A stretch of DNA of 64,000 nt from Streptosporangiales bacterium (GTDB taxonomy: Bacteria > Actinomycetota > Actinomycetes > Streptosporangiales > WHST01): positions 1 to 64,000 of the forward strand of contig WHTA01000006.1 of the NCBI GenBank assembly GCA_009379825.1. Direction: 5' to 3'. A program made the position numbers and the translations under genes. Numbering within the stretch: the first letter of the stretch is position 1; each line of letters opens with the position of its first letter. Below, piece by piece: positions 1-64,000 of the stretch. The notes under the pieces are model-generated. The model saw only the letters and a program-made list of their open reading frames with translations. It was not told where the DNA came from and searched no databases.

Positions 1-48
1 CCGAGCGCACCAGGCGAAACCCGCGCGCGACGGCGCCAACCGAGGCGC

Positions 49-54
49 TAGACT
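49..54 (+). promoter_or_regulatory. -10 element before tRNA-Pro
   Basis: TAGACT lies 12 bases before the mature tRNA 5' end, as expected for a -10 box with a very short leader. No convincing -35 is seen. The two tRNA-Ser genes in the window have similar hexamers at about the same distance (TACGCT, TAGGCT). Confidence 0.4.
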
Positions 55-65
55 CCCTGTAGTCA

Positions 66-139
66 CGGGCTGTGGCGCAGCTTGGGAGCGCGCGTCGTTC
101 GGGTCGACGAGGTCGTGGGTTCAAATCCCGCCAGCCCGA
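66..139 (+). tRNA. tRNA-Pro (CGG anticodon)
   Basis: A complete cloverleaf can be drawn. The 7-bp acceptor is 66-72 with 132-138, and the D stem is GCGC/GCGC (75-78, 88-91). The anticodon stem CGTCG/CGACG encloses loop TTCGGGT with anticodon CGG at 100-102. The T stem is GTGGG/CCCGC with loop TTCAAAT, and the discriminator base is A139. The CCA end is not encoded. Confidence 0.96.
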
Positions 140-158
140 CGTGTAGGCCTGCCTGTTC

Positions 159-178
159 GGTGCCCCTTCGGTGGCACC
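159..178 (+). terminator. short hairpin after tRNA-Pro
   Basis: GGTGCC (159-164) pairs with GGCACC (173-178) around an 8-nt loop containing TTCG, 20 bases after the tRNA. There is no U-run, so it is only a possible terminator or processing signal. Confidence 0.35.
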
Positions 179-193
179 TTCCCGCGGGCCGCG

Positions 194-272
194 ATTCCAC
201 CGGGGGCCGAGCCCCACGTTCCCTGGTCCTGGTGGAACCGAGTTCCCCTGGGGCCTTCGCTTCGCTCGGCAC
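194..272 (+). repeat. intergenic repeat, copy A
   Basis: This stretch matches, almost base for base, the reverse complement of 23771-23860. Both begin ATTCC(T)ACCGGGGGCCGAGCCCC, share ACGTTCCCTGGTC and GTGGAACCGAGTTCCC, and end CTTCGCTTCGCTYGGCAC. Copy A lacks 8 bases present in copy B after GAGCCCC. Two mini-hairpins with a CGA loop can be drawn: GGGGC-CGA-GCCCC and GGAAC-CGA-GTTCC. It starts 55 nt after tRNA-Pro and reads in the tRNA's direction. No protein is plausible here; open frames across it are artefacts. Confidence 0.75.
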
Positions 273-592
273 TTGCCTACTCACCTTTGCCTGGACGTCG
301 ATGACGTCGTTGTTGTTTAGGTATTGGCCGACCCCGAACAGGCCGCACAGCACGGCCCGCAAGATCACCATGCCGATTCCGCTGTACGGACGCGGCGCCC
401 AGGCGCTGACGGCCCCCGCAACGATCGCGAAGGCAGCCGTCCTGCGACTACGGAACCTCCCCGGCTCGATACCCGCCCGCGACCGCCGCTCCTCGTCCGT
501 CAGTCAGATTTCCGCATTCTCCTGACAGGCCCACGACCCACATGTGATGCTATGACCGCCATTGCTCTCAAGTCGGGGTGGGAGCGGTCGAG
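273..592. other. intergenic, no gene recognised
   Basis: Between repeat copy A and the next gene the open frames are short, overlap in several phases and show no recognisable protein. No RNA gene, terminator or promoter was convincing, except a GGGAG ribosome site immediately before the following gene. Confidence 0.5.
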
Positions 593-1087
593 ATGGCGCG
601 CCGAGGAAGCACGCGAGCGTTCCTGGTCGTCGTGCCACCGTTGCTCGTAGCCGGATCGCTGCATGCCCAGAACCGCACCGGCTGGCTCGTGGCCTTCGTC
701 ATCCTCTACCTGGTCGCGGTCGTCGCGATCTGGGTGCTCCTCTTCATGCGCACCACGTGCGACATGATCACGAAGACGGACGGCAGCCCCTGCGGCAACG
801 CCGTCCGTGGCCGGCTCCGGGCGTGCCGGTACCACAAGCGGCAGAAGCGCGCGGTCTGGTTGGCACGCATCGGGTTCCGGCGTGCCGCGGCTCAGCTGGG
901 TAGGCGCGTCGCGCGGCCGACAGCCGCCCCGGCGGGGGGCGGCCGGCCGGCGACCACGGATGACGGCCTCAGCATCGACAAATCGGGTACGGACGGGCTC
1001 GCTGTCGTGTGCACGCTCATCAGCACCGTAGGCACCGTCGTGAGCGCTACGGTCGGCGTGATCGGGCTTGCCCTCCAGTTGCTGTGA
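593..1087 (+). CDS. small membrane protein with Cys/His cluster
   Basis: Function unknown. The 164-residue protein starts with two hydrophobic segments (about residues 8-27 and 31-51) and ends in a third (about 140-163), so it is likely an inner-membrane protein. Between them lies a basic segment with a pattern C-x10-C-x9-C-x2-H (CDMITKTDGSPC ... CRYH). This resembles small zinc-binding motifs of the GxPC...CxxH type seen in many actinobacterial hypothetical proteins. ATG 593 is preferred because GGGAG sits 8 bases upstream; GTG 578 in the same frame is possible. It stands alone between tRNA-Pro and the convergent sarcosine oxidase operon. Confidence 0.6.
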   Translation: MARRGSTRAFLVVVPPLLVAGSLHAQNRTGWLVAFVILYLVAVVAIWVLLFMRTTCDMITKTDGSPCGNAVRGRLRACRYHKRQKRAVWLARIGFRRAAAQLGRRVARPTAAPAGGGRPATTDDGLSIDKSGTDGLAVVCTLISTVGTVVSATVGVIGLALQLL

Positions 1088-1093
1088 GCACCG

Positions 1094-1690
1094 TCAGTGG
1101 ACGTACTCCGTTGCGGCGTCGAGGAGCCAGTGCGCGAGGTAGTCGGCGAACGAGGCGCGTACGTGTACCCGGTAGGTCGGTGCGTCGTCCAGTTGCTGTA
1201 GCACCACCTGTGCCTTCGCCAGCGTGGTCTGTGCACAGCTGTCCACGGTGAACGCGGACGGGTGCAGGTCAAGCGAGCACCCGTGGGCGAGCACGTCGCG
1301 CGCGGACGGGCCGGCGACGTCGATCGTGGTGCGTTGGGCGGAGACGTCCACGGCGGACACGTCGATGCCGCCGGCCGTGCGCACGAGCTCGGCGAGCGCG
1401 CACTCCAACCGCGGTTCGCGTTCCGGCTCGTCGGTCACCAGCCACCAGCTCGGCGCCAGGCAGAGCACGTGCCGTTCGCGGCGCCGCGCCACCGTTCCCA
1501 CCTCGGCCGGCGGGTGCAGGCCGAGCGCGTCGTCGAGCACGCCCGGCCGCAGCATCGCGCCGGCGCGAACCTCCAGCTGCACCCGGAACGGGCGCTCGGC
1601 GAACGTCACGGTGTCCGCGCTCCCGGTCGCCGCCAACCGGTCGCTCACGACGGCCAGCGGGCTACGCCTACGGTCGAGTGCGGTGGTCAT
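1094..1690 (-). CDS. soxG: sarcosine oxidase gamma subunit
   Basis: This is the gamma subunit of heterotetrameric sarcosine oxidase, a small GcvT-fold subunit that packs against the alpha subunit and has no known cofactor. The 198-residue length fits SoxG (about 190-210). Recognisable parts are the central RHVLCLAPSWWLV strand region, the IDVAGPSARDVLAHG motif and the C-terminal DYLAHWLLDA helix. It is the last gene of the operon. Its ATG overlaps the stop of soxA (ATGA), so translation is probably coupled. Identity rests on family resemblance plus position after soxA. Confidence 0.9.
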   Translation of the reverse strand: MTTALDRRRSPLAVVSDRLAATGSADTVTFAERPFRVQLEVRAGAMLRPGVLDDALGLHPPAEVGTVARRRERHVLCLAPSWWLVTDEPEREPRLECALAELVRTAGGIDVSAVDVSAQRTTIDVAGPSARDVLAHGCSLDLHPSAFTVDSCAQTTLAKAQVVLQQLDDAPTYRVHVRASFADYLAHWLLDAATEYVH

Positions 1691-4431
1691 CGGGCGGCTC
1701 CGCTCATCTCACCGGACGGCTGCGCACCGTCCCTGCGCTCGTTGTCCGGGTCGTACACCAACGGCGAGGTCACGGTGACGGGCACCGCGTGGCCGTCGTG
1801 CACCGCGTACAGCTGCTCGCCGTGCCTGGCCGCGCCGCCCTCCACCAGCGCGAGCGCGTACGGCCGGTCGAGCGGCACCGACCAGTAGCTCGACGTCACG
1901 TGCCCGGCCATCGGCACCGGCGGCGGCAGGTTCGGGTCGACGACCAGCTGGGCGCCTTCCTCGATCACCTGGTCGCCCTCGGGGAACAGGCCCACCAGCT
2001 GCTTGCGGTCGTCGCGGAGGTTGTCGGCGCGTGCGTAGGATCGCTTGCCCACGAACGACTTCTTCTTCGACACCGCCCAGCTCATGCCGAGGTCCTGCGG
2101 TGTGACCGTGCCGTCGGTGTCCTGCCCGACGATCGGGAAACCCTTCTCCGCGCGCAGCACGTGCATCGTCTCCGTGCCGTAGACGGTGATGCCGTACGGC
2201 GCGCCGGCGTCGAGCAGCGCCCCCCACAGCGCCATGCCGTACCAGGCCGGCACGTTGACCTCGTACGCGAGCTCGCCGGAGAAGCTGATCCGCATCACCC
2301 GTGCGGGCCGGCCGGCGACCTCCGCCTCCCGCACCGACATGAACGGGAACCCGCCCGCGCTGACGTCCAGCGAGGGCGCGACGGCGGCGAGCACGTCCCG
2401 CGACCTCGGCCCGGCGACCGCCACCGTCGCCCAGTGGTCGGTCACCGACGTGCACCGCACGTCGAGGTGTGGCCATTCGGTGAACAGCCACTCCTCCAGC
2501 CAGTCGAGCACCGCGGCGGCGTTGCCCGTCGTCGTGCTCATCAGCCAACGGTCGTCGGTCAGTCGCGCCGTGGTGCCGTCGTCGAACACCATCCCGTCGG
2601 CGTGGCACATGACGCCGTACCTGATCCGGCCGACCTTCAGGGTGGAGAACGTGTTCGTGTACATCTGGTCGAGGAACGTACCGACGTCACGGCCCTGCAG
2701 CTCGATCTTCCCCAGCGTCGACGCGTCCATCATGCCGACGGACTCGCGCACGGCACGGCACTCCCGCCGCACGGCGGTCGGCATGTCCTCGCCGGGTTTC
2801 GGCGCGTACCACAGCCGCTTCCACTGGCCGACGTCCTCGAACGGCACGCCCTCGTGCACGTGCCACGGGTGCATGGCCGTCACGCGTTCCGGATCCGCCA
2901 GCCGGCCCCGGTTCCGCCCGGCCATGAGCGCGAACGGAATCGGCATGAGCGGCGGTCGGTACGTGGTCGGCCGCATCTCCGTGATGGACCGCCCGGTCAG
3001 GCCGGCGAGCACACCGAGCGCGAGCGTGCCGACCGTGCGTCCCTGGTCCGGGCCGGTGCCGATGGTGGTGTAGCGCTTCACGTGCTCGGCACCGACCATG
3101 CCGACCCGCACTGCGCGCTCCACGTCGGCCAACGTCACGTCGCGCTGCAGGTCGACGAACGTACGGTCCGCGGTGTCGGCGTCGTCGTTGCGGACGGCGA
3201 ACAGCGCGCCCGCGGACGTGCCTCCGCCCTCGGTGATCCCGCCGGCAGCCGCGCCGACGCACTCGACGCCGTCGCGCTCGCCGGCCAACGGCACGAACGC
3301 GGCTGCACTCACCGACCAGGCCAGCCCGCCGCCGAGCTGGCTGAACAAGGCGACCGAGGGCTCCACGCCGCCGGAGACGGCCAGCAGGTCGCACTCCACC
3401 CGCGACGCCGGCCCCTGCACGACACCGTTGCCGTCGACGCTCGCGATCCGCACGGCGGCGAGCACTCCGCTCTCGTCCGCCTCGGTGCCGCAGATGGCCT
3501 CTCCCGCACGCACTTCGATGCCGCGCCTACGCAGCTCCTCGACCCAGTGGCCCGCCACCAGCGGCCGCACGTCGATCACCGCCGCCACATCGACGCCCGC
3601 GTCGACGAGCGTCACGGCCGCCTCCAACGCACCGTCGTGCACGCCCGCGACCACGGCGCGACTGCCGGGCAGTACCGCGTACCTGGTGACGTACGCGGCC
3701 GCCGCACCGGCGAGCATGACGCCGGGCCGGTCGTTGTCGGGGAACGCATACGGCCGCTCCACCGAACCGGTCGCGAACACCACCCGCTTCGCCCTGATGT
3801 GCCACAGCCGTTGCCGCGCAATGTCCGGCGCCGCAATACCCAGGTGGTCCGTACGCCGTTCGTGCGCGACGAAGTAGTTGTGGTCGTAGGCACCGACGAC
3901 GGTCGTACGGGCGAGCACCCTGGTGTCCGGGTAACGGGCAAGCGCGTCCAGCTCCACCGCGCGGGCGCCCGGCGGCGTTGCATCGCACAGCACGACCCGC
4001 TCGCCGTCACGTGCGGCCGCCAACGCATGACCGCGGCCCGCGATGCCGCCGCCGACCACGAGCACGTCGCAGTGCGCGTGCACGTGGTCGTAACGCGCGC
4101 TGTCCGAGAGGCCGAGCAGTTTCCCTTTGCCAGCAAGGGAATGGGCGCGCAACCCGTCGTACGCCTCCACCGTGGTCGCCGGCACCATCGGCTCGCCGGC
4201 GCCGGACTCGACCTGCACGTAGGCGCCAGGCTCCTCCATGCCGACGCCCACGATGCCGCGCGGTCGGCCGGTGTAGATGCCGTGCGCGGCCACCCACACT
4301 CCGTTCGCCAGCAACGCGGAAGCGAGCGTGTCACCCGCGTACGCGGGATAGTCGACACCGTCGAAGTTGACGGTGATCGGCTGCATCCTGTCGATGCCGC
4401 CGCCACCGCTGGACAACCGGGCCCGCGTCAT
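1687..4431 (-). CDS. soxA: sarcosine oxidase alpha subunit
   Basis: Large subunit (914 residues) of the cytosolic enzyme that oxidises sarcosine to glycine, H2O2 and, with tetrahydrofolate, 5,10-methylene-THF. N-terminal residues about 17-95 form the ferredoxin-like Fer2_4 domain, without cysteines, so no Fe-S cluster. A Rossmann dinucleotide site follows (DVLVVGGGIAG, about 122-132). The C-terminal part is the folate-binding GcvT domain (GMMDASTLGKIEL to the C-terminus). An in-frame upstream extension exists, but ATG 4431 overlaps the soxD stop (ATGA), so that start is used. The gene is linked in the same way to soxG downstream. Confidence 0.95.
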   Translation of the reverse strand: MTRARLSSGGGGIDRMQPITVNFDGVDYPAYAGDTLASALLANGVWVAAHGIYTGRPRGIVGVGMEEPGAYVQVESGAGEPMVPATTVEAYDGLRAHSLAGKGKLLGLSDSARYDHVHAHCDVLVVGGGIAGRGHALAAARDGERVVLCDATPPGARAVELDALARYPDTRVLARTTVVGAYDHNYFVAHERRTDHLGIAAPDIARQRLWHIRAKRVVFATGSVERPYAFPDNDRPGVMLAGAAAAYVTRYAVLPGSRAVVAGVHDGALEAAVTLVDAGVDVAAVIDVRPLVAGHWVEELRRRGIEVRAGEAICGTEADESGVLAAVRIASVDGNGVVQGPASRVECDLLAVSGGVEPSVALFSQLGGGLAWSVSAAAFVPLAGERDGVECVGAAAGGITEGGGTSAGALFAVRNDDADTADRTFVDLQRDVTLADVERAVRVGMVGAEHVKRYTTIGTGPDQGRTVGTLALGVLAGLTGRSITEMRPTTYRPPLMPIPFALMAGRNRGRLADPERVTAMHPWHVHEGVPFEDVGQWKRLWYAPKPGEDMPTAVRRECRAVRESVGMMDASTLGKIELQGRDVGTFLDQMYTNTFSTLKVGRIRYGVMCHADGMVFDDGTTARLTDDRWLMSTTTGNAAAVLDWLEEWLFTEWPHLDVRCTSVTDHWATVAVAGPRSRDVLAAVAPSLDVSAGGFPFMSVREAEVAGRPARVMRISFSGELAYEVNVPAWYGMALWGALLDAGAPYGITVYGTETMHVLRAEKGFPIVGQDTDGTVTPQDLGMSWAVSKKKSFVGKRSYARADNLRDDRKQLVGLFPEGDQVIEEGAQLVVDPNLPPPVPMAGHVTSSYWSVPLDRPYALALVEGGAARHGEQLYAVHDGHAVPVTVTSPLVYDPDNERRDGAQPSGEMSGAAR

Positions 4432-4697
4432 CGGGCGCCCTCCCCGATCGGTTGCGGATCGCGGATCTCGTACGTCACCGTGTGCCGGTGCACGGTGAAC
4501 CACTGCCGGCAGCCGGCGGTGTGTACCCAGCGCTCCTTGAACCAGCCCTTCGGATTCGCACGCACGAACAGGTACTCCCTCCAGGCGGGGTCGTCGACCG
4601 CGTCCGGGTCGGCCGGGTACGCCACCTCGGCCTCGCCGCCGTACCTGAACTCGGTCTCGTCGCGGTCACCACACCACGGGCAGGGAATGGACAGCAC
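4428..4697 (-). CDS. soxD: sarcosine oxidase delta subunit
   Basis: Small zinc subunit (89 residues) of heterotetrameric sarcosine oxidase. Four probable zinc ligands are visible: CPWC at residues 6-9, and the His and Cys of HTAGC in the second half. These match the Cys-Cys-His-Cys site known for this family. It starts with GTG, preceded by AGGGGG seven bases upstream. The gene sits between soxB (13-nt gap) and soxA (4-nt overlap), the standard B-D-A-G order. Confidence 0.95.
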   Translation of the reverse strand: MLSIPCPWCGDRDETEFRYGGEAEVAYPADPDAVDDPAWREYLFVRANPKGWFKERWVHTAGCRQWFTVHRHTVTYEIRDPQPIGEGAR

Positions 4698-4710
4698 AGC
4701 ACGACCCCCT

Positions 4711-5955
4711 CTAGTGAGCCACGGCCGCGGCGCCGTGCTCGTCGATCAGCGCGCCGGTACGGAACCTGTCGAGTGCGTACGGCTCCGCGAGCGGGTGCGG
4801 GCGACCGTTCGCGATCGTGTCCGCGTAGACCCAGCCGGCGCCCGGGGTCACCTTGAACCCGCCGGTTCCCCAGCCGCCGTTGACGTACAGCCCGTCGACG
4901 GGGGTGAGCCCGAGGATGGGTGAGGCGTCCGGGCAGACGTCCACGATGCCGGCCCAGGTACGCAGCACGTGTGCCCGCGCGAACACGGGATAGAGCTCGA
5001 GCGCCGCGGACAGCTGCTCCTCGATCACGTGCAACGAACCGCGTTGCCCGTAACCGTTGTACGAGTCGATGCCCGCACCGAGCACCAGCTCGCCCTTGTG
5101 CGCCTGGCTCACGTACACGTGCACCGTGTTCGACATGACCACCGTGTCGAGCACCTGGTCGAGCAGCTCGGATACCAGCGCCTGCAACGGATGGCTCTGG
5201 ATCGGCAACCGCAGACCCACCATGTCGCCGAGCACCGTCGTGTGCCCGGCCGCGCACAGGGCGACCTGCTTCGCGGCGATCTTCCCGCGCGTCGTCTCTA
5301 CTCCGGTGACCCGGCCGCCGCGCACGGAGATGCCGGTCACCTCACAGTTCTGGATCAGCTGCACCCCGCGCTCGTACGCGGCGCGCGCGAACCCCCAGGC
5401 GACGTAGTCGTGCTTCGCGATACCGGCCCGCGGCTGGAACGTCGCGCCGTGCACCGGATACCGGACGTCGGCGGAGGTGTCCATGATGGGCACCAGCTTC
5501 TTGACCTCTTCCGGCTCCAGCCACTCCGCATCGACACCGTTGAGCTGATTCGCGTTGACCCTGCGCTTCGCCTCACGCACGTCGGTCAGGTTGTGCGCCA
5601 GGTTCAGCACACCACGCTGGCTGAACAACAGCTCGTACCCGAGGTCCTCCTCCAGGCCCTCCCACAGCTTCAGCGCATGCTCGTAGATCGCCGCGCTCTC
5701 GTCCCAGAGGTAGTTCGACCTGATGATGGTGGTGTTCCTGGCCATGTTCCCGCCGGCCAGCCACCCCTTGTCGACCACGGCGACGTCGGTGATGCCGTGG
5801 TTCTTCGCCAGGTAGTACGCCGTCGCGAGCCCGTGCCCGCCGGCACCGACGATCACCACCTCGTACGCACGCTTCGGGTCGACGTCCCGCCAGTGCGGCA
5901 CATCGTGTCGCGGCAGCTCGAACGAGCCCGCCGGTTCATGCCACGCTGAAGTCAT
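4711..5955 (-). CDS. soxB: sarcosine oxidase beta subunit
   Basis: Catalytic flavin subunit (414 residues) of sarcosine oxidase. A DAO-type FAD-binding Rossmann motif ([10 protein letters not shown]) begins near residue 33. His182 in the AKHD motif probably corresponds to the histidine that covalently holds FMN in characterised enzymes; this is a position-based inference. The C-terminal FAD-binding block [18 protein letters not shown] is present. Length is normal for the family. The start overlaps the stop of the upstream PLP-enzyme gene (ATGA), placing soxBDAG in one transcript with the dimethylglycine oxidase gene. Confidence 0.95.
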
Positions 5956-6884
5956 ACGTGCCCACCCACAAAGTGATCGTTGATGTACTTCTCGCCCTCG
6001 TCGCAGAAGAACGTCACCACGTTGTCGAGGCCGCGCTCCTCGACCAGCCGCCGCGCAGCGAGCAGGTGCGCGCCGGAGCTCGGCCCGACGAACATGCCGT
6101 GGTCGCGGGCGATCCTGCGCATCTCCGCGACCGCCGCGTCGCTGCTGACCGCCGTGAACTCATCGATCTCACCGAGGTGCCTGGCGACGATGCCGGGGAC
6201 GAAGCCGTCTGCGATGCCCTCGATCAGGTGCTTGCACACCTCGCCGCAGTTGATGGTGCACGACTCGTCCGGCTCCATCGCAACCACCAGGCACTGCGGG
6301 TTCACGGCACGGAACCCCTGCCCTACGCCGACGATCGTGCCGCCGGTGCCGACCCCGTTGACCACGGCGTCGGGCAGCACGCCGGCGGGCAGCTGGTCGA
6401 GCACCTCACGCGCGAGCCACTCCCGGTTCTCGTCCACGTTCCACTCGTTGTCGAACTGCGCGGGCGCGTAGTAGCCGGGCTGCTCGCCCATCTGCTTCGC
6501 CAACGCGAGCGCGTCGTTGACGTGGAAGTCGCCGACCGTACGCACCTCGGCGCCGAACGCGCGCGAGATCGCCGTACGCTCCTTGCTCATCCCGTTCGGC
6601 ATCACGACGAGCATCCGGTAGCCCTTGACCGCCGCGACCATGCTCATCGCGTTGCCGGTGTTGCCACTGCTCGCCTCGACGATGGTGTCGCCTGGCTGCA
6701 GCAGGCCCTCGCGCTCGGCGCGCTCGATCAGGTACTTCGCCAGCCGCGCCTTGATCGAGCCGGACGGGTTGAGGTACTCCAGCTTCACCCACACCCCGTC
6801 CAGCCGCACCAGCGGTGTATCGCCGATCACGTCCAGCACACTGGTCGCCGCACCGACCGCCGGTGGTGTCGCCAGTTCAGTCAT
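5952..6884 (-). CDS. PLP-dependent cysteine-synthase-like enzyme
   Basis: Fold-type II PLP enzyme of the cysteine synthase / cystathionine beta-synthase family (310 residues). The PLP lysine is in NPSGSIKAR (near residue 40), where canonical CysK has SVKDR. The substrate loop ASSGNTGN and the phosphate-binding GTGGT loop ([11 protein letters not shown]) are intact, as is GPSSGAH near the end. It lies 14 nt after the dimethylglycine oxidase gene and overlaps soxB by 4 nt, so it belongs to the betaine-to-glycine operon and not to a cys operon. A role on serine or a related C3 amino acid formed from glycine plus methylene-THF is possible, but the substrate cannot be read from sequence. Confidence 0.85.
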
Positions 6885-6898
6885 CGCGACCACCACCG

Positions 6899-9334
6899 TC
6901 AACCGCGCAGCCGGGTCATGTCCGGGTCGAACAGCGGCTCGTCGGCCACCCGCGCCGGCACCCGCCGGTCGAAGTACCCGATGTGCACGGTGTTCCCCGT
7001 CGTCGCCAGCTCGGCCGGCAACCAGGCGTACGCGATGCCGTGGCCGAGGGTGTACCCCCAACCGGAGCTGGTGACGTAGCCGACGCACTCGTCGCCGGCG
7101 TAGACAGGCTCCTTGCCCATCACCACGTCGTTCTCGCCGAGCACCAGGCAGGTGAGCTTCCGCTCGATCCGCTCCGGGTCGCGCGCGGCGAGCGCCGCCT
7201 TGCCGATGAAGTCGCCCTTGTCCATCCGCACGGCGAACCCGACGCCCGCCTCGTACGGGTCGTGCTCCCAGGTCATGTCCGTGCCGAACGACCGGTAGCC
7301 CTTCTCCAGCCGCATCCCGTTGAACGCGGCGCGGCCGCCGGCGACGATGCCGTACTCCTGACCGGCCTGCCACAGCGTGTCCCACAGCTTCAGGCCCATG
7401 TCGGCCGACGCGTAGATCTCGTAGCCGAGCTCGCCGACGTACGAGAGGCGCAGCACCGTCACCGGCACCATTCCTACGTAGGTCTGCTTCGCGCGGAAGT
7501 ACTTCAACGAAGCGTTCGACAGGTCGTCCTGGCACAGCGCCTGCACGAGGTCCCTGGCCTGTGGCCCCCACACGCCCACGCAGCACGTCTCGGGCGTCGT
7601 GTCGCGGATGACCACGCTGCCGTCGGTAGGTGCCAGCCGGTGCAACCGGTCGAGGTCGAGGTTGCCGTTCGCGCCGACCTGGAACACGTCGTGCCCCAGC
7701 CGGGCGACGGTGACGTCGCTGCGGATGCCGCCGGTCTCGTCCAGCAACAGGGTGTACGTGACCGCGCCGACGGACTTGTCCATCTTCCCTGTGGTGACGT
7801 GGTCGAGGAACGCCAGCGCGCCGGGCCCGGACACCTCGAGCCGCTTCAACGCCGTCATGTCGTACAGCGCGACCCGCTCGCGAGTCACCTGCGCCTCGGC
7901 GGCGGCGATCGGCGACCAGAACTGCGCCGCCCACGGGTCGGGCTGCGGCACCGTCCGGCCGTCGACCAGGTCCGCGTTCGCCCCGTACCAGTGCGGGCGC
8001 TCCCAGCCGTTCGCCTCGAGGAACACCGCGCCGAGCTCCTGTTGCCGCGGGTAGAACGGGCTCGTACGTAGCGGCCGCGGGTCGTCCATCGGCTGCAGCG
8101 GGTGCAGGATGTCGTACACCTCGACGAAGTTCTGGCAGTCCCGCGCCAGCAGGTAGTCCGGCGCGAGCTGATGCTTCTCGAACCTGTTCACGTCGCACTC
8201 GTGCAGGTCGGCCGACGGCTTGCCGTCGACGAGCCACTCCGCCACCGCCTTCGCGACGCCGGCCGAGTGCGTCACCCAGACCGCCTCGGCGACCCAGAAA
8301 CCCGCTGCCTGGGTGGACTCGCCGATCAACGGCATGTTGTCGGGAGTGAACGAGAACACCCCGTTCATGCCCTCGTCCACCTTCGCCTCGCTCAGGCTCG
8401 GCAGCAGCCGCTGCGACTCCGTCCAGGCGGGTTCGAAGTCCTGGTCGGTGAAGCGCAGCACGCTCGGCATGATCTCGGCGTCGTCGTACGGCACCAGGTC
8501 GTCGGCGGTCAGCGGCATCGGCCGGTGCCCGTAGTAGCCGATGCCCATCAGGTCGCCGCGCTCGCGGTAGTAGAGGTCGTGGTCCTGGTGCCGCAGGATC
8601 GGCCGCATCACCTCGGCGGTCTGGCCGGTCAGCGCCGGCACCTGGCTGGTCCACGCGAACTGGTGTGCCAGCGGCGTCAGCGGGAGCGTCATGCCGACCA
8701 TCCGCGCGACCTTCGGCCCCCAGATGCCTGCGCAGCACACCACGACGTCGGCCGGTACGTCACCGGCGTCCGTGCGCACCCCCGTGACGCGCCCGCCTGT
8801 AGTGAGCACGTCGAGCACCTCGCGCCGTTCGATGAACTGCGCGCCGCGCGCGATCGCGGCGCGGGCCTGCGCCTCGACCGCCCATACGGCCTTCAGGATG
8901 CCGTCGGACGGGGTGTGCAGGCCGCCGTAGACCAGCTCGCGGTCGAGCAGGTCGTAGTGCTGTACGCACTCCGCGGGGTCGAGCAGCCTGGACTCCACAC
9001 CCCACGCCTCGAGCCAGCCGCGCCTGCGGTGCAGCTCGGCCAGTCGCTCCGGGGTCGTCGCCACCTCGAGCCCGCCGACGGAGTGGAAGCACGGCTTGCC
9101 GTCCAGCTCCAGGCCGGCGATCTTCCGCACGGTGTAGCTGGCGAACTCGGTCATGGCCTTGGACCCGTTGCACTGGAACACCAGCCCAGGCGCATGGGAG
9201 CTCGAGCCACCGGTCGCGAACAGCGGGCCTTGGTCGAGCACCGTCACGTCGGTACAACCGCGTGCCGTCAGCTCGTCGGCCAACGCTGCGCCAACCACGC
9301 CGGCACCGATGATGACAACTTTGGGAGAGCTCAT
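6899..9334 (-). CDS. dimethylglycine oxidase / dehydrogenase-like flavoprotein
   Basis: 811-residue two-part enzyme predicted to demethylate N,N-dimethylglycine to sarcosine and load the one-carbon unit on tetrahydrofolate. The N-terminal FAD domain starts VVIIGAGVVG. His84 (CFHSVGG) is at the position number of the FAD-linking histidine of Arthrobacter dimethylglycine oxidase. The C-terminal half is a GcvT folate domain (RVALYDMTALKRLEVSG onward, ending DPDMTRLRG). Length is close to the 830 residues of the characterised enzyme. Sarcosine dehydrogenase is a possible alternative, but a complete SoxABDG follows in the operon. It is the first gene of the operon, with GGGAG six bases before ATG. 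Control probably comes from the divergent LysR gene. Confidence 0.9.
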   Translation of the reverse strand: MSSPKVVIIGAGVVGAALADELTARGCTDVTVLDQGPLFATGGSSSHAPGLVFQCNGSKAMTEFASYTVRKIAGLELDGKPCFHSVGGLEVATTPERLAELHRRRGWLEAWGVESRLLDPAECVQHYDLLDRELVYGGLHTPSDGILKAVWAVEAQARAAIARGAQFIERREVLDVLTTGGRVTGVRTDAGDVPADVVVCCAGIWGPKVARMVGMTLPLTPLAHQFAWTSQVPALTGQTAEVMRPILRHQDHDLYYRERGDLMGIGYYGHRPMPLTADDLVPYDDAEIMPSVLRFTDQDFEPAWTESQRLLPSLSEAKVDEGMNGVFSFTPDNMPLIGESTQAAGFWVAEAVWVTHSAGVAKAVAEWLVDGKPSADLHECDVNRFEKHQLAPDYLLARDCQNFVEVYDILHPLQPMDDPRPLRTSPFYPRQQELGAVFLEANGWERPHWYGANADLVDGRTVPQPDPWAAQFWSPIAAAEAQVTRERVALYDMTALKRLEVSGPGALAFLDHVTTGKMDKSVGAVTYTLLLDETGGIRSDVTVARLGHDVFQVGANGNLDLDRLHRLAPTDGSVVIRDTTPETCCVGVWGPQARDLVQALCQDDLSNASLKYFRAKQTYVGMVPVTVLRLSYVGELGYEIYASADMGLKLWDTLWQAGQEYGIVAGGRAAFNGMRLEKGYRSFGTDMTWEHDPYEAGVGFAVRMDKGDFIGKAALAARDPERIERKLTCLVLGENDVVMGKEPVYAGDECVGYVTSSGWGYTLGHGIAYAWLPAELATTGNTVHIGYFDRRVPARVADEPLFDPDMTRLRG

Positions 9335-9367
9335 ACCGACTCCCGGAACGTTTCGTTATTCGCAACG

Positions 9368-9383
9368 TGCGGCATATACCGCA
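9368..9383. promoter_or_regulatory. palindrome 1 in divergent dmg/LysR promoter region
   Basis: TGCGGCATATACCGCA reads the same on both strands apart from one mismatched pair. It lies 34 bases upstream of the dimethylglycine oxidase start. A near-promoter palindrome between a LysR gene and its divergent target is a typical activator or RNA polymerase-proximal site. Confidence 0.5.
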
Positions 9384-9409
9384 ACACACTGCTCACAGTG
9401 ACTCTGGCG

Positions 9410-9423
9410 TTGACCGGTGTCAA
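9410..9423. promoter_or_regulatory. palindrome 2 in divergent dmg/LysR promoter region
   Basis: TTGAC-CGGT-GTCAA is a perfect 5+5 inverted repeat. On the minus strand it also supplies a TTGACA-like hexamer, so it may overlap the -35 of the dimethylglycine oxidase operon. Confidence 0.45.
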
Positions 9424-9431
9424 GGGAGCAG

Positions 9432-9446
9432 TTGCAGCACCTGCAA
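9432..9446. promoter_or_regulatory. palindrome 3 in divergent dmg/LysR promoter region
   Basis: TTGCAG-CAC-CTGCAA is a perfect 6+6 inverted repeat with a 3-base centre, matching the general LysR box (dyad with T-N11-A). It is the best candidate for the high-affinity LysR site. The rest of 9447-9640 shows no further dyad; a TTGACG at 9582-9587 could be part of the LysR promoter. Confidence 0.5.
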
Positions 9447-9640
9447 GGCCGCGTTGAACTGCACGGACGGGCCACCACACGGCACGGGCCTGGCCGACGA
9501 ACGGCCGGTACGGACGGACCGCGGCGCGTGCACCGACACCGCGGCGGGCGGCAACGGCCGTTGTCACCGATGCACAACGTCTTGACGCGCAGCCCGGTGC
9601 GGCTGTGTTCGTAACGCCCCGCATCTGATAGGCCAGGTAC

Positions 9641-10537
9641 ATGACTGACTTCGAGTTACGTCAGCTTCGGTCCTTCGTCGCCGTCGCCGAGGACGCCGGC
9701 TTCGGACGTGCAGCACAGCGGCTGCACGTGTCGCAGCAGACGTTGAGTCAGCACGTCACCAAGCTCGAGAGTGCGTTGGAGACCCCGCTGTTCCATCGCA
9801 CGAAGGGTGGGGTAGAGCTCACCGACGCCGGCTCGGTGTTGCTCAGCGAGGGCAAACAGGTCCTCGCCGGGGCGGAACACGCAGCCAATGCCGTCTCGCA
9901 GGCCGCGCACGGCGAGCTGGGGACGCTGCGCATCGGGTTCGTCAGCACCGCTGCGCTCGGCATCATGCCGCGCATCGTGCTCGCCCTGCACCGCTCCTGG
10001 CCCAACCTGCACGTGGAGCTGAAGGAGTCGACGACCGGGCCGCAGCTGGACGCGGTGAAGTCCGGCGGCCTCGACATCGGCATCGTCCGGGAAGTCAGCA
10101 CCGCACGGGGACTCGTGGTGCGGCCGATCCTCAAGGAACGGCTGGTCGTCGCCGTACACAAGTCGCACCAGTTCGCCAAGCGCAAGACCATCAGGCTCCG
10201 CGAGCTCGGCGACGAGCAGTTCGTGGTGTTCCCCAGGCGCCAGGTGTCGCGGCTCTACGACCACATTGCGTCGCTGTGCCACCAGGCCGGGTTCCACCTC
10301 GAGCCCACGCAGGAGGCGATCGAGTTCCCGACCCTGCTCAGCCTGGTCGCCGCCAACCTCGGCATCACCATCGTGCCCGACTCGCTGCGCGCACTGCGGT
10401 TGCCCGACCTGCGCTACCTGACCATCGACGACAAGGAAGCGCTCTCCACCATCTCCGTGGTCTGCCGCCCGGACCGGGAGGCCGCCCCTGCGGTGACGAA
10501 GTTCCTGGACACTGCGACGAACGTGGCGCTCGGCTGA
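9641..10537 (+). CDS. LysR family transcriptional regulator
   Basis: 298-residue LysR-type regulator. Residues 1-60 form the winged helix-turn-helix (FELRQLRSFVAVAEDAGFGRAAQRLHVSQQTLSQHVTKLE). From about residue 90 there is a periplasmic-binding-protein-like effector domain (GTLRIGFVSTAALGIMPRIV). It is transcribed divergently from the dimethylglycine oxidase-sox operon across about 300 bp containing three palindromes. It is therefore the likely pathway regulator, with a methylated glycine or related metabolite as presumed effector. Such regulators usually also repress their own gene. Confidence 0.93.
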   Translation: MTDFELRQLRSFVAVAEDAGFGRAAQRLHVSQQTLSQHVTKLESALETPLFHRTKGGVELTDAGSVLLSEGKQVLAGAEHAANAVSQAAHGELGTLRIGFVSTAALGIMPRIVLALHRSWPNLHVELKESTTGPQLDAVKSGGLDIGIVREVSTARGLVVRPILKERLVVAVHKSHQFAKRKTIRLRELGDEQFVVFPRRQVSRLYDHIASLCHQAGFHLEPTQEAIEFPTLLSLVAANLGITIVPDSLRALRLPDLRYLTIDDKEALSTISVVCRPDREAAPAVTKFLDTATNVALG

Positions 10538-10568
10538 CGGCTGGCGGACCGCCGCTACGCTTGGCGAC

Positions 10569-10967
10569 ATGGCACCCGGGTCGCGTCCGCTGAACCTGGC
10601 TGACCGCGACCGGTGGTGGTGGCTCGCACTGCTGATCTCCGTGCTCGCCGGTCTGCTCGCCATGCACGGCCTCGGCCAGGTCGTCGACGTCCGCGAGGCG
10701 TCGCTGACGACCAAGCACCACATGTCGGCCGCGGCCCAGGTGACGGACGGCTGCCAGCACCTCCCGACACACGACGGCGGCCACCTCGACCACGATGACG
10801 CGTCCTGCAAGTCTGGCGGCGTCGGCAGCGCACCGACCCTGCCCGATCGCCCGGCGGACCCACGGCACGCCGTTCCCGACCGCGCCGCCGCCGGTGTGGT
10901 GACGACGGCCGCCGCCGTCGGCCGTGATCCACCGTCGCTCAGCGAGCTGCAACTCCTGCGGATCTAG
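10569..10967 (+). CDS. DUF6153 small membrane protein
   Basis: 132-residue protein with one N-terminal membrane segment (WWWLALLISVLAGLLAMHGLG) followed by a His/Asp-rich stretch (HLPTHDGGHLDHDDASC). It ends with the family signature PPSLSELQLLRI. DUF6153 proteins commonly sit beside DUF305 genes in actinomycetes, as here. The histidines and the context suggest metal, probably copper, handling at the cell surface, but no biochemical function is established. Confidence 0.75.
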   Translation: MAPGSRPLNLADRDRWWWLALLISVLAGLLAMHGLGQVVDVREASLTTKHHMSAAAQVTDGCQHLPTHDGGHLDHDDASCKSGGVGSAPTLPDRPADPRHAVPDRAAAGVVTTAAAVGRDPPSLSELQLLRI

Positions 10968-11050
10968 ATGCCCGTGGCGCCGGCGCACGCGCGTCGGCCG
11001 CCACTCGAACGCGTCCAGACATCGTCACACCACGCAGGAGTAGAACAGTC

Positions 11051-11665
11051 ATGACCACATTCCGCATGCCCGTACGCCGAACCACCGCTGCCGCGGCCGC
11101 GTTCCTCGCCGCGCTCGCGCTCGCCGGTTGCGGCGGCTCCAGCGGCCACGAGGGCCACGACGGGGAGTCCAGCTCGGCGAGCACGTCCGAGGCACGGGCC
11201 GACCACAACGATGCCGACGTGACGTTCGCCAGGTCGATGATCCCGCACCACCGGCAGGCCGTGGAGATGTCCGAGCTCGCCGAGACCCGCAGCGCGTCAC
11301 CCAAGGTCGAGAAGCTCGCTGCGCAGATCGAGCGGGCACAAGCGCCGGAGATCAGGACCATGTCCGGCTGGCTGAGGAGTTGGGGGCAGCCGGTGCCGAA
11401 GGAGGGCGAGAGCTCGAGCCACGAGGGCCACGACATGTCCGGGATGATGTCCGACGCGGACATGAAGAAGCTGCGTAAGGCGTCCGGGGCGAAGTTCGAC
11501 ACCATGTTCCTCGAGATGATGATCGAGCACCACGAGGGCGCGGTGTCGATGGCGAAGACCGAACAGAAGTCCGGCTCCCACCGCCCGGCGAAGAAGATGG
11601 CCGGCACCATCATCACCACGCAGCGCGCCGAGATCGCGCGGATGAACAAGCTGTTGGACGACTAG
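11051..11665 (+). CDS. DUF305 lipoprotein, probable copper-related
   Basis: 204-residue exported lipoprotein. It has a basic start and hydrophobic core, then lipobox LALAGC with Cys27 as the lipidated residue. Two DUF305 halves follow, each with a HH-containing helix (FARSMIPHHRQAVEMSE and FLEMMIEHHEGAVSMAK). Methionine- and histidine-rich patches (HEGHDMSGMM) fit binding of copper or silver. DUF305 proteins form four-helix bundles and are often induced by copper; that role is inferred. It lies 83 nt after the DUF6153 gene and probably shares its transcript. A GC-rich hairpin follows ten bases after the stop. Confidence 0.88.
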   Translation: MTTFRMPVRRTTAAAAAFLAALALAGCGGSSGHEGHDGESSSASTSEARADHNDADVTFARSMIPHHRQAVEMSELAETRSASPKVEKLAAQIERAQAPEIRTMSGWLRSWGQPVPKEGESSSHEGHDMSGMMSDADMKKLRKASGAKFDTMFLEMMIEHHEGAVSMAKTEQKSGSHRPAKKMAGTIITTQRAEIARMNKLLDD

Positions 11666-11672
11666 CGTCCGG

Positions 11673-11760
11673 TCAGCGGGCGGCGGCCCGTACGAGGTCC
11701 GCCGCCCGCTCGCCGACCATCAGGACGGTGAGCATCGGGTTCACCGTCGGCACCCGCCTA
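11673..11760 (-). pseudogene. remnant of GMC (choline dehydrogenase-type) C-terminus
   Basis: Minus-strand translation reads RRVPTVNPMLTVLMVGERAADLV and ends at TGA 11673. This matches the conserved C-terminal end of GMC-family alcohol oxidoreductases such as choline dehydrogenase BetA (typically ...PxVxxxNTxAPTxMIxERAADLI). No start codon, FAD domain or other part remains. It directly follows the stop of the betaine aldehyde dehydrogenase gene, the usual partner of choline dehydrogenase, so it is read as the stub of a deleted betA-like gene. Only about 28 codons support this. Confidence 0.6.
11675..11710. terminator. strong hairpin after DUF305 gene
   Basis: A 12-bp perfect stem, AGCGGGCGGCGG with CCGCCGCCCGCT, encloses a 12-nt loop ten bases after the DUF305 stop. 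There is no U-tract, which is common for terminators in high-GC actinomycetes. It overlaps the decayed GMC-oxidoreductase remnant and could act in both directions. Confidence 0.55.
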
Positions 11761-11774
11761 GTACCCGCGCCCGT

Positions 11775-13260
11775 TCACCGAGCCGATCCGCGGTCGGGGA
11801 ACCAGTAGTCCGGTTTCGTGTCCAGCCGCCGCCAGATGTGCTTGTGCTCCAGGTACTCCGCGAGCCCGGCCGGTCCAAGCTCCCGGCCGACACCCGACTG
11901 CTTGAAACCGCCCCACTCCGCCTGCGGTACGTACGGGTGGTAGTCGTTGATCCAGATGGTGCCGTGCCGCAGCCGCGCGGCGACGCGGTCGGCCTTGTCG
12001 GCGTCCTCCGTCCACACCGCACCCGCGAGCCCGTACCTCGTGTCGTTGGCGATCCGTACGGCCTCGTCCTCGGTGCGGAAGGTCTCCACGGTCAGCACCG
12101 GGCCGAACGACTCCTCCTGCGCCACCGTCATGTCGCTACGGCACCCGTCCAGGACGGTCGGCGGGAAGAAGTAGCCCGCCGCGAGTTCTGGATCGTCCGG
12201 ACGCTGCCCGCCGCAGCGCAGGACCGCGCCCTCGGCGAGCCCGTCGGCGACGTACTTCTCCACCTTCGCCAGGTGGGCGGCGGAGATGAGCGCTCCGGTG
12301 TCCGCGTCGCCGTCGAACGGGCCGCCGAGGCGAATCTGCCCCGCCCGCCGAACGACCTCGTCGACTAACCTGTCGTGCAGGCTCTCTTCCACGATCAGCC
12401 GCGCGCCGGCGGAGCACACCTGCCCGGAGTCGAGGAACACTGCCGTGAGCGCGAAGTCGACGGCGGCTTCGAAGTCCGCGTCGGCGAACACGACGTTGGG
12501 GTTCTTGCCGCCGAGCTCGAGCGCGACCTTCTTCACCGTCGCCGCCGCGCTCGCCATGATCCGCCTGCCGGTCTCCAGCCCGCCGGTGAACGAGACCAGG
12601 TCGACGTCCTGATGGTCGACCAACGGCGCACCGACCGCGGCGCCGGTACCGAGCAGCAGGTTGCCGACGCCGGCGGGCAGGCCAGCTTCGTCGAGCATCT
12701 CGGTCAGCAGGATCGCAGTCGACGGGGTGAGCTCGCTCGGCTTCAGGCAGAACGTGTCGCCCGCGGCGATGGCCGGCGCCACCTTCCACGACGTCTGCAG
12801 CAGCGGGAAGTTCCACGGCGTGATCAGCGCGCACACGCCGACCGGCTCGCTGACGACCCTGCTGTGCACGCCCCTCGACGCCGATCGCCACGTCCCTTCC
12901 CCCGGTGCCAGGAGCCAGCTCGGCGTAGTAACGGAACACGCTCACCACGTCCGCTACGTCGATCCGGCCCTCCACCAGCCGCTTGCCGGTGTCCAGCGAC
13001 TCCGCGGTCGCGACCCGCTCCGTCTCCGCCTCCAGCGCGTCCGCCACCCGGTGCAGCAGCTGACCGCGCTCCGCCGGCGTCCACGACCGCCAGGGCCCGC
13101 CGTCGAACGCACGGCGTGCGGCGGCGACCGCGGCCTGCGCATCGGCAGGCCCGGCCTCGTCCACGGTGGCGACCAGCCGGCCGTCCGCGGGACACCTGAT
13201 CTCCCGGCTCGCGCCGGCCGCCGCCGACGTCCAGACACCGCCGATGAACAGTGTGGGCAC
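11775..13260 (-). pseudogene. betaine aldehyde dehydrogenase-like, frameshifted
   Basis: NAD-dependent aldehyde dehydrogenase, most like betaine aldehyde dehydrogenase (choline to glycine betaine, second step). The catalytic Glu (ALELGGKNPNVVF) and catalytic Cys (LDSGQVCSAGARL) are present, as is the NAD-site motif ITPWNFPLLQ. The frame is broken: the N-terminal part runs from GTG 13260 (GGAGGT just upstream) to about 12875, and the rest continues in another phase from about 12870. Removing one C from the run of four at 12871-12874 restores a 494-residue protein, the normal family length. It may be a pseudogene, a sequencing error or a phase-variable run. It lies 17 nt after the iclR gene and just before a choline dehydrogenase remnant. 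Confidence 0.85.
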
Positions 13261-13277
13261 AGCTACCTCCGCAGTGA

Positions 13278-14057
13278 TCAGACGGCGCGTGGCGGGTGCC
13301 AACCGAGCCGGCGCGAGATCGCCTCACCCGCGTCGACGACCGCCTTGCCGACCTCCTCGACCCGGCCCTCCAGCCGGAACCCGGGACCGGACGCGCTGAC
13401 CGACGCCGTCACCCGGCCCTGCGAGTCGTACACCGGCGCGGCCACGGCGGTCAGCCCCAGCTCGAGCTCGTTGACCGCGACCGCGTACCCACGCTCCCGC
13501 ACCTCGCCGAGAGCTGCCTCGAGCTCCCGCAGCGACGTGATCGTGTACTCCGTGAACCGGTCGAGCGGAGTTCTTACCAGGTCGGAGAGCCGGCGGTACG
13601 CGTGGAACGCGAGCAGGGCCTTGCCGTTCGACGTGGCGTGCAACGGGATGCGCCTGCCCACCCAGTTGTGGATCTGCAGCGCGGACGGACCGGCGACCTG
13701 GTCGATGTACAGCGCCGCACCCTCGGAGAGCACGGTGATATTGACCGTCTCACCGACGACGCCGGCGAGCTCCTCGATGACCGTCCTGCTCTCCTGGACC
13801 AGGTCGAGCTGCTTCTTCGTGGCACCGGCGAGGCGCAGCAGCCCCACCCCGAGCCGGTACTTGCCGCGGTCGCTGTCCTGCTCCACGAGCCCGCGTCGTT
13901 CGAGGGTCGCCACCAGCCGGAACGCCGTCGACTTGTGCACCCCGAGCTCGGCCGCGATCTCCGTGACGCCGACGTCGCCCTCCCTGGCCATGATCTCCAT
14001 GATCGTCACGGCCCGGTCGACCGACTGAACTCCGGTGGTCTCGGCGGGGTTGCCCAT
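13278..14057 (-). CDS. IclR family regulator
   Basis: 259-residue IclR-type regulator. The N-terminal winged helix is GVQSVDRAVTIMEIMARE followed by GVHKSTAFRLVATLERRGLV (about residues 8-60). The rest is the GAF-like effector-binding domain (VGETVNITVLSEGAALYIDQV, HATSNGKALLAF, GYAVAVNELELGLTAVAAPV). It is the first gene of a two-gene unit with the betaine aldehyde dehydrogenase, so it probably controls choline/betaine use. ATG 14057 is chosen; GTG 14075 with a GGGCGG-like site is an alternative. A second IclR paralogue lies at 15542. Confidence 0.9.
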   Translation of the reverse strand: MGNPAETTGVQSVDRAVTIMEIMAREGDVGVTEIAAELGVHKSTAFRLVATLERRGLVEQDSDRGKYRLGVGLLRLAGATKKQLDLVQESRTVIEELAGVVGETVNITVLSEGAALYIDQVAGPSALQIHNWVGRRIPLHATSNGKALLAFHAYRRLSDLVRTPLDRFTEYTITSLRELEAALGEVRERGYAVAVNELELGLTAVAAPVYDSQGRVTASVSASGPGFRLEGRVEEVGKAVVDAGEAISRRLGWHPPRAV

Positions 14058-14098
14058 GGAGCAACCGTAGACCACGGGTACCGCCCTTTCGCAAACAG

Positions 14099-14130
14099 CG
14101 AGGCCCGGCCGCCGCGGCGGCCGGGCCTCG
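14099..14130. terminator. perfect 32-bp palindrome
   Basis: The arm 14099-14114 (CGAGGCCCGGCCGCCG) is the exact reverse complement of 14115-14130. It lies 30-60 bases after the stop of the T-protein gene at 14160 (minus strand) and before the iclR start. On that strand it is followed by CTGTTTGC, a weak T-rich tail. Most likely it is the intrinsic terminator of the upstream gene. Confidence 0.75.
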
Positions 14131-14159
14131 GGCGGACTCGAGGTCCGCTCCCCTGTTCG

Positions 14160-15359
14160 TCAAGCGGTGGTGACCGCCAGCTGCTGCTTCGGCGCGGCCT
14201 TCTCCTTGTCGACGAACGGCTTCTCCACGACGACCGCGGGAACCCGAGCCGACGGTGCCTCCACCTCGAGGTCGGTACCCAGCTCGGTGTGCTCGATCGA
14301 CACCATCGCCAGGCCGATGTTCTTCTCCAGCTGCGGCGAGTAGCACGCCGACGTCACCTTGCCGACGAGCACCCCGTTGGAGTACACGGGGAAGACGTCG
14401 ATCATGGAGCCGTCGTTGTACGAGCCGAGCCGCTCACCGCCGATCTCGACGCCGACCAGCTTGCGGAGCACGCCCTCTTCCTTGACCCGCTTGAGCGCCT
14501 CCTTGCCGATGAAGTCGGCCTCCTGGTCGACGTCGACCATCCAGTGGTAGCCCATGCCGACCTCGAACGGGTTGGTGTCGTACCAGATGTCCGCACCGAA
14601 CGAGAGCATGCCGCCTTCGATCCTGCGCATGTGGCACGGGCCGATCACCTCGATGCCGTGCGGCTCGCCGGCTTCGAGCACCTTCTCCCACAGCCGGTCG
14701 GCGTTGCCGTTCTTCGCGGCGTCGTACAGGTAGATCTCGTAGCCGAGCTCGCTCGTGTAGCCCGTACGCGAGACCAGCACCCGCAGACCGTCGATCTCGT
14801 ACTCGCGGACGTAGTAGTACGGCACGTCGCGAATGCTCTCCCCGAACAGGTCGAGCATTACGTCGATCGACTTCGGGCCCTGCACCTGCACCGGCGCGAT
14901 GTCGACCTCCTTGATCTCCACGTTGAAGTCCGAGTTGTAGGCGACACCCTTGCACCACAGCTCGACGTCACTGTCCGCCAGCGAGAGCAGGAACCGGTTC
15001 TCCTCCAGCCGCAGCAGGACGGGGTCGTTGATGATCCCGCCGTCCGGCAGCGTCAGGAAGACGTACTTGCACTGCCCGACCTTGCACTTGCTCAGGTCGC
15101 GCGGGATCAACATGTTCGTGAAGTCGAACGCGTCCGGCCCGCTGATCTCGATCTGCCGTTCCACGCCGACATCCCAGAGCGTCACACCATTGAGCAGGTG
15201 CCAGTACTCCTGCACGGGGTCACCGTAGTGCCGTGGGTGGTAGGTGTGGTTGTAGACGCTGTAGAGCTGCACCCCGTGCTTCCGGGAAGAGTAGAAGTAC
15301 GGGGACTTCCGGAGCCGTGAGTACTGCAGCACGCCCGGGTTCTCGTTCACCTGAGACAA
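14160..15359 (-). CDS. GcvT-family demethylase resembling DMSP demethylase DmdA
   Basis: 399-residue stand-alone T-protein-fold enzyme. In style it matches DmdA-type tetrahydrofolate-dependent demethylases more than glycine-cleavage GcvT. Features are SVYNHTYHPRHYGDPVQEYWHL, the WDVGVERQIEI block, PRDLSKCKVGQCKYVFL, GGIINDPVLLRL, and C-terminal GKVTSACYSPQLEKNIGLAM. DmdA makes 5-methyl-THF from dimethylsulfoniopropionate. Here the neighbours are betaine genes and metF, so glycine betaine or another onium compound may be the substrate (inference). TTG 15359 is chosen because GGGAG lies 8 bases upstream. A perfect palindromic terminator follows. Confidence 0.75.
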   Translation of the reverse strand: MSQVNENPGVLQYSRLRKSPYFYSSRKHGVQLYSVYNHTYHPRHYGDPVQEYWHLLNGVTLWDVGVERQIEISGPDAFDFTNMLIPRDLSKCKVGQCKYVFLTLPDGGIINDPVLLRLEENRFLLSLADSDVELWCKGVAYNSDFNVEIKEVDIAPVQVQGPKSIDVMLDLFGESIRDVPYYYVREYEIDGLRVLVSRTGYTSELGYEIYLYDAAKNGNADRLWEKVLEAGEPHGIEVIGPCHMRRIEGGMLSFGADIWYDTNPFEVGMGYHWMVDVDQEADFIGKEALKRVKEEGVLRKLVGVEIGGERLGSYNDGSMIDVFPVYSNGVLVGKVTSACYSPQLEKNIGLAMVSIEHTELGTDLEVEAPSARVPAVVVEKPFVDKEKAAPKQQLAVTTA

Positions 15360-15450
15360 CGCGGTAACTCCCTTCCTGCTTCGTGGATGTGAGGTCGATA
15401 GACCACTGGTGAGTGAAATCAATGTGGGGGGATGCGAGGAAGAAGACTTC

Positions 15451-15479
15451 TTGACCTCTTATAGATGGGAGCCTACCCT
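15451..15479 (+). promoter_or_regulatory. probable promoter of the second iclR gene
   Basis: TTGACC (15451-15456) and TACCCT (15474-15479) are separated by 17 bases, matching a sigma-70-type promoter. The predicted transcript start is about 55 bases before the GTG start. The surrounding 15400-15510 is markedly AT-richer than the rest of the window. Confidence 0.5.
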
Positions 15480-15494
15480 CATTATGTGGGATGT

Positions 15495-15512
15495 GTTCTC
15501 ATATTGTAGAAC
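15495..15512. promoter_or_regulatory. inverted repeat, possible IclR operator
   Basis: GTTCT-N8-AGAAC is a perfect 5+5 dyad just downstream of the predicted promoter and upstream of the iclR gene at 15542. The position suits autorepression and control of the divergent T-protein gene. Confidence 0.45.
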
Positions 15513-15541
15513 TCTCTTCGCCAGGCACTTGGAGGTGCTCC

Positions 15542-16318
15542 GTGGTCCCGCCTACGACAGGCACACAGTCCGTGGACCGAGCAGCCGAGCTGCTCTCCTT
15601 GGTGGTGGAATCGACGCAAGCGCGCAGCTTCACCGATCTCGCGCACGAGACCGGACTGGCGAAGTCGACCGCCTCGCGGTTGCTGCAAGCGTTGGAACGA
15701 CACGGGTTGCTGCTGCGCGACGACGCCGGCCTGTTCCGACCGGGTCCCCTGTTCTCGCTCTACGCGTTGCGGCACGAACCGACCGACGGACTTGTCGATA
15801 TCACCTCCAAGACGTTGCGCCGTATCGCTGACGAGACCGGCGAGACGGTGAACCTTGCGGTACCGCGAGCCGGACTCGTCATCGAGGTCGCGCAGATCGA
15901 CTCGACGTACCTCCTCGGCGCGACCAACTGGGTCGGCACCGACGTTCCCGCGCACTGCTCCGCCCAGGGGAAGGTGTTGTACGCGTACGGCGCTCTCACG
16001 CCCCCGGACGAACCGTTGGAACCGCTCACCCCGCAGAGCATCACCGAGCCCGCGGCACTGCAGCGGGAGCTCAGGCAGGTGCGGCGGCAGGGATACGCGG
16101 TCTCCGTGGAGGAGCTGGAAGCCGGGCTGGCCGCCGTCGCCGCGCCGTTGCGTACCCGCGACTGCACGACGATCGCCGCCATCGGGATCACTGGCCCGGT
16201 CACCCGGATGGCGGACCGGACTACAAACCTGGGTCAGCTGTTGCTGAACGAGACCCGTCGACTGTCGCGCCAACTCGGCTTCCGGCCGCAGCAGGGGAGC
16301 AAGGAAGGCGCGGCCTGA
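15542..16318 (+). CDS. IclR family regulator, second copy
   Basis: 258-residue IclR regulator. The DNA-binding domain is GTQSVDRAAELLSLVVES followed by TGLAKSTASRLLQALERHGLL. The effector domain has TGETVNLAVPRAGLVIEVAQID and HCSAQGKVLYAYGA. GTG 15542 is preceded at 5 bases by GGAGGT, which fixes the start. It lies head-to-head with the DmdA-like gene, and metF converges on it from the other side. This suggests it controls the methyl-THF branch. It is clearly paralogous to the regulator at 13278. Confidence 0.92.
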   Translation: MVPPTTGTQSVDRAAELLSLVVESTQARSFTDLAHETGLAKSTASRLLQALERHGLLLRDDAGLFRPGPLFSLYALRHEPTDGLVDITSKTLRRIADETGETVNLAVPRAGLVIEVAQIDSTYLLGATNWVGTDVPAHCSAQGKVLYAYGALTPPDEPLEPLTPQSITEPAALQRELRQVRRQGYAVSVEELEAGLAAVAAPLRTRDCTTIAAIGITGPVTRMADRTTNLGQLLLNETRRLSRQLGFRPQQGSKEGAA

Positions 16319-16370
16319 CCGGTCGGCCGCCCGCCGGAGCACGGGCAGCGGTGCGCTCACCGGGATCGCC

Positions 16371-17255
16371 CTAACGATCCGCAGAGCCGAGCATTCGCCG
16401 TCGCCATCGCTCAGTCCCCGCAACCTGGTTGAACGTGTAGATGTGCAGACCCGCCGGTGGCGTCCCTTGCCGATCCAGCGCGTCCACCACGCGCTGCAGA
16501 TAGCGCTCGGGCGAGAAGCCGTTCGGGCCGGCGAACCGCTTGAACATGCCGGGATGCTTGCCGAGGAACCTGGTCGACTCACCGACGCCGATCTTCGTCG
16601 CCATGGCCAACAACTTCGCCCGCTCGACCGGACCCGTCACCCCGACCTGGATGGGCAGGTTGATACCGCGCGCTCGCACCCGGGCGACCCAGCGGGCGAG
16701 CACGGCGGGGTCGAAGCAGAGGTTGCTCACGATGTACGTGGCGTGGGCACGCTTGTCCCACATCGCTTGAACCGTAACGTCGTCGGCGATCATCGGATGC
16801 GACTCCGGGTACCCGGTGATGCCCACCTCCTCGAAGGGGCTACCCATCGCGGTGAGCCTGGTGAGCACGTCGAGCGCCCCGACGAACTCGCCGGCCGGCG
16901 GGTCGGCGTCGCCCGCGGGCACGAACACCTCGGTGACGCCGGCCGTGCGCAGCCGCACGATGAGCTCGGCGAGATGCACGTCGTCGGCGATCAGCCGCGC
17001 GGAGAGATGCGGCACCGCCTGGTAGCCGGCGCGCGCGAGTCGCGTCGCGACGTCGACCGTCGGCTCCAGGCCCTTGGTCGGCGACGCGGTGATCGAGATG
17101 CGCACGTCCGTCGGCACGTTCGCCACCACGGCCGCCTCGGCGGCAGCGGCGGGGATGATCTCGTACCTGGGCGTCGCGAGCAGGCCCGCGATACCCGTAC
17201 GGGTCGTTGTCGGCACTGTGGCAGATGTGCGAGGCACCAGAACACCGTTGCGCAT
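16371..17255 (-). CDS. metF: methylenetetrahydrofolate reductase
   Basis: 294-residue MetF/MTHFR TIM-barrel flavoprotein that interconverts 5,10-methylene-THF and 5-methyl-THF. Recognised blocks are RISITASPTKGLEPTVDVA, VPHLSARLIADDVHL, the GxADPP-type loop (PAGDADPP), VGITGYPESHP and GLHIYTFNQVAGTERW near the end. In methionine synthesis it runs as a reductase. Beside a DmdA-like enzyme it could oxidise 5-methyl-THF back to methylene-THF, as proposed for marine DMSP users. No methionine genes are nearby. An inverted repeat lies 14 bases upstream. Confidence 0.88.
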   Translation of the reverse strand: MRNGVLVPRTSATVPTTTRTGIAGLLATPRYEIIPAAAAEAAVVANVPTDVRISITASPTKGLEPTVDVATRLARAGYQAVPHLSARLIADDVHLAELIVRLRTAGVTEVFVPAGDADPPAGEFVGALDVLTRLTAMGSPFEEVGITGYPESHPMIADDVTVQAMWDKRAHATYIVSNLCFDPAVLARWVARVRARGINLPIQVGVTGPVERAKLLAMATKIGVGESTRFLGKHPGMFKRFAGPNGFSPERYLQRVVDALDRQGTPPAGLHIYTFNQVAGTERWRRRMLGSADR

Positions 17256-17268
17256 GCGTCAACCAATC

Positions 17269-17295
17269 TCTCAATACGCAATAGCGATTTTGAGA
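17269..17295. promoter_or_regulatory. inverted repeat upstream of metF
   Basis: TCTCAA (17269-17274) and TTGAGA (17290-17295) flank an AT-rich centre that itself contains GC-N4-GC symmetry. The spacing from the metF ATG is 14 bases, suiting a repressor site. No known box was recognised; one of the two nearby IclR proteins is a candidate binder. Confidence 0.45.
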
Positions 17296-17475
17296 CTAGC
17301 TCTGGCCACCCGGGTCGACAATGGGGCGCTTTCAGTGGGTGCAACACAATCCCGACCGTGCCCGTAACATGGGAGGAAGTTCCACATAGTGGGGTTCGCG
17401 AGTTCCGTCACCGGGTACGCGAGAGCCCCGCATCGCATCGCGACGTGGGGCTCCGCGGCAGAGAGCTGCTCGGCG

Positions 17476-18524
17476 CTAGCCGCGTTCGGCCGCGACCAAC
17501 TCGGCGATCTGCGCCGCGTTGAGGGCGGCGCCCTTGCGCAGGTTGTCGCCGCAGCAGAACATGTCCAGCGCCTTCGGGTCGTCGAGCGCACGCCTGATCC
17601 GGCCCACCCAGGTCGGGTCGGTGCCCGTCACGTCGACCGGCGTCGGGTACTGCGCCTGCTCCGGGTCGTCACACACCAGCACGCTCGGCGCCTCATCGAG
17701 CACCTTGCGCACCTCGGGGACGTCGACCTCCGCGCCCAGCTTCGCGTGGATGGCGAGCGAGTGGGTCCGCATCACCGGCACCCGGACACAGGTCGCGGAG
17801 ACCCGGAGGTCCGGCCGGCCGAGGATCTTCCGCGACTCGTTGCGTACCTTCAGCTCCTCGGAGTTCCACCCGTCGTCCTTCAACGAGCCCGCCCACGGCA
17901 CCACGTTCATCACCAGCGGCGCGGGGAACGGGCCGAGGTCGTCGCCGACGGCACGGCGCACGTCGCCGGGGTTCACCCCGAGCGTGCGGTCACCGGCGAC
18001 CTTCTCCTGCTGTGCGTACAGCGTGTCGATGCCTTCCTGGCCGGCGCCGGACGCCGCCTGGTACGAGGCGACCACCAGCTCCTCGACGCCGTACTGCTTC
18101 TCCAGCGCGCCGATCACGACGATCATCGACAGGGTCGTGCAGTTCGGGGTGCTCACGATGCCGAGCGGCCGGTCGCGCAGCGCCTCCGGGTTGACCTCGG
18201 GCACGACGAGCGGCACCTGTGGGTCCATCCGGAACGCACCGGACTTGTCGATCACGACGGCGCCCCGCGCGGCGGCGATCGGCGCGTACTCGGCGGCCAC
18301 GGCGTCCGGCAGGTCGAAGACGACGACGTCGACGCCGTCGAACACCTCCGGTGACAGGGCCTGCACGGTCAGCTCCTCACCGCGGACGGTGAGCCTGCGG
18401 CCGGCGGACCGCGGCGAGGCGACCACGCGTACCTCGCCCCAGACGTCCTCCCGCGTCGACACCAGGTCGACCATGACGGTGCCGACCGCGCCGGTCGCAC
18501 CTACGAGGGCGAGGGTCGGCTTGC

Positions 18525-18528
<4 letters not shown>
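17476..18528 (-). CDS. asd: aspartate-semialdehyde dehydrogenase
   Basis: 350-residue NADPH-dependent enzyme converting aspartyl phosphate to aspartate semialdehyde, for lysine, diaminopimelate, threonine and methionine. Visible are the NADP motif [11 protein letters not shown], the catalytic cysteine in [11 protein letters not shown], the TYQA-like SYQAASGAG segment and a late active-site histidine region ([12 protein letters not shown]). Its ATG overlaps the lysC stop (ATGA), so it is the second gene of the lysC-asd operon. The 17256-17475 stretch after it holds only the metF control region. Confidence 0.96.
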
Positions 18529-19805
<1,277 letters not shown>

Positions 19806-19984
19806 GACGCGCACGCCTCCGAGCAGGGAAATGGGCGGAACCGTCAGTCTACGGTCGCCGGTGCGGTCGAGACAGGGAATATCCGTCGGCGCGACGCTGC
19901 ACCGAGGCCCCATTCGACGTTAGCCGGGATCGCACGCCGATGCCAACGCGCGGTGACCGGCGCCACTCACCTCGCCACGTGGTG

Positions 19985-20542
19985 CTAGGAAACCCCGACC
20001 TCGTCGGCGACCCCGACGGTCACGTCCTCCGCCACGTCCAGGCGGGCGTGCGTGACGATCGACTGCAGGGCCCGCAACGCGGCGCCCGCGTGGTTGCCCC
20101 AGTGGTTGAAGTACGAGTACTGCCACCACCAGAGAGCCTCGACCCGGTTGCCGGCCTCGTAGTGCCGCAGGCCGTGGGTCAGGTCGGCGGCGATGTCGGC
20201 CAGGTCGTCGGAGAGCCGGTAGGTGTCGAGGTCCGGCTGAGCGCCGTACGGGTCGAACACCTCGACGTACTCGTCCACGTCCTTCAGCCGGGTCGCCAGG
20301 CCCTGGCGCAGCGCGTCCACGTCGCCCTCGAGCGCGTGCGGCGGCTCCACGTTGCCGTCGGGTACGACGTCCTCGCTCGCCCCGAGCTGCGCACCGGTGA
20401 AGGAGATCTGCGAGACCTCAAGCAGCAGGAACGGCACCAGGCCCTCGTTGCCGTCGCCGGAAGCGACGCGTTGCAGGCCGTCGAGGTAGTTCGCCACGTG
20501 CTTCGCCACCTCGTCGGCGACGCTCTCCCAGTCGGTGTTCAT
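19985..20542 (-). CDS. DUF5063 protein
   Basis: 185-residue acidic, helical protein of the DUF5063 family, which in actinomycetes regularly sits between recR and lysC, as here. Recognisable text includes FLLLEVSQISFTGAQLGA, LADIAADLTHGLRHYEAG and WWWQYSYFNHWGNHAG. No signal peptide or membrane span is seen, so it is cytosolic. Function is unknown. Conserved linkage to DNA repair genes is the only clue. Confidence 0.85.
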   Translation of the reverse strand: MNTDWESVADEVAKHVANYLDGLQRVASGDGNEGLVPFLLLEVSQISFTGAQLGASEDVVPDGNVEPPHALEGDVDALRQGLATRLKDVDEYVEVFDPYGAQPDLDTYRLSDDLADIAADLTHGLRHYEAGNRVEALWWWQYSYFNHWGNHAGAALRALQSIVTHARLDVAEDVTVGVADEVGVS

Positions 20543-20575
20543 CCTTGCCCCCTCAAGTCCTCTGCCCCGACGCGC

Positions 20576-21181
20576 TCATGCGCTGTCGAGCTGACGCCGT
20601 CCCTCGAAGGCGCGCCCCAACGTGACCTCGTCCGCATACTCCAGGTCGCCACCGACAGGCAGCCCGCTCGCGATCCGCGTCACGCGGAGGCCGAGCGGCT
20701 GGAGCAGCTCCCGGTAGAGGTACGTCGCCGTCGCCTCACCCTCCCAGTTCGGATCCGTCGCCAGCACTACCTCGGTAACGGTGCCGTCACTGAGCCGTTC
20801 GCGCAACCCCGCGATACGCAGGTCGTCCGGGCCGACACCGTCGATAGGGCTGATCGCGCCACCGAGCACGTGGTACTTGCCCCGATACGCTCTGGTCCGC
20901 TCGATCGCCAGGACATCCTTCGGTTCCTCGACGACGCAGATCAAATGGGCGTCCCGGCGCGGATCGCGACAAATCCTGCACTCGTCCTCTTCCGAGACGT
21001 TGCCGCAGATCTTGCAGAAGCGCACCTTCTCGGTGAACGCGACCAACACCTCGGCCAGCCGCTTCACGTCGGCGGGGTCGCCGGCGAGCATGTGGAAGGC
21101 GATGCGCTGCGCACTCTTCGGCCCGATGCCGGGCAACCGACCGAGCTCCTCGATGAGGTCCTGGATGGCACCTTCGTACAT
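20576..21181 (-). CDS. recR: recombination protein RecR
   Basis: 201-residue RecR, acting with RecF/RecO in loading RecA at gaps. It has the helix-hairpin-helix [20 protein letters not shown], a four-cysteine zinc finger (CKICGN ... CRICRD) and a Toprim domain ([33 protein letters not shown]). The frame is open further upstream, but [13 protein letters not shown] at 21181 is the family start. It follows ybaB by 10 nt in the classic dnaX-ybaB-recR order. Confidence 0.96.
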
Positions 21182-21191
21182 CGTGTGGCGC

Positions 21192-21530
21192 TCAGCCGCC
21201 GAGCATGCCCGGGCCGGCACCGCCCCCGAGCATCTGCGCCAGCGGGCCAAGCCGCTGTGTCTGCAGCTCCTGCGCGTTGGCCGTGGCGTCGCGTACCGCG
21301 GCGACCACGAGGTCGGCCAGCGTCTCGGTGTCGTCCGGGTCGACCGCCTTCGGGTCGATGGCCAGCGACTTCAGCTCACCGGTGCCGGTCACGGTCGCCT
21401 GGACCAGGCCACCCCCGGCAACGCCGACGACCTCGGACTCGGCGAGCTCCTCCTGGGCGGCCATCATCTGCTGCTGCATCTGCTGCGCTTGCTCCAGCAG
21501 CTCGTTCATGTTCTGGTTGCCTGGGATCAC
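21192..21530 (-). CDS. YbaB/EbfC nucleoid-associated protein
   Basis: 112-residue DNA-binding protein that forms a tweezer-like dimer. It has an N-terminal coiled coil rich in Gln/Met ([21 protein letters not shown]), the core [26 protein letters not shown] and a Gly-rich tail. It starts at GTG 21530 with AGGAGG four bases upstream. It lies between dnaX and recR, the conserved bacterial arrangement. Confidence 0.94.
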
Positions 21531-21660
21531 GTGCCCTCCTGACGCTCGCGGTTGCGTGCGGTTCCCGCACGCGGGTCGTGGGTATCGAGCCTACGATGAC
21601 GCCCGTCATATCGGCAGCGTGGTGTCGGCATCGGGACGGGCGGGGCGGCTCGTCCTGCGG

Positions 21661-23685
21661 TCATCCGGTCGGCGAGTCCGGCGGCTCGTCGATGACCCTG
21701 GCGCCGAGCTCCCGCTCGAGCAGCGGCAGCCCGGTGAGGCCATCATCGGCCGGCTGCGCGGCGTCGAGCTCGGAGGGGTCGTCGACGGCGTCGTCGACCG
21801 GCTCGGGGAGGTCGGGCTCGGGTGCCTCGGCCGGGGCGCTCGGCCCGCTCACCTGGGCCGGCGCGCCGACAGCCGCCGCCGGCGGCGGCTGACCGGCGCC
21901 GGTCGTGGTCTCGATCCGCCAGTCCATGCCGAGCACCTCGGCCAGCGCCTCCCTGAGTACGGGCTCGCAGCCGTTGTTCGCGAACCCCTTCGCGTCCCCC
22001 TCGCGGGAGAACGCGAGCTTGAGCACGTTGCCGTCGGCCGACGCGACCTGCGCGTTGTCCTTGATCACCATCCAGGCGAACTTCCGCCGCGCCTTGACCG
22101 CCTCGAGGACCTCGGGCCACATCCGGCGCAGCTCGCTGACGTCGGTGAGCCCACGCGCCGGGGTCGCGGGCGCCGGCTCGGCCGGCTGACTGGGCGCCGG
22201 CGGTATTGGCTCGGTGGCCGCCGCGGGCGTCGGCTCGGCCGGCCGCGTTGGCTCGGCTGCGGGCGTTGGCGCGGTGGTCGCCGCTGGCGTCGGCTCGGCC
22301 GGCGGTGCCGGTGCGACCGGGGTGGCTGGCTCGGCCTCCGTCTGGAGTGCCGGTGCCGCGGCAGTCGGGGTGGCCGGCTCGACCTCCGGCCGAGGCGCCG
22401 GCGCTGCTGCGGCCGGGGTGGTGGTCGTCGCCGCGGGCGGCGCCGATGCGGCGGGCTTGGCCGCCGGCTGGGGTGCCGGTGCGGTGGCGGCCGGCGGGGG
22501 CGCGTCCGTGCTGGAGGCGCTCACCAAGCGCAGCCTGCGCTCCATCCGGTCCAGCCGGGCGGCGAGTGCGGCTTCCCCGCCGACGGCTTCCGGGAGCAGC
22601 AGCCGGGCACACATCAGCTCGAGCAGCAGCCGCGGCGAGGTGGCGCCGCGCATCTCGGTGAGGGCGGCGCTGACGATGTCGGCGGCCCTGGTCAACGCGG
22701 CCGCGCCGCCGCGGTCGGCCTGGCCGCGCATCCGCTCCAGCTGGTCCGGGGGCGCGTCCAGCAGGCCCTTGTGCTCGACGTCGGGCACGGCGGCGAGCAC
22801 GACCAGGTCGCGCAGCCGCTGCAGCAGGTCGGCGGCGAACCGGCGGGGGTCGTTGCCGGACGAGATGACCTGGTCGACCGTCTCGAACACGGTCGCGCCG
22901 TCGCTCGCGGAGAGCGCGTCGACGACCTGGTCGAGCAGGTTCTCGTCGGTGTACCCGAGCAGCGCCACGGCCTGCTTGTACGAGACGCCGCCCGCGCCGG
23001 CCCCGGCGAGCAGCTGGTCGAGCACGGACAGCGCGTCGCGCGCGCTGCCGGCGCCGGCGCGTACGACGAGCGGCAGCACGGCGGGCTCGACCTCGATGCC
23101 CTCCTGCTCGCACATGCCGGCGAGCATCGACCGGAGCACCTGCGGTGCGATGAGCCGGAACGGGTAGTGGTGGGTGCGCGACCTGATCGTGCCGATGACC
23201 TTCTCCGGCTCGGTCGTGCAGAAGATCAGCTTGACGTGTTCCGGCGGTTCTTCGACGAGCTTGAGCAGGGCGTTGAAGCCGTCCTTGCTCACCATGTGCG
23301 CCTCGTCGATGACGTACACCTTGAACCGGGACGACACCGGCGCGAAGAACGCCCGCTCGCGCAGCTCGCGCGCGTCGTCGACGCCGCCGTGCGACGCGGC
23401 GTCGATCTCGATCACGTCGATGCTGCCGGGCCCGTTGGGCGCCAGCGCGACGCAGGAGTCACAGCTGCCGCACGGTTCAGGGGTGGGACCGGCGGCGCAG
23501 TTCAGCGACCGGGCGAGCACCCGCGCGCAGGTGGTCTTGCCGCAGCCGCGCGGGCCGCTGAACAGGTAGGCGTGGTGCACGCGGCCGTTGCGGATCGCCT
23601 GCTGGAGCGGGTCAGTGACGTGCTCCTGCCCGACGACCTCAGCGAACGACCCGGGACGGTACTTCCGGTACAACGCGAGCGACAC
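21661..23685 (-). CDS. dnaX: DNA polymerase III subunits gamma/tau
   Basis: 674-residue clamp-loader ATPase. Walker A is GPRGCGKTTCARVLARS. The zinc module is C-x8-C-x2-C-x2-C right after it, and Walker B is VYVIDEAHMVS. The SRC-type arginine finger region is GSARDALSVLDQLL. Residues about 390-520 are a long Ala/Pro/Thr-rich linker, followed by a tau-type C-terminal domain (LRRMWPEVLEAVKARRKFAWMVIKD). Slippery A-runs for gamma frameshifting are absent, so only the full-length form is expected. It lies just downstream of the SRP RNA and repeat copy B. Confidence 0.97.
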   Translation of the reverse strand: MSLALYRKYRPGSFAEVVGQEHVTDPLQQAIRNGRVHHAYLFSGPRGCGKTTCARVLARSLNCAAGPTPEPCGSCDSCVALAPNGPGSIDVIEIDAASHGGVDDARELRERAFFAPVSSRFKVYVIDEAHMVSKDGFNALLKLVEEPPEHVKLIFCTTEPEKVIGTIRSRTHHYPFRLIAPQVLRSMLAGMCEQEGIEVEPAVLPLVVRAGAGSARDALSVLDQLLAGAGAGGVSYKQAVALLGYTDENLLDQVVDALSASDGATVFETVDQVISSGNDPRRFAADLLQRLRDLVVLAAVPDVEHKGLLDAPPDQLERMRGQADRGGAAALTRAADIVSAALTEMRGATSPRLLLELMCARLLLPEAVGGEAALAARLDRMERRLRLVSASSTDAPPPAATAPAPQPAAKPAASAPPAATTTTPAAAAPAPRPEVEPATPTAAAPALQTEAEPATPVAPAPPAEPTPAATTAPTPAAEPTRPAEPTPAAATEPIPPAPSQPAEPAPATPARGLTDVSELRRMWPEVLEAVKARRKFAWMVIKDNAQVASADGNVLKLAFSREGDAKGFANNGCEPVLREALAEVLGMDWRIETTTGAGQPPPAAAVGAPAQVSGPSAPAEAPEPDLPEPVDDAVDDPSELDAAQPADDGLTGLPLLERELGARVIDEPPDSPTG

Positions 23686-23770
23686 GCCCCGACCCTACCT
23701 CCCACCCCCGACACCCGAACCCCCAGCCGCAAGTCTGGTCACCGCCCCAACACCGACCACCACAGTCCTG

Positions 23771-23860
23771 GTGCCAAGCGAAGCGAAGCCCCCCGAGGGA
23801 ACTCGGTTCCACAACGACCAGGGAACGTGGGGGTCCGGGGGCTCGGCCCCCGGTAGGAAT
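23771..23860 (-). repeat. intergenic repeat, copy B
   Basis: On the minus strand this is the second, slightly longer copy of the element at 194-272. It contains CCGGGGGC-CGA-GCCCCCGG (8-bp stem, CGA loop) and GGAAC-CGA-GTTCC. It begins 48 bases after the end of the SRP RNA and reads in the same direction, exactly as copy A relates to tRNA-Pro. Function unknown: a dispersed REP/MITE-like element or a transcript-end structure. Confidence 0.75.
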
Positions 23861-23908
23861 CGTGACCGCCGGAAAGTCGGTTCCGAAGGACCGACGAACA
23901 GGGGAAGG

Positions 23909-24002
23909 TAACGGCACCCTCGCGCACCCGACAGAGCCTGCCGACCCTTGCTGCCTTCCGGCCCTGGGGGAGTTGAGCTGGGTGACGCCGCGCGAGGGGC
24001 CT
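23909..24002 (-). ncRNA. ffs: signal recognition particle RNA (small bacterial type)
   Basis: The minus strand contains the highly conserved SRP apical domain: CCCAGGGCCGGAAGGCAGCA, with the GGAA tetraloop and the asymmetric loop that bind Ffh. The outer stem pairs GGCCCCTCGCGC near 24002 with GCGCGAGGGTGCC near 23910. A TAGCGT -10-like hexamer (RC of 24009-24014) sits 7 bases before the presumed 5' end. Position between tRNA-Ser and dnaX is typical of actinomycetes. Ends are approximate. Confidence 0.93.
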
Positions 24003-24045
24003 GAAACAACGCTAACAGATTGGCCGGTACGCTCGGATCCGCACG

Positions 24046-24130
24046 GGAGGATTCGCCTAGTGGCCTAGGGCGCACGCTTGGAAAGCGTGTTGGGGGCAAC
24101 CCCTCAAGGGTTCGAATCCCTTATCCTCCG
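24046..24130 (+). tRNA. tRNA-Ser (GGA anticodon)
   Basis: 85-nt class II tRNA. The acceptor is GGAGGAT/ATCCTCC, the anticodon stem CACGC/GCGTG has loop TTGGAAA (anticodon GGA), and there is a long variable arm (TTGGGGGCAACCCCTC). The T loop is TTCGAAT and the discriminator is G. CCA is not encoded. TACGCT at 24028-24033 may be its -10. Downstream, GGGTCGACCC-ATGCA-GGGTCGGCCC can fold as a terminator. Confidence 0.95.
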
Positions 24131-24380
24131 CCCCGCCTGACCAGGCAAAACGCCGAGGGTCGACCCATGCAGGGTCGGCCCGTTCTGGCGCTCCTGTCGT
24201 AGCCCAGCCGATCGGGTCCATCACCGTGCGGTCCGCCTGCCAGGACGCGTCATGCAGGCCCTGTCGCTACGCGAGATCGTCAATGAGGGCCGACCCCCTG
24301 ACGAGTTCCGTCTCGGCGGAACCAGGAACCACGCGCAGGGTGCAGGCGTCGGTAGGGCGGTTGGCATTAGGGGGAAACGC

Positions 24381-24686
24381 ATGGGAGCCACGGCATGGTT
24401 GAGCGAACTGCGGCGGGTCGGCGGGACTGCGCAGGACTTCGATAACGTCCCCAGGCGGGCGAACAGGAAGGCGCGCTCCGCGGTGGAGAACCTGTCGTGT
24501 GACGGGTTGCAGTCGTCGGCCGCGCTTCAGCAGTGGCGGCAAGCCTGGCAAGGGAAACTGGCCGCCCAGTCCTCGGCACTACAGCTCGTCGGCGAGAAGC
24601 TGGTGACGACCGCGAACCTGCACGGCAACGCCGACCAGGACGGTGCTGCCGCGTTCGAGCGGCTGCCGGGAAGTACCGGCATTTGA
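24381..24686 (+). CDS. small helical protein, possible ESX/WXG100-like partner
   Basis: 101 residues, mostly predicted alpha-helix, with no signal peptide. The second half (LQQWRQAWQGKLAAQSSALQ) resembles the helical hairpin of ESAT-6-like and EspC-like type VII substrates, though a canonical WXG turn is not evident. The start is set by AGGGGG nine bases before ATG. Its stop overlaps the TTG start of the toxin gene (TTGA), so the two are translationally coupled. Probable role: chaperone-like partner or co-secreted helper of the toxin. Assignment rests on context. Confidence 0.6.
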   Translation: MGATAWLSELRRVGGTAQDFDNVPRRANRKARSAVENLSCDGLQSSAALQQWRQAWQGKLAAQSSALQLVGEKLVTTANLHGNADQDGAAAFERLPGSTGI

Positions 24687-25978
24687 TCACCTACGAGAAG
24701 CTGCGAACGCTGCAACCGCAGGTGTTCAACTCGGTCGGCACCGACCTGCACGAAGCGGCCGACCACCAGCTCAGCGGGCGACCGCCGTACGACACCGAGG
24801 TGGTCGCACCGGCGCGGTCTGGCGAGGTGTGGAAGGGCCCGGGGCATTACGAAGCCAACATGGTGCTGAGCACCATGAGCCTCGCGTTCGACACCGCCGG
24901 GACCATCATGGACGCCGCGGCGACGGCCTCGGTGACTCTTGCGGTGGAGCTGACGGCCGCCAAGCAGGCCGCGCAGAAGATCGCCGCCGAGGCGGATGGC
25001 TACTACCTGTACGTCAAGCCGGACGGCGAGCTGTGGCCGAAGCCGGAGATCCACGACGACCCGACGAACCCTGTCGGTACGCACGCGCGCGAACAGCAGC
25101 AGGCAATCCTCGGCAAGCACCGGCTACAGCCGTTCATGGACGCCGCGCTCGAACGGGCGAACAACGCGGACCGGCGATGCTCCAACCTGCTGCAGCGGCT
25201 GGACACCGAGCTGCACATCATGGTGCGGGCAGACGCCACCATCGCCGCCAGGGCAGACGCGGCCAACGACTACGCGTACGAGCTGTTCGGCGAGTCGGTC
25301 CTGTTGCTGCGGGGGCTGCAAGAGGACGCCACCGCCAGACACCAGCAGGCCGTCGACGACGCCGAGCCGATACTCAACGACCTCCTGGACTTCCTCGGGT
25401 CACTGGTGGGCGTGGACCAACTCAAGGAAGGCGACGTCCTCGGCTTCCTCGGCGTCAACGCAACGTGGTTCATTCCGTTCGGCAAGGCCGGTCAGTTGCT
25501 GGGCAAGGCCGGCAGGGCGGCGGTCAACGGCACCAGGACCGCCGGCCGCGTGGCCGCACGGACGCGCCGAGCCTTCGGCACGACCGGTCGCAACGCTCGC
25601 GCCGAGCGAGGGCAGTATCCCAAGGTCCCGGCCGGCCCGGCCGCGGCACCGAAACGCGCGGTCGACATCCGCGACCACATCGTGAAGCACAACGGCTCTC
25701 CGCCGCCCGGAATCAAGGGCGGCAAGACGTACAAGAACGACCCGAAGAAGTTGCGCCACGACGAGCACCCCAACAACCCGCTCGGCGAGACGTTGCCCAG
25801 GCGGCACTGGGAGAACGGCGAACCGGTGAAGTACAAGGAGTACGACGTCAACGCGAAGTCAGTGGGCCGCGACGACGAACGCGTCGTCATCGGCTACATC
25901 GAGCGCAACGGCAAGGAGGTACCGGTCTCCTCCTGGTACTCGAAGGACCACTACCAGACGTTCGTACCCATGGACTAG
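24683..25978 (+). CDS. polymorphic toxin with barnase/RNase Sa-type C-terminal domain
   Basis: 431-residue protein. It begins LITYEKLRTLQPQVF, the opening typical of actinobacterial WXG/LXG-like toxins, and has a long helical N-terminal region (to about 270). A hydrophobic stretch with Gly and a basic linker follow. The last about 90 residues are a microbial ribonuclease fold: GIKGGKTYKND, YKEYDV, DERVVIGY, SKDHYQTF. Glu386, Arg400 and His423 match the catalytic Glu-Arg-His of barnase (Glu-to-Arg spacing of 14 is identical); a longer loop precedes His. It should cleave RNA in a target or host cell. The TTG start overlaps the previous stop. The next gene encodes a barstar-like protein. No export genes are in the window. 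Confidence 0.85.
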   Translation: MITYEKLRTLQPQVFNSVGTDLHEAADHQLSGRPPYDTEVVAPARSGEVWKGPGHYEANMVLSTMSLAFDTAGTIMDAAATASVTLAVELTAAKQAAQKIAAEADGYYLYVKPDGELWPKPEIHDDPTNPVGTHAREQQQAILGKHRLQPFMDAALERANNADRRCSNLLQRLDTELHIMVRADATIAARADAANDYAYELFGESVLLLRGLQEDATARHQQAVDDAEPILNDLLDFLGSLVGVDQLKEGDVLGFLGVNATWFIPFGKAGQLLGKAGRAAVNGTRTAGRVAARTRRAFGTTGRNARAERGQYPKVPAGPAAAPKRAVDIRDHIVKHNGSPPPGIKGGKTYKNDPKKLRHDEHPNNPLGETLPRRHWENGEPVKYKEYDVNAKSVGRDDERVVIGYIERNGKEVPVSSWYSKDHYQTFVPMD

Positions 25979-25988
25979 GTTGCCACCG

Positions 25989-26513
25989 ATGGATCTCTCG
26001 AGCCTCGACAAGCTCACCGGACCGCACCTGCACCTGCTGGCCGACGAGCCGGCAAAAGCGTCGGAGAAGATCGTCTACCCGCTGCTGGGGTCCGGCAAAG
26101 TGGTGCGCCCGGTGCGGGGCCAGAAGATGCGCGTCATGCAGGGCGTCTACGACGAGTTCGCTGCCGCCCTGCAGTTCCCCGACTACTTCGGCGAGAACTG
26201 GGCCGCGTTCGACGAGTGCCTCACCGACCTGGACTGGCTGGGCTACGACGTACCCGGCTACGTCGTCATCGTCCGCCACACCAGCCAACTGCTCGCCGAC
26301 GAGGACCAGCAGGCGTTCGACGAGCTGCTCGGCCTGCTCGACGAGGCCGGCGAGGAGTGGGCCCAACCTGTGCAGGACGGCGAATGGTGGGACCGGCCGG
26401 GCCGCCCTTTCCACGTCGTGCTGCAGGAGTCCGCCGAAGCCGGCGAAGCCATCCTCACCCGCCTACGAATGTCCGGCACCCCACTGGGCGAGATCTGGCG
26501 GGCGGACGACTGA
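25989..26513 (+). CDS. barstar family immunity protein
   Basis: 174-residue protein with the barstar core FPDYFGENWAAFDECLTDLDWL near residue 60 and further barstar blocks (VVIVRHTSQLLADEDQQAF, RPFHVVLQ). It is predicted to bind and block the ribonuclease domain of the preceding toxin. Aligned to classic barstar, the key Asp35 is Ala and Asp39 is Glu. The contact chemistry is therefore altered, perhaps to fit the longer His loop of its partner. It starts 10 nt after the toxin stop; ATG 25989 with AGG upstream is chosen over in-frame TTG 25980. The 40-residue N-terminal extension is unusual. Confidence 0.88.
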   Translation: MDLSSLDKLTGPHLHLLADEPAKASEKIVYPLLGSGKVVRPVRGQKMRVMQGVYDEFAAALQFPDYFGENWAAFDECLTDLDWLGYDVPGYVVIVRHTSQLLADEDQQAFDELLGLLDEAGEEWAQPVQDGEWWDRPGRPFHVVLQESAEAGEAILTRLRMSGTPLGEIWRADD

Positions 26514-26528
26514 CCACCGCGCCCGCGG

Positions 26529-27318
26529 TCAGTAACTGAAGCGCTCGAGGCGGAGTATGTCGCGCAGCGGGGAGATCGCCTGCAGTACGCGGTACATCCG
26601 CCGGTAGGCGGGGGTGGGTATGGCGGCGGCGTACGGCGAGCCGACGATGCTGGCCTCCGCGACGAACCGGGCGCGCGGTAGCCAGCGCTCGACCTCGTGC
26701 GGGTCGCGCAGCCCCCAGTGCTGGATACGGACCAGCCGGGCGAGCCAGGGCGCTGCGACGTCGGACAGGAGCTCGCCGGTCGGGAAGCGGTCGGTGACCC
26801 GCTGCAGCAGCTGCCGGACGTCGTCCTCGGGCAGGTACATCAGCAGGCCCTCGGCGATGATCAGTGTGGGCCGGTCGGCCGGCACGTCGTCGAGCCATCC
26901 GGCGTCGGTCGCGGACGCCGCCGAGCAGCTGGTAGTTGGCCCGCGACGGGTAGACCTGCCAGCGGAGCTCGACCACGTCGGGGAAGTCCAGGTCGAACCA
27001 ACGGACGGCCGGCAGCAGGTCGAGCCGGAACGCCCGGCTGTCCAGGCCGCAGGCGAGCTGCACGACCGTGGCGTCCGGGTGCTCGGCCAGGAACTCGGTC
27101 GTCCACACGTCGAGCTGCTTCGCCCGGATGGCGACCGTGTAGCGGTCGCCGGCGGCCTTACGAACCTTCGTGAAGTCGTAGTCGACCTTGTCGAGGATCT
27201 CGGCGGCGATCCGGTCACCCAGGATGGGGCGCGGTTCCCGACTCTCCACCGCGCGGGCGTAGAGGGTCGCGAGCAGGGTCATCTTGACGCCGGTGAAGTC
27301 GACGTTGCCAGTCGTCAT
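26529..27318 (-). pseudogene. SAM-dependent methyltransferase (LCMT-like), frameshifted
   Basis: Class I methyltransferase of the leucine carboxyl methyltransferase-like family, often linked to polyketide or small-molecule O-methylation in actinomycetes. The N-terminal part (MTTGNVDFTGVKMTLLATLY ... VVQLACGLDSRAFRLDLL) runs from ATG 27318. The C-terminal part (GWLDDVPADRPTLIIAEGLL) is in another phase. Deleting one base in the GC-repeat 26901-26922 joins them at SATDAGW, as expected for the family. The gene overlaps the TetR stop (ATGA). The single lesion could be a sequencing error. Confidence 0.8.
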
Positions 27319-27974
27319 GTCGCCTCGTCTCGGCGGCCCGCCTGCTCGTAGCGGTCGAGGCCGGCACGGATGCGGTCGGCGAACTCGTCGCCGACGATGC
27401 GGTCGGTGGTGAGGAACAGCTGGGCGCGGCCGAGGCGGACGGCCGTCTGCGGGTCGTCCGCGTCCAGGTCGAGCGCGCGCAGCACCTGTCCGAACAGCAG
27501 CGAGAGACCGAGGAGCATGGCGCTGTGCACCACGGCCGTAGTGCGGGTCTCCTCGGTCGGCGGCAGGGCCGGACCGAGCTCGCCGCCGCCGGTGAAGGTC
27601 TCGTACGTCATGTCGACGCACGCGTCGAAGTAGGTGCTCGCGGCCGGCGCGTCGGTGGCGAGCGCCATCGCCACGTACCTGGTGACGGCCACGGACGCCT
27701 CGTGCGCGTACCCGATGAACGCGGGGTCCAGGAGCGCACCCGTGGTGGCCGCCTCTGCCTTCGCCTCGCGGATGAGCGTAAACACGTACCCGTCGCACTC
27801 GTCGCGCAGCGCCTGCTTGGACGGGAAGTGGTGCTGCACGAGGCCGGGCGAGACCCCGGCGTCCTTGGCGATGCCCCGCACCGTCGCGCCCTTGAAACCG
27901 TGCACGGCGAACTGCCGCGGGTAACGAAATGTGCATCGGGTAGCCCACAGACGGGGATCACGACATACGCTCAA
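27315..27974 (-). CDS. TetR family regulator with abnormal N-terminus
   Basis: TetR-type regulator, 219 residues if started at TTG 27974. The helix-turn-helix (GFKGATVRGIAKDAGVSPGLVQHHFPSKQAL) and ligand domain are intact. The first helix, normally an RxxILDAAxxLFA pattern, is replaced by SVCRDPRLWATRCTFRYPRQFA, with no good start codon or ribosome site. Either the 5' end was cut and rejoined, or an upstream indel hides the true start. It is coupled to the methyltransferase downstream and probably regulates it. Confidence 0.7.
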   Translation of the reverse strand: MSVCRDPRLWATRCTFRYPRQFAVHGFKGATVRGIAKDAGVSPGLVQHHFPSKQALRDECDGYVFTLIREAKAEAATTGALLDPAFIGYAHEASVAVTRYVAMALATDAPAASTYFDACVDMTYETFTGGGELGPALPPTEETRTTAVVHSAMLLGLSLLFGQVLRALDLDADDPQTAVRLGRAQLFLTTDRIVGDEFADRIRAGLDRYEQAGRRDEAT

Positions 27975-28047
27975 GGCACCCGCCCGTCGGGCTGCGCTCC
28001 CCCCTGCTCGGCCCGGCGGGACGGGCCCGCGCCAGGGTTTTCCGGCG

Positions 28048-28350
28048 TCAGCCGAGGGCGCGCAGCGCCGCGGCGGCGGCCATACCGGCCACGACGGCCA
28101 GCGGCAGCGGAGCACGCAGGTACCAGGCACCGCCAGCGGCGGCCAGACCGACGAGCATCGCCGGGTCGAAGTCGGACCAGTGTGGGCCGGCCACCTGGAC
28201 GAGCACCAGGGCGGCGAGCAGGGCGGGCGCCATCAGTCCGATCACCGAAGTGGCGCGGTCGGGCAGCAGGCGCTGACCCAGCGCGACCGGCCCCACGGCC
28301 TTCGACAACATGGTCACCAGGGCGACGCCTGCGATGGTCGACCAGATCAT
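28048..28350 (-). CDS. azlD: AzlD-type branched-chain amino acid exporter subunit
   Basis: 100-residue membrane protein of the AzlD family. It has about four hydrophobic helices and the family opening IWSTIAGVALVTMLSKAVG. Together with AzlC it forms an inner-membrane exporter linked to branched-chain amino acids or toxic analogues. ATG 28350 overlaps the azlC stop (ATGA). Confidence 0.88.
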   Translation of the reverse strand: MIWSTIAGVALVTMLSKAVGPVALGQRLLPDRATSVIGLMAPALLAALVLVQVAGPHWSDFDPAMLVGLAAAGGAWYLRAPLPLAVVAGMAAAAALRALG

Positions 28351-29069
28351 GCTGGATCTGCCTCCACTTTCCGGGGAACGAGTCCGATCAACGCGACGAG
28401 CAACGGCACGATGAGCGCGATGCCCGGCGGTGCGACGAAGAGCAGCCCGCCGGCGCAGCCGGCTGCGAGCACGGCGACCACGGGACCGCGCGGCGCCTTG
28501 CGTACCTCGTCGAACAGCAGCACGAGGAAGAACGCGGGGAAGGCGACGTCCAGGCCGATGGTCTCCACCAGGTCGGGGTCGGGCGCGACGAGCACGCCGA
28601 CGACGGTGCCGGCGATCCACGCCAGCCACTGCGGGATGGTGGCGCCGATCATCAGCTCGCGGTCGAAGCGGCCGTTGCCGAGGTGGGCGGCGGCCCAGGA
28701 GGCGTCCACGATGCCCTGCGCCTCGAGCGCCTTCCGCAGCCGGCCACCGTGCAGGGTGGAGCCGACGGCGATCCCCAGCGGGACGAAGCGGGCGGTGATC
28801 GACGCGGCCGCGGCGACCGCGATCACCACACCGCTGCCGCTGGTCAGCGCGGTCAGCGCCGCCGACTGCGCGGAGCCGGAGAAGGTCAGCATGGAGAACG
28901 TGATGATCTGCGCCGGGCTCCAGGCGTGGCTCAGCGCCGTCGCGCCGAACGCCACGGCCAACAGGAACCCGGCCGCACCGAAACCGACGCCCATCCGCAC
29001 GCCCGCGCGCAGGCCGCGCGGCGGCGTACTCGACGGACCGGACGGGGTGTCTTCTCGGGCCTGTGACAT
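28347..29069 (-). CDS. azlC: AzlC-type branched-chain amino acid exporter subunit
   Basis: 240-residue integral membrane protein with a cytoplasmic N-terminus and 6-8 hydrophobic segments. AzlC signatures are GFLLAVAFGATALSHAW, FSGSAQSAALTALTSG and RFVPLGIAVGS. It is the large subunit of the AzlCD exporter. The start MSQAREDTP at 29069 is chosen over one seven codons upstream, leaving a 56-bp divergent control region shared with the CGNR gene. Confidence 0.9.
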   Translation of the reverse strand: MSQAREDTPSGPSSTPPRGLRAGVRMGVGFGAAGFLLAVAFGATALSHAWSPAQIITFSMLTFSGSAQSAALTALTSGSGVVIAVAAAASITARFVPLGIAVGSTLHGGRLRKALEAQGIVDASWAAAHLGNGRFDRELMIGATIPQWLAWIAGTVVGVLVAPDPDLVETIGLDVAFPAFFLVLLFDEVRKAPRGPVVAVLAAGCAGGLLFVAPPGIALIVPLLVALIGLVPRKVEADPA

Positions 29070-29078
29070 CCCGTCGAT

Positions 29079-29110
29079 CCTAACACTCAAAGAGCCAATA
29101 GCATGTTAGG
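29079..29110. promoter_or_regulatory. inverted repeat between azlC and CGNR gene
   Basis: CCTAACA (29079-29085) and TGTTAGG (29104-29110) form a perfect 7+7 dyad with an 18-base centre. It occupies most of the gap between the divergent azlC and CGNR genes. The CGNR protein is the obvious candidate binder, repressing both directions. Confidence 0.55.
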
Positions 29111-29125
29111 TTTACCTACGCGACG

Positions 29126-29731
29126 ATGCCGGTGGTGACGGTGAAGGAACACGAGTTCGAGCTGGTCGGCGGGCATCCGGTGCTCGACCTGACGAATACG
29201 GTCTCCTGGCGACCGGTACCCGCGAAGACCGTGGACCGGCTGGCGGACTTCCCTGCGGCGCTGCGGTGGGCGACGGCCGCCGGCGTGCTGGACGCCGCCG
29301 CCGGCCGGCGGCTCGCCGCGGCCGACCCGGCCGACGCCGCGCGCGCTCTCGCCCGGCTGACCGGGCTGCGCGACCGCCTCTACGCCGTTCTCGCTGCCGT
29401 GCCCACGCAGCGCACCCCCGACCTCGACACGCTGACCGCGTTGCACAACGACCTGAGCCACGCGATCGGCCGCGCCGAGCCGGCAGCGGAGTTGCCGCTG
29501 CGCTGGACGGTCGACGCACGACAACCGGCCGACCTGGTGGACCTGATGGCGTTGCAGGCGGACGAGCTGCTGCGCTCGACGGAGCTGGACCGACTCGGGC
29601 AGTGCGCCGACGACGGCTGCGGCTGGCTGTTCCTCGACCGCACCAGGAGCCGTACCCGCCGCTGGTGCAGCTCGGCGGACTGCGGCAACCGGGAGCGCGC
29701 GCGGCGGCACTACGCACGCAAGCAGCCCTGA
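29126..29731 (+). CDS. CGNR zinc finger (ABATE domain) regulator
   Basis: 201-residue putative regulator. The N-terminal ABATE domain starts FELVGGHPVLDLTNTVSWR. The C-terminal CGNR finger carries four cysteines (CADDGCGW ... RWCSSADCGNRERARRHY), thought to bind zinc and DNA. It lies divergent to azlCD with a strong inverted repeat between them, suggesting local control of the exporter. The family is poorly characterised. Confidence 0.9.
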   Translation: MPVVTVKEHEFELVGGHPVLDLTNTVSWRPVPAKTVDRLADFPAALRWATAAGVLDAAAGRRLAAADPADAARALARLTGLRDRLYAVLAAVPTQRTPDLDTLTALHNDLSHAIGRAEPAAELPLRWTVDARQPADLVDLMALQADELLRSTELDRLGQCADDGCGWLFLDRTRSRTRRWCSSADCGNRERARRHYARKQP

Positions 29732-29741
29732 CCGACGCCGG

Positions 29742-29914
29742 CTACCCCGCCGCGTGCCGGTACGACTCCTGGACGAGGTGCCACAGGTCTCGAGCTCGAC
29801 GTCGTCCCCCTTCCGGCAGGAAGACCGCACGCGCGTGCGACACCGAGACGAGCGTGGGCGCCATGTACACGTACGGCAGCGCGCGCATCCGCTGCCAGAG
29901 CTTTCGGGAGCAAT
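29742..29914 (-). pseudogene. C-terminal fragment of an unrecognised gene
   Basis: Minus-strand translation gives a protein-like run (LWQRMRALPYVYMAPTLVSV ... DLWHLVQESYRHAAG) ending at TAG 29742. There is no start, ribosome site or N-terminal domain. Upstream it collides with the MarR pseudogene. It reads as the tail of a deleted gene; family not recognised. Confidence 0.3.
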
Positions 29915-30224
29915 GGCAGGTCGAACGCCCTGACGTCGACACCCGCCCGATGGAGGTGGTCGGGCGCATCTCCCGGGCGTCGCGGCTGCTCTAACGCGGC
30001 ACCCGCGAGCACTTCGCCGCGCACGACCTGCAGCCGTCGCGGAGTACGACGTGCTCGCCTCGCTACGCCGGGCAGGCCCGCCCTACCGGCTCACCGCCGG
30101 CCAGCTCGTGGCGACCCACCTGGAGAACGAGGACCGGCTGCTTGCCGGCCTCGCTCCCCGGGAGCAGGAACAGCTCACCCGGCTGCTGCGCAAACTCCTG
30201 GTCGGGCTCGGCGACCAGGGCTAG
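29908..30224 (+). pseudogene. MarR family regulator pseudogene
   Basis: Pieces of a MarR regulator are visible: QWQVERPDVDTRPMEVVGRI, then an in-frame TAA at 29994. After the stop comes RGTREHFAAHDLQPS, a 1-base shift, then EYDVLASLRRAGPPYRLTAGQLVAT, joined directly to HLENEDRLLAGLAPREQEQL. The last piece is the MarR C-terminal helix. About 50-60 codons, including the recognition helix and wing, are missing. Stop, frameshift and deletion together show real decay, not a sequencing slip. Confidence 0.8.
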
Positions 30225-30240
30225 CAGGCTGCCGGCGGGG

Positions 30241-31083
30241 TCAGTTGGTCTGGCGCGCGAGCCAGCGGTGCAGGGCGCTCGTCAGGGCCACCGGCGCGTC
30301 CAGCTGGATCAGGTGGCCGGCGGCTTCGATCAGCTCGAGCTCCGCCCCGGGGATCGTCTCGGCGAGGCGGTGTGCGCGGTCCACGGGGATCCAGGTGTCC
30401 TCGGTGCCCCAGAGCACGCACACCGGCAGGTCGAGCGAGCCGTACCGCGGCTGGACGTCGTCGGTGTACCGCTGGTCGGCCGCCGCGATCTGCCGGTAGA
30501 ACGCCGCCTGCCCCTCCGCCCCCAGCCACGGTTGCACCAGCTCGTCCAGCTGGTCGTCGGTGAGGCCGCGGTGGCTCGCGCCCGCGATGTACGCACGTAC
30601 GGCCGGTTCGTGGATCGCTGCGGGCAGCGCGGTGAAGACGTCCGCGTTCTCCTTCACCAGCCGGAAGTAGTCCGAACCCCAGGGCGCGAGAGCGACCACG
30701 TCGACGAGGGCCAGCGACGCGTACTCGGCGGAGTGCAGCAGGTGGGCGCGCAGCGTCACGGCGCCGCCGTAGTCGTGCGCGACGACGTGCGGCCGGTCCA
30801 GCTCCCAGTGCTCGAGCAGTGCGGCGAACAGCTCGCCTTGTACGTCCAGCGACACGGGGTGCCCGGCGTCCTTCGACGATGTGCCGTAACCGGGCATGTC
30901 CCACAGGTAGACGGTGTACTCGCGGCTGAGCGCCTCGGCGTACGGCCGCCACAGCACCGACGACCAGGGCGTGCCGTGGCACATCACCACGGGCTCACCA
31001 CTGCCCTGTCGACCCCACCGCACCCGCCGTCCGCGCCAGCCGAACTCTTCGCGCAACTCCATGCCGGGGATCGTGCCAGACAT
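30241..31083 (-). CDS. alpha/beta hydrolase, haloalkane dehalogenase/epoxide hydrolase-like
   Basis: 280-residue alpha/beta-hydrolase fold enzyme. The oxyanion motif is CHGTPWSSVLW, and the nucleophile elbow is AHDYGG. The nucleophile is therefore Asp, as in haloalkane dehalogenases and epoxide hydrolases, not Ser. A later acid (GTEDTWIP) and His (EAAGHLIQLD) complete the triad. Substrate unknown; cytosolic. ATG 31083 is preferred; the open frame upstream has no family features. Neighbouring genes are decayed, so no pathway can be read. Confidence 0.85.
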   Translation of the reverse strand: MSGTIPGMELREEFGWRGRRVRWGRQGSGEPVVMCHGTPWSSVLWRPYAEALSREYTVYLWDMPGYGTSSKDAGHPVSLDVQGELFAALLEHWELDRPHVVAHDYGGAVTLRAHLLHSAEYASLALVDVVALAPWGSDYFRLVKENADVFTALPAAIHEPAVRAYIAGASHRGLTDDQLDELVQPWLGAEGQAAFYRQIAAADQRYTDDVQPRYGSLDLPVCVLWGTEDTWIPVDRAHRLAETIPGAELELIEAAGHLIQLDAPVALTSALHRWLARQTN

Positions 31084-31214
31084 CGCAACCACTTTTCGGT
31101 GGACGTCACCCACCACACCCGCGGACACATCACCACCACAGAACGGGACCTGACCACCGTGTGCCCGCTCACCCGCCCTGCCAAGGTCGAACCGACCACA
31201 GGCGAGGAGCTGCC

Positions 31215-31707
31215 ATGACCACCGCGACGAGCACCACCCCGACCACCCGGGCACCCAACCAAGGCAGCCGACGCCGGCAGTGATGGCTGGTCGCTCTCGG
31301 GGTCGCCTGCCTCGCCAAGGTCGTGCTCTCGCTGCCCGCCTACCTGCCGCCGGACATGCAGCCCAGCCGGATCGAACCGCGCAGCGAGTTCCACCTCGCC
31401 GTGCTTGCGGCGCACGTGTTCACCGCGTCGGTCGCGACGCTCACCGGCCCGCTGCAGTTCTGGCCGTGGCTGCGCAGCCGGTACCCGACCGTGCACCGGT
31501 GGAGCGGCGAGCGTGATCACCACCCGGCTGCTGATACCGCCACTCATGCTGGCCGCGGTGCCGCAGATGGACACGATGTACGCGGGCGACGCCGCGGCGG
31601 CGCTGCTGCACGACGTGGCGAGCGGTAGCACGTGGCTGGCGTTGTTCGTGCACGTGCTTTTCGCCGAATGGTACGTGCTGCGGCGCCGCGCTACTTCGCG
31701 TCCTTGA
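31215..31707 (+). pseudogene. DUF2306 membrane protein pseudogene
   Basis: ATG 31215 has GAGGAG upstream, but TGA at 31281 stops the frame after 22 codons. The same frame then continues with clear membrane-protein sequence (WLVALGVACLAKVVLSLPAY, FHLAVLAAHVFTASVATLTG, QFWPWLRSRYPTVHRWSG) typical of DUF2306. After HRWSG it jumps phase to a C-terminal piece (LIPPLMLAAVPQMDTMYAG, LALFVHVLFAEWYVLRR), with the middle helices missing. Two independent lesions indicate a dead gene. 31708-31965 holds nothing recognisable. Confidence 0.75.
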
Positions 31708-31965
31708 ACAGGGAGTGCGACATCATCCGGCTCGCCGCGACGGCGGTGGACCTGATCAGCGACTTGAAGACCGGCGCCGGCACCGTCGTCATGGCCGGCG
31801 GGCGGGACGGCTGCGACTCGGCCCCGGCGGGCGCGCTCGCGGCTTCGTTCGGCTGCACGCACAGTCCTCTCTCTCGCTGTCCGCCCCTGGACGGCGCTGC
31901 CGGCAACCCGGTTCCCGTACGCCGGTATCCAGTTGGTGCCGGTATCTCCCATACACTGACCAGCG

Positions 31966-32262
31966 ATGATTTTCAAGGCGGTGGGCGACAGGCGCCCCTA
32001 CCCCGACCACGGCTACAGCCATCGGCAGTGGGCCGAGATACCGCCACGCCAGATTCGCCTCGATCAGCTGATCACCACGAAGAACAACCTCGACCTGGGC
32101 CAGCTGCTCGCCGACGACTCCACCTTCTACGGTGACCTGTTCGCGCACGTCGTGGAGTGGCAGGGCGAGCTCTACCTGGAGGACGGACTGCATCGGGCCC
32201 TGCGCAGCGCGTTGCATCAGCGCAACGTGCTGCACGCCAGGGTGCTGGTCCTGGAGAGCTGA
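31966..32262 (+). CDS. conserved actinobacterial small protein, ParB/Srx-like motif
   Basis: 98-residue cytosolic protein that opens MIFKAVGDRRPYPDHGYS and ends in WQGELYLEDGLHRALRSAL. The latter resembles the DGxHRxxAA motif of ParB/sulfiredoxin-like folds, but it is shorter. Proteins of this shape are common beside LytR or stress genes in actinomycetes and have no assigned function. It is likely a single-gene unit, 112 nt before the VWA lipoprotein. Confidence 0.75.
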   Translation: MIFKAVGDRRPYPDHGYSHRQWAEIPPRQIRLDQLITTKNNLDLGQLLADDSTFYGDLFAHVVEWQGELYLEDGLHRALRSALHQRNVLHARVLVLES

Positions 32263-32374
32263 CCGGCCCGAGCCGGCCAGGTAGCGAGCCGGTCACAATC
32301 CGGGCGTCCTGGAGCCAACCACGCACCTTGCTCGTCTCCTACAGTGTTGTCGAGTGCCAACGAGGAGTCTTCAC

Positions 32375-33637
32375 GTGCCCGTACTGCCGCCTGGATCGCA
32401 CCGCCGCGCATCGCTCGTTCCCGTGACGTTCGTGCTGCTGGCCAGCCTGTTGCTCGGCGCCTGCGGCACCGGCGAGCCCGTGACGAAACCGACCGAGCCG
32501 ACGAAGTCGAAGTCCTCGAAGCCGACCAAGAAGGCCACGACGAAAGCCGACGAGCTCGACGACCTGTTCGCCGACTCGGACAGTGACGGCATCCCCGACC
32601 GCGTGCAGCAGGAGATGGGCGAGGACCCGGCCGGCGACAAGTGCGCCTCCCAGGTCTGCAAGGCCGAGGAGAAGGCCAGAGCCACCAACATGGCGAAGAT
32701 CGTGCGGGGCACGAGCACGATGATCATCCTGGACAGCTCGGGCTCCATGGTCAGCAAGACAAAGGACGGCACCACGCGGATGGCCGCGGCCAAGAAGGCC
32801 ATCCGTAACTACGTCGACAACGCGCCGCAGTCCACCGAACGGCTCGGCCTCATGGTGTTCGGGCACGAGGGCAGCAACCAGCGGTCCGACCGGCGGATGA
32901 GCTGCCGCGGCATCGACACGCTGGAGTCGGTCGGCAGCCTGACGAAGGACAACGTCGGCGGCACGCTCAACCAGTTCGAGCCGACCGGGTGGACCCCGCT
33001 CGGCGCGTCGATCCGGGCCGCGACGAAGGGGTTCGCGAGCGAGCGCAACCGGGTCAACAAGATCGTCGTGGTCAGCGACGGCATCGACGAGTGCGGCGGC
33101 AACCCGCAGGCCGAGGCCCGCAAGCTCCGCCGCTCCGGGTTCAACGTCGAGATCGACGTCGTCGGCATCGGGGTGAAGGGCGGCGGCAACCCGACCGGCA
33201 AGCAGCTGGGCGGGGTCGCGCACGCCACCGGCGGCACGTACACCCCGGTGAGCGACACCGCCGGGCTGGAGTCGTACTTCAACGGCCGGCTGGGCGACTG
33301 GGTGGCCACCGCGCAGCTCAGCGAGTGCGTCGCGAAGCAGTTCATGGACTACGCCAGCTGCCAGGCGGTGCGGTGGCAGAAGGCCAAGTCGAGGCTCGAC
33401 GCCGAGGTGAAGCGGCTGCGCTCGGCCGGCAAGGACACCGAGGCCGACCAGCTGCAGCGGCAGATGAACCAGACCGCGAACTACTACCTGAAGACGCTGA
33501 CCAGCAGGGGTCTCGGCGCCGCGAAGAACTTCACGCCGAACTCGGCCGAGGTCAAGCAGATCATGAGCTATCTGGAGAAGACGGAGAACGGGCGGGCCGT
33601 GCTGAAGGCCAACAACGTGCCCTGCTCGGCCGACTGA
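32375..33637 (+). CDS. von Willebrand factor A domain lipoprotein
   Basis: 420-residue exported lipoprotein. The signal peptide ends at lipobox LLLGAC, followed by a Lys/Thr/Pro-rich linker. A calcium-loop-like segment (DSDSDGIPD, thrombospondin type-3-like) comes next. Then comes a VWA domain with MIDAS residues DSSGS, a Thr in FEPTGWTPLG, and a later Asp in VVVSDGIDEC. The C-terminal 110 residues form a helical region with paired cysteines. Likely a cell-surface adhesion or complex-assembly protein. GTG 32375 has AGGAG seven bases upstream; an in-frame GTG at 32354 is less likely. Confidence 0.87.
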   Translation: MPVLPPGSHRRASLVPVTFVLLASLLLGACGTGEPVTKPTEPTKSKSSKPTKKATTKADELDDLFADSDSDGIPDRVQQEMGEDPAGDKCASQVCKAEEKARATNMAKIVRGTSTMIILDSSGSMVSKTKDGTTRMAAAKKAIRNYVDNAPQSTERLGLMVFGHEGSNQRSDRRMSCRGIDTLESVGSLTKDNVGGTLNQFEPTGWTPLGASIRAATKGFASERNRVNKIVVVSDGIDECGGNPQAEARKLRRSGFNVEIDVVGIGVKGGGNPTGKQLGGVAHATGGTYTPVSDTAGLESYFNGRLGDWVATAQLSECVAKQFMDYASCQAVRWQKAKSRLDAEVKRLRSAGKDTEADQLQRQMNQTANYYLKTLTSRGLGAAKNFTPNSAEVKQIMSYLEKTENGRAVLKANNVPCSAD

Positions 33638-33704
33638 ACCGACCGCGCGCGGCTACCGGAAACCTGCGCGCACCGGCCTACTGGTCTCAGGTAGGCTGCC
33701 GCAC

Positions 33705-33789
33705 GGTGGCGTGTCCGAGCGGCCGAAGGAGCACGCCTCGAAAGCGTGTGAGGGTCCGCCCTCCGTGGGTTCAAATCCCACCGCCACCG
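33705..33789 (+). tRNA. tRNA-Ser (CGA anticodon)
   Basis: 85-nt class II tRNA. The acceptor is GGTGGCG/CGCCACC, the anticodon stem CACGC/GCGTG has loop CTCGAAA (anticodon CGA), and there is a long variable arm with GGGTCCGCCC. The T loop is TTCAAAT and the discriminator is G. A TAGGCT hexamer at 33692-33697 is a likely -10. A strong hairpin follows ten bases downstream. Confidence 0.95.
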
Positions 33790-33798
33790 CCATGGCGG

Positions 33799-33853
33799 TC
33801 GCCCGCGTCTCCGCTGGTCGAAGACCTCACGGTCTCCCCGGAGACGCGGGCGA
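33799..33853. terminator. 15-bp hairpin between tRNA-Ser(CGA) and tadA
   Basis: Arms 33799-33813 and 33839-33853 are perfectly complementary (TCGCCCGCGTCTCCG). The loop contains a nested GACC-TCAC-GGTC stem. It lies between convergent transcription units, so it can terminate the tRNA and tadA. Confidence 0.7.
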
Positions 33854-33873
33854 TCTCGATGTAAGAGGCCCCG

Positions 33874-34365
33874 TCAGCGCCGGTCGGCGAAGAAGTCGCG
33901 TAGTCGCCGGCCGCACTCGTCGGCGAGCACGCCGCCGAGCACCTCGGGCCGGTGGTTCAGCCGCGGGTCCCTGATCACGTCCCACAGCGAGCCGGCCGCG
34001 CCGGCCTTCGGGTCGACGGCGCCGTACACGACGGTGGCGATCCGGGCGAGCACCGTGGCGCCCGCACACATGGTGCACGGCTCCAGCGTGACCACGAGCA
34101 CGCAGCCGTCCAGCCGCCAGCTGCCGGCCCGGGCGCTGGCGGCGCGCAACGCCATCAGCTCGGCGTGTGCGGTCGGGTCCTGGTCGGCCTCCCTGGCGTT
34201 ACGGCCGGTGGCGAGCAGCTCCCCCTCGGCGGCGTACACGGCCGCCCCGACCGGCACCTCGCCGGCGGCGGCCGCCCGGTCCGCCTCGGCCAACGCGGCG
34301 CGCATGCCGGGCTCGTACTCCTCCACCCGCGCCGGCGGCGGGCTCGGCGGCAGCTGCGGTGTCAT
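33874..34365 (-). CDS. tadA: tRNA(adenine-34) deaminase
   Basis: 163-residue zinc deaminase that converts wobble adenosine to inosine in tRNA-Arg(ACG). Catalytic motifs are complete: HAE (Glu is the proton shuttle) and PCTMCAG (zinc cysteines), with the family stretch [23 protein letters not shown] 34365 is chosen; a longer frame reaches into the divergent upp control region. It lies 55 bp from upp, head to head, a common actinobacterial pair. Confidence 0.94.
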
Positions 34366-34420
34366 GACGCACAGTCTTGCCGGACCGGCCGCGGCATGCG
34401 AAACCGGTACGGTGACCGCC

Positions 34421-35056
34421 ATGCGCACGCACGTCGTAGATCACCCGCTCGTCGCCCACAAGCTCACCGCGTTGCGCGACGAGACCACGGAGACGCCGGC
34501 CTTCCGCCGCCTCACCGACGAACTCGTCACGCTGCTCGCCTACGAGGCGACCAGGGACGTACGCACCGAGCAGACCGAGATCGTCACCCCAGTGGCGCCG
34601 ACCACGGGACAGCGGGTGTGCCGGCCGTCGCCGCTCGTGGTGCCCGTGCTCCGTGCCGGCGCGGGCATGCTGGACGGGATGATCCGGCTGCTGCCGATGG
34701 CCAAGGTCGGCTTCCTCGGCATGATCAGGGACGAGCAGACGCTCACCGCGTCCACGTACGCGCAGCGGCTGCCGGACCGGATCGACGGCAAGCAGTGCTA
34801 CGTGCTCGACCCGATGCTCGCGACCGGCGGCACGCTCGCCGCCACCTGCCAGCTGCTGCTCGAGCGGGGCGCGAGCCAGATCACCTGCGTCTGCCTGCTG
34901 GCCGCGCCCGAGGGGCTCGCCCGGATGGCCGACGACCTCGGCGACGCGGACGTCGCCGTGGTCACCGCCGCGGTGGACGAGCGGTTGAACGAGCACGGCT
35001 TCATCGTGCCCGGGCTGGGTGACGCGGGCGATCGGCTCTACGGCGCGGTACGGTAG
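34421..35056 (+). CDS. upp: uracil phosphoribosyltransferase
   Basis: 211-residue UMP salvage enzyme. It has the family start [18 protein letters not shown], the PRPP loop [18 protein letters not shown] and the uracil-binding C-terminal region [11 protein letters not shown]. It transfers uracil to PRPP. TACGGT ends only seven bases before ATG 34421, so transcripts may be leaderless; no Shine-Dalgarno sequence is seen. Confidence 0.96.
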
Positions 35057-35238
35057 AGCGCCGCACGCCGTGGTGCGGCGTAGTGCGGATCCCCCCGCGC
35101 CCGAGCGGAACAAGTTAGAGTGCACCGGGTGCGGCAGGGAGATTCCCGAAGTCATAGGTGCCGGACATAGAGTTGCTGTAGTGTGTCATTTACCCGGAGT
35201 CACCAGGCAGGGCCGCTGGAGGAGGTGCCCCCAAGACC

Positions 35239-35394
35239 ATGCCTAAAAAGATTGCCATCTGGGCGCTCATAGCCTTCCTCGTCTTCTACCTGGTCACGCA
35301 GCCGACGCAGGCCGCGGGAATCGTCAGCGGTATCGCCGGTGGCATCGCCGGCGGGTTCGAAGGCGTCGGCAGATTCCTGAGTAGCCTCGGATGA
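35239..35394 (+). CDS. 51-residue single-span membrane peptide
   Basis: Short gene with a clear pattern. Basic MPKKIA is followed by a membrane span (IWALIAFLVFYLVTQP), then a Gly/Ala-rich amphipathic tail ending FLSSLG. A GGAGGAGGTG ribosome site lies about 10 bases before ATG. Its TGA overlaps the ATG of the PH-domain gene (ATGA), showing coupled translation. Small proteins of this form precede PH-domain membrane proteins in many actinomycetes. Function unknown; a partner or regulator of the PH protein is likely. Confidence 0.75.
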   Translation: MPKKIAIWALIAFLVFYLVTQPTQAAGIVSGIAGGIAGGFEGVGRFLSSLG

Positions 35395-35969
35395 ACGTAC
35401 TGACGCCGCGTAACTACGCGCCGGCGTCCGTGAGCCGGTACCTGCTCCCTGCCGAGAAGCAGGTCATCTCGGTGCGCATGCATCCCGTGGTGCTGGCGAA
35501 GTCGTTCTTCATCACGATCGGCGTGCTCATCCTCGGTGCGGCGGTGAGCAGCCGGCTGCCCTCGGAGTCTCCGGTCCAGGCACTCGTCTGGCTCCCCGGG
35601 CTGGCGGTTGTCGGGTGGTTCGTCGTCCGCGCCGTCCAGTGGTGGGTGGACTGGTTCACCATCACGGAGAAGCGCTTCATCCTCACCACCGGCATCATCA
35701 CGAAGAAGGTCGCGATGATGCCGCTCACGCGTGTCACGGACATGAGCTTCCGGCGGTCGCCGGCGGGCCGGATCCTGGGCTACGGCGAGTTCGTCCTGGA
35801 GTCCGCGGGTCAGGACCAGGCGCTGCGGTCCGTGCCCTACCTGCCGTACCCGGAGCAGATGTACCGCCGCGTCTGCCTGTGGATCTTCCCCGAGCGGGTC
35901 GAGGACGTGACCCCCGAGGAAGTGGAGGAAGAGGAGCAGGAAGCCGAGGACACGGCAGCCAGCTCGTAA
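35391..35969 (+). CDS. PH-domain membrane protein
   Basis: 192-residue protein with two membrane segments (about residues 40-80) followed by a bacterial PH domain (WFTITEKRFILTTGIITKKV, MPLTRVTDMSFRRSPAGRIL, GYGEFVLESAGQDQAL). The tail is very acidic (EEVEEEEQEAED). The family is widespread in actinomycetes and its role at the membrane is unknown. It is co-translated with the 51-residue peptide upstream. Confidence 0.88.
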   Translation: MNVLTPRNYAPASVSRYLLPAEKQVISVRMHPVVLAKSFFITIGVLILGAAVSSRLPSESPVQALVWLPGLAVVGWFVVRAVQWWVDWFTITEKRFILTTGIITKKVAMMPLTRVTDMSFRRSPAGRILGYGEFVLESAGQDQALRSVPYLPYPEQMYRRVCLWIFPERVEDVTPEEVEEEEQEAEDTAASS

Positions 35970-36007
35970 GGCGGTAGTTCTCCCCCGCCCGGGGTAGTAG
36001 TGCGCCC

Positions 36008-36739
36008 ATGACATGGGCGAACCCGGCATGGCAGGTGGGCGGTCAGGGTTGGTGGCAGCTGCTCAACCTGCTCGTCGCCGCCGTACTCTGCTTGACCATC
36101 GGACTGGAACGCGAGCTGCGCTACCGGGACGCGGGTCTGCGTACGCAGACCCTCGTCGGGCTCGGCTCGGCGCTGTTCACGCTGCTGTCCAAGTACGGCT
36201 TCGGTGACGTACTCGGCGACGACATCATGCTGGACCCGTCGCGGGTCGCGGCGCAGATCGTCTCCGGGGTCGGGTTCATCGGCGCCGGCCTGATCTTCGT
36301 CCGCAGGAACGCCGTACGCGGCCTCACCACGGCCGCGGTCGTCTGGCTGTCGGCCGCCGTCGGCGCGGCCGCGGGCGCCGGCCTCCCGCTGCTTGCGGCC
36401 GCGGTCACCGCGGGCCACTTCCTCGTCGTGTACGGCGTATCCCCGGTGGCCAGGAAGCTGCCGCAGAGCAGCTACGCGGTGCGCGACGTGCGGATCGACT
36501 ACGACATCGGCGAGGGCACACTGCGCCGGGTACTCACCCTCTGTACGGGGCGCAGCTTCGTCGTCGAGGAAGTGCAGAGCGTGCAGCAGGAGCACGAGGC
36601 AGGCGGGCGCGGACCGCGCGGCGTGTCGGTGCTCCTGCGCCTCCGCGGCAAGGGCGACCTGGCCGAGCTGGCGGCCGACATCGGCGAGGTGCCCGGCGTC
36701 GCGAGCGTCATCACCGGCGGCGGCGCGGACGGCGACTGA
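36008..36739 (+). CDS. MgtC/SapB family membrane protein
   Basis: 243-residue protein. Its N-terminal MgtC domain has four to five helices and the family blocks LTIGLERELRYRDAGLRTQTLV, ADD-like GDDIMLDPSRVAAQIVSGVGFIGAG and RGLTTAAVVWLSAAVG. A C-terminal ACT-like cytosolic domain (about residues 155-235) follows. MgtC proteins affect Mg2+ homeostasis and ATP synthase in pathogens; the role here is unassigned. It converges on glcF with three bases between stops. Confidence 0.9.
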   Translation: MTWANPAWQVGGQGWWQLLNLLVAAVLCLTIGLERELRYRDAGLRTQTLVGLGSALFTLLSKYGFGDVLGDDIMLDPSRVAAQIVSGVGFIGAGLIFVRRNAVRGLTTAAVVWLSAAVGAAAGAGLPLLAAAVTAGHFLVVYGVSPVARKLPQSSYAVRDVRIDYDIGEGTLRRVLTLCTGRSFVVEEVQSVQQEHEAGGRGPRGVSVLLRLRGKGDLAELAADIGEVPGVASVITGGGADGD

Positions 36740-36742
36740 CCG

Positions 36743-38101
36743 TCAGCCGGCCGACGAGCCGTGCTCGGTGAGCTCCGCCGCGGGAGTGCCGCTGATCGCG
36801 GCGTCGAGGAACTGCGCGGTGTGCAGCATCGGCAGCGGGGTGCCGCGCTCGCGCAGGCTGGTGGCGATCTGCATCATGCACCCCGGGTTCGCGGTCACCA
36901 GGATGTCCGGGCGCACGCTCGCGACGGCGGTGGCCTTGCGCTCCCCCAGCTCCGCGGCCGCCTCCGGCTCGAGCAGGTTGTAGACGCCCGCCGAGCCGCA
37001 GCACAGCGCCGCGTCCGGGATCTCCGCGACGGTGACCCCTGGCACCCCCTGCAGCAGCCGGCGCGGCTGCGCCCGGATGCCCTGCGCATGGGCCAGGTGG
37101 CAGGCGTCGTGGTACGCCACCCGCAGCGGCAGCTCGTGCCGCGGCGCGACGGTGCCGAGCTGGATCAGGTACTCGCTGAGGTCGTACACCTTGGCGTGGA
37201 ACGCGGCGACCTTCTCGGCGTACTCGACGTCGTCCTCGAGGAGATCGACGTACTCCTTCATCGCCGAGCCACAGCCGGCGGCGTTCACGACCACCGCATC
37301 GACGTTCTCCGCGGTGAACATGTCGATCACCGCCTTGGCGTAGCGCTCCGCCTCGGGTGAGCGGCCGTTGTGCAGCGAAAGCGCGCCGCAACAGCCCTGC
37401 CGCGGCGGGACGATGACGTCGCAGCCCTCGGCGGCGAGCACGCGGACCGTCGCGGCGTTCACGGAGGAGAAGAACACGTCCTGCACGCACCCGGTGAGCA
37501 CGCCGACGACCGCTCTGCGGGTGCCGACTGCAGGTGTCCTTGCCGGCACCCCCTCGTAGCCGGACAGCGGCGGCGCGATCGCCTCCATCGCACGCACGGA
37601 GCTGGGCAGCTTGCTGTGCAGCCGGACCTTCCTGATCAGCCGGTCCAGGCGCAGCCCCCGGTACGCGCGCAGCATGTTGCGCATCACCCGGAGTCGGCCG
37701 GGGTGCGGGAAGGTCGCGAAGATCAGCCCACGCAACATCCGCTGGAACAGCGGCCGCTTGTGGTTGCGCTCGATCTGCGCACGCGTCGCCGTGACGATCT
37801 TGTCGTACTGCACCCCGGACGGGCAGGCGGTGACGCACGCCATGCAGCCGAGGCAGCGGTCCATGTGCGTCACCATGGAGTCGGTCATCTCGGCGCCGGA
37901 GAGCCCCGCGTTCACCAGGTCGATACGGCCGCGGGGGGAGTCGGACTCGTGCCCCCACAACTCGTACGTCGGGCAGGTGGGCAGGCAGAAGCCGCAGTGC
38001 ACACAGTCCGCGACGAGCTGCGCGGACGGCGGCTTCTGCTCGTCGAACGCCGTCATGCCCAGTACCTCCGCAGTCTCGGTGTCTGCCCCGCCGTCGCTCA
38101 T
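36743..38101 (-). CDS. glcF: glycolate oxidase iron-sulfur subunit
   Basis: 452-residue electron-transfer subunit. Two 4Fe-4S clusters are supported by CVHCGFCLPTCPTY and CLGCMACVTACPS near the N-terminus. Two CCG (cysteine-rich) domains with GCCGAL and CCGSAG follow. With GlcD and GlcE it oxidises glycolate (or D-lactate-like 2-hydroxy acids) to glyoxylate, passing electrons to quinones. It is the last gene of glcD-glcE-glcF, only one base from glcE. Confidence 0.93.
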   Translation of the reverse strand: MSDGGADTETAEVLGMTAFDEQKPPSAQLVADCVHCGFCLPTCPTYELWGHESDSPRGRIDLVNAGLSGAEMTDSMVTHMDRCLGCMACVTACPSGVQYDKIVTATRAQIERNHKRPLFQRMLRGLIFATFPHPGRLRVMRNMLRAYRGLRLDRLIRKVRLHSKLPSSVRAMEAIAPPLSGYEGVPARTPAVGTRRAVVGVLTGCVQDVFFSSVNAATVRVLAAEGCDVIVPPRQGCCGALSLHNGRSPEAERYAKAVIDMFTAENVDAVVVNAAGCGSAMKEYVDLLEDDVEYAEKVAAFHAKVYDLSEYLIQLGTVAPRHELPLRVAYHDACHLAHAQGIRAQPRRLLQGVPGVTVAEIPDAALCCGSAGVYNLLEPEAAAELGERKATAVASVRPDILVTANPGCMMQIATSLRERGTPLPMLHTAQFLDAAISGTPAAELTEHGSSAG

Positions 38102-38102
38102 C

Positions 38103-39398
38103 TCATATCCCTCCGGCGAACCGGCCGGGCGCGAGTACCCGCCCCGGGTCGAACTCCTTCTTGACCCGCTCCATCAGGCCGAGGGCCGGGATGGGGCCGA
38201 ACGCGTCCGTACCGCGCTTGGCCAAGCCGAGGTGGATGTCGCGTGGCGCGCTCTCCACGAAGACCGAGCCGTCGTGCTTTGCGGTGACCGACCGCAGCTC
38301 CTCGATCGCGGCGACCACGGGCTCGGCGTCGTACTCGCCGGAGATGCCGGCGTGGAAGACCCCGACGCCGAGCGCGCCGCGGCAGGTGACGTGCAGACCG
38401 GTGCGCGCCGCGATGGCCCGCACCGCGTCGATCACCGAGCCGGTCATCGACGCCGGTACGGCGACCCGCAGCGAGGTGCCAGCGGAGTCCGCGGCCGGCT
38501 GCAGCCACCACGACGGCAGCTGCGACGGTCCCTCGATGTCGGTGACCTCCGCGTCCACGCCGAGCACCCGAGCGACCGCCCGCGTCCGCTGTTCCACGCC
38601 GACGGCGGTGCCTTCGACGAGCACGCCGACGGTCAGCGAGTGCACGTCGGAGCTGCAGTCGATCTCGACGGCGGACGGCACGACCTGCGCGCGCCGCAAC
38701 GCGCTGGAGAACCAGCCGGCGATCTCGCCCTGGTCGACCCCTACCGTCACCAGCTTGGCGGCCTCGGGCACCGGGTGCAGGCGGAACACCGCCTCGGTGA
38801 TCACCCCGAGCGTGCCGAGCGAGCCGACGAACAGCTTGCCGAGGTCGTACCCGGCGACGTTCTTCACCACGTTGCCGCCGGCACGCGCGACAGTGCCGTC
38901 GGCGAGCACCACGGTGATGCCGATCAGCAGGTCGCGTACGGTGCCGTACGCGTGGCGCAGCGGCCCGGACGGGTTCGCGGCGATCGTCCCGCCCACGGTG
39001 CCGCCCAGGTACCCGTCCTGCACGGCGAGGCGGGTGGCGAGCGCGAGCCGCTGCCGGCGCGGGAACAGCGTGGCGGCCAGCCGGCTCAGCGGCGTGCCTG
39101 CCCGGACCCGCGCGACCAGGTCACCGGCGTTGTGCTCGACCACGCCGACCAACCTGCTGGTGTCCAGCAACAGGTCGACGTGCTCCGGCGGCCGGCCCCA
39201 CTCGAGCTTGGTGGCGGTGCCCCGTGGCACCACCTTCATGCCGCGCTCGGTCGCCGCCTGCATGATCGCGGCGACCTCTTCGGTGCTCTCCGGCGTGGCG
39301 ACGTAGCGCGCCTGCACGTCGGCGACGGTGTCCACGACGGCAGCGGCATCGACCAGCCGCACGGCGTCCGCACCCACTAGTCGGAACCCCGTGTCCAC
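38103..39398 (-). CDS. glcE: glycolate oxidase FAD-binding subunit
   Basis: 431-residue FAD_binding_4 (VAO-type) protein lacking the full C-terminal oxidase domain, as expected for GlcE. It has YVATPESTEEVAAIMQAATE, VVPRGTATKLEWGRPP, GGTIAANPSGPLRHAYGTVR and NVAGYDLGKLFVGSLGTLGV. GTG 39398 is the only suitable early start. It follows glcD by 10 nt, or overlaps it if a different start is used. Confidence 0.9.
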   Translation of the reverse strand: MDTGFRLVGADAVRLVDAAAVVDTVADVQARYVATPESTEEVAAIMQAATERGMKVVPRGTATKLEWGRPPEHVDLLLDTSRLVGVVEHNAGDLVARVRAGTPLSRLAATLFPRRQRLALATRLAVQDGYLGGTVGGTIAANPSGPLRHAYGTVRDLLIGITVVLADGTVARAGGNVVKNVAGYDLGKLFVGSLGTLGVITEAVFRLHPVPEAAKLVTVGVDQGEIAGWFSSALRRAQVVPSAVEIDCSSDVHSLTVGVLVEGTAVGVEQRTRAVARVLGVDAEVTDIEGPSQLPSWWLQPAADSAGTSLRVAVPASMTGSVIDAVRAIAARTGLHVTCRGALGVGVFHAGISGEYDAEPVVAAIEELRSVTAKHDGSVFVESAPRDIHLGLAKRGTDAFGPIPALGLMERVKKEFDPGRVLAPGRFAGGI

Positions 39399-39408
39399 GA
39401 CGCCCGCA

Positions 39409-40884
39409 TCAGAACACCTCCGCGCCCTCGGGCGCAGTCTCGTCGGCACTGTGCACCCGTGGTACCTCACCACACATCCGCGGGGTCGGGAAGACCTTAC
39501 CCGGGTTGGCGAGACCCTGCGGATCGAACGCACAACGCAGCCGCTGCATGGTGTCGAGGTCGTCCGCACTGAACATCCGCGGCATGTTCTTCGCCTTGTC
39601 CACGCCGACACCGTGCTCCCCGGTGATGGAACCACCGTGGTCGATGCAGAGGTCGAGGATCGCGCCGGACACCTTCTCCGCGCGCTCCGCCTCGCCGTCG
39701 TTCCTCGCGTCGAACAGGACGAGCGGGTGCAGGTTGCCGTCACCGGCATGGAAGACGTTCGCCACCCGCACGCCGGCCTTGTCGGCGAGCTCACCCATGG
39801 CGTGCAGCACCTTGGGCAGTGCCGTACGCGGCACCACGCCGTCCTGGATGATGTAGTTCGGGCTGATCCTGCCGACCGCGGCGAACGCGGACTTCCTGCC
39901 CTTCCACAGCAGCGTGCGTTCCTCGTCGGTCGCCGCGATCCGGATCTCGAACGCGCCTGCCTCCGTGCAGTGCCGCTGCACCTCCGCGAAGGTGTGGTCC
40001 ACCTCGGCCCGCGGCCCGTCGATCTCGACGAGCAGCACGGCGCCCGCACCGGCCGGGTAGCCGCAGCCGACGGCGACCTCGGCGGCCTCGATGGAGAGCG
40101 CGTCCATCATCTCGATGGCGGCCGGCACCACGCCGGAGCCGATGATGGCGCTCACCGCCGCGCCCGCCTCGTCGGTACTGTCGAAGCCGGCCAGCAGCGT
40201 ACGTACGACCTCCGGGTTCGGCGTCAACCGCACGGTCACCTCGGTGGCGACACCGAGCGTGCCCTCCGAGCCGACGAACGCGCCGAGCAGGTCGTAGCCG
40301 GGGTACTCGGCCGCCCGCCCGCCGATCTGCACCCGCTCGCCCGCCGGCGTGACGACCTCACAGCCGAGCACGTGGTTCGTGGTGAACCCGTACTTCAGGC
40401 AGTGCGCACCGCCGGAGTTCTCCGCGACGTTCCCGCCGATCGAGCAGATCTGCTGGCTCGACGGGTCGGGCGCGTAGTGCAGCCCGTGCGGGGTCGCCTC
40501 CTTCGTCACCGCGAGGTTGATGACCCCTGGCTCTACGACGGCGCAGGTGTCGTCCGGGTACATCCCCTTGATGGCGCGCATCTTCGCCATGACGATCAGC
40601 ACCCCATCGGCGCGCGGCAGGGCACCGCCGGAGAGGCCGGTGCCTGACCCGCGGGCGACGAACGGCACCTCGGCGGCCACGCAGGCCTGCACCGCCGCCT
40701 GCACGTCGGCCGCGTTCTCCGCGAGCACGGCGAGGCCCGGCTGCACCCGGTAGTGGGCGAGCCCGTCACAGGCGTAGGTGCCCAGCTCGGTCGGGTCGTC
40801 GATGACCTTGACGGCGCCGATTCGTGCCCTGATGTCGGCGCAGACAGCGGCCAGCGGACCGGACAGCGCTCGTTCAGCTCTCAC
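39409..40884 (-). CDS. glcD: glycolate oxidase catalytic subunit
   Basis: 491-residue flavoprotein with both FAD_binding_4 (VPFVARGSGTGLSGGALPRADG, GGNVAENSGGAHCLKYGFT) and FAD-oxidase C-terminal domains (VFHAGDGNLHPLVLFDARND, HGGSITGEHGVGVDKAKNM). It oxidises glycolate, or possibly another 2-hydroxy acid. GTG 40884 with GAGG eight bases upstream gives the family N-terminus; an open frame further upstream is not supported. It is first in glcDEF. The upstream 40885-41126 contains the divergent promoters for glcD and the lactonase gene. Confidence 0.93.
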   Translation of the reverse strand: MRAERALSGPLAAVCADIRARIGAVKVIDDPTELGTYACDGLAHYRVQPGLAVLAENAADVQAAVQACVAAEVPFVARGSGTGLSGGALPRADGVLIVMAKMRAIKGMYPDDTCAVVEPGVINLAVTKEATPHGLHYAPDPSSQQICSIGGNVAENSGGAHCLKYGFTTNHVLGCEVVTPAGERVQIGGRAAEYPGYDLLGAFVGSEGTLGVATEVTVRLTPNPEVVRTLLAGFDSTDEAGAAVSAIIGSGVVPAAIEMMDALSIEAAEVAVGCGYPAGAGAVLLVEIDGPRAEVDHTFAEVQRHCTEAGAFEIRIAATDEERTLLWKGRKSAFAAVGRISPNYIIQDGVVPRTALPKVLHAMGELADKAGVRVANVFHAGDGNLHPLVLFDARNDGEAERAEKVSGAILDLCIDHGGSITGEHGVGVDKAKNMPRMFSADDLDTMQRLRCAFDPQGLANPGKVFPTPRMCGEVPRVHSADETAPEGAEVF

Positions 40885-41126
40885 GTATCGATCCTCACGC
40901 TTCCGCGGCCGCAGTTCAATGGGTCGGTGGACCCACGGCAGCGAAGGTTGGCGGCATAGTAGGTGGTACCCGACGTACCCGGAGCGGTAGTCGGACCTAC
41001 GGGGCGAAATTACCCGATCCGCCCACGCGGGCGGTCGGCTGGTAGCTGCCCTGCAGCGCATCCGACTTCCGTACCCGCCGGAACTAGGGTGTTGGGCTCG
41101 ACCTGAGGAGACGAGGAGAGCGGACC

Positions 41127-41987
41127 TTGCATGCAGAGCAGGCGACCGACCCGATCGCGCACCACGGCGAAGGGCCGGTCTGGGATCCGACGACGAACCG
41201 GTTGCTGTCGGTGGACATGCTGGACGGTGACGTGTTGACGCTGGACCCGGAGTCCGGCGATACGACATGCACCCACGTGCACAGCGTGGCCGCCTGCGTG
41301 CGCCCCCGGGTCTCCGGCGGCTACGTGGTCGCGGTGGAACGCGGCTTCGCACTCCTCGACCTGGAGACCAAGGAGAACACGCCCCTGCCCGAGCTGTGGG
41401 TGGACAGGAACGTCCGGATGAACGAGGGCGGCTGCGACCCACAGGGCCGCTTCTACTGCGGGTCGATGGCCTACGACAAGCGGCCGGGCAAGGGCACCCT
41501 CTGGCGGCTCGACCCGGACGGGCACACCACAGCCGTGCTCGACTCCGTCACCATCTCCAACGGGCTGGTGTGGAGCCTCGACGGCTCGGTCGTCTACTAC
41601 ATCGACACCCCGACGCTGCGCGTGGACGCGTTCACGTTCCACCCGGAGACCGGCACGTTCAGCGACCGCCGCCCGGTGGTCACGGTGCCGGAAGGCCAGG
41701 GCCGGCCGGACGGGATGACGATCGACAGCGAAGGTGGGCTGTGGGTGGCGATGTTCGGCGGCAGCTGCGTACGCAGGTACCGGCCGGACGGCGAGCTCGA
41801 CGCGGAGGTCGACCTGCCGGTCACGCAAGTGACCGCCTGTACGTTCGGCGGGCCGGACCTGGACACCCTGTACATCACGACGTCCAGCTACAACCTGCCG
41901 AGGCACCACACGCAGACGGCGGCCGGCGCCATCTTCGCGATCAAGCCGGGCGCCCGCGGCGTGCCGGTGAGCCCGTTCGCCGGCTGA
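41127..41987 (+). CDS. SMP-30/gluconolactonase family protein
   Basis: 286-residue six-bladed beta-propeller, a metal-dependent lactonase. The three metal ligands are recognisable: Glu in HHGEGPVWD, Asn in ISNGLVWS and Asp in GRPDGMTIDSEGGLW. RMNEGGCDPQGRFYCGSMA is a family signature. It is likely a cytosolic sugar-acid lactonase. Start TTG 41127 has GGAGAG seven bases upstream. It lies 22 nt before a PfkB sugar kinase, suggesting a small sugar-catabolism unit. Confidence 0.9.
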   Translation: MHAEQATDPIAHHGEGPVWDPTTNRLLSVDMLDGDVLTLDPESGDTTCTHVHSVAACVRPRVSGGYVVAVERGFALLDLETKENTPLPELWVDRNVRMNEGGCDPQGRFYCGSMAYDKRPGKGTLWRLDPDGHTTAVLDSVTISNGLVWSLDGSVVYYIDTPTLRVDAFTFHPETGTFSDRRPVVTVPEGQGRPDGMTIDSEGGLWVAMFGGSCVRRYRPDGELDAEVDLPVTQVTACTFGGPDLDTLYITTSSYNLPRHHTQTAAGAIFAIKPGARGVPVSPFAG

Positions 41988-42009
41988 CGCGACCGGGCAT
42001 GATGAGGCG

Positions 42010-42969
42010 ATGACCGCGGCCACGCCCAGGTTCCACCGGCTCGTCCTCGTCGGCGGCCTGGTCGTCGACCTCGTGCTGCGGGTAGAGGAGCTGCCGCGCA
42101 GCGGCGACGACGTACGGGCCGAGCGGGCGCATGCGGAGGTCGGCGGCGGCTTCGCCGTGCTCGCTGCGGCGCGCAGGCACGGCCTGCCCGCGGCGTACGG
42201 CGGGTTGTACGGCAACGGTCCGTTCGGCACCGCAGTCCGCACCGCGCTCGACACCGAGCACGTCGACGCGCTGCTGCCGCAGGTCACCACCGGCGACAGC
42301 GGTTTCCGCACCGCGTTTACCGGCCCAGGCGGCGCACGGATGTCGGTGACCAGCGGCGGCGTCGAGGGCGCGCTCGACGCCGACACGCTCCGCGGGCTGC
42401 GCATCGACGCCGGCGACGCCGTCTACCTGGACGGCGGCGACCTCGTCGACGCCCGGCTCGGCAGCGCCGTGGGGCGGTGGCTGCAGTCCCTGCCGCAGCA
42501 GACCCTGCTTGTCTTCGACCCCGGCGGCCGGCTGGACGAGATCACCTGGCCGGTGCAGGAGCGCGTACTGCGCCGCTGCGACGTGCTGACGCTGTCGGCG
42601 GCGGCCGTCAAGGGCCTGGTCGGCACCAGCCGGCCGGCCGCCGCCTGGCGGGCGCTGCGGGAGTACGCGCCCCGGTTGAGCACGGCCGTGTTCCGGCACG
42701 GGCCGGACGGCTGCTGGGTCGGCACGGACACGGACCAACCGCCGGTGGAGGTGCCCGCGCCTCCCGTCGACCCGGTCACCGGGCCGGTCGCGGACGGCCT
42801 GCATACCGGCGTACTGCTGGCGAACCTGGCGCAGGGCCGGCCGGCCAGCCGCGCGGCGTTGCGCGGAAATGTCGCAGTGGCCCTGTTCTCGACCCGGCGC
42901 GGTGGTCACGCGTACCCGGAACCGGCCGCAGTCGATCGTTTCCTGGCCACCTCCTGGCGACCGGAATGA
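42010..42969 (+). CDS. PfkB family carbohydrate kinase with altered anion-hole motif
   Basis: 319-residue ribokinase-like protein. The N-terminal PfkB motif is present (AEVGGGFAVLAAARRHGLP, YGGLYGNGPFG), as is an ADP-site region. The catalytic DTxGAGD motif reads VDPVTGPVADGLHTG: Asp is kept but GAG is replaced and two residues are inserted. Either the anion hole is rebuilt or activity is changed. The substrate is unknown; the lactonase upstream points to a sugar or sugar acid. Confidence 0.82.
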   Translation: MTAATPRFHRLVLVGGLVVDLVLRVEELPRSGDDVRAERAHAEVGGGFAVLAAARRHGLPAAYGGLYGNGPFGTAVRTALDTEHVDALLPQVTTGDSGFRTAFTGPGGARMSVTSGGVEGALDADTLRGLRIDAGDAVYLDGGDLVDARLGSAVGRWLQSLPQQTLLVFDPGGRLDEITWPVQERVLRRCDVLTLSAAAVKGLVGTSRPAAAWRALREYAPRLSTAVFRHGPDGCWVGTDTDQPPVEVPAPPVDPVTGPVADGLHTGVLLANLAQGRPASRAALRGNVAVALFSTRRGGHAYPEPAAVDRFLATSWRPE

Positions 42970-43036
42970 GACGCATAAGGCCAGGTGACAGCCGGGTCAC
43001 GGGGGTCGCCCGGCGACACGCACTAGCCGCCCCGAC

Positions 43037-43065
43037 GTGCCAGACCCGCGTCCGCCCCGTATAGT
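43037..43065 (+). promoter_or_regulatory. promoter of cold-shock gene
   Basis: GTGCCA (43037-43042), 17-base spacer, TATAGT (43060-43065): one of the best sigma-70-like promoters in the window. It predicts a leader of about 48 bases, with AGGAAG before the ATG. Confidence 0.65.
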
Positions 43066-43119
43066 CCTGCGCGGTGCATCACCAGGTGCGCCGCACGTTG
43101 CATTAGGAAGTAGAGAAAC

Positions 43120-43323
43120 ATGGTCCAGGGAACCGTCAAGTGGTTCAATGCCGAGAAGGGCTACGGATTCATCACCCCGGACGAGGGCGGCAACGATGTC
43201 TTCGTGCACTACTCGGCGATCACCACACGCGGGTACCGCACGCTGGAACAGGATCAGCGGGTGGAGTTCGAGACCGTTCAGGGCCCCAAGGGGCTGCAGG
43301 CTGACCAGGTGACACCCCTGTAA
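43120..43323 (+). CDS. cold shock protein (CspA family)
   Basis: 67-residue single-domain nucleic-acid chaperone. RNP-1 (KGYGFITPD) and RNP-2 (DVFVHYSAI) are intact, and the length is typical. It binds single-stranded RNA/DNA and acts in cold or growth-phase adaptation. It is monocistronic, with its own promoter and a double dyad at the end. [15 protein letters not shown] is characteristic of actinobacterial CspA. Confidence 0.97.
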
Positions 43324-43338
43324 GAATCGCGATTCTTA
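43321..43338. repeat. perfect 18-bp palindrome over the csp stop codon
   Basis: TAAGAATCGCGATTCTTA is fully self-complementary and begins with the TAA stop of the cold-shock gene. It is AT-richer than the surroundings. It may protect the mRNA end, or act as part of the terminator with the hairpin 19 bases later. Confidence 0.7.
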
Positions 43339-43356
43339 GTAGTAGGTGACTTGGCC

Positions 43357-43389
43357 GAGGGGCGCCGTAGCCACGATACGGCGCCCCTC
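43357..43389. terminator. bidirectional terminator between csp and GNAT genes
   Basis: A 13-bp perfect stem (43357-43369 with 43377-43389; GAGGGGCGCCGTA) has a 7-base loop. It lies between the convergent cold-shock and acetyltransferase genes, so it can serve both. Confidence 0.75.
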
Positions 43390-43392
43390 TCG

Positions 43393-44037
43393 CTATTCCG
43401 GCACCAGCAACGCCTCGGCGCCGACCGGTCGGTAGCCCGCGGCCAGGAATGCGCGCACCGACGCGGCGTTGCCAGGTGTGATCTGCGCCCACACCGGCCG
43501 TTCCGTGCCCGCCAGCGCCCGCCCGGCCGCGGCCAGGCGGCGGCCGAGGCCCAGGCCGCGGTGGTTCTCGTCCACCTCGACGGTGACCTCGTAGCGCCCG
43601 GCGAGGCCGCGGCCGACGCTCACCCAGCCGCCCGCGGTGCCCCAGACGGCGACGTCGTCGCGGTGGCGGCGCGACCGCAGCACCCGCGGGTGGCTGCTTC
43701 CGGTCAGCTCCTGCAGCTCCAGACCGCTCTCCGCCGCCGCACCGGCCGGTAGCGGCTCGGCCAGGCAGACCAGGTCGATGTTGCTCACCCGCCGGCCCAG
43801 CCGCACGGTGAGCGCGCCGAGGAACGGCGGGCACAACGGGGCGGACAGGTCGCCGTCAGGCAGCACGCGGGTGACCCACTCCGGCTCCACGTCCGCGGCA
43901 ACCACGGAGTGCGCCGTGAAGGCGAGCACGGCCGCGTCCCGCGGCGGCGGCTGCCCGACCACGGTGACGCCCGCGTCGGCCGCGGGGAACCGGCCCTGTT
44001 CGACGTCGGCGATGATCTGCGTCAGCTGCTCGTACAC
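43393..44037 (-). CDS. GNAT family acetyltransferase
   Basis: 214-residue protein (from GTG 44037) whose C-terminal half is a GNAT domain: acetyl-CoA loop NHRGLGLGRRLAAAG, then ITPGNAASVRAFLAAGYRPV. The N-terminal half is an actinobacterial extension (VYEQLTQIIADVEQGRFP). Substrate unknown. The start is uncertain: ATG 44097 would overlap the divergent RDD gene and leave no promoter. Confidence 0.8.
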   Translation of the reverse strand: MYEQLTQIIADVEQGRFPAADAGVTVVGQPPPRDAAVLAFTAHSVVAADVEPEWVTRVLPDGDLSAPLCPPFLGALTVRLGRRVSNIDLVCLAEPLPAGAAAESGLELQELTGSSHPRVLRSRRHRDDVAVWGTAGGWVSVGRGLAGRYEVTVEVDENHRGLGLGRRLAAAGRALAGTERPVWAQITPGNAASVRAFLAAGYRPVGAEALLVPE

Positions 44038-44095
44038 GCACTCATGGTCCCGCGGTACGCCCCGCGGCGGACGGCGACGTGGCATCCTTGCCGAC

Positions 44096-44692
44096 ATGTC
44101 GCAGTCGCCGTGGCAGGCGCCCGACCAGCCGGGCGCCGGCTGGCCGGGTCGGGCCAGCCAGCCGTACGCACCGCCGCCGCAGCCCTACGCCCCGCCGTAT
44201 CCGCCGCAGCCACAGCCCGGGCTCGTGCTGCCCTACCCGCTCGCGGAGACCGGCGCCCGCGTCGTCCAGGGCATCATCGACCTGCTGCTCGTGCTGGTGC
44301 CGTACTGGGTGGCGCTCGCCCTCGCCATCACGTTCTTCGTGCTCGCCGGCACGTACGGCAGCGGCGCGTTCGGTGCCGCCGGCGCCGCCATGGTGATCCT
44401 CGCGCTGTTCGGCACCTGGGGCCTGAGCTTCTACCACCAGGCGTACCGGCCCTACAAGAAGGGCGACCAGACGTTCGGCATGGAACGCAAGGACCTGCGC
44501 GTCATCAAGACCACAGGCGCCCCCATGACGCTGGGCGACCACGCACTCCGCTGGTTGATGTACGCACTGGTCGACGGCGGCCTGCTCGCGCTGATCCTCG
44601 TCGCGTCCACCCGGTACAAGCAGCGGATCGGCGACATGGTCGCCAAGACCGTCGTCGTTCAACTACCGCCGGGTACCCAGCGCCCGAATTGA
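44096..44692 (+). CDS. RDD family membrane protein, copy 1
   Basis: 198-residue protein. It has a cytosolic Pro/Gln/Tyr-rich N-terminus (about 45 residues, PPQPYAPPYPPQP) and an RDD domain with three to four membrane helices (ARVVQGIIDLLLVLVPYW, RWLMYALVDGGLLALILVAS). The family end is KQRIGDMVAKTVVVQ. RDD proteins include ion exchangers and membrane organisers; the role here is unknown. A close paralogue follows after 97 bases. Confidence 0.88.
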   Translation: MSQSPWQAPDQPGAGWPGRASQPYAPPPQPYAPPYPPQPQPGLVLPYPLAETGARVVQGIIDLLLVLVPYWVALALAITFFVLAGTYGSGAFGAAGAAMVILALFGTWGLSFYHQAYRPYKKGDQTFGMERKDLRVIKTTGAPMTLGDHALRWLMYALVDGGLLALILVASTRYKQRIGDMVAKTVVVQLPPGTQRPN

Positions 44693-44789
44693 CGGGATCG
44701 CCTGGTTCCAGGTTGCGGTCGGAACACGAAGACGACATTTCCGGGAGCGGGATACAACTGCGGCAGGCCACCATGGCATGCTTTTCGGC

Positions 44790-45485
44790 ATGTCAACACC
44801 GCAGGGGCCATATGGCCAGCAACCGGGGCCGCCCCCGGGCCAGAACCCATACCAGCAGCCTCAGCCCGGCCAGCCTGCGTACGGCCACCCGGGCGCCGCG
44901 CAACAGCATGGGCAGCAGCCTGGATACGGCCAACAACCACAACAGCCGCAGCAGGGATACCCGCAGCAGCAGGCGCAGAACCCTTACGCACAGCAGCAGC
45001 AGTACGGGCAGATGCAGCAGTACGCGCAGCAGGGCTACGGCCAGCCGCATGGGCAACTGGCCGAGCTCGGTCCGCGTGTCGTGCAGGGCATCCTGGACGT
45101 CCTGCTCTCGTACGGCGTGGGCATGGTGCTCATCTTCCTGGGCGCGATCCTCGCCGGTGTCGGCGGCGCGAACCAGAGCGCCGGCCTCGCAGTCGTCGGG
45201 GGACTCCTGTACTTCCTCGGCTTCCTGGCCATGTTCGTGATCAACCTGATCAACCAGGTGTTCTACGCGAAGTCACACAATGGCCAGACCATCGGTATGA
45301 CCAAGAAGAACCTGCGCGTCGTCAAGCTCGACGGCAGCCCGCTCAGCGGCGGCGACCTGGCCATCAGGTGGCTGCTGTACATCGTGATCGACGCCGGCAT
45401 CGTCGGCTTGATCCTGGTGGGCGCGACCGAGCGGAAGCAGCGGCTCGGCGACATGGCTGCCAAGACCATCGTCGTGCAGGAGTGA
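44790..45485 (+). CDS. RDD family membrane protein, copy 2
   Basis: 231 residues. The low-complexity N-terminus (about residues 5-85) is strongly enriched in Gln, Pro, Gly and Tyr (repeated GYGQQP, PQQPQ, YAQQQQYGQ). The RDD domain then matches copy 1 in layout (RVVQGILDVLLSYGVGMVLI, RKQRLGDMAAKTIVVQE). A tandem duplication is clear. ATG 44790 is preferred over 44778. A strong hairpin lies 29 bases after the stop. Confidence 0.88.
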   Translation: MSTPQGPYGQQPGPPPGQNPYQQPQPGQPAYGHPGAAQQHGQQPGYGQQPQQPQQGYPQQQAQNPYAQQQQYGQMQQYAQQGYGQPHGQLAELGPRVVQGILDVLLSYGVGMVLIFLGAILAGVGGANQSAGLAVVGGLLYFLGFLAMFVINLINQVFYAKSHNGQTIGMTKKNLRVVKLDGSPLSGGDLAIRWLLYIVIDAGIVGLILVGATERKQRLGDMAAKTIVVQE

Positions 45486-45513
45486 GTCAGCCGCGTTAAC
45501 AGCAGTACCTGCG

Positions 45514-45542
45514 ACGGCCGGGGTGGCGACCACCCCGGCCGT
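45514..45542 (+). terminator. intrinsic terminator after RDD genes
   Basis: A 13-bp perfect stem (ACGGCCGGGGTGG with CCACCCCGGCCGT) and 3-base loop is followed by TCCGTTTCC. It is placed 29 bases after the RDD stop and before the sigma-factor gene. Confidence 0.75.
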
Positions 45543-45603
45543 TCCGTTTCCGCAGTGGAATGATCGGCCCCGAAGTACGGGCAACCTTCCTGGCCGCCCA
45601 GAC

Positions 45604-46155
45604 GTGTCCAGGGTTGACGAGAACCGGGATGGTCAAGACGAGGTGGACGAGCAGACCCGGCGTGCGTTCGACGAGTTCGCGCGTACCCGGATGCCGCATC
45701 TGCTGCGCTTCGCCCACGTACTGACCGGCGATCCGCATGCCGCGGCCGACCTGGTGCAGGACGCACTGGAACGCACGATGCTCGCCTGGCCCCGAGTCTC
45801 GCGGCGCGGTGACCCGGAGGGATACGTACGGCGGACGATGGTCAACAGGAACATCAGCATCTGGCGCAAGCTGCGCAGGGAACGGCTCGTCGACGAGCTG
45901 CCCGAGCAGTCCGAGCCGCCTGCCGGCCGTGACCTCGCCCTCTGGGAGCAGCTCGGCAAGCTGCCGCCGAAACAGCGCGCCGTACTCGTCCTCCGCTACT
46001 ACGAAGACCTCACCGAGCAGCAGACCGCCGACATCATCGGGTGCTCGGTCGGCACGGTGAAGAGCCAGGCGGCCAAGGCGATCGCCAACCTCCGCAAGCA
46101 CGTCGACGGGTTCGCCGACAGCGAGGCCACCCGGCGCCTCGACGGGGCGGGGTGA
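45604..46155 (+). CDS. SigE-type ECF RNA polymerase sigma factor
   Basis: 183-residue ECF sigma factor of the actinobacterial SigE-like group. Region 2 is FDEFARTRMPHLLRFAHVLTGD with ADLVQDALERTMLAW. Region 4 is LPPKQRAVLVLRYYEDLTEQ, then the helix-turn-helix TADIIGCSVGTVKSQAAKAI. GTG 45604 is chosen; no strong ribosome site helps. The next gene encodes a membrane-anchored beta-propeller and starts two bases after this stop (or overlaps it), so they form one unit. Confidence 0.9.
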   Translation: MSRVDENRDGQDEVDEQTRRAFDEFARTRMPHLLRFAHVLTGDPHAAADLVQDALERTMLAWPRVSRRGDPEGYVRRTMVNRNISIWRKLRRERLVDELPEQSEPPAGRDLALWEQLGKLPPKQRAVLVLRYYEDLTEQQTADIIGCSVGTVKSQAAKAIANLRKHVDGFADSEATRRLDGAG

Positions 46156-46157
46156 GC

Positions 46158-47429
46158 ATGGACGAGCTGGAGAGGGACCTGGAGCGCCTGCTCCGCGACG
46201 ACAAGTGGCGGCTGGAACCCGAGCCGGACGCCCTCGACCGGGTGCACAGCGGCGCGGCCCGCCGCAGCCGCAGGCGACGGGCGACGGCCGGCACCCTCAG
46301 CGCCGTGTCCGTGGTGGCCGTGGCGGTGGTCGGCGTCTCTTCGGTGCTGCAGACCGGCGGCGAGCCGGTCGCGGACGACGCGTCCCCAGAGAGCGCCGGG
46401 TCGCCGCAGGCGCTGAAGTCGGCGACCAGCGAGCCTGGGAACCAGCGCAGGACCGGTGAGCCGGACCGCACCGTCCCGGTGCCCGCCGGCTTCAGGAGCG
46501 CGTCGATCACCGCGCTGAGCCCCAGCATGTTCTGGGCGCTCGGCTCCGCGAAGTGCGACGACGGCCGGTGCACGACCGTCGCAAGGACCACCGACGGCGG
46601 CCGGACGTTCGACGCGCTGCCGTCCGCGCCGACGGCGCCGGTAGCCGCTGGCGACGGCTCCGCCCGGACGGTACGTGACCTGCGCTTCGCCAGCGCGATG
46701 GACGGCTTCGCGTTCGGCGGCGCGCTGTGGAGCACGCACGACGGCGGCGCGTCGTGGTCGCCGCAGCGGCTACCCGGCAACGTCGTGCGCCTGGAGGCCG
46801 CCCGCAGCACCGTCTGGGCGCTCGTCCGGGCCGGCGGCGCGCACGAGCTCTACCGGTCGCCGGCGGACCGCGACAGCTGGCAGCGGGTGCGCCTGCCGGT
46901 ACAGCTCGACGACTCCGCCGCCGACCTCGCAGTCCAGGCGGACACCGTCACGGTCACTGGGGCGACGAATGGCCGTGCGGTGTCCGCCGCCTCGTCCGAC
47001 GGCGGGCAGCGGTTCCGCACCGGCGACAGCCCCTGCGACCCGGCGTTCGGGGCCCGCATCTCCGCCAGCGACAAGGCGTTGTGGCTGTTCTGCCCCACCG
47101 GCACTCAGGGGCGGCCGTACGTGTCAACCGACGCCGGACGCTCCTGGCAACCGACCGACGCCACGCCGGCAGGCGGCTGGCCGAACTCGACGGTCGCCGG
47201 CGCGCGCAGCGCCGACTCCGCCGTACTCGGCGCCGGCCGGCACCTGTACATGGTCGACGACGACGAGGTGCGCCAGGCCGGCACGCCGAGCGGCGCGGCG
47301 GGCGGCTTCGACTTCATCGGCTTCACCACCCCGACCGTCGGGTACGCCGTCCTCGACCGGCCGGCCAGGTCCGCGCTCTGGCGCACCACGGACGGCGGCC
47401 GCACCTGGAGCGTCGTCCGACCCCACTGA
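46158..47429 (+). CDS. membrane-anchored BNR-repeat beta-propeller protein, sigma-factor partner
   Basis: 423 residues. A short cytosolic N-terminus (MDELERDLERLLRDDKWRLE) and basic stretch precede one membrane span (about residues 43-66), then an extracellular beta-propeller. The propeller has several Asp-box/BNR-like repeats (TTDGGRTF, THDGGASWS, STDAGRSWQP, TTDGGRTWS). Encoded directly after the ECF sigma gene, it may act as sensor or anti-sigma factor, though no known anti-sigma domain is recognisable in the short cytosolic part. Confidence 0.8.
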   Translation: MDELERDLERLLRDDKWRLEPEPDALDRVHSGAARRSRRRRATAGTLSAVSVVAVAVVGVSSVLQTGGEPVADDASPESAGSPQALKSATSEPGNQRRTGEPDRTVPVPAGFRSASITALSPSMFWALGSAKCDDGRCTTVARTTDGGRTFDALPSAPTAPVAAGDGSARTVRDLRFASAMDGFAFGGALWSTHDGGASWSPQRLPGNVVRLEAARSTVWALVRAGGAHELYRSPADRDSWQRVRLPVQLDDSAADLAVQADTVTVTGATNGRAVSAASSDGGQRFRTGDSPCDPAFGARISASDKALWLFCPTGTQGRPYVSTDAGRSWQPTDATPAGGWPNSTVAGARSADSAVLGAGRHLYMVDDDEVRQAGTPSGAAGGFDFIGFTTPTVGYAVLDRPARSALWRTTDGGRTWSVVRPH

Positions 47430-47488
47430 CCACGCCACGCCGGGTCCGCGATGATGAGGTGGTCAGACCTCACCGACGCAGGAGCACG

Positions 47489-47857
47489 ATGGGCGACGCC
47501 GCACAGCACGACCAGCAAGGTACCGGAGCAGAGTTTCCCGACTACCGCTTCACCCTTGCGAACGAGCGCACCTTCCTCGCCTACGTACGGACGGCGCTGG
47601 CGATGGACGCCGCCGGGCTGGCGGTGGCGCAGTTCATCCGGCACCCAAGCGTCGCGGCGCTGAGCCTCGGCCTCTCGGTGGTGCTGACGCTGCTCGGCCT
47701 TGCGGTGGCCGTCCTCGGCTACCTGCGCTGGCGCGGGTCGGAGCGGTCGGTACACCGCGGCGAGCCGCTGCCGCCGCTGCGGATACCGCTGGTCGTGGCC
47801 GTCGGGCTGGTGATCGTCGGGCTGGCCACCCTGCTGATCATCGTCGCGGGCCGCTGA
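47489..47857 (+). CDS. DUF202 (YidH-like) membrane protein, first of pair
   Basis: 122-residue protein with three membrane helices and the family motif LANERTFLAYVRTALAMDAAG. GGAG lies four bases before ATG. Its TGA overlaps the next ATG. DUF202 proteins are small inner-membrane proteins of unknown function. Confidence 0.9.
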   Translation: MGDAAQHDQQGTGAEFPDYRFTLANERTFLAYVRTALAMDAAGLAVAQFIRHPSVAALSLGLSVVLTLLGLAVAVLGYLRWRGSERSVHRGEPLPPLRIPLVVAVGLVIVGLATLLIIVAGR

Positions 47858-48204
47858 TGGCCACCGATCCCGGGCACCGGCTCACCGACCGCGGCGCGCA
47901 GCTGGAGCGCACCAGCCTGGCGTGGAGCCGTACCGCGTTCTCGATGGCCGCTTGCGGCGCCCTCCTCGTGCGGCAAGGGCTGGTCGACGAGGCCGCGGCG
48001 CTCGTCGTGCTCGGCTGTCTCGCGCTCGCCGCCAGCGCAGCCGTCTGGCTGCTCGCCGCGTCCCGCTATACGAGGCGGCGGACGCAGCCGACCAGGCACC
48101 TGTTGGTCGGCCACCGCTACGCCGTGCACGCGATCACCGCGCTGACCGTCGCGATCTCCTGCCTCGCGGCCGTGGGCGCCGTGCTGGCGATGCCGTTCAC
48201 CTGA
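47857..48204 (+). CDS. DUF202 membrane protein, second of pair
   Basis: 115 residues, three helices. The DUF202 motif is LERTSLAWSRTAFSMAACGA. It is translationally coupled to the first DUF202 gene by a one-base overlap (TGATG). The two are diverged paralogues and may form a heteromer. It converges on the MFS gene with two bases between stops. Confidence 0.9.
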   Translation: MATDPGHRLTDRGAQLERTSLAWSRTAFSMAACGALLVRQGLVDEAAALVVLGCLALAASAAVWLLAASRYTRRRTQPTRHLLVGHRYAVHAITALTVAISCLAAVGAVLAMPFT

Positions 48205-48206
48205 CG

Positions 48207-50078
48207 TCAGGGACCGGCGGCCTGCTGCTGCCGCTCCGGGTCGACGAACCGCTCCTCGGTCAGCGCCGCCGCCGCGACGTCGCCCACGTAGTGCTTCCGT
48301 GCCCGCAGCAGCACGATCCCGCTGGCCAGCAGCGGCAACAGCATGATGGCGAACGTCCACCTGAAGCCGAGGGCCTCCGCGCCCGCGGCGTCGCCGATCA
48401 CGTCGACGAGGAAGCCGAACAGCCACGGCGCGAGCGCTTCAGCGCCGGTCTTGAGCACCGTACGCAGCGACTCCGCGCGGCCCCAGAGCCGGTTCTCCAC
48501 CACGTCCAGCCGGGCCGCGTCGAGTGCCGGGTTCGGCCAGGCGAGGCCGGCGGAGACCAGGATCAGCACCGGGAAGGCCAGCAGGAAGCTCTGCGAGATC
48601 AGTACGATCGGCAGGAGCAACGGCACCAGCAGGTAGCCGGACGCGCCGACCACCATCCGGCCGGAGAACTTGCCCTTGCTCACCAGCCAGTCGCCGATCC
48701 GGCCGCCGAACAGCATGCCGAGGATCGCGCCGACCCCCAGCAGCGGGAAGATCACCGAGACGACGGCGTTGGCGAGGTCGAACTGCAGCCCGATGAACCT
48801 GGTGGCGTAGAGCTTCAGCCCGGCGAAGAAGAAGTAGCCGAGCGCCGACGACACCACGAGCGCGACGTTCGACGGGATCTTCAGCAGGTACTTGATGGCG
48901 CGGTGGATCGGCACCTTCGCCGGGTCCTCGTCGAGCAGCGCCGCCCGCGTGGGCGTGATGCCGGCGTCGCGCACCCGCTCGTGCACCGACCGCTCGTCGA
49001 CTTCCCTCTTCTTCGCCCGGTGCTTCGGGCCGTCCGGCTCCACCGGCTCCATCCGGTCCTGGCCGCCGCGCTTGGGCTCCCTGATGCGCCAGACGGCGAT
49101 CGTCAGCAGCAGCCCGGGGATGGCGAAGACGACGAACACGGCGCGCCAGGGGAACACCGCGGTGACCAGCCCGGCGACCGCGTAGCCGATGCCCGTACCG
49201 ATGAACTCGCCGGCGAGGATGAACCCGAGTACCTTCCCGCGCTCGTGCGGGAAGAAGAAGTCACCGGCGAGCGAGGCGATCGCCGGCCCGGCCACCGCGA
49301 CCACGACGCCGAGGCCGACCCTGATCAGCAGCAACGACCAGTAGTCGGGCGCGAACGCGCAGCCCAGCATCCCGAGGCCCCACAGCACCACGGAGATGGC
49401 CAGCATGCGCACCCGGTTGATCCGGTCGGTGAGCATGCCGAGGGGGATCGTCGCGAGCCCACCGGCCAGCGCCACCACGGAGACCAGCGAGCCGATCTGG
49501 CCGTTGCTCAGCCCGAAGTCGGTGCGCAGCGACTGCGACGCGGCCCCGATGGCTCCGATGTCCGCACCCGCGAGCGCGAGGACGCCGGCGAGCACCACGA
49601 TGACCCGCTTGCGCTCCGGCCCGCCGACCATGTCGGTGACCTTGCGGTCCGCGGCGACGCCCGCCTTCTTGGTCAGCCGGGCGGTGACCACCGCGCCCGC
49701 GTGCAACCCCTTGCCGCCCAGCCGGACGGCCTTGTGCGCGCCGCGCGCGAACCGGCCGCGCTTCTCCGTCGGCGGCTCCTCCTCGTCGCCGGGCTGACCG
49801 TTCAGGTCGAGCCGCTCGGTGCGCTCGTCCCCCGGTGGCGGTTGCGCCGTCGTCGGCTGCTCGTCCGGGGGTAGCGGACCCCGCGTGGTGTCGTCCGGGC
49901 CTTGCTGGTGCGGCGGCGGCCCTGCCGGTGGTGGCGGCGGGCGCCACATCGGCGGCGGCGGGATGGGCGGTCCACCGCCCTGCCCGGGCCTCCACCGCGG
50001 CGCCTGCCCGCCCGGCCCGGAGTCGCCACCAGAACCGTCCTGCGGGTCCGGTGCTTGGGGATCGGGTGGGTACGGCAC
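48207..50078 (-). CDS. MFS transporter with long proline-rich N-terminus
   Basis: 623-residue major facilitator. About 110 N-terminal residues are a disordered, Pro/Gly/Gln-rich cytosolic tail (GPPIPPPPMWRPPPPPAGPP) plus a basic segment. The 12-helix body follows: ADIGAIGAASQSLRTDFGLS, GGLATIPLGMLTDRINRVRM and HERGKVLGFILAGEFIGTG are MFS motif A-like regions. A charged central loop (about 60 residues) separates the halves. Substrate unknown. GTG 50078 has GGAGGAGG upstream. Confidence 0.87.
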   Translation of the reverse strand: MPYPPDPQAPDPQDGSGGDSGPGGQAPRWRPGQGGGPPIPPPPMWRPPPPPAGPPPHQQGPDDTTRGPLPPDEQPTTAQPPPGDERTERLDLNGQPGDEEEPPTEKRGRFARGAHKAVRLGGKGLHAGAVVTARLTKKAGVAADRKVTDMVGGPERKRVIVVLAGVLALAGADIGAIGAASQSLRTDFGLSNGQIGSLVSVVALAGGLATIPLGMLTDRINRVRMLAISVVLWGLGMLGCAFAPDYWSLLLIRVGLGVVVAVAGPAIASLAGDFFFPHERGKVLGFILAGEFIGTGIGYAVAGLVTAVFPWRAVFVVFAIPGLLLTIAVWRIREPKRGGQDRMEPVEPDGPKHRAKKREVDERSVHERVRDAGITPTRAALLDEDPAKVPIHRAIKYLLKIPSNVALVVSSALGYFFFAGLKLYATRFIGLQFDLANAVVSVIFPLLGVGAILGMLFGGRIGDWLVSKGKFSGRMVVGASGYLLVPLLLPIVLISQSFLLAFPVLILVSAGLAWPNPALDAARLDVVENRLWGRAESLRTVLKTGAEALAPWLFGFLVDVIGDAAGAEALGFRWTFAIMLLPLLASGIVLLRARKHYVGDVAAAALTEERFVDPERQQQAAGP

Positions 50079-50217
50079 GCGTGCAGGCCTCCTCCGGAAT
50101 GTCTGTCCCGTACGACGCGTCGACGGTCCGCCGGGTTCGGCTGGAACTCCCCCGGCTACGCCCATTGTCCCGGACCGGGCCGCTGCTCGGCGGCGGGTGT
50201 GACCTCCCGAGGGAAAG

Positions 50218-50982
50218 TCAGTGCACGTTGAACCCACCGTCGACCGCCAGCATCTGGCCGGTCACGAAGCCGCTCGCGTCCGACGCGAGGAAGACCGCCA
50301 TTCCCGCGAAGTCGTGCGGGACGCCGTTGCGGCCAACCATCGTGCGGGCCGCGAGTGCCTCCTCGCGTCCGGGCGTCTCGAGCGTCGGCAGCGTCATCGG
50401 CGTGACGACGAATCCCGGGATGATCGTGTTCGCGGTAACGCCGCGGCTGGACCACGCTTCGGCCTGGGAGCGGGACAGGCCACCGACCGCGGCCTTGCTG
50501 ACGCCGTAGACGCCGGAGTTGCCGAACGCGCTCCACGACTGCTGCGAACCGATGTTGACGATTCGGCCCCAGCCCCGATCGGCCATCCGAGGGCCGCACG
50601 CCTGTCCAAGGAGATACGGCGCAGCGAGGTTGACCGCAATGGTCTCGTCCCACACCGGGTGGGAGAGCTCGTCGAGCGGCGGCCGGTGGTTCACCCCGGC
50701 GGCGGTCACCAGGATGTCCGCCTCCCGCACCGACTCGCTGGCGCACAGAGCGTCCACTGCGTCGCGATCGGCCATATCGACCGACGAGGTGTCGACCGTG
50801 ATGCCTTCGGCAACGAACGCTCCAGCGGTGTCGGCCAGCCGGCCCGCGTCCCTGGCCACCAGATGCACGCTCGCCCCCGCCCGGCCGAGCGCCTCGGCAA
50901 TGCCACGGCCGATGCCGGAACTACCTCCCGTCACAACCGCGCGCCGGCCAGCCAACCCGAACAGCTCATCCAGAAAGGTCAC
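50218..50982 (-). CDS. short-chain dehydrogenase/reductase
   Basis: 254-residue classical SDR. The NAD(P) motif is TGGSSGIGRGI, NNAG is replaced by VTAAGVN, and the catalytic triad is Ser (GSQQSWSAFGNSG), Tyr and Lys (YGVSKAAV). The C-terminal GFVTGQMLAVDGGFNVH fits gluconate-5-dehydrogenase-type or 3-oxoacyl-reductase-like enzymes. The arginine in VARD suggests NADP preference. Substrate unknown. It is divergent to the nei gene. Confidence 0.9.
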   Translation of the reverse strand: MTFLDELFGLAGRRAVVTGGSSGIGRGIAEALGRAGASVHLVARDAGRLADTAGAFVAEGITVDTSSVDMADRDAVDALCASESVREADILVTAAGVNHRPPLDELSHPVWDETIAVNLAAPYLLGQACGPRMADRGWGRIVNIGSQQSWSAFGNSGVYGVSKAAVGGLSRSQAEAWSSRGVTANTIIPGFVVTPMTLPTLETPGREEALAARTMVGRNGVPHDFAGMAVFLASDASGFVTGQMLAVDGGFNVH

Positions 50983-51028
50983 CGGAGAAGGCTATTGGCC
51001 CGGTCGCAGGGTTCCGTAGCCTGGAGGC

Positions 51029-51826
51029 GTGCCCGAGGGTGACACGGTCTGGCTGTCCGCGCGACGCATGCACGATGCACTCGCCGGCCAGGAGCTGACC
51101 CGCTCCGACTTCCGGGTACCGAGCCTGGCGACCGTCGACCTGGCCGGCTTCACCGTGGGCGAGGTCACCGCCCGGGGCAAGCACATGCTCACCCGGATCA
51201 AGGCAACCGGCTCCCGGGCGCTGACGATCCACACCCACTTCCGCATGGACGGCTCCTGGCAGCTCTACCACCGCGGCGAGCGCTGGCGCCGGCCCGGCCA
51301 CCAGGCCAGGCTCGTCCTCGACACGCAGACCTGGCAAGCCGTCGGCTTCCTACTCCACGACGTACGCGTCGTTGCTACCGAGGACGAGCAGCAGCTCGTC
51401 GGCCATCTCGGCCCCGACCTGCTCGGCCAGGACTGTGACGCCGCGGAGGCCGTGCGCCGGTTGAGTGCCGCGCCCGACCACGAGATCGGTCTCGCCCTGC
51501 TCGACCAGCGCAACCTCGCCGGGATCGGCAACCTGTACCGCACCGAGGTGCTGTTCCTGCACAGCACCTCACCGTGGACGCCGGTCGGCGACGTCGACGA
51601 CCTGCCGAAGCTCGTGGAGCGCGCACAACGGCTGCTGCACGCGAACAAGGACGACTGGCCGCAGGTCACCACCGGCGACCCGCGTCGCGGCCGGCAGCAC
51701 TGGGTGTTCGAACGCGCCGGGCGGCCCTGCCACCGCTGCGGCACCGCCGTCCGCACCGCACGCCAGGGCACCACACCGCAGGACCGCGTGACGTACTGGT
51801 GCCCGCGCTGCCAGCCCGCCCCGTGA
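51029..51826 (+). CDS. Fpg/Nei family DNA glycosylase
   Basis: 265-residue base-excision repair enzyme closest to actinobacterial Nei2. Pro2-Glu3 form the catalytic N-terminus (MPEGDTVW), and the conserved Lys of the GKHML segment is present. The H2TH region is LLDQRNLAGIGNLYRTEVLF, and the C-terminal zinc finger is CHRCG ... CPRC. It removes oxidised pyrimidines and nicks AP sites. The GTG start is fixed because Pro2 must be exposed. Confidence 0.94.
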   Translation: MPEGDTVWLSARRMHDALAGQELTRSDFRVPSLATVDLAGFTVGEVTARGKHMLTRIKATGSRALTIHTHFRMDGSWQLYHRGERWRRPGHQARLVLDTQTWQAVGFLLHDVRVVATEDEQQLVGHLGPDLLGQDCDAAEAVRRLSAAPDHEIGLALLDQRNLAGIGNLYRTEVLFLHSTSPWTPVGDVDDLPKLVERAQRLLHANKDDWPQVTTGDPRRGRQHWVFERAGRPCHRCGTAVRTARQGTTPQDRVTYWCPRCQPAP

Positions 51827-51830
51827 CTGG

Positions 51831-52825
51831 TCAGAGGGCGCGGCCGCCGGGGTCCCGGCGGCGGTCGCCGTGATCGCGGCGGAGGCGGGTGCGGTCGGCG
51901 GCGGGGCGCTGCCGGCGCTGCTGGTCCAGGCGTGCCTGGACCTGACGGCCGAGCTGCTGGGTGACGCCCGCGGGCCCGAGGAGCACCGACCCGTACGGGC
52001 CGTGGTCGAGCGGGACGACCGCTCCGCCCGCACCTGGCACGAGGGCAAGCACCGGAGCCCGGTCGTGCTCGCCCTTGACCCGCAACCACAACGCGTCCGC
52101 GCCGCGGCCGGGGGTGAGCAGGTTCAGCGTGTTGCAGGCGGACGAGCCGGTGTCGGCGGCCGCACGGAACGTCGAAAGGCCCTCGAGGATGTCGATGCAG
52201 TCCTGCGAGCCACGTAGGCCCTCCGCCTTGGACGTGACCTTGCGCGAGATGTTCGTCGTCGTGGTCAGGTCCTGCGGACGCGCCATCGCCGCGGCCGCGA
52301 CGTGCTGCAGGTCGCTCGCCGGGTCGCGGGCGTCGAGCACCGCACCGGTCTGCACCCGGTGGCCGGTGCCGACCGCGAACTCGCCGGTCTCCGGCTTGAT
52401 GATCGCCGCCGCGAGGTAGTCGCCGGGCACCTCCCTGGCGGCGAGCGCCACCGCGTAGTCCGTCGTGTTGCCGTACCTGAGCCCGCCCGGGATCAGGTCG
52501 GGTGCCTGGCGCTCCACGAAGTTGAACGTGCCGTCCAGCGGGTCCACGACATGCGTTACGCCGGATGTATCGCGCCGGTCGTTGCCCTTCTCCTCGCCCT
52601 GGAAACCGTCGGCCGGCCTGGTCTGCGCCAGGTAGTCGTTGATCAGGCGGCGTTGTCGGCGTCGGTCACGAAGTCGACCGGCGTCCTGCCGGCCGCGGCG
52701 TACTGCTTCACCTCGACGGCGATCTCACCGCGGTCGCGCCGAGCGAGGACCTCCGCCGCGCCGAGCCTGGCCGCGTGCAGCAGCTGCTGCGCGAGCTGCC
52801 ACCGCTCCTCCGCCGAACCGGGCAC
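51831..52825 (-). pseudogene. inositol monophosphatase family gene, frameshifted
   Basis: The N-terminal piece (MPGSAEERWQLAQQLLHAAR ... PVDFVTDADNAA) runs from GTG 52825 to TGA at about 52643. The next phase resumes with LINDYLAQTRPADGFQGEE and the metal-binding DPLDGTFNF motif (VVDPLDGT). Later VKGEHDRAPVLALVPGAGG is family-like. The join lacks about two residues expected between DNAA and LIND, so a small deletion is likelier than one mis-called base. The product would be an inactive Mg-dependent phosphatase unless the frame is corrected. It lies between nei2 and a ferritin-like gene. Confidence 0.75.
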
Positions 52826-52830
52826 GGACG

Positions 52831-53700
52831 TCAGAGGCTCAGCTGCCGCCAGCGGCGCGGCGACGGGGCCACCCGCAGCCGCTCCGCCACCGTCGGGCGC
52901 CGACCGGCCTCAGGGCCGATGCCGTACCTGCCCAGGGCGGCCCTGACCACCTGCCGGCCGAGACCCGGCAGGTCGCCGACCGCGCGGTCGATCTCGTCGA
53001 CGCGCTCCCAGGCGTCCGTGCCACCGAGCAGGTAGCGGAAGACCAGGGCGGTCTCGTGCCTGGGGTGGATCGTCGACCCCAACGGGCCCCACAGCCGGTC
53101 GAGCGCGGTCCGGGTGATCGCCCGTGCGCGACGTGACGTCGCCAGCCGGGCACGCGCCTCGTCGGCGTAGAACCTGGCGTGCCGCACCCGCTGGGTACGA
53201 ATCCGATCGAGCAGTTTCAGCAGCTCGGGATGGTCGTCCAGCTCGCCGATCCGGTCGTACGCGAGCTGCGCCGACCACTCGTTGACCGCTCCCCAGGTCA
53301 TCTGGACGGCCGTGATGTCGTCGCCGATCACGTTGGCGATCACCGAGCGGTAGACGGGGGCGAAGCTGTCGCGCCGGCCAAGCGCGTTCCGCATCCGCTG
53401 GATCAGCGCGTTGTCGATGACGATGCCGTGCGTGGTCAACACCCGGGAGACGGCCTCGCTGTGCCAGAAGTCCTCGAACGCCCACCGGGTGAGGAACGCG
53501 GTGGCGGTGGCGTCCTTGTGCGTGGGCGTGACCAGCAGGTCGCGCAGGAAGCAGATGGTGTGCCGCTCGACGTCGAACATGTACCGCAGCGCGCGCAGGG
53601 TGGGGTTACGCAGTGGACGGGCGTGGAACGACCCGTAGTCGAGGTCGTTGTACTCCACCTTGGTGAACGCGTGCACGCGCGGATCGATGTCGAGGACCAC
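52831..53700 (-). CDS. ferritin-like protein with possible diiron site
   Basis: 289-residue soluble helical protein. Candidate metal ligands lie on four helices: Glu in FDVERHTICFL, Glu and His in FEDFWHSEAV, Glu in NEWSAQLAY, and His/Glu in RHARFYADEARARL. This is the carboxylate pattern of ferritin-like diiron proteins. A C-terminal about 90-residue basic region is extra. It could be an oxygenase or desaturase-like enzyme; function unknown. The GTG start abuts GAGGG, and the start could lie a few codons further in. Confidence 0.7.
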   Translation of the reverse strand: MVLDIDPRVHAFTKVEYNDLDYGSFHARPLRNPTLRALRYMFDVERHTICFLRDLLVTPTHKDATATAFLTRWAFEDFWHSEAVSRVLTTHGIVIDNALIQRMRNALGRRDSFAPVYRSVIANVIGDDITAVQMTWGAVNEWSAQLAYDRIGELDDHPELLKLLDRIRTQRVRHARFYADEARARLATSRRARAITRTALDRLWGPLGSTIHPRHETALVFRYLLGGTDAWERVDEIDRAVGDLPGLGRQVVRAALGRYGIGPEAGRRPTVAERLRVAPSPRRWRQLSL

Positions 53701-53729
53701 CCCTCATTCGTACCATCGACGGCGTGCGG

Positions 53730-54050
53730 TCAGGCTGCGACGCTTGCCAACGGCGACTGCGCGGAGTCCTCGCCGCCGCTGCCGGCACCGGTGATCGCGC
53801 CGGACACCTCCGCCACGCTCATCTCCTCGAGCGCGACCAGGTCGCTCACGTCCCTGAGCACCTCGGACATCCGTACGCCAAGCGCCTCGCAGATTGCAGC
53901 GAGCAGTTCGGACGACGCTTCCTTGTGACCGCGTTCGACCTCGGACAGGTAACCGAGCGAGACTCGAGCCAAGCCGGACACCTCGCGGAGGGTGCGCCCT
54001 TGACGCATCCGGTGCTGCCGCAGCACGTCACCGAGTGTCTGCCTGAGCAT
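53730..54050 (-). CDS. clgR: ClgR-type XRE regulator
   Basis: 106-residue helix-turn-helix protein ([40 protein letters not shown]), ending in a short helical tail with Ala-Ala at the C-terminus, as in ClgR. ClgR activates clp protease and chaperone genes and is itself degraded by ClpP through its C-terminal alanines. Position directly after cinA and pgsA is the standard actinobacterial order. The start [10 protein letters not shown] at 54050 is chosen from several possible. Confidence 0.88.
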
Positions 54051-54140
54051 GGGCGTCCCTCCCCTCGGACCGTGGTGGCCATGCATCTCTCCACCGTATA
54101 CGCACACCGCGCCGCTTGGCGTCCCAGTACCTGCTCTCTT

Positions 54141-54620
54141 CTAAGAGCGAACAGCGGCGTCCAGCAGCAGTCGGCAGGCCGCTTCGGTCGCCGCCTGCCT
54201 GACCTGCGGCCGCGTCGGCTGTCCCTCGGGCGACAGTGCCGTCACCGTCGTCCCTGCCGGTCCAGCGACCGCGACGTAGACCGTGCCGGGCGGTTGGCCG
54301 TCCTGCGGGTCGGGGCCGGCGACGCCGGTCAGCGCAAGCCCGTAGGTCGCCTGGAGCAGCTCGCGTACGCCGGTGGCCAGCTGGCGCGCGACCTCCGGGT
54401 GCACGGCGCCGTGGGTGGCGAGCAGCTCGCGGTCGACGCCGAGCACCGACGCCTTCACGTCGGTCGCGTACGCGATCACGCCGCCACGGAACACCGCGGA
54501 CGCGCCCGGTACGTCGGTCACGGTCGCGCCCACCAGACCACCGGTCAACGACTCCGCGACGGCGAGCGTCGCGCCCGCGGCCCGTAGCTCGGCCAGGGCG
54601 TCCTCGAACAGCTCGGCCAT
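54141..54620 (-). CDS. pncC: nicotinamide-nucleotide amidohydrolase (CinA C-terminal domain only)
   Basis: 159-residue protein equal to the C-terminal amidase domain of CinA (AVAESLTGGLVGATVTDVPG, GVIAYATDVKASVLGV, LALTGVAGPDP). It deamidates NMN in pyridine-nucleotide salvage. The N-terminal molybdopterin-like domain is absent, as is usual for actinomycetes. It lies eight nt after pgsA. Confidence 0.92.
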   Translation of the reverse strand: MAELFEDALAELRAAGATLAVAESLTGGLVGATVTDVPGASAVFRGGVIAYATDVKASVLGVDRELLATHGAVHPEVARQLATGVRELLQATYGLALTGVAGPDPQDGQPPGTVYVAVAGPAGTTVTALSPEGQPTRPQVRQAATEAACRLLLDAAVRS

Positions 54621-54628
54621 CGGCTGCG

Positions 54629-55285
54629 TCAGCTGGCCGCCTGCCGGCGCAGCCGCAGCGCACGCCACAGGTAGTCGACGCCGGTGGCCACGGTGACCAG
54701 GACGGCCCCGCCCATCACCACCGCCTCCGTGATGTCGAGCGCGAGCCAGCCGAGCGGCAGGATGTACAAGGCGATGGCGGTGATCTGCAGGACGGTCTTC
54801 AGCTTGCCGCCCTTGCTCGCCGCGATCACGCCGTGCTTGATCACCCAGAACCGCAGCAACGTGACACCGATCTCGCGGACCATGATCACCACGGTCACCC
54901 ACCACCACAGCTCGTCGATGATGGACAGCCCGACCAGGGCCATCCCCATCAGCGCCTTGTCGGCGATCGGGTCGGCGATCTTGCCGAAGTCGGTGATCAG
55001 GTCTTTTCGCCGGGCGAGCTCACCGTCGACGTGGTCGGTGAGCGAGGCGAGCAGGAACACCGCAAGCGCGCCGAGCCGCCACCCGTCACCGGGCTGGAGC
55101 AGCATCCAGCCGAAGACCGGCACCATCAGGATGCGCAGCACGGTCACCGCGTTGGCCGGGTTGACTATGGGCACCGAGCGTGCGGGGACGGCCGGTTCCG
55201 TGCCGCCACCGACGGGATCGACTCCTGCTGGTTCCATCTGTTCAGCCTCTCCGGGTGGCTCGGGCCCGCCCATTGCTCCGGTCAC
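54629..55285 (-). CDS. pgsA: CDP-alcohol phosphatidyltransferase, PgsA
   Basis: 218-residue membrane enzyme making phosphatidylglycerol phosphate from CDP-diacylglycerol. The CDP-alcohol motif D-x2-D-G-x2-A-R-x8-G-x3-D-x3-D is complete ([11 protein letters not shown] then [10 protein letters not shown]). It has five to six helices. GTG 55285 overlaps the rimO stop; internal ATGs at 55273 and 55237 are also possible starts, and the first about 35 residues are not family-conserved. Confidence 0.93.
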
Positions 55286-56733
55286 CGAGATCGAACGGAC
55301 GACCCGTCCCGGTCCGCGTTCGCGTCCGCGGTGAGATCGACGCCGTCGCTGGCCACGACCGACGCCGTGACCAGGTCACCGACGCGCACCGTGGCCGGCA
55401 CGCGGACACTCGTCGCGCCGTCCACCTCAGGCCCCTGGTGGGCCGCACAGCCCTCGGCGATCCCGACGGCCACCGACTCGACGAGCACGTCGACCTGTTC
55501 GCCGATGCGCTCCTCGGCCCGCTGCGCGACGAGCTCGTCGACCAGCTGGGTGACCCGCTCCACCCGCTCGTCCACAACCTGCTGGGGCAGCTTGCCGTCG
55601 TGACCCGCGGCCTCCGTGCCGTCCTCGTCGGAGTAACCGAAGACGCCCACGGCGTCGAGCCTGGCCGCGCCGAGGAACTCCTCGAGCGCGGCGACGTCCG
55701 CCTCGGTCTCACCCGGGAAGCCCACGATCACGTTGGTCCTGACCCCGGCCAGCGGCGCCCGCGCCCGGATCTGACCGAGCAGGTCGAGGAACTGCTCGCC
55801 GTCGCCGAACCGCCGCATCCGGCGGAGCACGGGCCCGCTCGCATGCTGGAACGAGAGGTCGAAGTACGGCGCGACGCCGCTGGTAGCCGTCATGACATCC
55901 ACCAGCGTGGGTCGCATCTCCGCCGGCTGCAAGTAGCTGACCCTGATCCGGTCGATGCCCGACACCGCCGACAGCTGGCCGAGCAGCTGCTCCAGCAGCC
56001 GTACGTCGCCGAGGTCCTTGCCGTACGACGTGGAGTTCTCGCTGACCAACACCAGCTCACGGACGCCCGCACCAGCCAGCCAGGCCGCCTCCTGCACCAT
56101 CTCGTCGACCGGCCGGGAGACAAATGCACCACGGAACGACGGGATCGCACAGAACGCACACCGACGGTCACACCCGGAGGCGATCTTCACCGGCGCGCTC
56201 GGCCCGCTGCCCAGCCGCCTGCGCAGCGTCTGCGTGCCGCCGAGGCTGCCCGGCCGCCGTACGGTCACCTCGGTGGCGGCGCCGTGTCCCGGCATGACGG
56301 CGCCGGCCTGCTGCCGGTCGACCGGCGAGATCGGCAGCAGCTTCCTGCGGTCGCGGGGCGCGTGCGGCGCGGGCGCGCGGCCGTCGACCACCTCCTGGAG
56401 CGTGCCGGCGATGTCCGGGTAGTGGTCGAAGCCGAGCACGGCCGCCTCCGGCATCGCCTCGGCGAGCTGGTCGCCGTACCGCTCGGCGAGGCACCCGACC
56501 GCGACGACCTTCGGCGCGTCCGCGCCGTCGTCGGCGGCGGCGAGCAGGGTGTCCACGGACTCCTGCTTGGCCGCCTCGACGAACCCGCAGGTGTTCACGA
56601 GCACGGCGTCCGCACCCTCGGCCTCGTCGACCAGGGTCCAGCCACCGTGCTCGAGCCGGGCGGCCAGTTCGTCCGAGTCGACCTCGTTACGGGCGCAACC
56701 CAGCGTGATGAGCGCTACACGTCGTTCAGACAC
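55282..56733 (-). CDS. rimO: ribosomal protein S12 methylthiotransferase
   Basis: 483-residue radical-SAM methylthiotransferase. The N-terminal UPF0004 domain ([34 protein letters not shown]) binds one 4Fe-4S cluster. The radical-SAM motif is CDRRCAFC, and the TRAM-like C-terminal domain is about residues 410-475. It modifies Asp of S12. It is first of a coupled rimO-pgsA-cinA-clgR group. Confidence 0.95.
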
Positions 56734-56757
56734 AGCTCTAGAGACTACGTGACCGGG

Positions 56758-58185
56758 TCAGGGCCGGCCGTTGCCACGGGACGGTAGCTCGCTCGGCTCC
56801 GCCGAGGGCGTCTGGTTGTCGCCGAGGCAGATCTTCAGGATCGGGATCCGCACGCAGACCGGCCGCACCGTCTCCGTCGGCTCCGGCTCCGGCGTCGTCG
56901 GCTCCTCGGTGGGCTCGGTCGTCGGCGGCTTCGGTGAGTCTGACGTCTCCGGCGGCGGCCTGCTGGACGTCGGCTCGGTGGCCGGCTCCGTGGTCGGCTC
57001 CGTGGCCGGCTCCGGCTCGTCCGGCGGCTCCTCCGAGGTGGCCGGCGGCCGGCTCGACGTCGGCTCGCTGGTCGGCGGCGAGGTCGGCGGCTCCGACTTG
57101 GTCTCGGCCACCTTCGACGTGCTGCTGCTCGGCTCGGACGAGCTGTCCGCCGTGGCCCCGCCGGTGCCACCGACGCCTGTCGGCTGGCTGGACTGGGCGG
57201 TACGGCTGCCGCCGTCGTCGGCGAGCCTGTTGCCCACCGTGGCCCACGCTGTCACACCGAGCGCCATCACCAGCACCACCGTCGCGGCCACTGCCGTCGC
57301 CGGGTTCTTGCTGGCGTTCTTCCACCAGGCCCAGGCCGCCGGCAGCAGCCCGAACAGCCCGATCGACTTGCCGGCGGCGGCGAGGTAGGGAACGGCGGCC
57401 GACCCGAGCACGACCGGTGCCAGCAGGAACCGGAACCCGGAGTTGACCTCGACCAGGTCCAGGTAGATGATCCGGCACTTGTCGCACTCGTCCAGGTGCT
57501 CCCTGACCCGGCCGCTCTCCCTGCTGCCGAGCTTGTCCCTGACGTACGCGCCCAGCCGCTCACTGCACCAGCTGCACTCCTCGCCTTCCACCGTCGCGAG
57601 GTGTTGCTGCAGGTAGAGCTGGCGGAGCTGCTCGCGCGCACGGTAGGCGATCGCTGACACGGCGTTCGGGTTCAGGCCGAGCAGCGGCGCCACTTCGGCG
57701 GGGGACTCGCCCTCCACCTCGATGTGCCAGAGCACCGCCTGCCAGCGTTCCGGGAGCCCGGCGAACGCCTGCGCCGCGTACGCCTGGTCGAGCTTGCTCA
57801 CCGCCGGGTCGTCCGGCGACTCCGGGCGCTCGTAGTCGGCGACCTCCTCGACCGGCTCGACCTTGCTGCCCGCGCGGCCGGAGTCGATGTGCACCCGCCG
57901 CATGGTCGTCAGCACGTACGCACGCACCGCGGACTCCGGCCCGCCACCGGACTTCAGCGTGGTCAGCAGCCGCGCGAACGACTCCGCCACCAGGTCGTCG
58001 GCGGCCGCCTGGTCCGCGGCGAGCACCCGGGCGAGCCGGCGGGCGGCGTCCACGTGGCGCCGGTAGACGACGTCGAAAGCGTCGGCGTCGCCGTCCCTGA
58101 CGGCGTCGAGCAGCGCAGCATCGCTGGGCGCATCGGCCGTGTCGGTCCCGCCAGCGACTTGATCATCGGGGCTCTCGCTGCTCAC
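56758..58185 (-). CDS. ECF sigma factor fused to zinc anti-sigma and membrane domains
   Basis: 475-residue fusion. Residues about 20-190 are an ECF sigma factor (region 2 FDVVYRRHVDAARRLARVLA, AADDLVAESFARL; region 4 LPERWQAVLWHIEVEGESP, NPNAVSAIAYRAREQL). A zf-HC2-type zinc module then follows (CSWCSERLGAYVRDKLG, HLDECDKC). Two hydrophobic segments come next (LLAPVVLGSAAVPYLAAAG; ATVVLVMALGVTAWATV), then about 150 residues of Ser/Thr/Pro/Glu-rich stalk ending in a short Cys-containing tail. Sigma and anti-sigma in one chain suggest a membrane-tethered factor released by proteolysis (inference; similar fusions are known in ECF groups of Streptomyces). It lies alone upstream of rimO. Confidence 0.88.
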   Translation of the reverse strand: MSSESPDDQVAGGTDTADAPSDAALLDAVRDGDADAFDVVYRRHVDAARRLARVLAADQAAADDLVAESFARLLTTLKSGGGPESAVRAYVLTTMRRVHIDSGRAGSKVEPVEEVADYERPESPDDPAVSKLDQAYAAQAFAGLPERWQAVLWHIEVEGESPAEVAPLLGLNPNAVSAIAYRAREQLRQLYLQQHLATVEGEECSWCSERLGAYVRDKLGSRESGRVREHLDECDKCRIIYLDLVEVNSGFRFLLAPVVLGSAAVPYLAAAGKSIGLFGLLPAAWAWWKNASKNPATAVAATVVLVMALGVTAWATVGNRLADDGGSRTAQSSQPTGVGGTGGATADSSSEPSSSTSKVAETKSEPPTSPPTSEPTSSRPPATSEEPPDEPEPATEPTTEPATEPTSSRPPPETSDSPKPPTTEPTEEPTTPEPEPTETVRPVCVRIPILKICLGDNQTPSAEPSELPSRGNGRP

Positions 58186-58299
58186 AGCAGGAAAGGATAC
58201 GGGCTCGAAAAAGAAGTCGGGAAACCCGCGTCATGACCTCCGGGCTGCTCCGTCACCTAGATATCGCACGGCTCCGGCCCTCGCGGCCGGCCGTACGGG

Positions 58300-58440
58300 T
58301 CGGTCGATGGGGGTCGGCCGAGTCGGAGTCGCCAGGCCCAAAGGGGGGAAAGGGCTTGGCGGGCGCCAGGGGGTGCTGGCGCGCCCGGGTTCCGCTGGGG
58401 GGCGGGGCTCGGGTCTCCGACCAAACACAACCAAGCCCGG
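58300..58440. other. GC-rich structured intergenic segment
   Basis: This stretch shows strong strand bias with runs of G (AGGGGGTGCTGG, GCTGGGGGGCGGGGC), an imperfect hairpin around 58345-58375 and GGTC-GGA-GACC on the minus strand. It shares the style of the dispersed repeat (GAGCCCCGCCCCC, GCGGAACCC on the minus strand) but is not a clear third copy. No gene seen. Confidence 0.4.
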
Positions 58441-58453
58441 GGGAGGAAGACGA

Positions 58454-59275
58454 GTGGATCGGCGGTGCGTGGCGACGACGCCCCAACGGGGGTGGCGTCG
58501 TAGCCTCGGACGCCCAACTACCGGGGAACAAGCGGACATCCGAGCAGATAGGGGCCTGCTCAGGACCGCCTGGCAACACGCCTCGGCAGTGCGGGGGTGG
58601 CGCGTGCCCACCGACTGGTGGGCACCGCCGGTCGACTCGCTCCTGGACGCGATCGTCGCGGAGGACGGGTTGGCGCAGCCGTGCGCCGAGCTCGCCCGGG
58701 CGCGAGCGAAGGCCGGCGTGGGTCTGCCGGAAGCCTTCGACGATCTCTGGGCGCTGTTCTCCGTGCTGCGCCGGTTGCCGCCGCCGAACGTGGTCAGACG
58801 ATTTGCCGAGTCATACGCAGAGTCAGCGCCGGCGGCCGAATTGGTCACCGAGAGTGTCGATCCACTGACCGGCATCGCCCGCCTGGAGTACCTGCGCGTG
58901 CGGCTCGGTGAGGTCTACCGGGAGGCGGCGGCGCTGAGCCGGGAGGTACCTGCCACCCACGGTCTGCTGACCGTCCGGTTCGAGGCACTGCCTACCGGGT
59001 GGCTGGGCACCACCTGCCGGCTGGCGATCGCACGCGTGCTGCACACCACGTTCTGCAGCGGCGAGACCATCGCCACCGTCGGCCCGAGCGCACTGGCCGT
59101 GCTCACCCTGCACGCGACCACCGTCGTACCCGCGGATCTCTCCGCCACGCTCAGCGACACGTCGGGCACCGACGTGCTCGTGCGCCGCATCAGGCTCCCG
59201 ACGACGTTGCCGGGCGCGCTGATGCAACTGGACGTACTTGCCGAGTCCGACTGTCCCGAGACACCACACAAGTGA
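58454..59275 (+). CDS. GGDEF-like domain protein (degenerate)
   Basis: 273-residue protein. A helical N-terminal half (about 110-150 residues) is followed by a region that opens DPLTGIARLEYLRVRLGEVY. This is the entry signature of GGDEF diguanylate cyclase domains (DxLTGL). The catalytic GGDEF and RxxD motifs are not found, so it is probably a non-cyclase sensor or scaffold. GTG 58454 has GGAGGA eight bases upstream. It is co-transcribed with the small protein at 59285. Confidence 0.7.
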   Translation: MDRRCVATTPQRGWRRSLGRPTTGEQADIRADRGLLRTAWQHASAVRGWRVPTDWWAPPVDSLLDAIVAEDGLAQPCAELARARAKAGVGLPEAFDDLWALFSVLRRLPPPNVVRRFAESYAESAPAAELVTESVDPLTGIARLEYLRVRLGEVYREAAALSREVPATHGLLTVRFEALPTGWLGTTCRLAIARVLHTTFCSGETIATVGPSALAVLTLHATTVVPADLSATLSDTSGTDVLVRRIRLPTTLPGALMQLDVLAESDCPETPHK

Positions 59276-59284
59276 GGTGAAGTC

Positions 59285-59473
59285 GTGAGCACAGGTCAAC
59301 ACCGCCGTTCTGGCGAACCGCTGCGTGAGCGGCTGACGAAGTTGATGACGACGACGACCGGTACCCACCGGCGTCGCAAGCAGGACGCCGCCGAACCAGC
59401 AGACACCGAGTCCGCGTCGCAGGCAGAGGAGAACGCCCATGTCGACTACCGCCACCACAAGCAAGCGTCCTAG
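59285..59473 (+). CDS. small basic protein of unknown function
   Basis: 62 residues, charged (RRSGEPLRERLTKL, THRRRKQDAAEP), without membrane span or recognised domain. GTG start with GAGGTGA about six bases upstream, nine bases after the GGDEF-like gene, so probably translated. It could be a fortuitous frame; the ribosome site and operon position are the evidence. Confidence 0.5.
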   Translation: MSTGQHRRSGEPLRERLTKLMTTTTGTHRRRKQDAAEPADTESASQAEENAHVDYRHHKQAS

Positions 59474-59532
59474 GCGCCTTGACCTCACCTGGACCTGACC
59501 ACCGACCAGAGGCCTCCCGCGGCCGCTGACCG

Positions 59533-59564
59533 GCCGGCGTCCGCAGCCACAGGCGGACGCCGGC
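59533..59564. terminator. hairpin after the GGDEF-like unit
   Basis: A 12-bp perfect stem (GCCGGCGTCCGC with GCGGACGCCGGC) and 8-base loop lies 60 bases after the small gene. It faces the larger inverted repeat that follows ftsK. Confidence 0.65.
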
Positions 59565-59675
59565 AGGTCCCTTCAGCCTGACGCGCGGGTCGTGCATCCC
59601 TCCGCGGCTGATCGTCCCGGCAGGCGATCAACCGACCTTCATGCCGGCCCGCGCGTCAGCCTGACCAGGACCTGC
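59563..59675. repeat. 113-bp imperfect inverted repeat downstream of ftsK
   Basis: Arms 59563-59589 and 59648-59675 are near-perfect inverted copies (GCAGGTCC outer, TGACGCGCGGG inner, one mismatch and a small bulge). The 58-base loop contains its own TGATCG/CGATCA stem. It ends 23 bases from the ftsK stop and could terminate ftsK, form a stable RNA end, or be a mobile inverted-repeat element. No gene in this interval. Confidence 0.6.
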
Positions 59676-59698
59676 ATGTCGGTCCGGCGCGAGGGTGC

Positions 59699-62239
59699 TC
59701 AGTCCTCCGCCGGCTCGGTGTCCTCGTCGGGGGCCTCGGCCGGTGCCGGTGGGTCCTCGCCGCGCAGCAACGCCATGGTGGCCGGCAGGTCGTCCGGCTT
59801 GAGCAGCACCTCGCGGGCCTTCGAACCCTCGCTCGGCGCGACGACGCCGCGGCTCTCCAGGATGTCCATCAGCCGGCCCGCCTTCGCGAACCCCACCCGC
59901 AGCTTGCGCTGCAGCATGGACGTCGAGCCGAACTGCGTGTTCACCACGAGCTCGGCCGCCTGGCAGACCAGGTCCAGGTCGTCGCCGATGTCCTCGTCGA
60001 TCTCGCGCTTCTTCGTCTGGACGGCCGTGACGTCCTCGCGGTAGTGCGGGTCGGCCTGGTCCTTCGTGTGCTTGACGACGGCGCGGATCTCCGACTCCGG
60101 CACCCAGGCACCCTGGATGCGCATCGTCTTGTTCGCGCCCATCGGCAGGAACAGCCCGTCGCCCTGGCCGATCAGCTTCTCCGCACCCGGCTGGTCGAGC
60201 ACCACCCGGCTGTCCGCAAGCGACGAGGTGGCGAACGCCAGCCGCGACGGCACGTTCGCCTTGATCAGGCCGGTCACCACGTCCACGCTTGGCCGCTGGG
60301 TGGCGAGCACCAGGTGGATGCCGGCGGCGCGGGCCAGCTGCGTGATCCGGACGATCGCGTCCTCGACGTCGCGCGGCGCGACCATCATCAGGTCGGCGAG
60401 CTCGTCCACGACCACCATCAGGTACGGGTACGGGCGGTACTCCTTGTCGCTGCCAGGCTCCGGCTTGAGCTTTCCGGAACGCACCGCCTTGTTGTAGTCG
60501 TCGACGTGCCTGAACCCGCTCGCCGCCAGGTCGTCGTAGCGGAGGTCCATCTCCTTCACGACCCACTGCAGCGCCTCGGCGGCCTTCTTCGGGTTGGTGA
60601 TGATCGGCGTGATCAGGTGCGGCACCCCGTTGTACGAGGTGAGCTCGACCCGCTTCGGGTCGACCAGCACCATCCGCACCTCGTCCGGCGTGGCCCGCAT
60701 GAGGATGGACGTGATCAGCGCGTTGATGCAGCCCGACTTGCCCGCACCGGTGGCACCGGCGATGAGCACGTGCGGCATCTTCGCCAGGTTGGCCACCACG
60801 TAGCCACCCTCGACGTCCTTGCCGAGTCCGACGAGCAGCGGATGGTGGTCGCTGGTCGACGTGTTCGACCTGAGCACGTCGCCGAGGCTGACGTTCTCCT
60901 TGTCGGTGTTGGGGATCTCGATGCCGATCGCGGACTTGCCAGGGATCGGCGACAGGATCCGGACGTCGGCGCTCTTCACGGCCAGCGAGATGTTCCTCGA
61001 CAGCGCGGTGACGCGCTCCACCTTCACCGCCGGGCCGAGCTCGACCTCGTACCTGGTGACCGTCGGACCGCGGGTGAAGCCGGTGACCTGGGCGTCCACG
61101 TTGAACTGTTCGAACACCTCGGTCAGCGCCTCGACCACGACGTTGTTCGCCTTGGTACGTGCCTTCGGCTTGCTGCCGGCCGCCAGCAGGTTGCTCGGCG
61201 GGAGCGCGTAGTCGCCCTTGAGCACCAGCTGTTCCGCGGTGGACGGCACGGGCGCAGGTTCCGGCGGCTGCGCGCTCTTCACCTCGGCGGCGGGCACCGG
61301 CTTCGGCTTCGGCTCGACGACCGGCGACTCGTACGGCTCGTCGCCGGCGCGGCCGCCGGCGACGTCGTCGCTGACCCGCTTGCGCGAGGACTTGCGCCGC
61401 AGCGACTCCACCGGGGCGTCCAGCGACCGGTCCGCGCCGTCGGCGCCGTCATCGTCGCCTGCCGCGCCGTCCTTGCCGAGCCTGACCTGGTCCCTGATGT
61501 AGCGGAACTTCTCCGGGATCTCCCGCAGCGACGTCCCGGTGATCACCAGCAGCCCGAACACGCCGAGCAGGCCGAGCAACGGCACCGCGAGGTACGTCGA
61601 CAGCACGGAGACCAGTGGCAACGCCGCCAGGAAGCCGATCAGGCCGCCCGCGCCGCGCAGCGCGGCCGCGCCGTCGCTCGGGCTGGGCAGGCCGGTGGCG
61701 ATGTGCACGATGCCGAGCACGGCGACGAGCAGAGCGCTCCACCCGATGACCACCGGCCCGGTGGCGGCGTTGTTCTCCGGGTTGCGCATCAGCCGCCATG
61801 CGGCGAGCAGCAGCAGGATCGGCACGACCACCGCCATCCGCCCGGCGGCACCTGCCACCGCGGCGACGATGCCCTCGCCGACCGGCCCCGGCAGCTGCCA
61901 CCACACGGCCACGGCGACGACCACCGCGAGCGCGAGGAAGAGCAGGCCGAGGCCGTCCCTGCGCTGGTCGGGCTCCAGGTCGCGCGCGCTCTTGCCGGCC
62001 ATCCGCACCAGCCGGCCGAGACCGCCGCTGACCAGCAGCCAGACCCCGGCCAGCCCCTTCCAGACCAGGCCGATGACCATGAGGATCGGGTCCGGCGACT
62101 TGGTCGCGGCGTTCGACCTGCCGTTCTTCTTGGCCGCCGAACTGCTGCTGGACCGCCGGGTGGTCGACGAACGGGTGCGTCCTTTCCCGCCCGACTGTTT
62201 CGCCGACGAGCGGGATCTGCTGGACGTACGGGTCGCCAT
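59699..62239 (-). CDS. ftsK: DNA translocase FtsK/SpoIIIE
   Basis: 846-residue septal DNA pump. It has a Ser/Arg-rich N-terminus, four membrane helices (about residues 60-235), a charged linker, and a motor domain with Walker A GATGAGKSG and Walker B LMVVVDELADLMM. The C-terminal gamma winged helix (QFGSTSMLQRKLRVGFAKAG) reads orienting sequences on DNA. MATRTSSRSR at 62239 is the natural start. Typical position near clgR-pgsA in actinomycetes. 62240-62308 holds its promoter region with no clear box. Confidence 0.96.
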   Translation of the reverse strand: MATRTSSRSRSSAKQSGGKGRTRSSTTRRSSSSSAAKKNGRSNAATKSPDPILMVIGLVWKGLAGVWLLVSGGLGRLVRMAGKSARDLEPDQRRDGLGLLFLALAVVVAVAVWWQLPGPVGEGIVAAVAGAAGRMAVVVPILLLLAAWRLMRNPENNAATGPVVIGWSALLVAVLGIVHIATGLPSPSDGAAALRGAGGLIGFLAALPLVSVLSTYLAVPLLGLLGVFGLLVITGTSLREIPEKFRYIRDQVRLGKDGAAGDDDGADGADRSLDAPVESLRRKSSRKRVSDDVAGGRAGDEPYESPVVEPKPKPVPAAEVKSAQPPEPAPVPSTAEQLVLKGDYALPPSNLLAAGSKPKARTKANNVVVEALTEVFEQFNVDAQVTGFTRGPTVTRYEVELGPAVKVERVTALSRNISLAVKSADVRILSPIPGKSAIGIEIPNTDKENVSLGDVLRSNTSTSDHHPLLVGLGKDVEGGYVVANLAKMPHVLIAGATGAGKSGCINALITSILMRATPDEVRMVLVDPKRVELTSYNGVPHLITPIITNPKKAAEALQWVVKEMDLRYDDLAASGFRHVDDYNKAVRSGKLKPEPGSDKEYRPYPYLMVVVDELADLMMVAPRDVEDAIVRITQLARAAGIHLVLATQRPSVDVVTGLIKANVPSRLAFATSSLADSRVVLDQPGAEKLIGQGDGLFLPMGANKTMRIQGAWVPESEIRAVVKHTKDQADPHYREDVTAVQTKKREIDEDIGDDLDLVCQAAELVVNTQFGSTSMLQRKLRVGFAKAGRLMDILESRGVVAPSEGSKAREVLLKPDDLPATMALLRGEDPPAPAEAPDEDTEPAED

Positions 62240-62308
62240 GTTCCTCACCGTAACGACTTTTGTCACACAAGCACCACCCGCCACACGGAGGGTGCTCGGG
62301 TTACCCGG

Positions 62309-63844
62309 TCAGGTCACGGTCTCGAAGGCGGCCATCATCATCATGTCCTCGTGCTCCAGGTTGTGGCAGTGGAACACGTACGGTCCGGCGTAGTCGGTGA
62401 ACCGCACCAGGGCGTCGACGACCTCGCCTGGACGGACGTCCACGGTGTCCTTCCAGCCGTGGACGTACGGGCCGCCGCGCAGGACGCGGAAGCTGTCCAG
62501 GTGCAGGTGCACTGGGTGGTGCAGGTCGGTGACGAACCGCCACCGCTCAACCTGGCCGAGCTTCGGCTTTGCGTCCATCCGCTCCGGGTCGAACATCTTC
62601 CCGTTGATCGTCCAGGTCTGGTGGTGGCTGAGATCGTCGCGGCCGAACCGGAACTCCCGCTCCACCCGCACCTGGTCCGGCCGGGGCAGCTCGAGCTTGC
62701 TGAGGGTGGCGGGGATGCGGCTGTCGTCCGCCTCCTTGCGGGTCACCCGGAACCGCATCACCTGCTCCGTCCCCTTGGCGTCGGCGAGCGCGTTGGTCAT
62801 GGTCACCGTGCTGCCGACGGGGAACGCGGAGAAGTCGATCACCACGTCGAACCGCTCCGCCGGCGCGATCTGGATCTCCTCCTGCCGCACCGGCTCGGCG
62901 AGCAGCCCGCCGTCCGACCCGATCTGGACGAACGGCGCGCCCTTGCCCGGCTTCGGGTCCAGACCGAGCCGGTAACGGCGCGCGTTGGACGCGTTCAGCA
63001 GCCGGAGCCGGTACCGGGTCGCGCTGACCTCGAGCTCAGGCCACGGCGCCCCGTTGACCAACACGACGTCGCCGAGCACGCCGGCCATGTACGCGTGCTC
63101 GACCCCAGGCTTGCTCTCCAGTGCCGGGTCGCGGGACGGGTACGTGAACGTCCCGTCCTCGTCGAAGGCGCGGTCGCAGATCATCAACGGGATGTCCTTG
63201 TCGCCCTTCGGCAACGGCAGCCGGTCCTCCTCGTCGTCGTGCACGAGGTGGAAGCCGGCCAGGCCGCGGTACACCTGCGGACCGGTGAAGTCCATCCGGT
63301 GGTCGTGGTACCAGAGCGTCGCCGCACGCTGCTCCATCGGGTACGCGTACTGGCGCTCCCTGCGCGTGACGTGGCCGACGTTCGCGTGCCGATGCTCACC
63401 GGAGTAGCCGCGCGGCAGCACCAGGTCGACGGGGTAACCGTCGCTCTCCGGCGGCGTGTGGCCGCCGTGCAGGTGCACCACCATCGGCACCGGCAGCTCG
63501 TTGACGTGCCGCACCACGGTCTTGCGGCCGCGCCGCGAGACGATCGTCGGGCCGGGGAAGGTGCCGTCGTAACCGAAGATCTCCGTACGCGTACCGGGCA
63601 GGATCTCAACGTCGGCGACCCGCGACGTCACGTCGTGGAAGTCAGCGTCCGCCGTGCGTCTGGACGGCTTCGCGACCCGCGGTATCGGCAACGGCACGGT
63701 GAACGGCCGCGGCAGCTTCGCGGTGCTGCGCAACAGCTGCCCCGTCTGCACCTCGCCGAGCAGCGACGCGCAACCGGGCAGCGCCAGCGCTGCGCCCACA
63801 CCACCGGCAACTCCGAGGAAGCCGCGGCGCGACAGCCGCCTCAC
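62309..63844 (-). CDS. multicopper oxidase, Tat-exported (CotA/bilirubin oxidase type)
   Basis: 511-residue exported oxidase. The twin-arginine signal RRGFLG and a lipobox-like ALPGC indicate Tat export, perhaps with lipid anchoring. All four copper regions are visible: HLHGGH, WYHDHRMD, HPVHLHLD and HCHNLEHEDMMM (with Met as axial ligand of the blue site). Probable activities are copper(I), manganese or phenolic oxidation. GTG 63844 overlaps the TGA of the upstream membrane-protein gene, so that start is used. Confidence 0.93.
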   Translation of the reverse strand: MRRLSRRGFLGVAGGVGAALALPGCASLLGEVQTGQLLRSTAKLPRPFTVPLPIPRVAKPSRRTADADFHDVTSRVADVEILPGTRTEIFGYDGTFPGPTIVSRRGRKTVVRHVNELPVPMVVHLHGGHTPPESDGYPVDLVLPRGYSGEHRHANVGHVTRRERQYAYPMEQRAATLWYHDHRMDFTGPQVYRGLAGFHLVHDDEEDRLPLPKGDKDIPLMICDRAFDEDGTFTYPSRDPALESKPGVEHAYMAGVLGDVVLVNGAPWPELEVSATRYRLRLLNASNARRYRLGLDPKPGKGAPFVQIGSDGGLLAEPVRQEEIQIAPAERFDVVIDFSAFPVGSTVTMTNALADAKGTEQVMRFRVTRKEADDSRIPATLSKLELPRPDQVRVEREFRFGRDDLSHHQTWTINGKMFDPERMDAKPKLGQVERWRFVTDLHHPVHLHLDSFRVLRGGPYVHGWKDTVDVRPGEVVDALVRFTDYAGPYVFHCHNLEHEDMMMMAAFETVT

Positions 63845-64000
63845 GGCTGCCCCCGCAGTTTCTTGGCCAGCCGGTAGCGCCACGCCACCAGGTACCAGAC
63901 CAACGCGACCGACGTACCGACGATCGCGACGCCAAGCGGGATGTGGATGCCGAACTGCCGCGTGTACCCCATCCCGATCTGGAGCCCTTCACCGAAGAAG
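63841..64000 (-). CDS. C-terminal part of a membrane protein (cut by window edge)
   Basis: Only the last 52 codons are in the window. They contain one hydrophobic segment (IPLGVAIVGTSVALVWYLVA) and a basic end (RYRLAKKLRGQP). It overlaps the oxidase gene by four bases (GTGA), so the products probably work together, for example in copper or electron supply. Family not recognised from this fragment. Confidence 0.7.
   Translation of the reverse strand, partial: FFGEGLQIGMGYTRQFGIHIPLGVAIVGTSVALVWYLVAWRYRLAKKLRGQP

Follow-up and report, generated by a model that had tools for sequence, protein, structure and literature searches.

A predicted membrane-tethered ECF sigma factor with a fused zinc anti-sigma module and a divergent degenerate GGDEF partner in Actinomycetes

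The window analysed here, a stretch of 64,000 nucleotides of contig WHTA01000006.1 from a Streptosporangiales bacterium, contains on its reverse strand a single unbroken reading frame of 475 amino acids (58185..56758, GTG start, stop codon included). This gene encodes a fusion of ECF sigma factor, zinc anti-sigma (ZAS) module, membrane anchor and stalk, whose features all lie on the reverse strand. Pfam placed Sigma-70 region 2 at residues 41-104 (57874..58065; PF04542 Sigma70_r2, E 8e-8), Sigma-70 region 4 at residues 139-187 (57625..57771; PF08281 Sigma70_r4_2, E 1e-6) and a zf-HC2/ZAS module at residues 204-238 (57472..57576; PF13490, E 6e-8), and all three matches exceeded the gathering cut-offs. 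The protein also scored 63.6 bits against TIGR02937 (cut-off 42.9), and regions 2 and 4 are its only sigma regions, as in an ECF sigma factor. The ZAS module contains the Cys...His-x3-Cys-x2-Cys set of such anti-sigma factors (C204, H230, C234 and C237), which is predicted to bind zinc. The original prediction, that sigma factor, anti-sigma factor, anchor and stalk lie in one polypeptide with ECF regions 2 and 4 and a zf-HC2 zinc module, was thus borne out by the reading frame and by the order and scores of the Pfam domains.

Residues 299-317 (57235..57291) form a convincing transmembrane segment with a mean hydropathy of 2.12, and this was the top peak in most relatives. Residues 253-271 (57373..57429) form a weaker hydrophobic segment (hydropathy 1.88) that had a counterpart peak in most relatives and is doubtful as a membrane segment. 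Where membrane segments had been predicted in the plural, one is therefore sure and the second only doubtful. The tail after residue 318 is 157 residues long (21% Pro, 15% Thr, 15% Ser and 13% Glu) with 26 acidic and 12 basic residues, in agreement with the acidic Ser/Thr/Pro stalk of about 150 residues that had been expected, and its GC content by codon position (0.62/0.70/0.95) follows the pattern of coding sequence. By composition, the Pro/Thr/Ser/Glu-rich stalk spans residues 319-442 (56860..57231) and would lie on the extracellular side. The stalk is followed by a Cys-pair tip, C444-x8-C453 (CVRIPILKIC, 56827..56856), and the C terminus reads VCVRIPILKICLGDN before a short run-out. The C-x8-C spacing was shared by all three proteins of the genus (window, L103 and L104), and the tip stays constant across the genus while the stalk drifts; in Actinomycetospora (L006) the Cys pair was looser, with a longer loop. 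The tip might fold into a disulfide hairpin or serve as a ligand-binding site. An AlphaFold model of the fusion had a pLDDT of 47.9, too poor for sigma/ZAS contacts.

Using residues 1-262 as query (E ≤ 1e-15), we found a homologue of the fusion in 225 of the 297 genomes of the order, and fused sigma/anti-sigma factors of this type are thus widespread in Actinomycetes. The order search listed 150 of its match rows. The nearest strong named relatives found were those of Actinomycetospora chibensis (49%) and Nonomuraea gerenzanensis (44%). Among 57 distinct aligned homologues (window included), H230, C234 and C237 were kept in every protein and C204 in 56, with His in the remaining one, and C207 was poorly kept, being Cys in only 2 of the 57. 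Region 4 and the ZAS module shared one frame in 57/57 homologues, in a set that is biased to fused forms because the query spanned both sigma factor and ZAS. Chance or misassembly was ruled out as the origin of the fusion, because the fusion, its frame and the upstream element described below recur in two genomes of the same genus and in many others.

A membrane peak and a Pro-rich tail were common to most of the relatives read, and many fully read relatives had tails of about 480-680 residues past the membrane. Pfam found no family in the large ectodomains of three scanned relatives (L105, L106 and L113), and an NCBIfam scan of the L105 ectodomain found none. In several loci without the divergent partner gene described below (L049-L052, L057 and L066) the tails were Pro-rich and free of Cys, and a homologue on a Streptomyces plasmid (L010) ended in a ricin-type lectin. 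A sensor would be expected to combine a variable input region with a constant cytosolic core, and these proteins appear sensor-like in this respect. In L105, L106, L108 and others the extracytoplasmic region was large, looked conserved and contained four Cys, and it is possibly an undescribed sensor domain. The plasmid homologues L010, L011 and L012 adjoined genes for an LAETG-sortase surface protein or genes related to SpaA pilin, hinting at the control of surface proteins.

Upstream of the fusion gene we found a bipartite element, ACGG-N15-ATGACG (58229..58253, reverse strand), 44-68 bases 5' of the GTG. A 15-bp spacing fits an ECF-type -35/-10 pair. On the strand of the sigma gene, the exact element was present in 37 of 59 distinct homologous upstream regions, and spacers of 10-14 and 16-21 gave no match in the same 59 regions. 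The opposite strand gave single matches at spacers 12 and 21, and Markov-generated null sets gave a mean of 0.025 matches with a maximum of 1 per set. Of the 22 regions without the exact element, 14 were just one mismatch off in the printed listing. Since the element was kept with the partner gene present (27/43) or without a detected partner (10/16), it belongs with the sigma gene. The fixed spacing before the sigma gene and its ECF-like length make autoregulation of the fusion gene likely, and the element probably serves as the promoter from which the sigma factor drives its own gene, although it could instead be an operator. A single long consensus, which reached at least 17/24 matches in only 21/42 regions (null 0/840), was replaced by the bipartite form. 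The idea of a palindromic operator, GTCATGAC, was dropped because the palindrome occurred in part of the loci only, whereas ACGG-N15-ATGACG is fixed-spaced. The sequence TATCCT lies 8 nt before the fusion GTG with no Shine-Dalgarno sequence, and the same holds in two close relatives, in which an ATG aligns with the GTG of the window 8-9 nt after TATCCT/TATGTT. This arrangement makes a second, leaderless transcription start possible.

Genome-wide searches of three genomes of the genus returned 19, 21 and 18 matches to the element versus 7, 4 and 5 to the reversed pattern. Many of these matches fell within long reading frames, and the only clearly shared site across the three genomes was the sigma gene's own. 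Among the extra genomic matches we found no regulon conserved across genera, and the best extra candidates differed by genus: ACGG-N15-ATGACG(CG) lay before a prfB-like gene in the window genome (L155, G000:C84, about 13140-13164) and before serS-like genes in three genomes of genus g4 (L180, L183 and L186), the gene identities being assigned by eye from translations. The sigma factor may have additional targets at these sites. Both L155 and L101, from two genomes of the genus, also carry a small, conserved Cys-rich frame (GKCSRCGxxWPCLxCLTSTPPFV) divergent from the element, and the two copies share 65% identity over 43 aa.

The divergent partner gene (58454..59275, forward strand) starts with a GTG after GGGGGAGGAAG and encodes 273 amino acids, with an N-terminal helical part and a degenerate GGDEF-fold domain. 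The partner matched no Pfam or NCBIfam family, and the 26 homologues scanned gave no consistent family and no Pfam GGDEF match. Among the homologues, W40, W49 and W55 were invariant together with a DPLTGL..YLRTRL..LY block, a combination that suggested GGDEF. The best PDB match of the partner profile was the diguanylate cyclase 6zxm (E 0.007), and 6 of the 9 PDB chains listed up to E 5 were GGDEF proteins. An AlphaFold model built from two sequences was of moderate quality (pLDDT 71.5), the strand/helix order of its C-terminal half was consistent with GGDEF, and the top 26 Foldseek matches were all GGDEF proteins (3ezu, 6e-5; 7e6g, 7e-4). Profile and predicted structure together indicate that the partner carries a GGDEF fold. 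A DPLTGL-like motif was present in 41/43 partner proteins and the GG(D/E)EF signature in 0/43, and the GGEEF of the matched structures aligned with G-R-G-R-V in the partner family. Since the signature is missing, we describe the partner as a GGDEF-fold protein, for which diguanylate cyclase activity is highly improbable. In L017, L029 and L033 (genus g25) the partner frame continued, as judged by eye, into a PyrE-like orotate phosphoribosyltransferase (about 450-460 aa), and in Nonomuraea (L008) PyrE-like sequence came after the partner.

The partner was present in 83 of the 297 genomes of the order and was divergent from a fusion in all 83. For 77 of these the arrangement was taken from coordinates among the matches listed, with 94-390 bases between the two matches. 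For the other six the DNA was read (L019, L020, L038 and the fetched stretches L196-L198), and each had a divergent fusion, the fusion match in L196-L198 being split across two frames or pieces. A profile search of the class found a partner match in 64 of 394 genomes. The best 30 of these class loci, 15 of them outside the order and 8 families in all, had a divergent fusion with the ZAS pattern in 30/30, and the weakest class matches (about 1e-5 to 1e-7), many of which lie in long frames, may represent genuine GGDEF proteins. An exception to the divergent arrangement was Paenarthrobacter OM7 (L012), in which both genes were on the same strand. Because the fusion was found in 225/297 genomes and the partner in 83/297, the fusion as such does not require the partner. 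Partner gene, promoter-like element and Cys-pair tip are additions to the original prediction. A literature search that did not extend to the two ECF classification papers in which gene neighborhoods would most probably be noted (Huang 2015 and the reclassification of 2021) did not find the partner-fusion pairing, the degenerate-GGDEF gene or the element described, and the pairing provisionally appears to be new.

Within positions 53730-63883 of the window, the pair sits between ftsK (59699-62284, reverse strand) and rimO (55282-56733, reverse strand), and pgsA and a ClgR-like gene come after rimO. A multicopper oxidase gene with a possible TAT signal (62309-63883) lies upstream of the pair.

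We propose, with a probability of roughly 0.6, that the fusion is a self-inhibited, membrane-tethered sigma factor that is released by proteolysis and autoregulated. By homology, the ZAS module would fold back in cis on regions 2 and 4 and block access of the sigma factor to RNA polymerase. The one strong transmembrane helix would anchor the protein, and the Pro/Thr/Ser/Glu stalk would bear the Cys-pair tip outside the cell. By analogy with IutY and the proposal made for SCO4117, a cell-wall signal at the tip or stalk would result in cleavage within or close to the membrane, upon which the ZAS part would be lost and the sigma domain freed. The free sigma factor would then transcribe its own gene from ACGG-N15-ATGACG in a positive feedback, and the divergent degenerate-GGDEF protein would probably act from the cytosol as a regulator dedicated to this switch. 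In favor of this proposal are the domain order in one reading frame, the conserved zinc ligands, the membrane peak and Pro-rich tail with a varying ectodomain in the relatives, the fixed-spacing element (37/59), the partner linkage (83/83 and 30/30) and the published accounts of IutY and SCO4117, as far as the available text of these sources goes. Against it are the many fusions without a partner and the lack of a cross-genus regulon among the element matches; in addition, the element may be an operator, and cleavage is a prediction, as is the original requirement that such a sigma factor be either proteolytically freed or active at the membrane.

Proteolysis would be dispensable if loss of zinc, oxidation of thiols or binding at the tip loosened the ZAS module and the intact, membrane-bound protein recruited RNA polymerase. 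In favor of this, the Cys/His zinc ligands hardly vary, the zf-HC2-type anti-sigma factor RsrA can sense redox according to the available part of its description (PMC4960319), and with all parts in one chain no partner would need to dissociate. However, a tethered sigma factor would be awkward at dispersed promoters, C207 as the sole extra cytosolic Cys is not conserved, and the best-studied relatives, in the accounts available of them, favor truncated active forms; we regard such a switch as unlikely. Far less probable is that an internal start yields a separate ZAS-membrane protein and that the fusion is merely formal. GTG codons do occur at residues 199, 259 and 299, but by eye no obvious Shine-Dalgarno sequence lies just ahead of them, and the 57/57 homologues with region 4 and ZAS in one frame also speak against two working proteins, although the retrieval favored fused forms.

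The partner, rather than the stalk, might be the main signal input by binding a nucleotide or c-di-GMP and holding or releasing the sigma factor or the ZAS module from the cytosol. Its divergent linkage in 83/83 order genomes and in the 30/30 class loci examined, and its GGDEF fold by profile and structure search, are consistent with such a role. An actinobacterial c-di-GMP switch that offers a precedent is reportedly RsiG-WhiG. The available text of one source describes a c-di-GMP-dependent sigma/anti-sigma switch in Actinobacteria (PMC8325347). On the other hand, the GGDEF signature is missing in 43/43 partner proteins and the GGEEF position reads G-R-G-R-V, so nucleotide binding by the partner is not assured, and many fusions have no detected partner. 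We consider the partner a doubtful candidate for the main input and prefer the tethered sigma factor that is released by proteolysis.

Tentatively, the two genes may form an undescribed two-gene module of Actinomycetes, in which the tethered sigma factor senses the outside through its stalk and the pseudo-GGDEF protein gates this sigma factor from the inside by nucleotide or direct binding, so that firing of the promoter would depend on a wall signal together with a cytosolic state. If true, the link of a pseudo-GGDEF protein to an ECF sigma factor would extend the possible functions of GGDEF domains that are enzymatically dead. Since the element is a ready promoter reporter and the partner a candidate intracellular regulator, the activation of such sigma factors is directly testable.

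Among known systems, the GGDEF diguanylate cyclases 6zxm, 7e6g (SiaD) and 7a7e resemble the partner in its C-terminal fold and in the D-P-L-T-G-L start of the domain, but they have the GG(D/E)EF signature that is missing from the partner (43/43). For the fusion, the closest comparison is with ECF48, ECF52 and ECF53, which the available text of a 2022 review describes as fused ZAS-transmembrane sigma factors for which proteolytic release is expected (PMC8999054). As this kind is already published, the single-protein architecture is not new. Compared by description, ECF48 and ECF53 share with the window protein a C-terminal zinc-finger ZAS-like fusion and one to two transmembrane helices (PMC8999054). 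IutY of Pseudomonas putida (ECF243) is likewise a sigma factor fused to a membrane anti-sigma factor; it is activated by regulated proteolysis, and its truncated form is constitutively active (PMC8999054). However, IutY serves iron-siderophore surface signaling in a Gram-negative host, whereas the window protein is from an actinomycete, and according to the same part of the review, proteolytic activation has been characterized experimentally solely in the Gram-negative case (PMC8999054).

The ECF52 protein SCO4117 of Streptomyces coelicolor, as presented in the available text of its source (PMC5826349), unites an ECF domain, a zinc finger, a transmembrane region and a proline-rich extension in a single chain, as does the window protein. 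Its autoregulation was suggested and its release by proteolysis proposed, as we propose here, and truncation to the sigma domain alone caused a less severe defect than deletion and led to higher expression of the SCO4117 gene itself (PMC5826349). The expectation that the mechanism of such fusions is little known therefore holds in part: the kind has been described, and both the knockout and truncation of SCO4117 and the proteolytic release of IutY are published. Differences from SCO4117 are also evident. The motif proposed for SCO4117 is CSGYN-17bp-SRHA as compared with ACGG-N15-ATGACG, and SCO4117 lies downstream of atrA with no GGDEF-like neighbor described in that text (PMC5826349), whereas the window fusion has the divergent GGDEF-fold gene. 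The C terminus of SCO4117 is a carbohydrate-binding module (PMC5826349); Pfam found no such domain past residue 238 of the window protein, whose tail ends in the C-x8-C tip. Of the ECF52 features, the zinc finger, the transmembrane region and the C-terminal proline-rich extension are present, but we do not claim ECF52 membership because the carbohydrate-binding domain is missing. By the features described, the window protein is of the actinobacterial ECF48/52/53 type, with an unusual tip.
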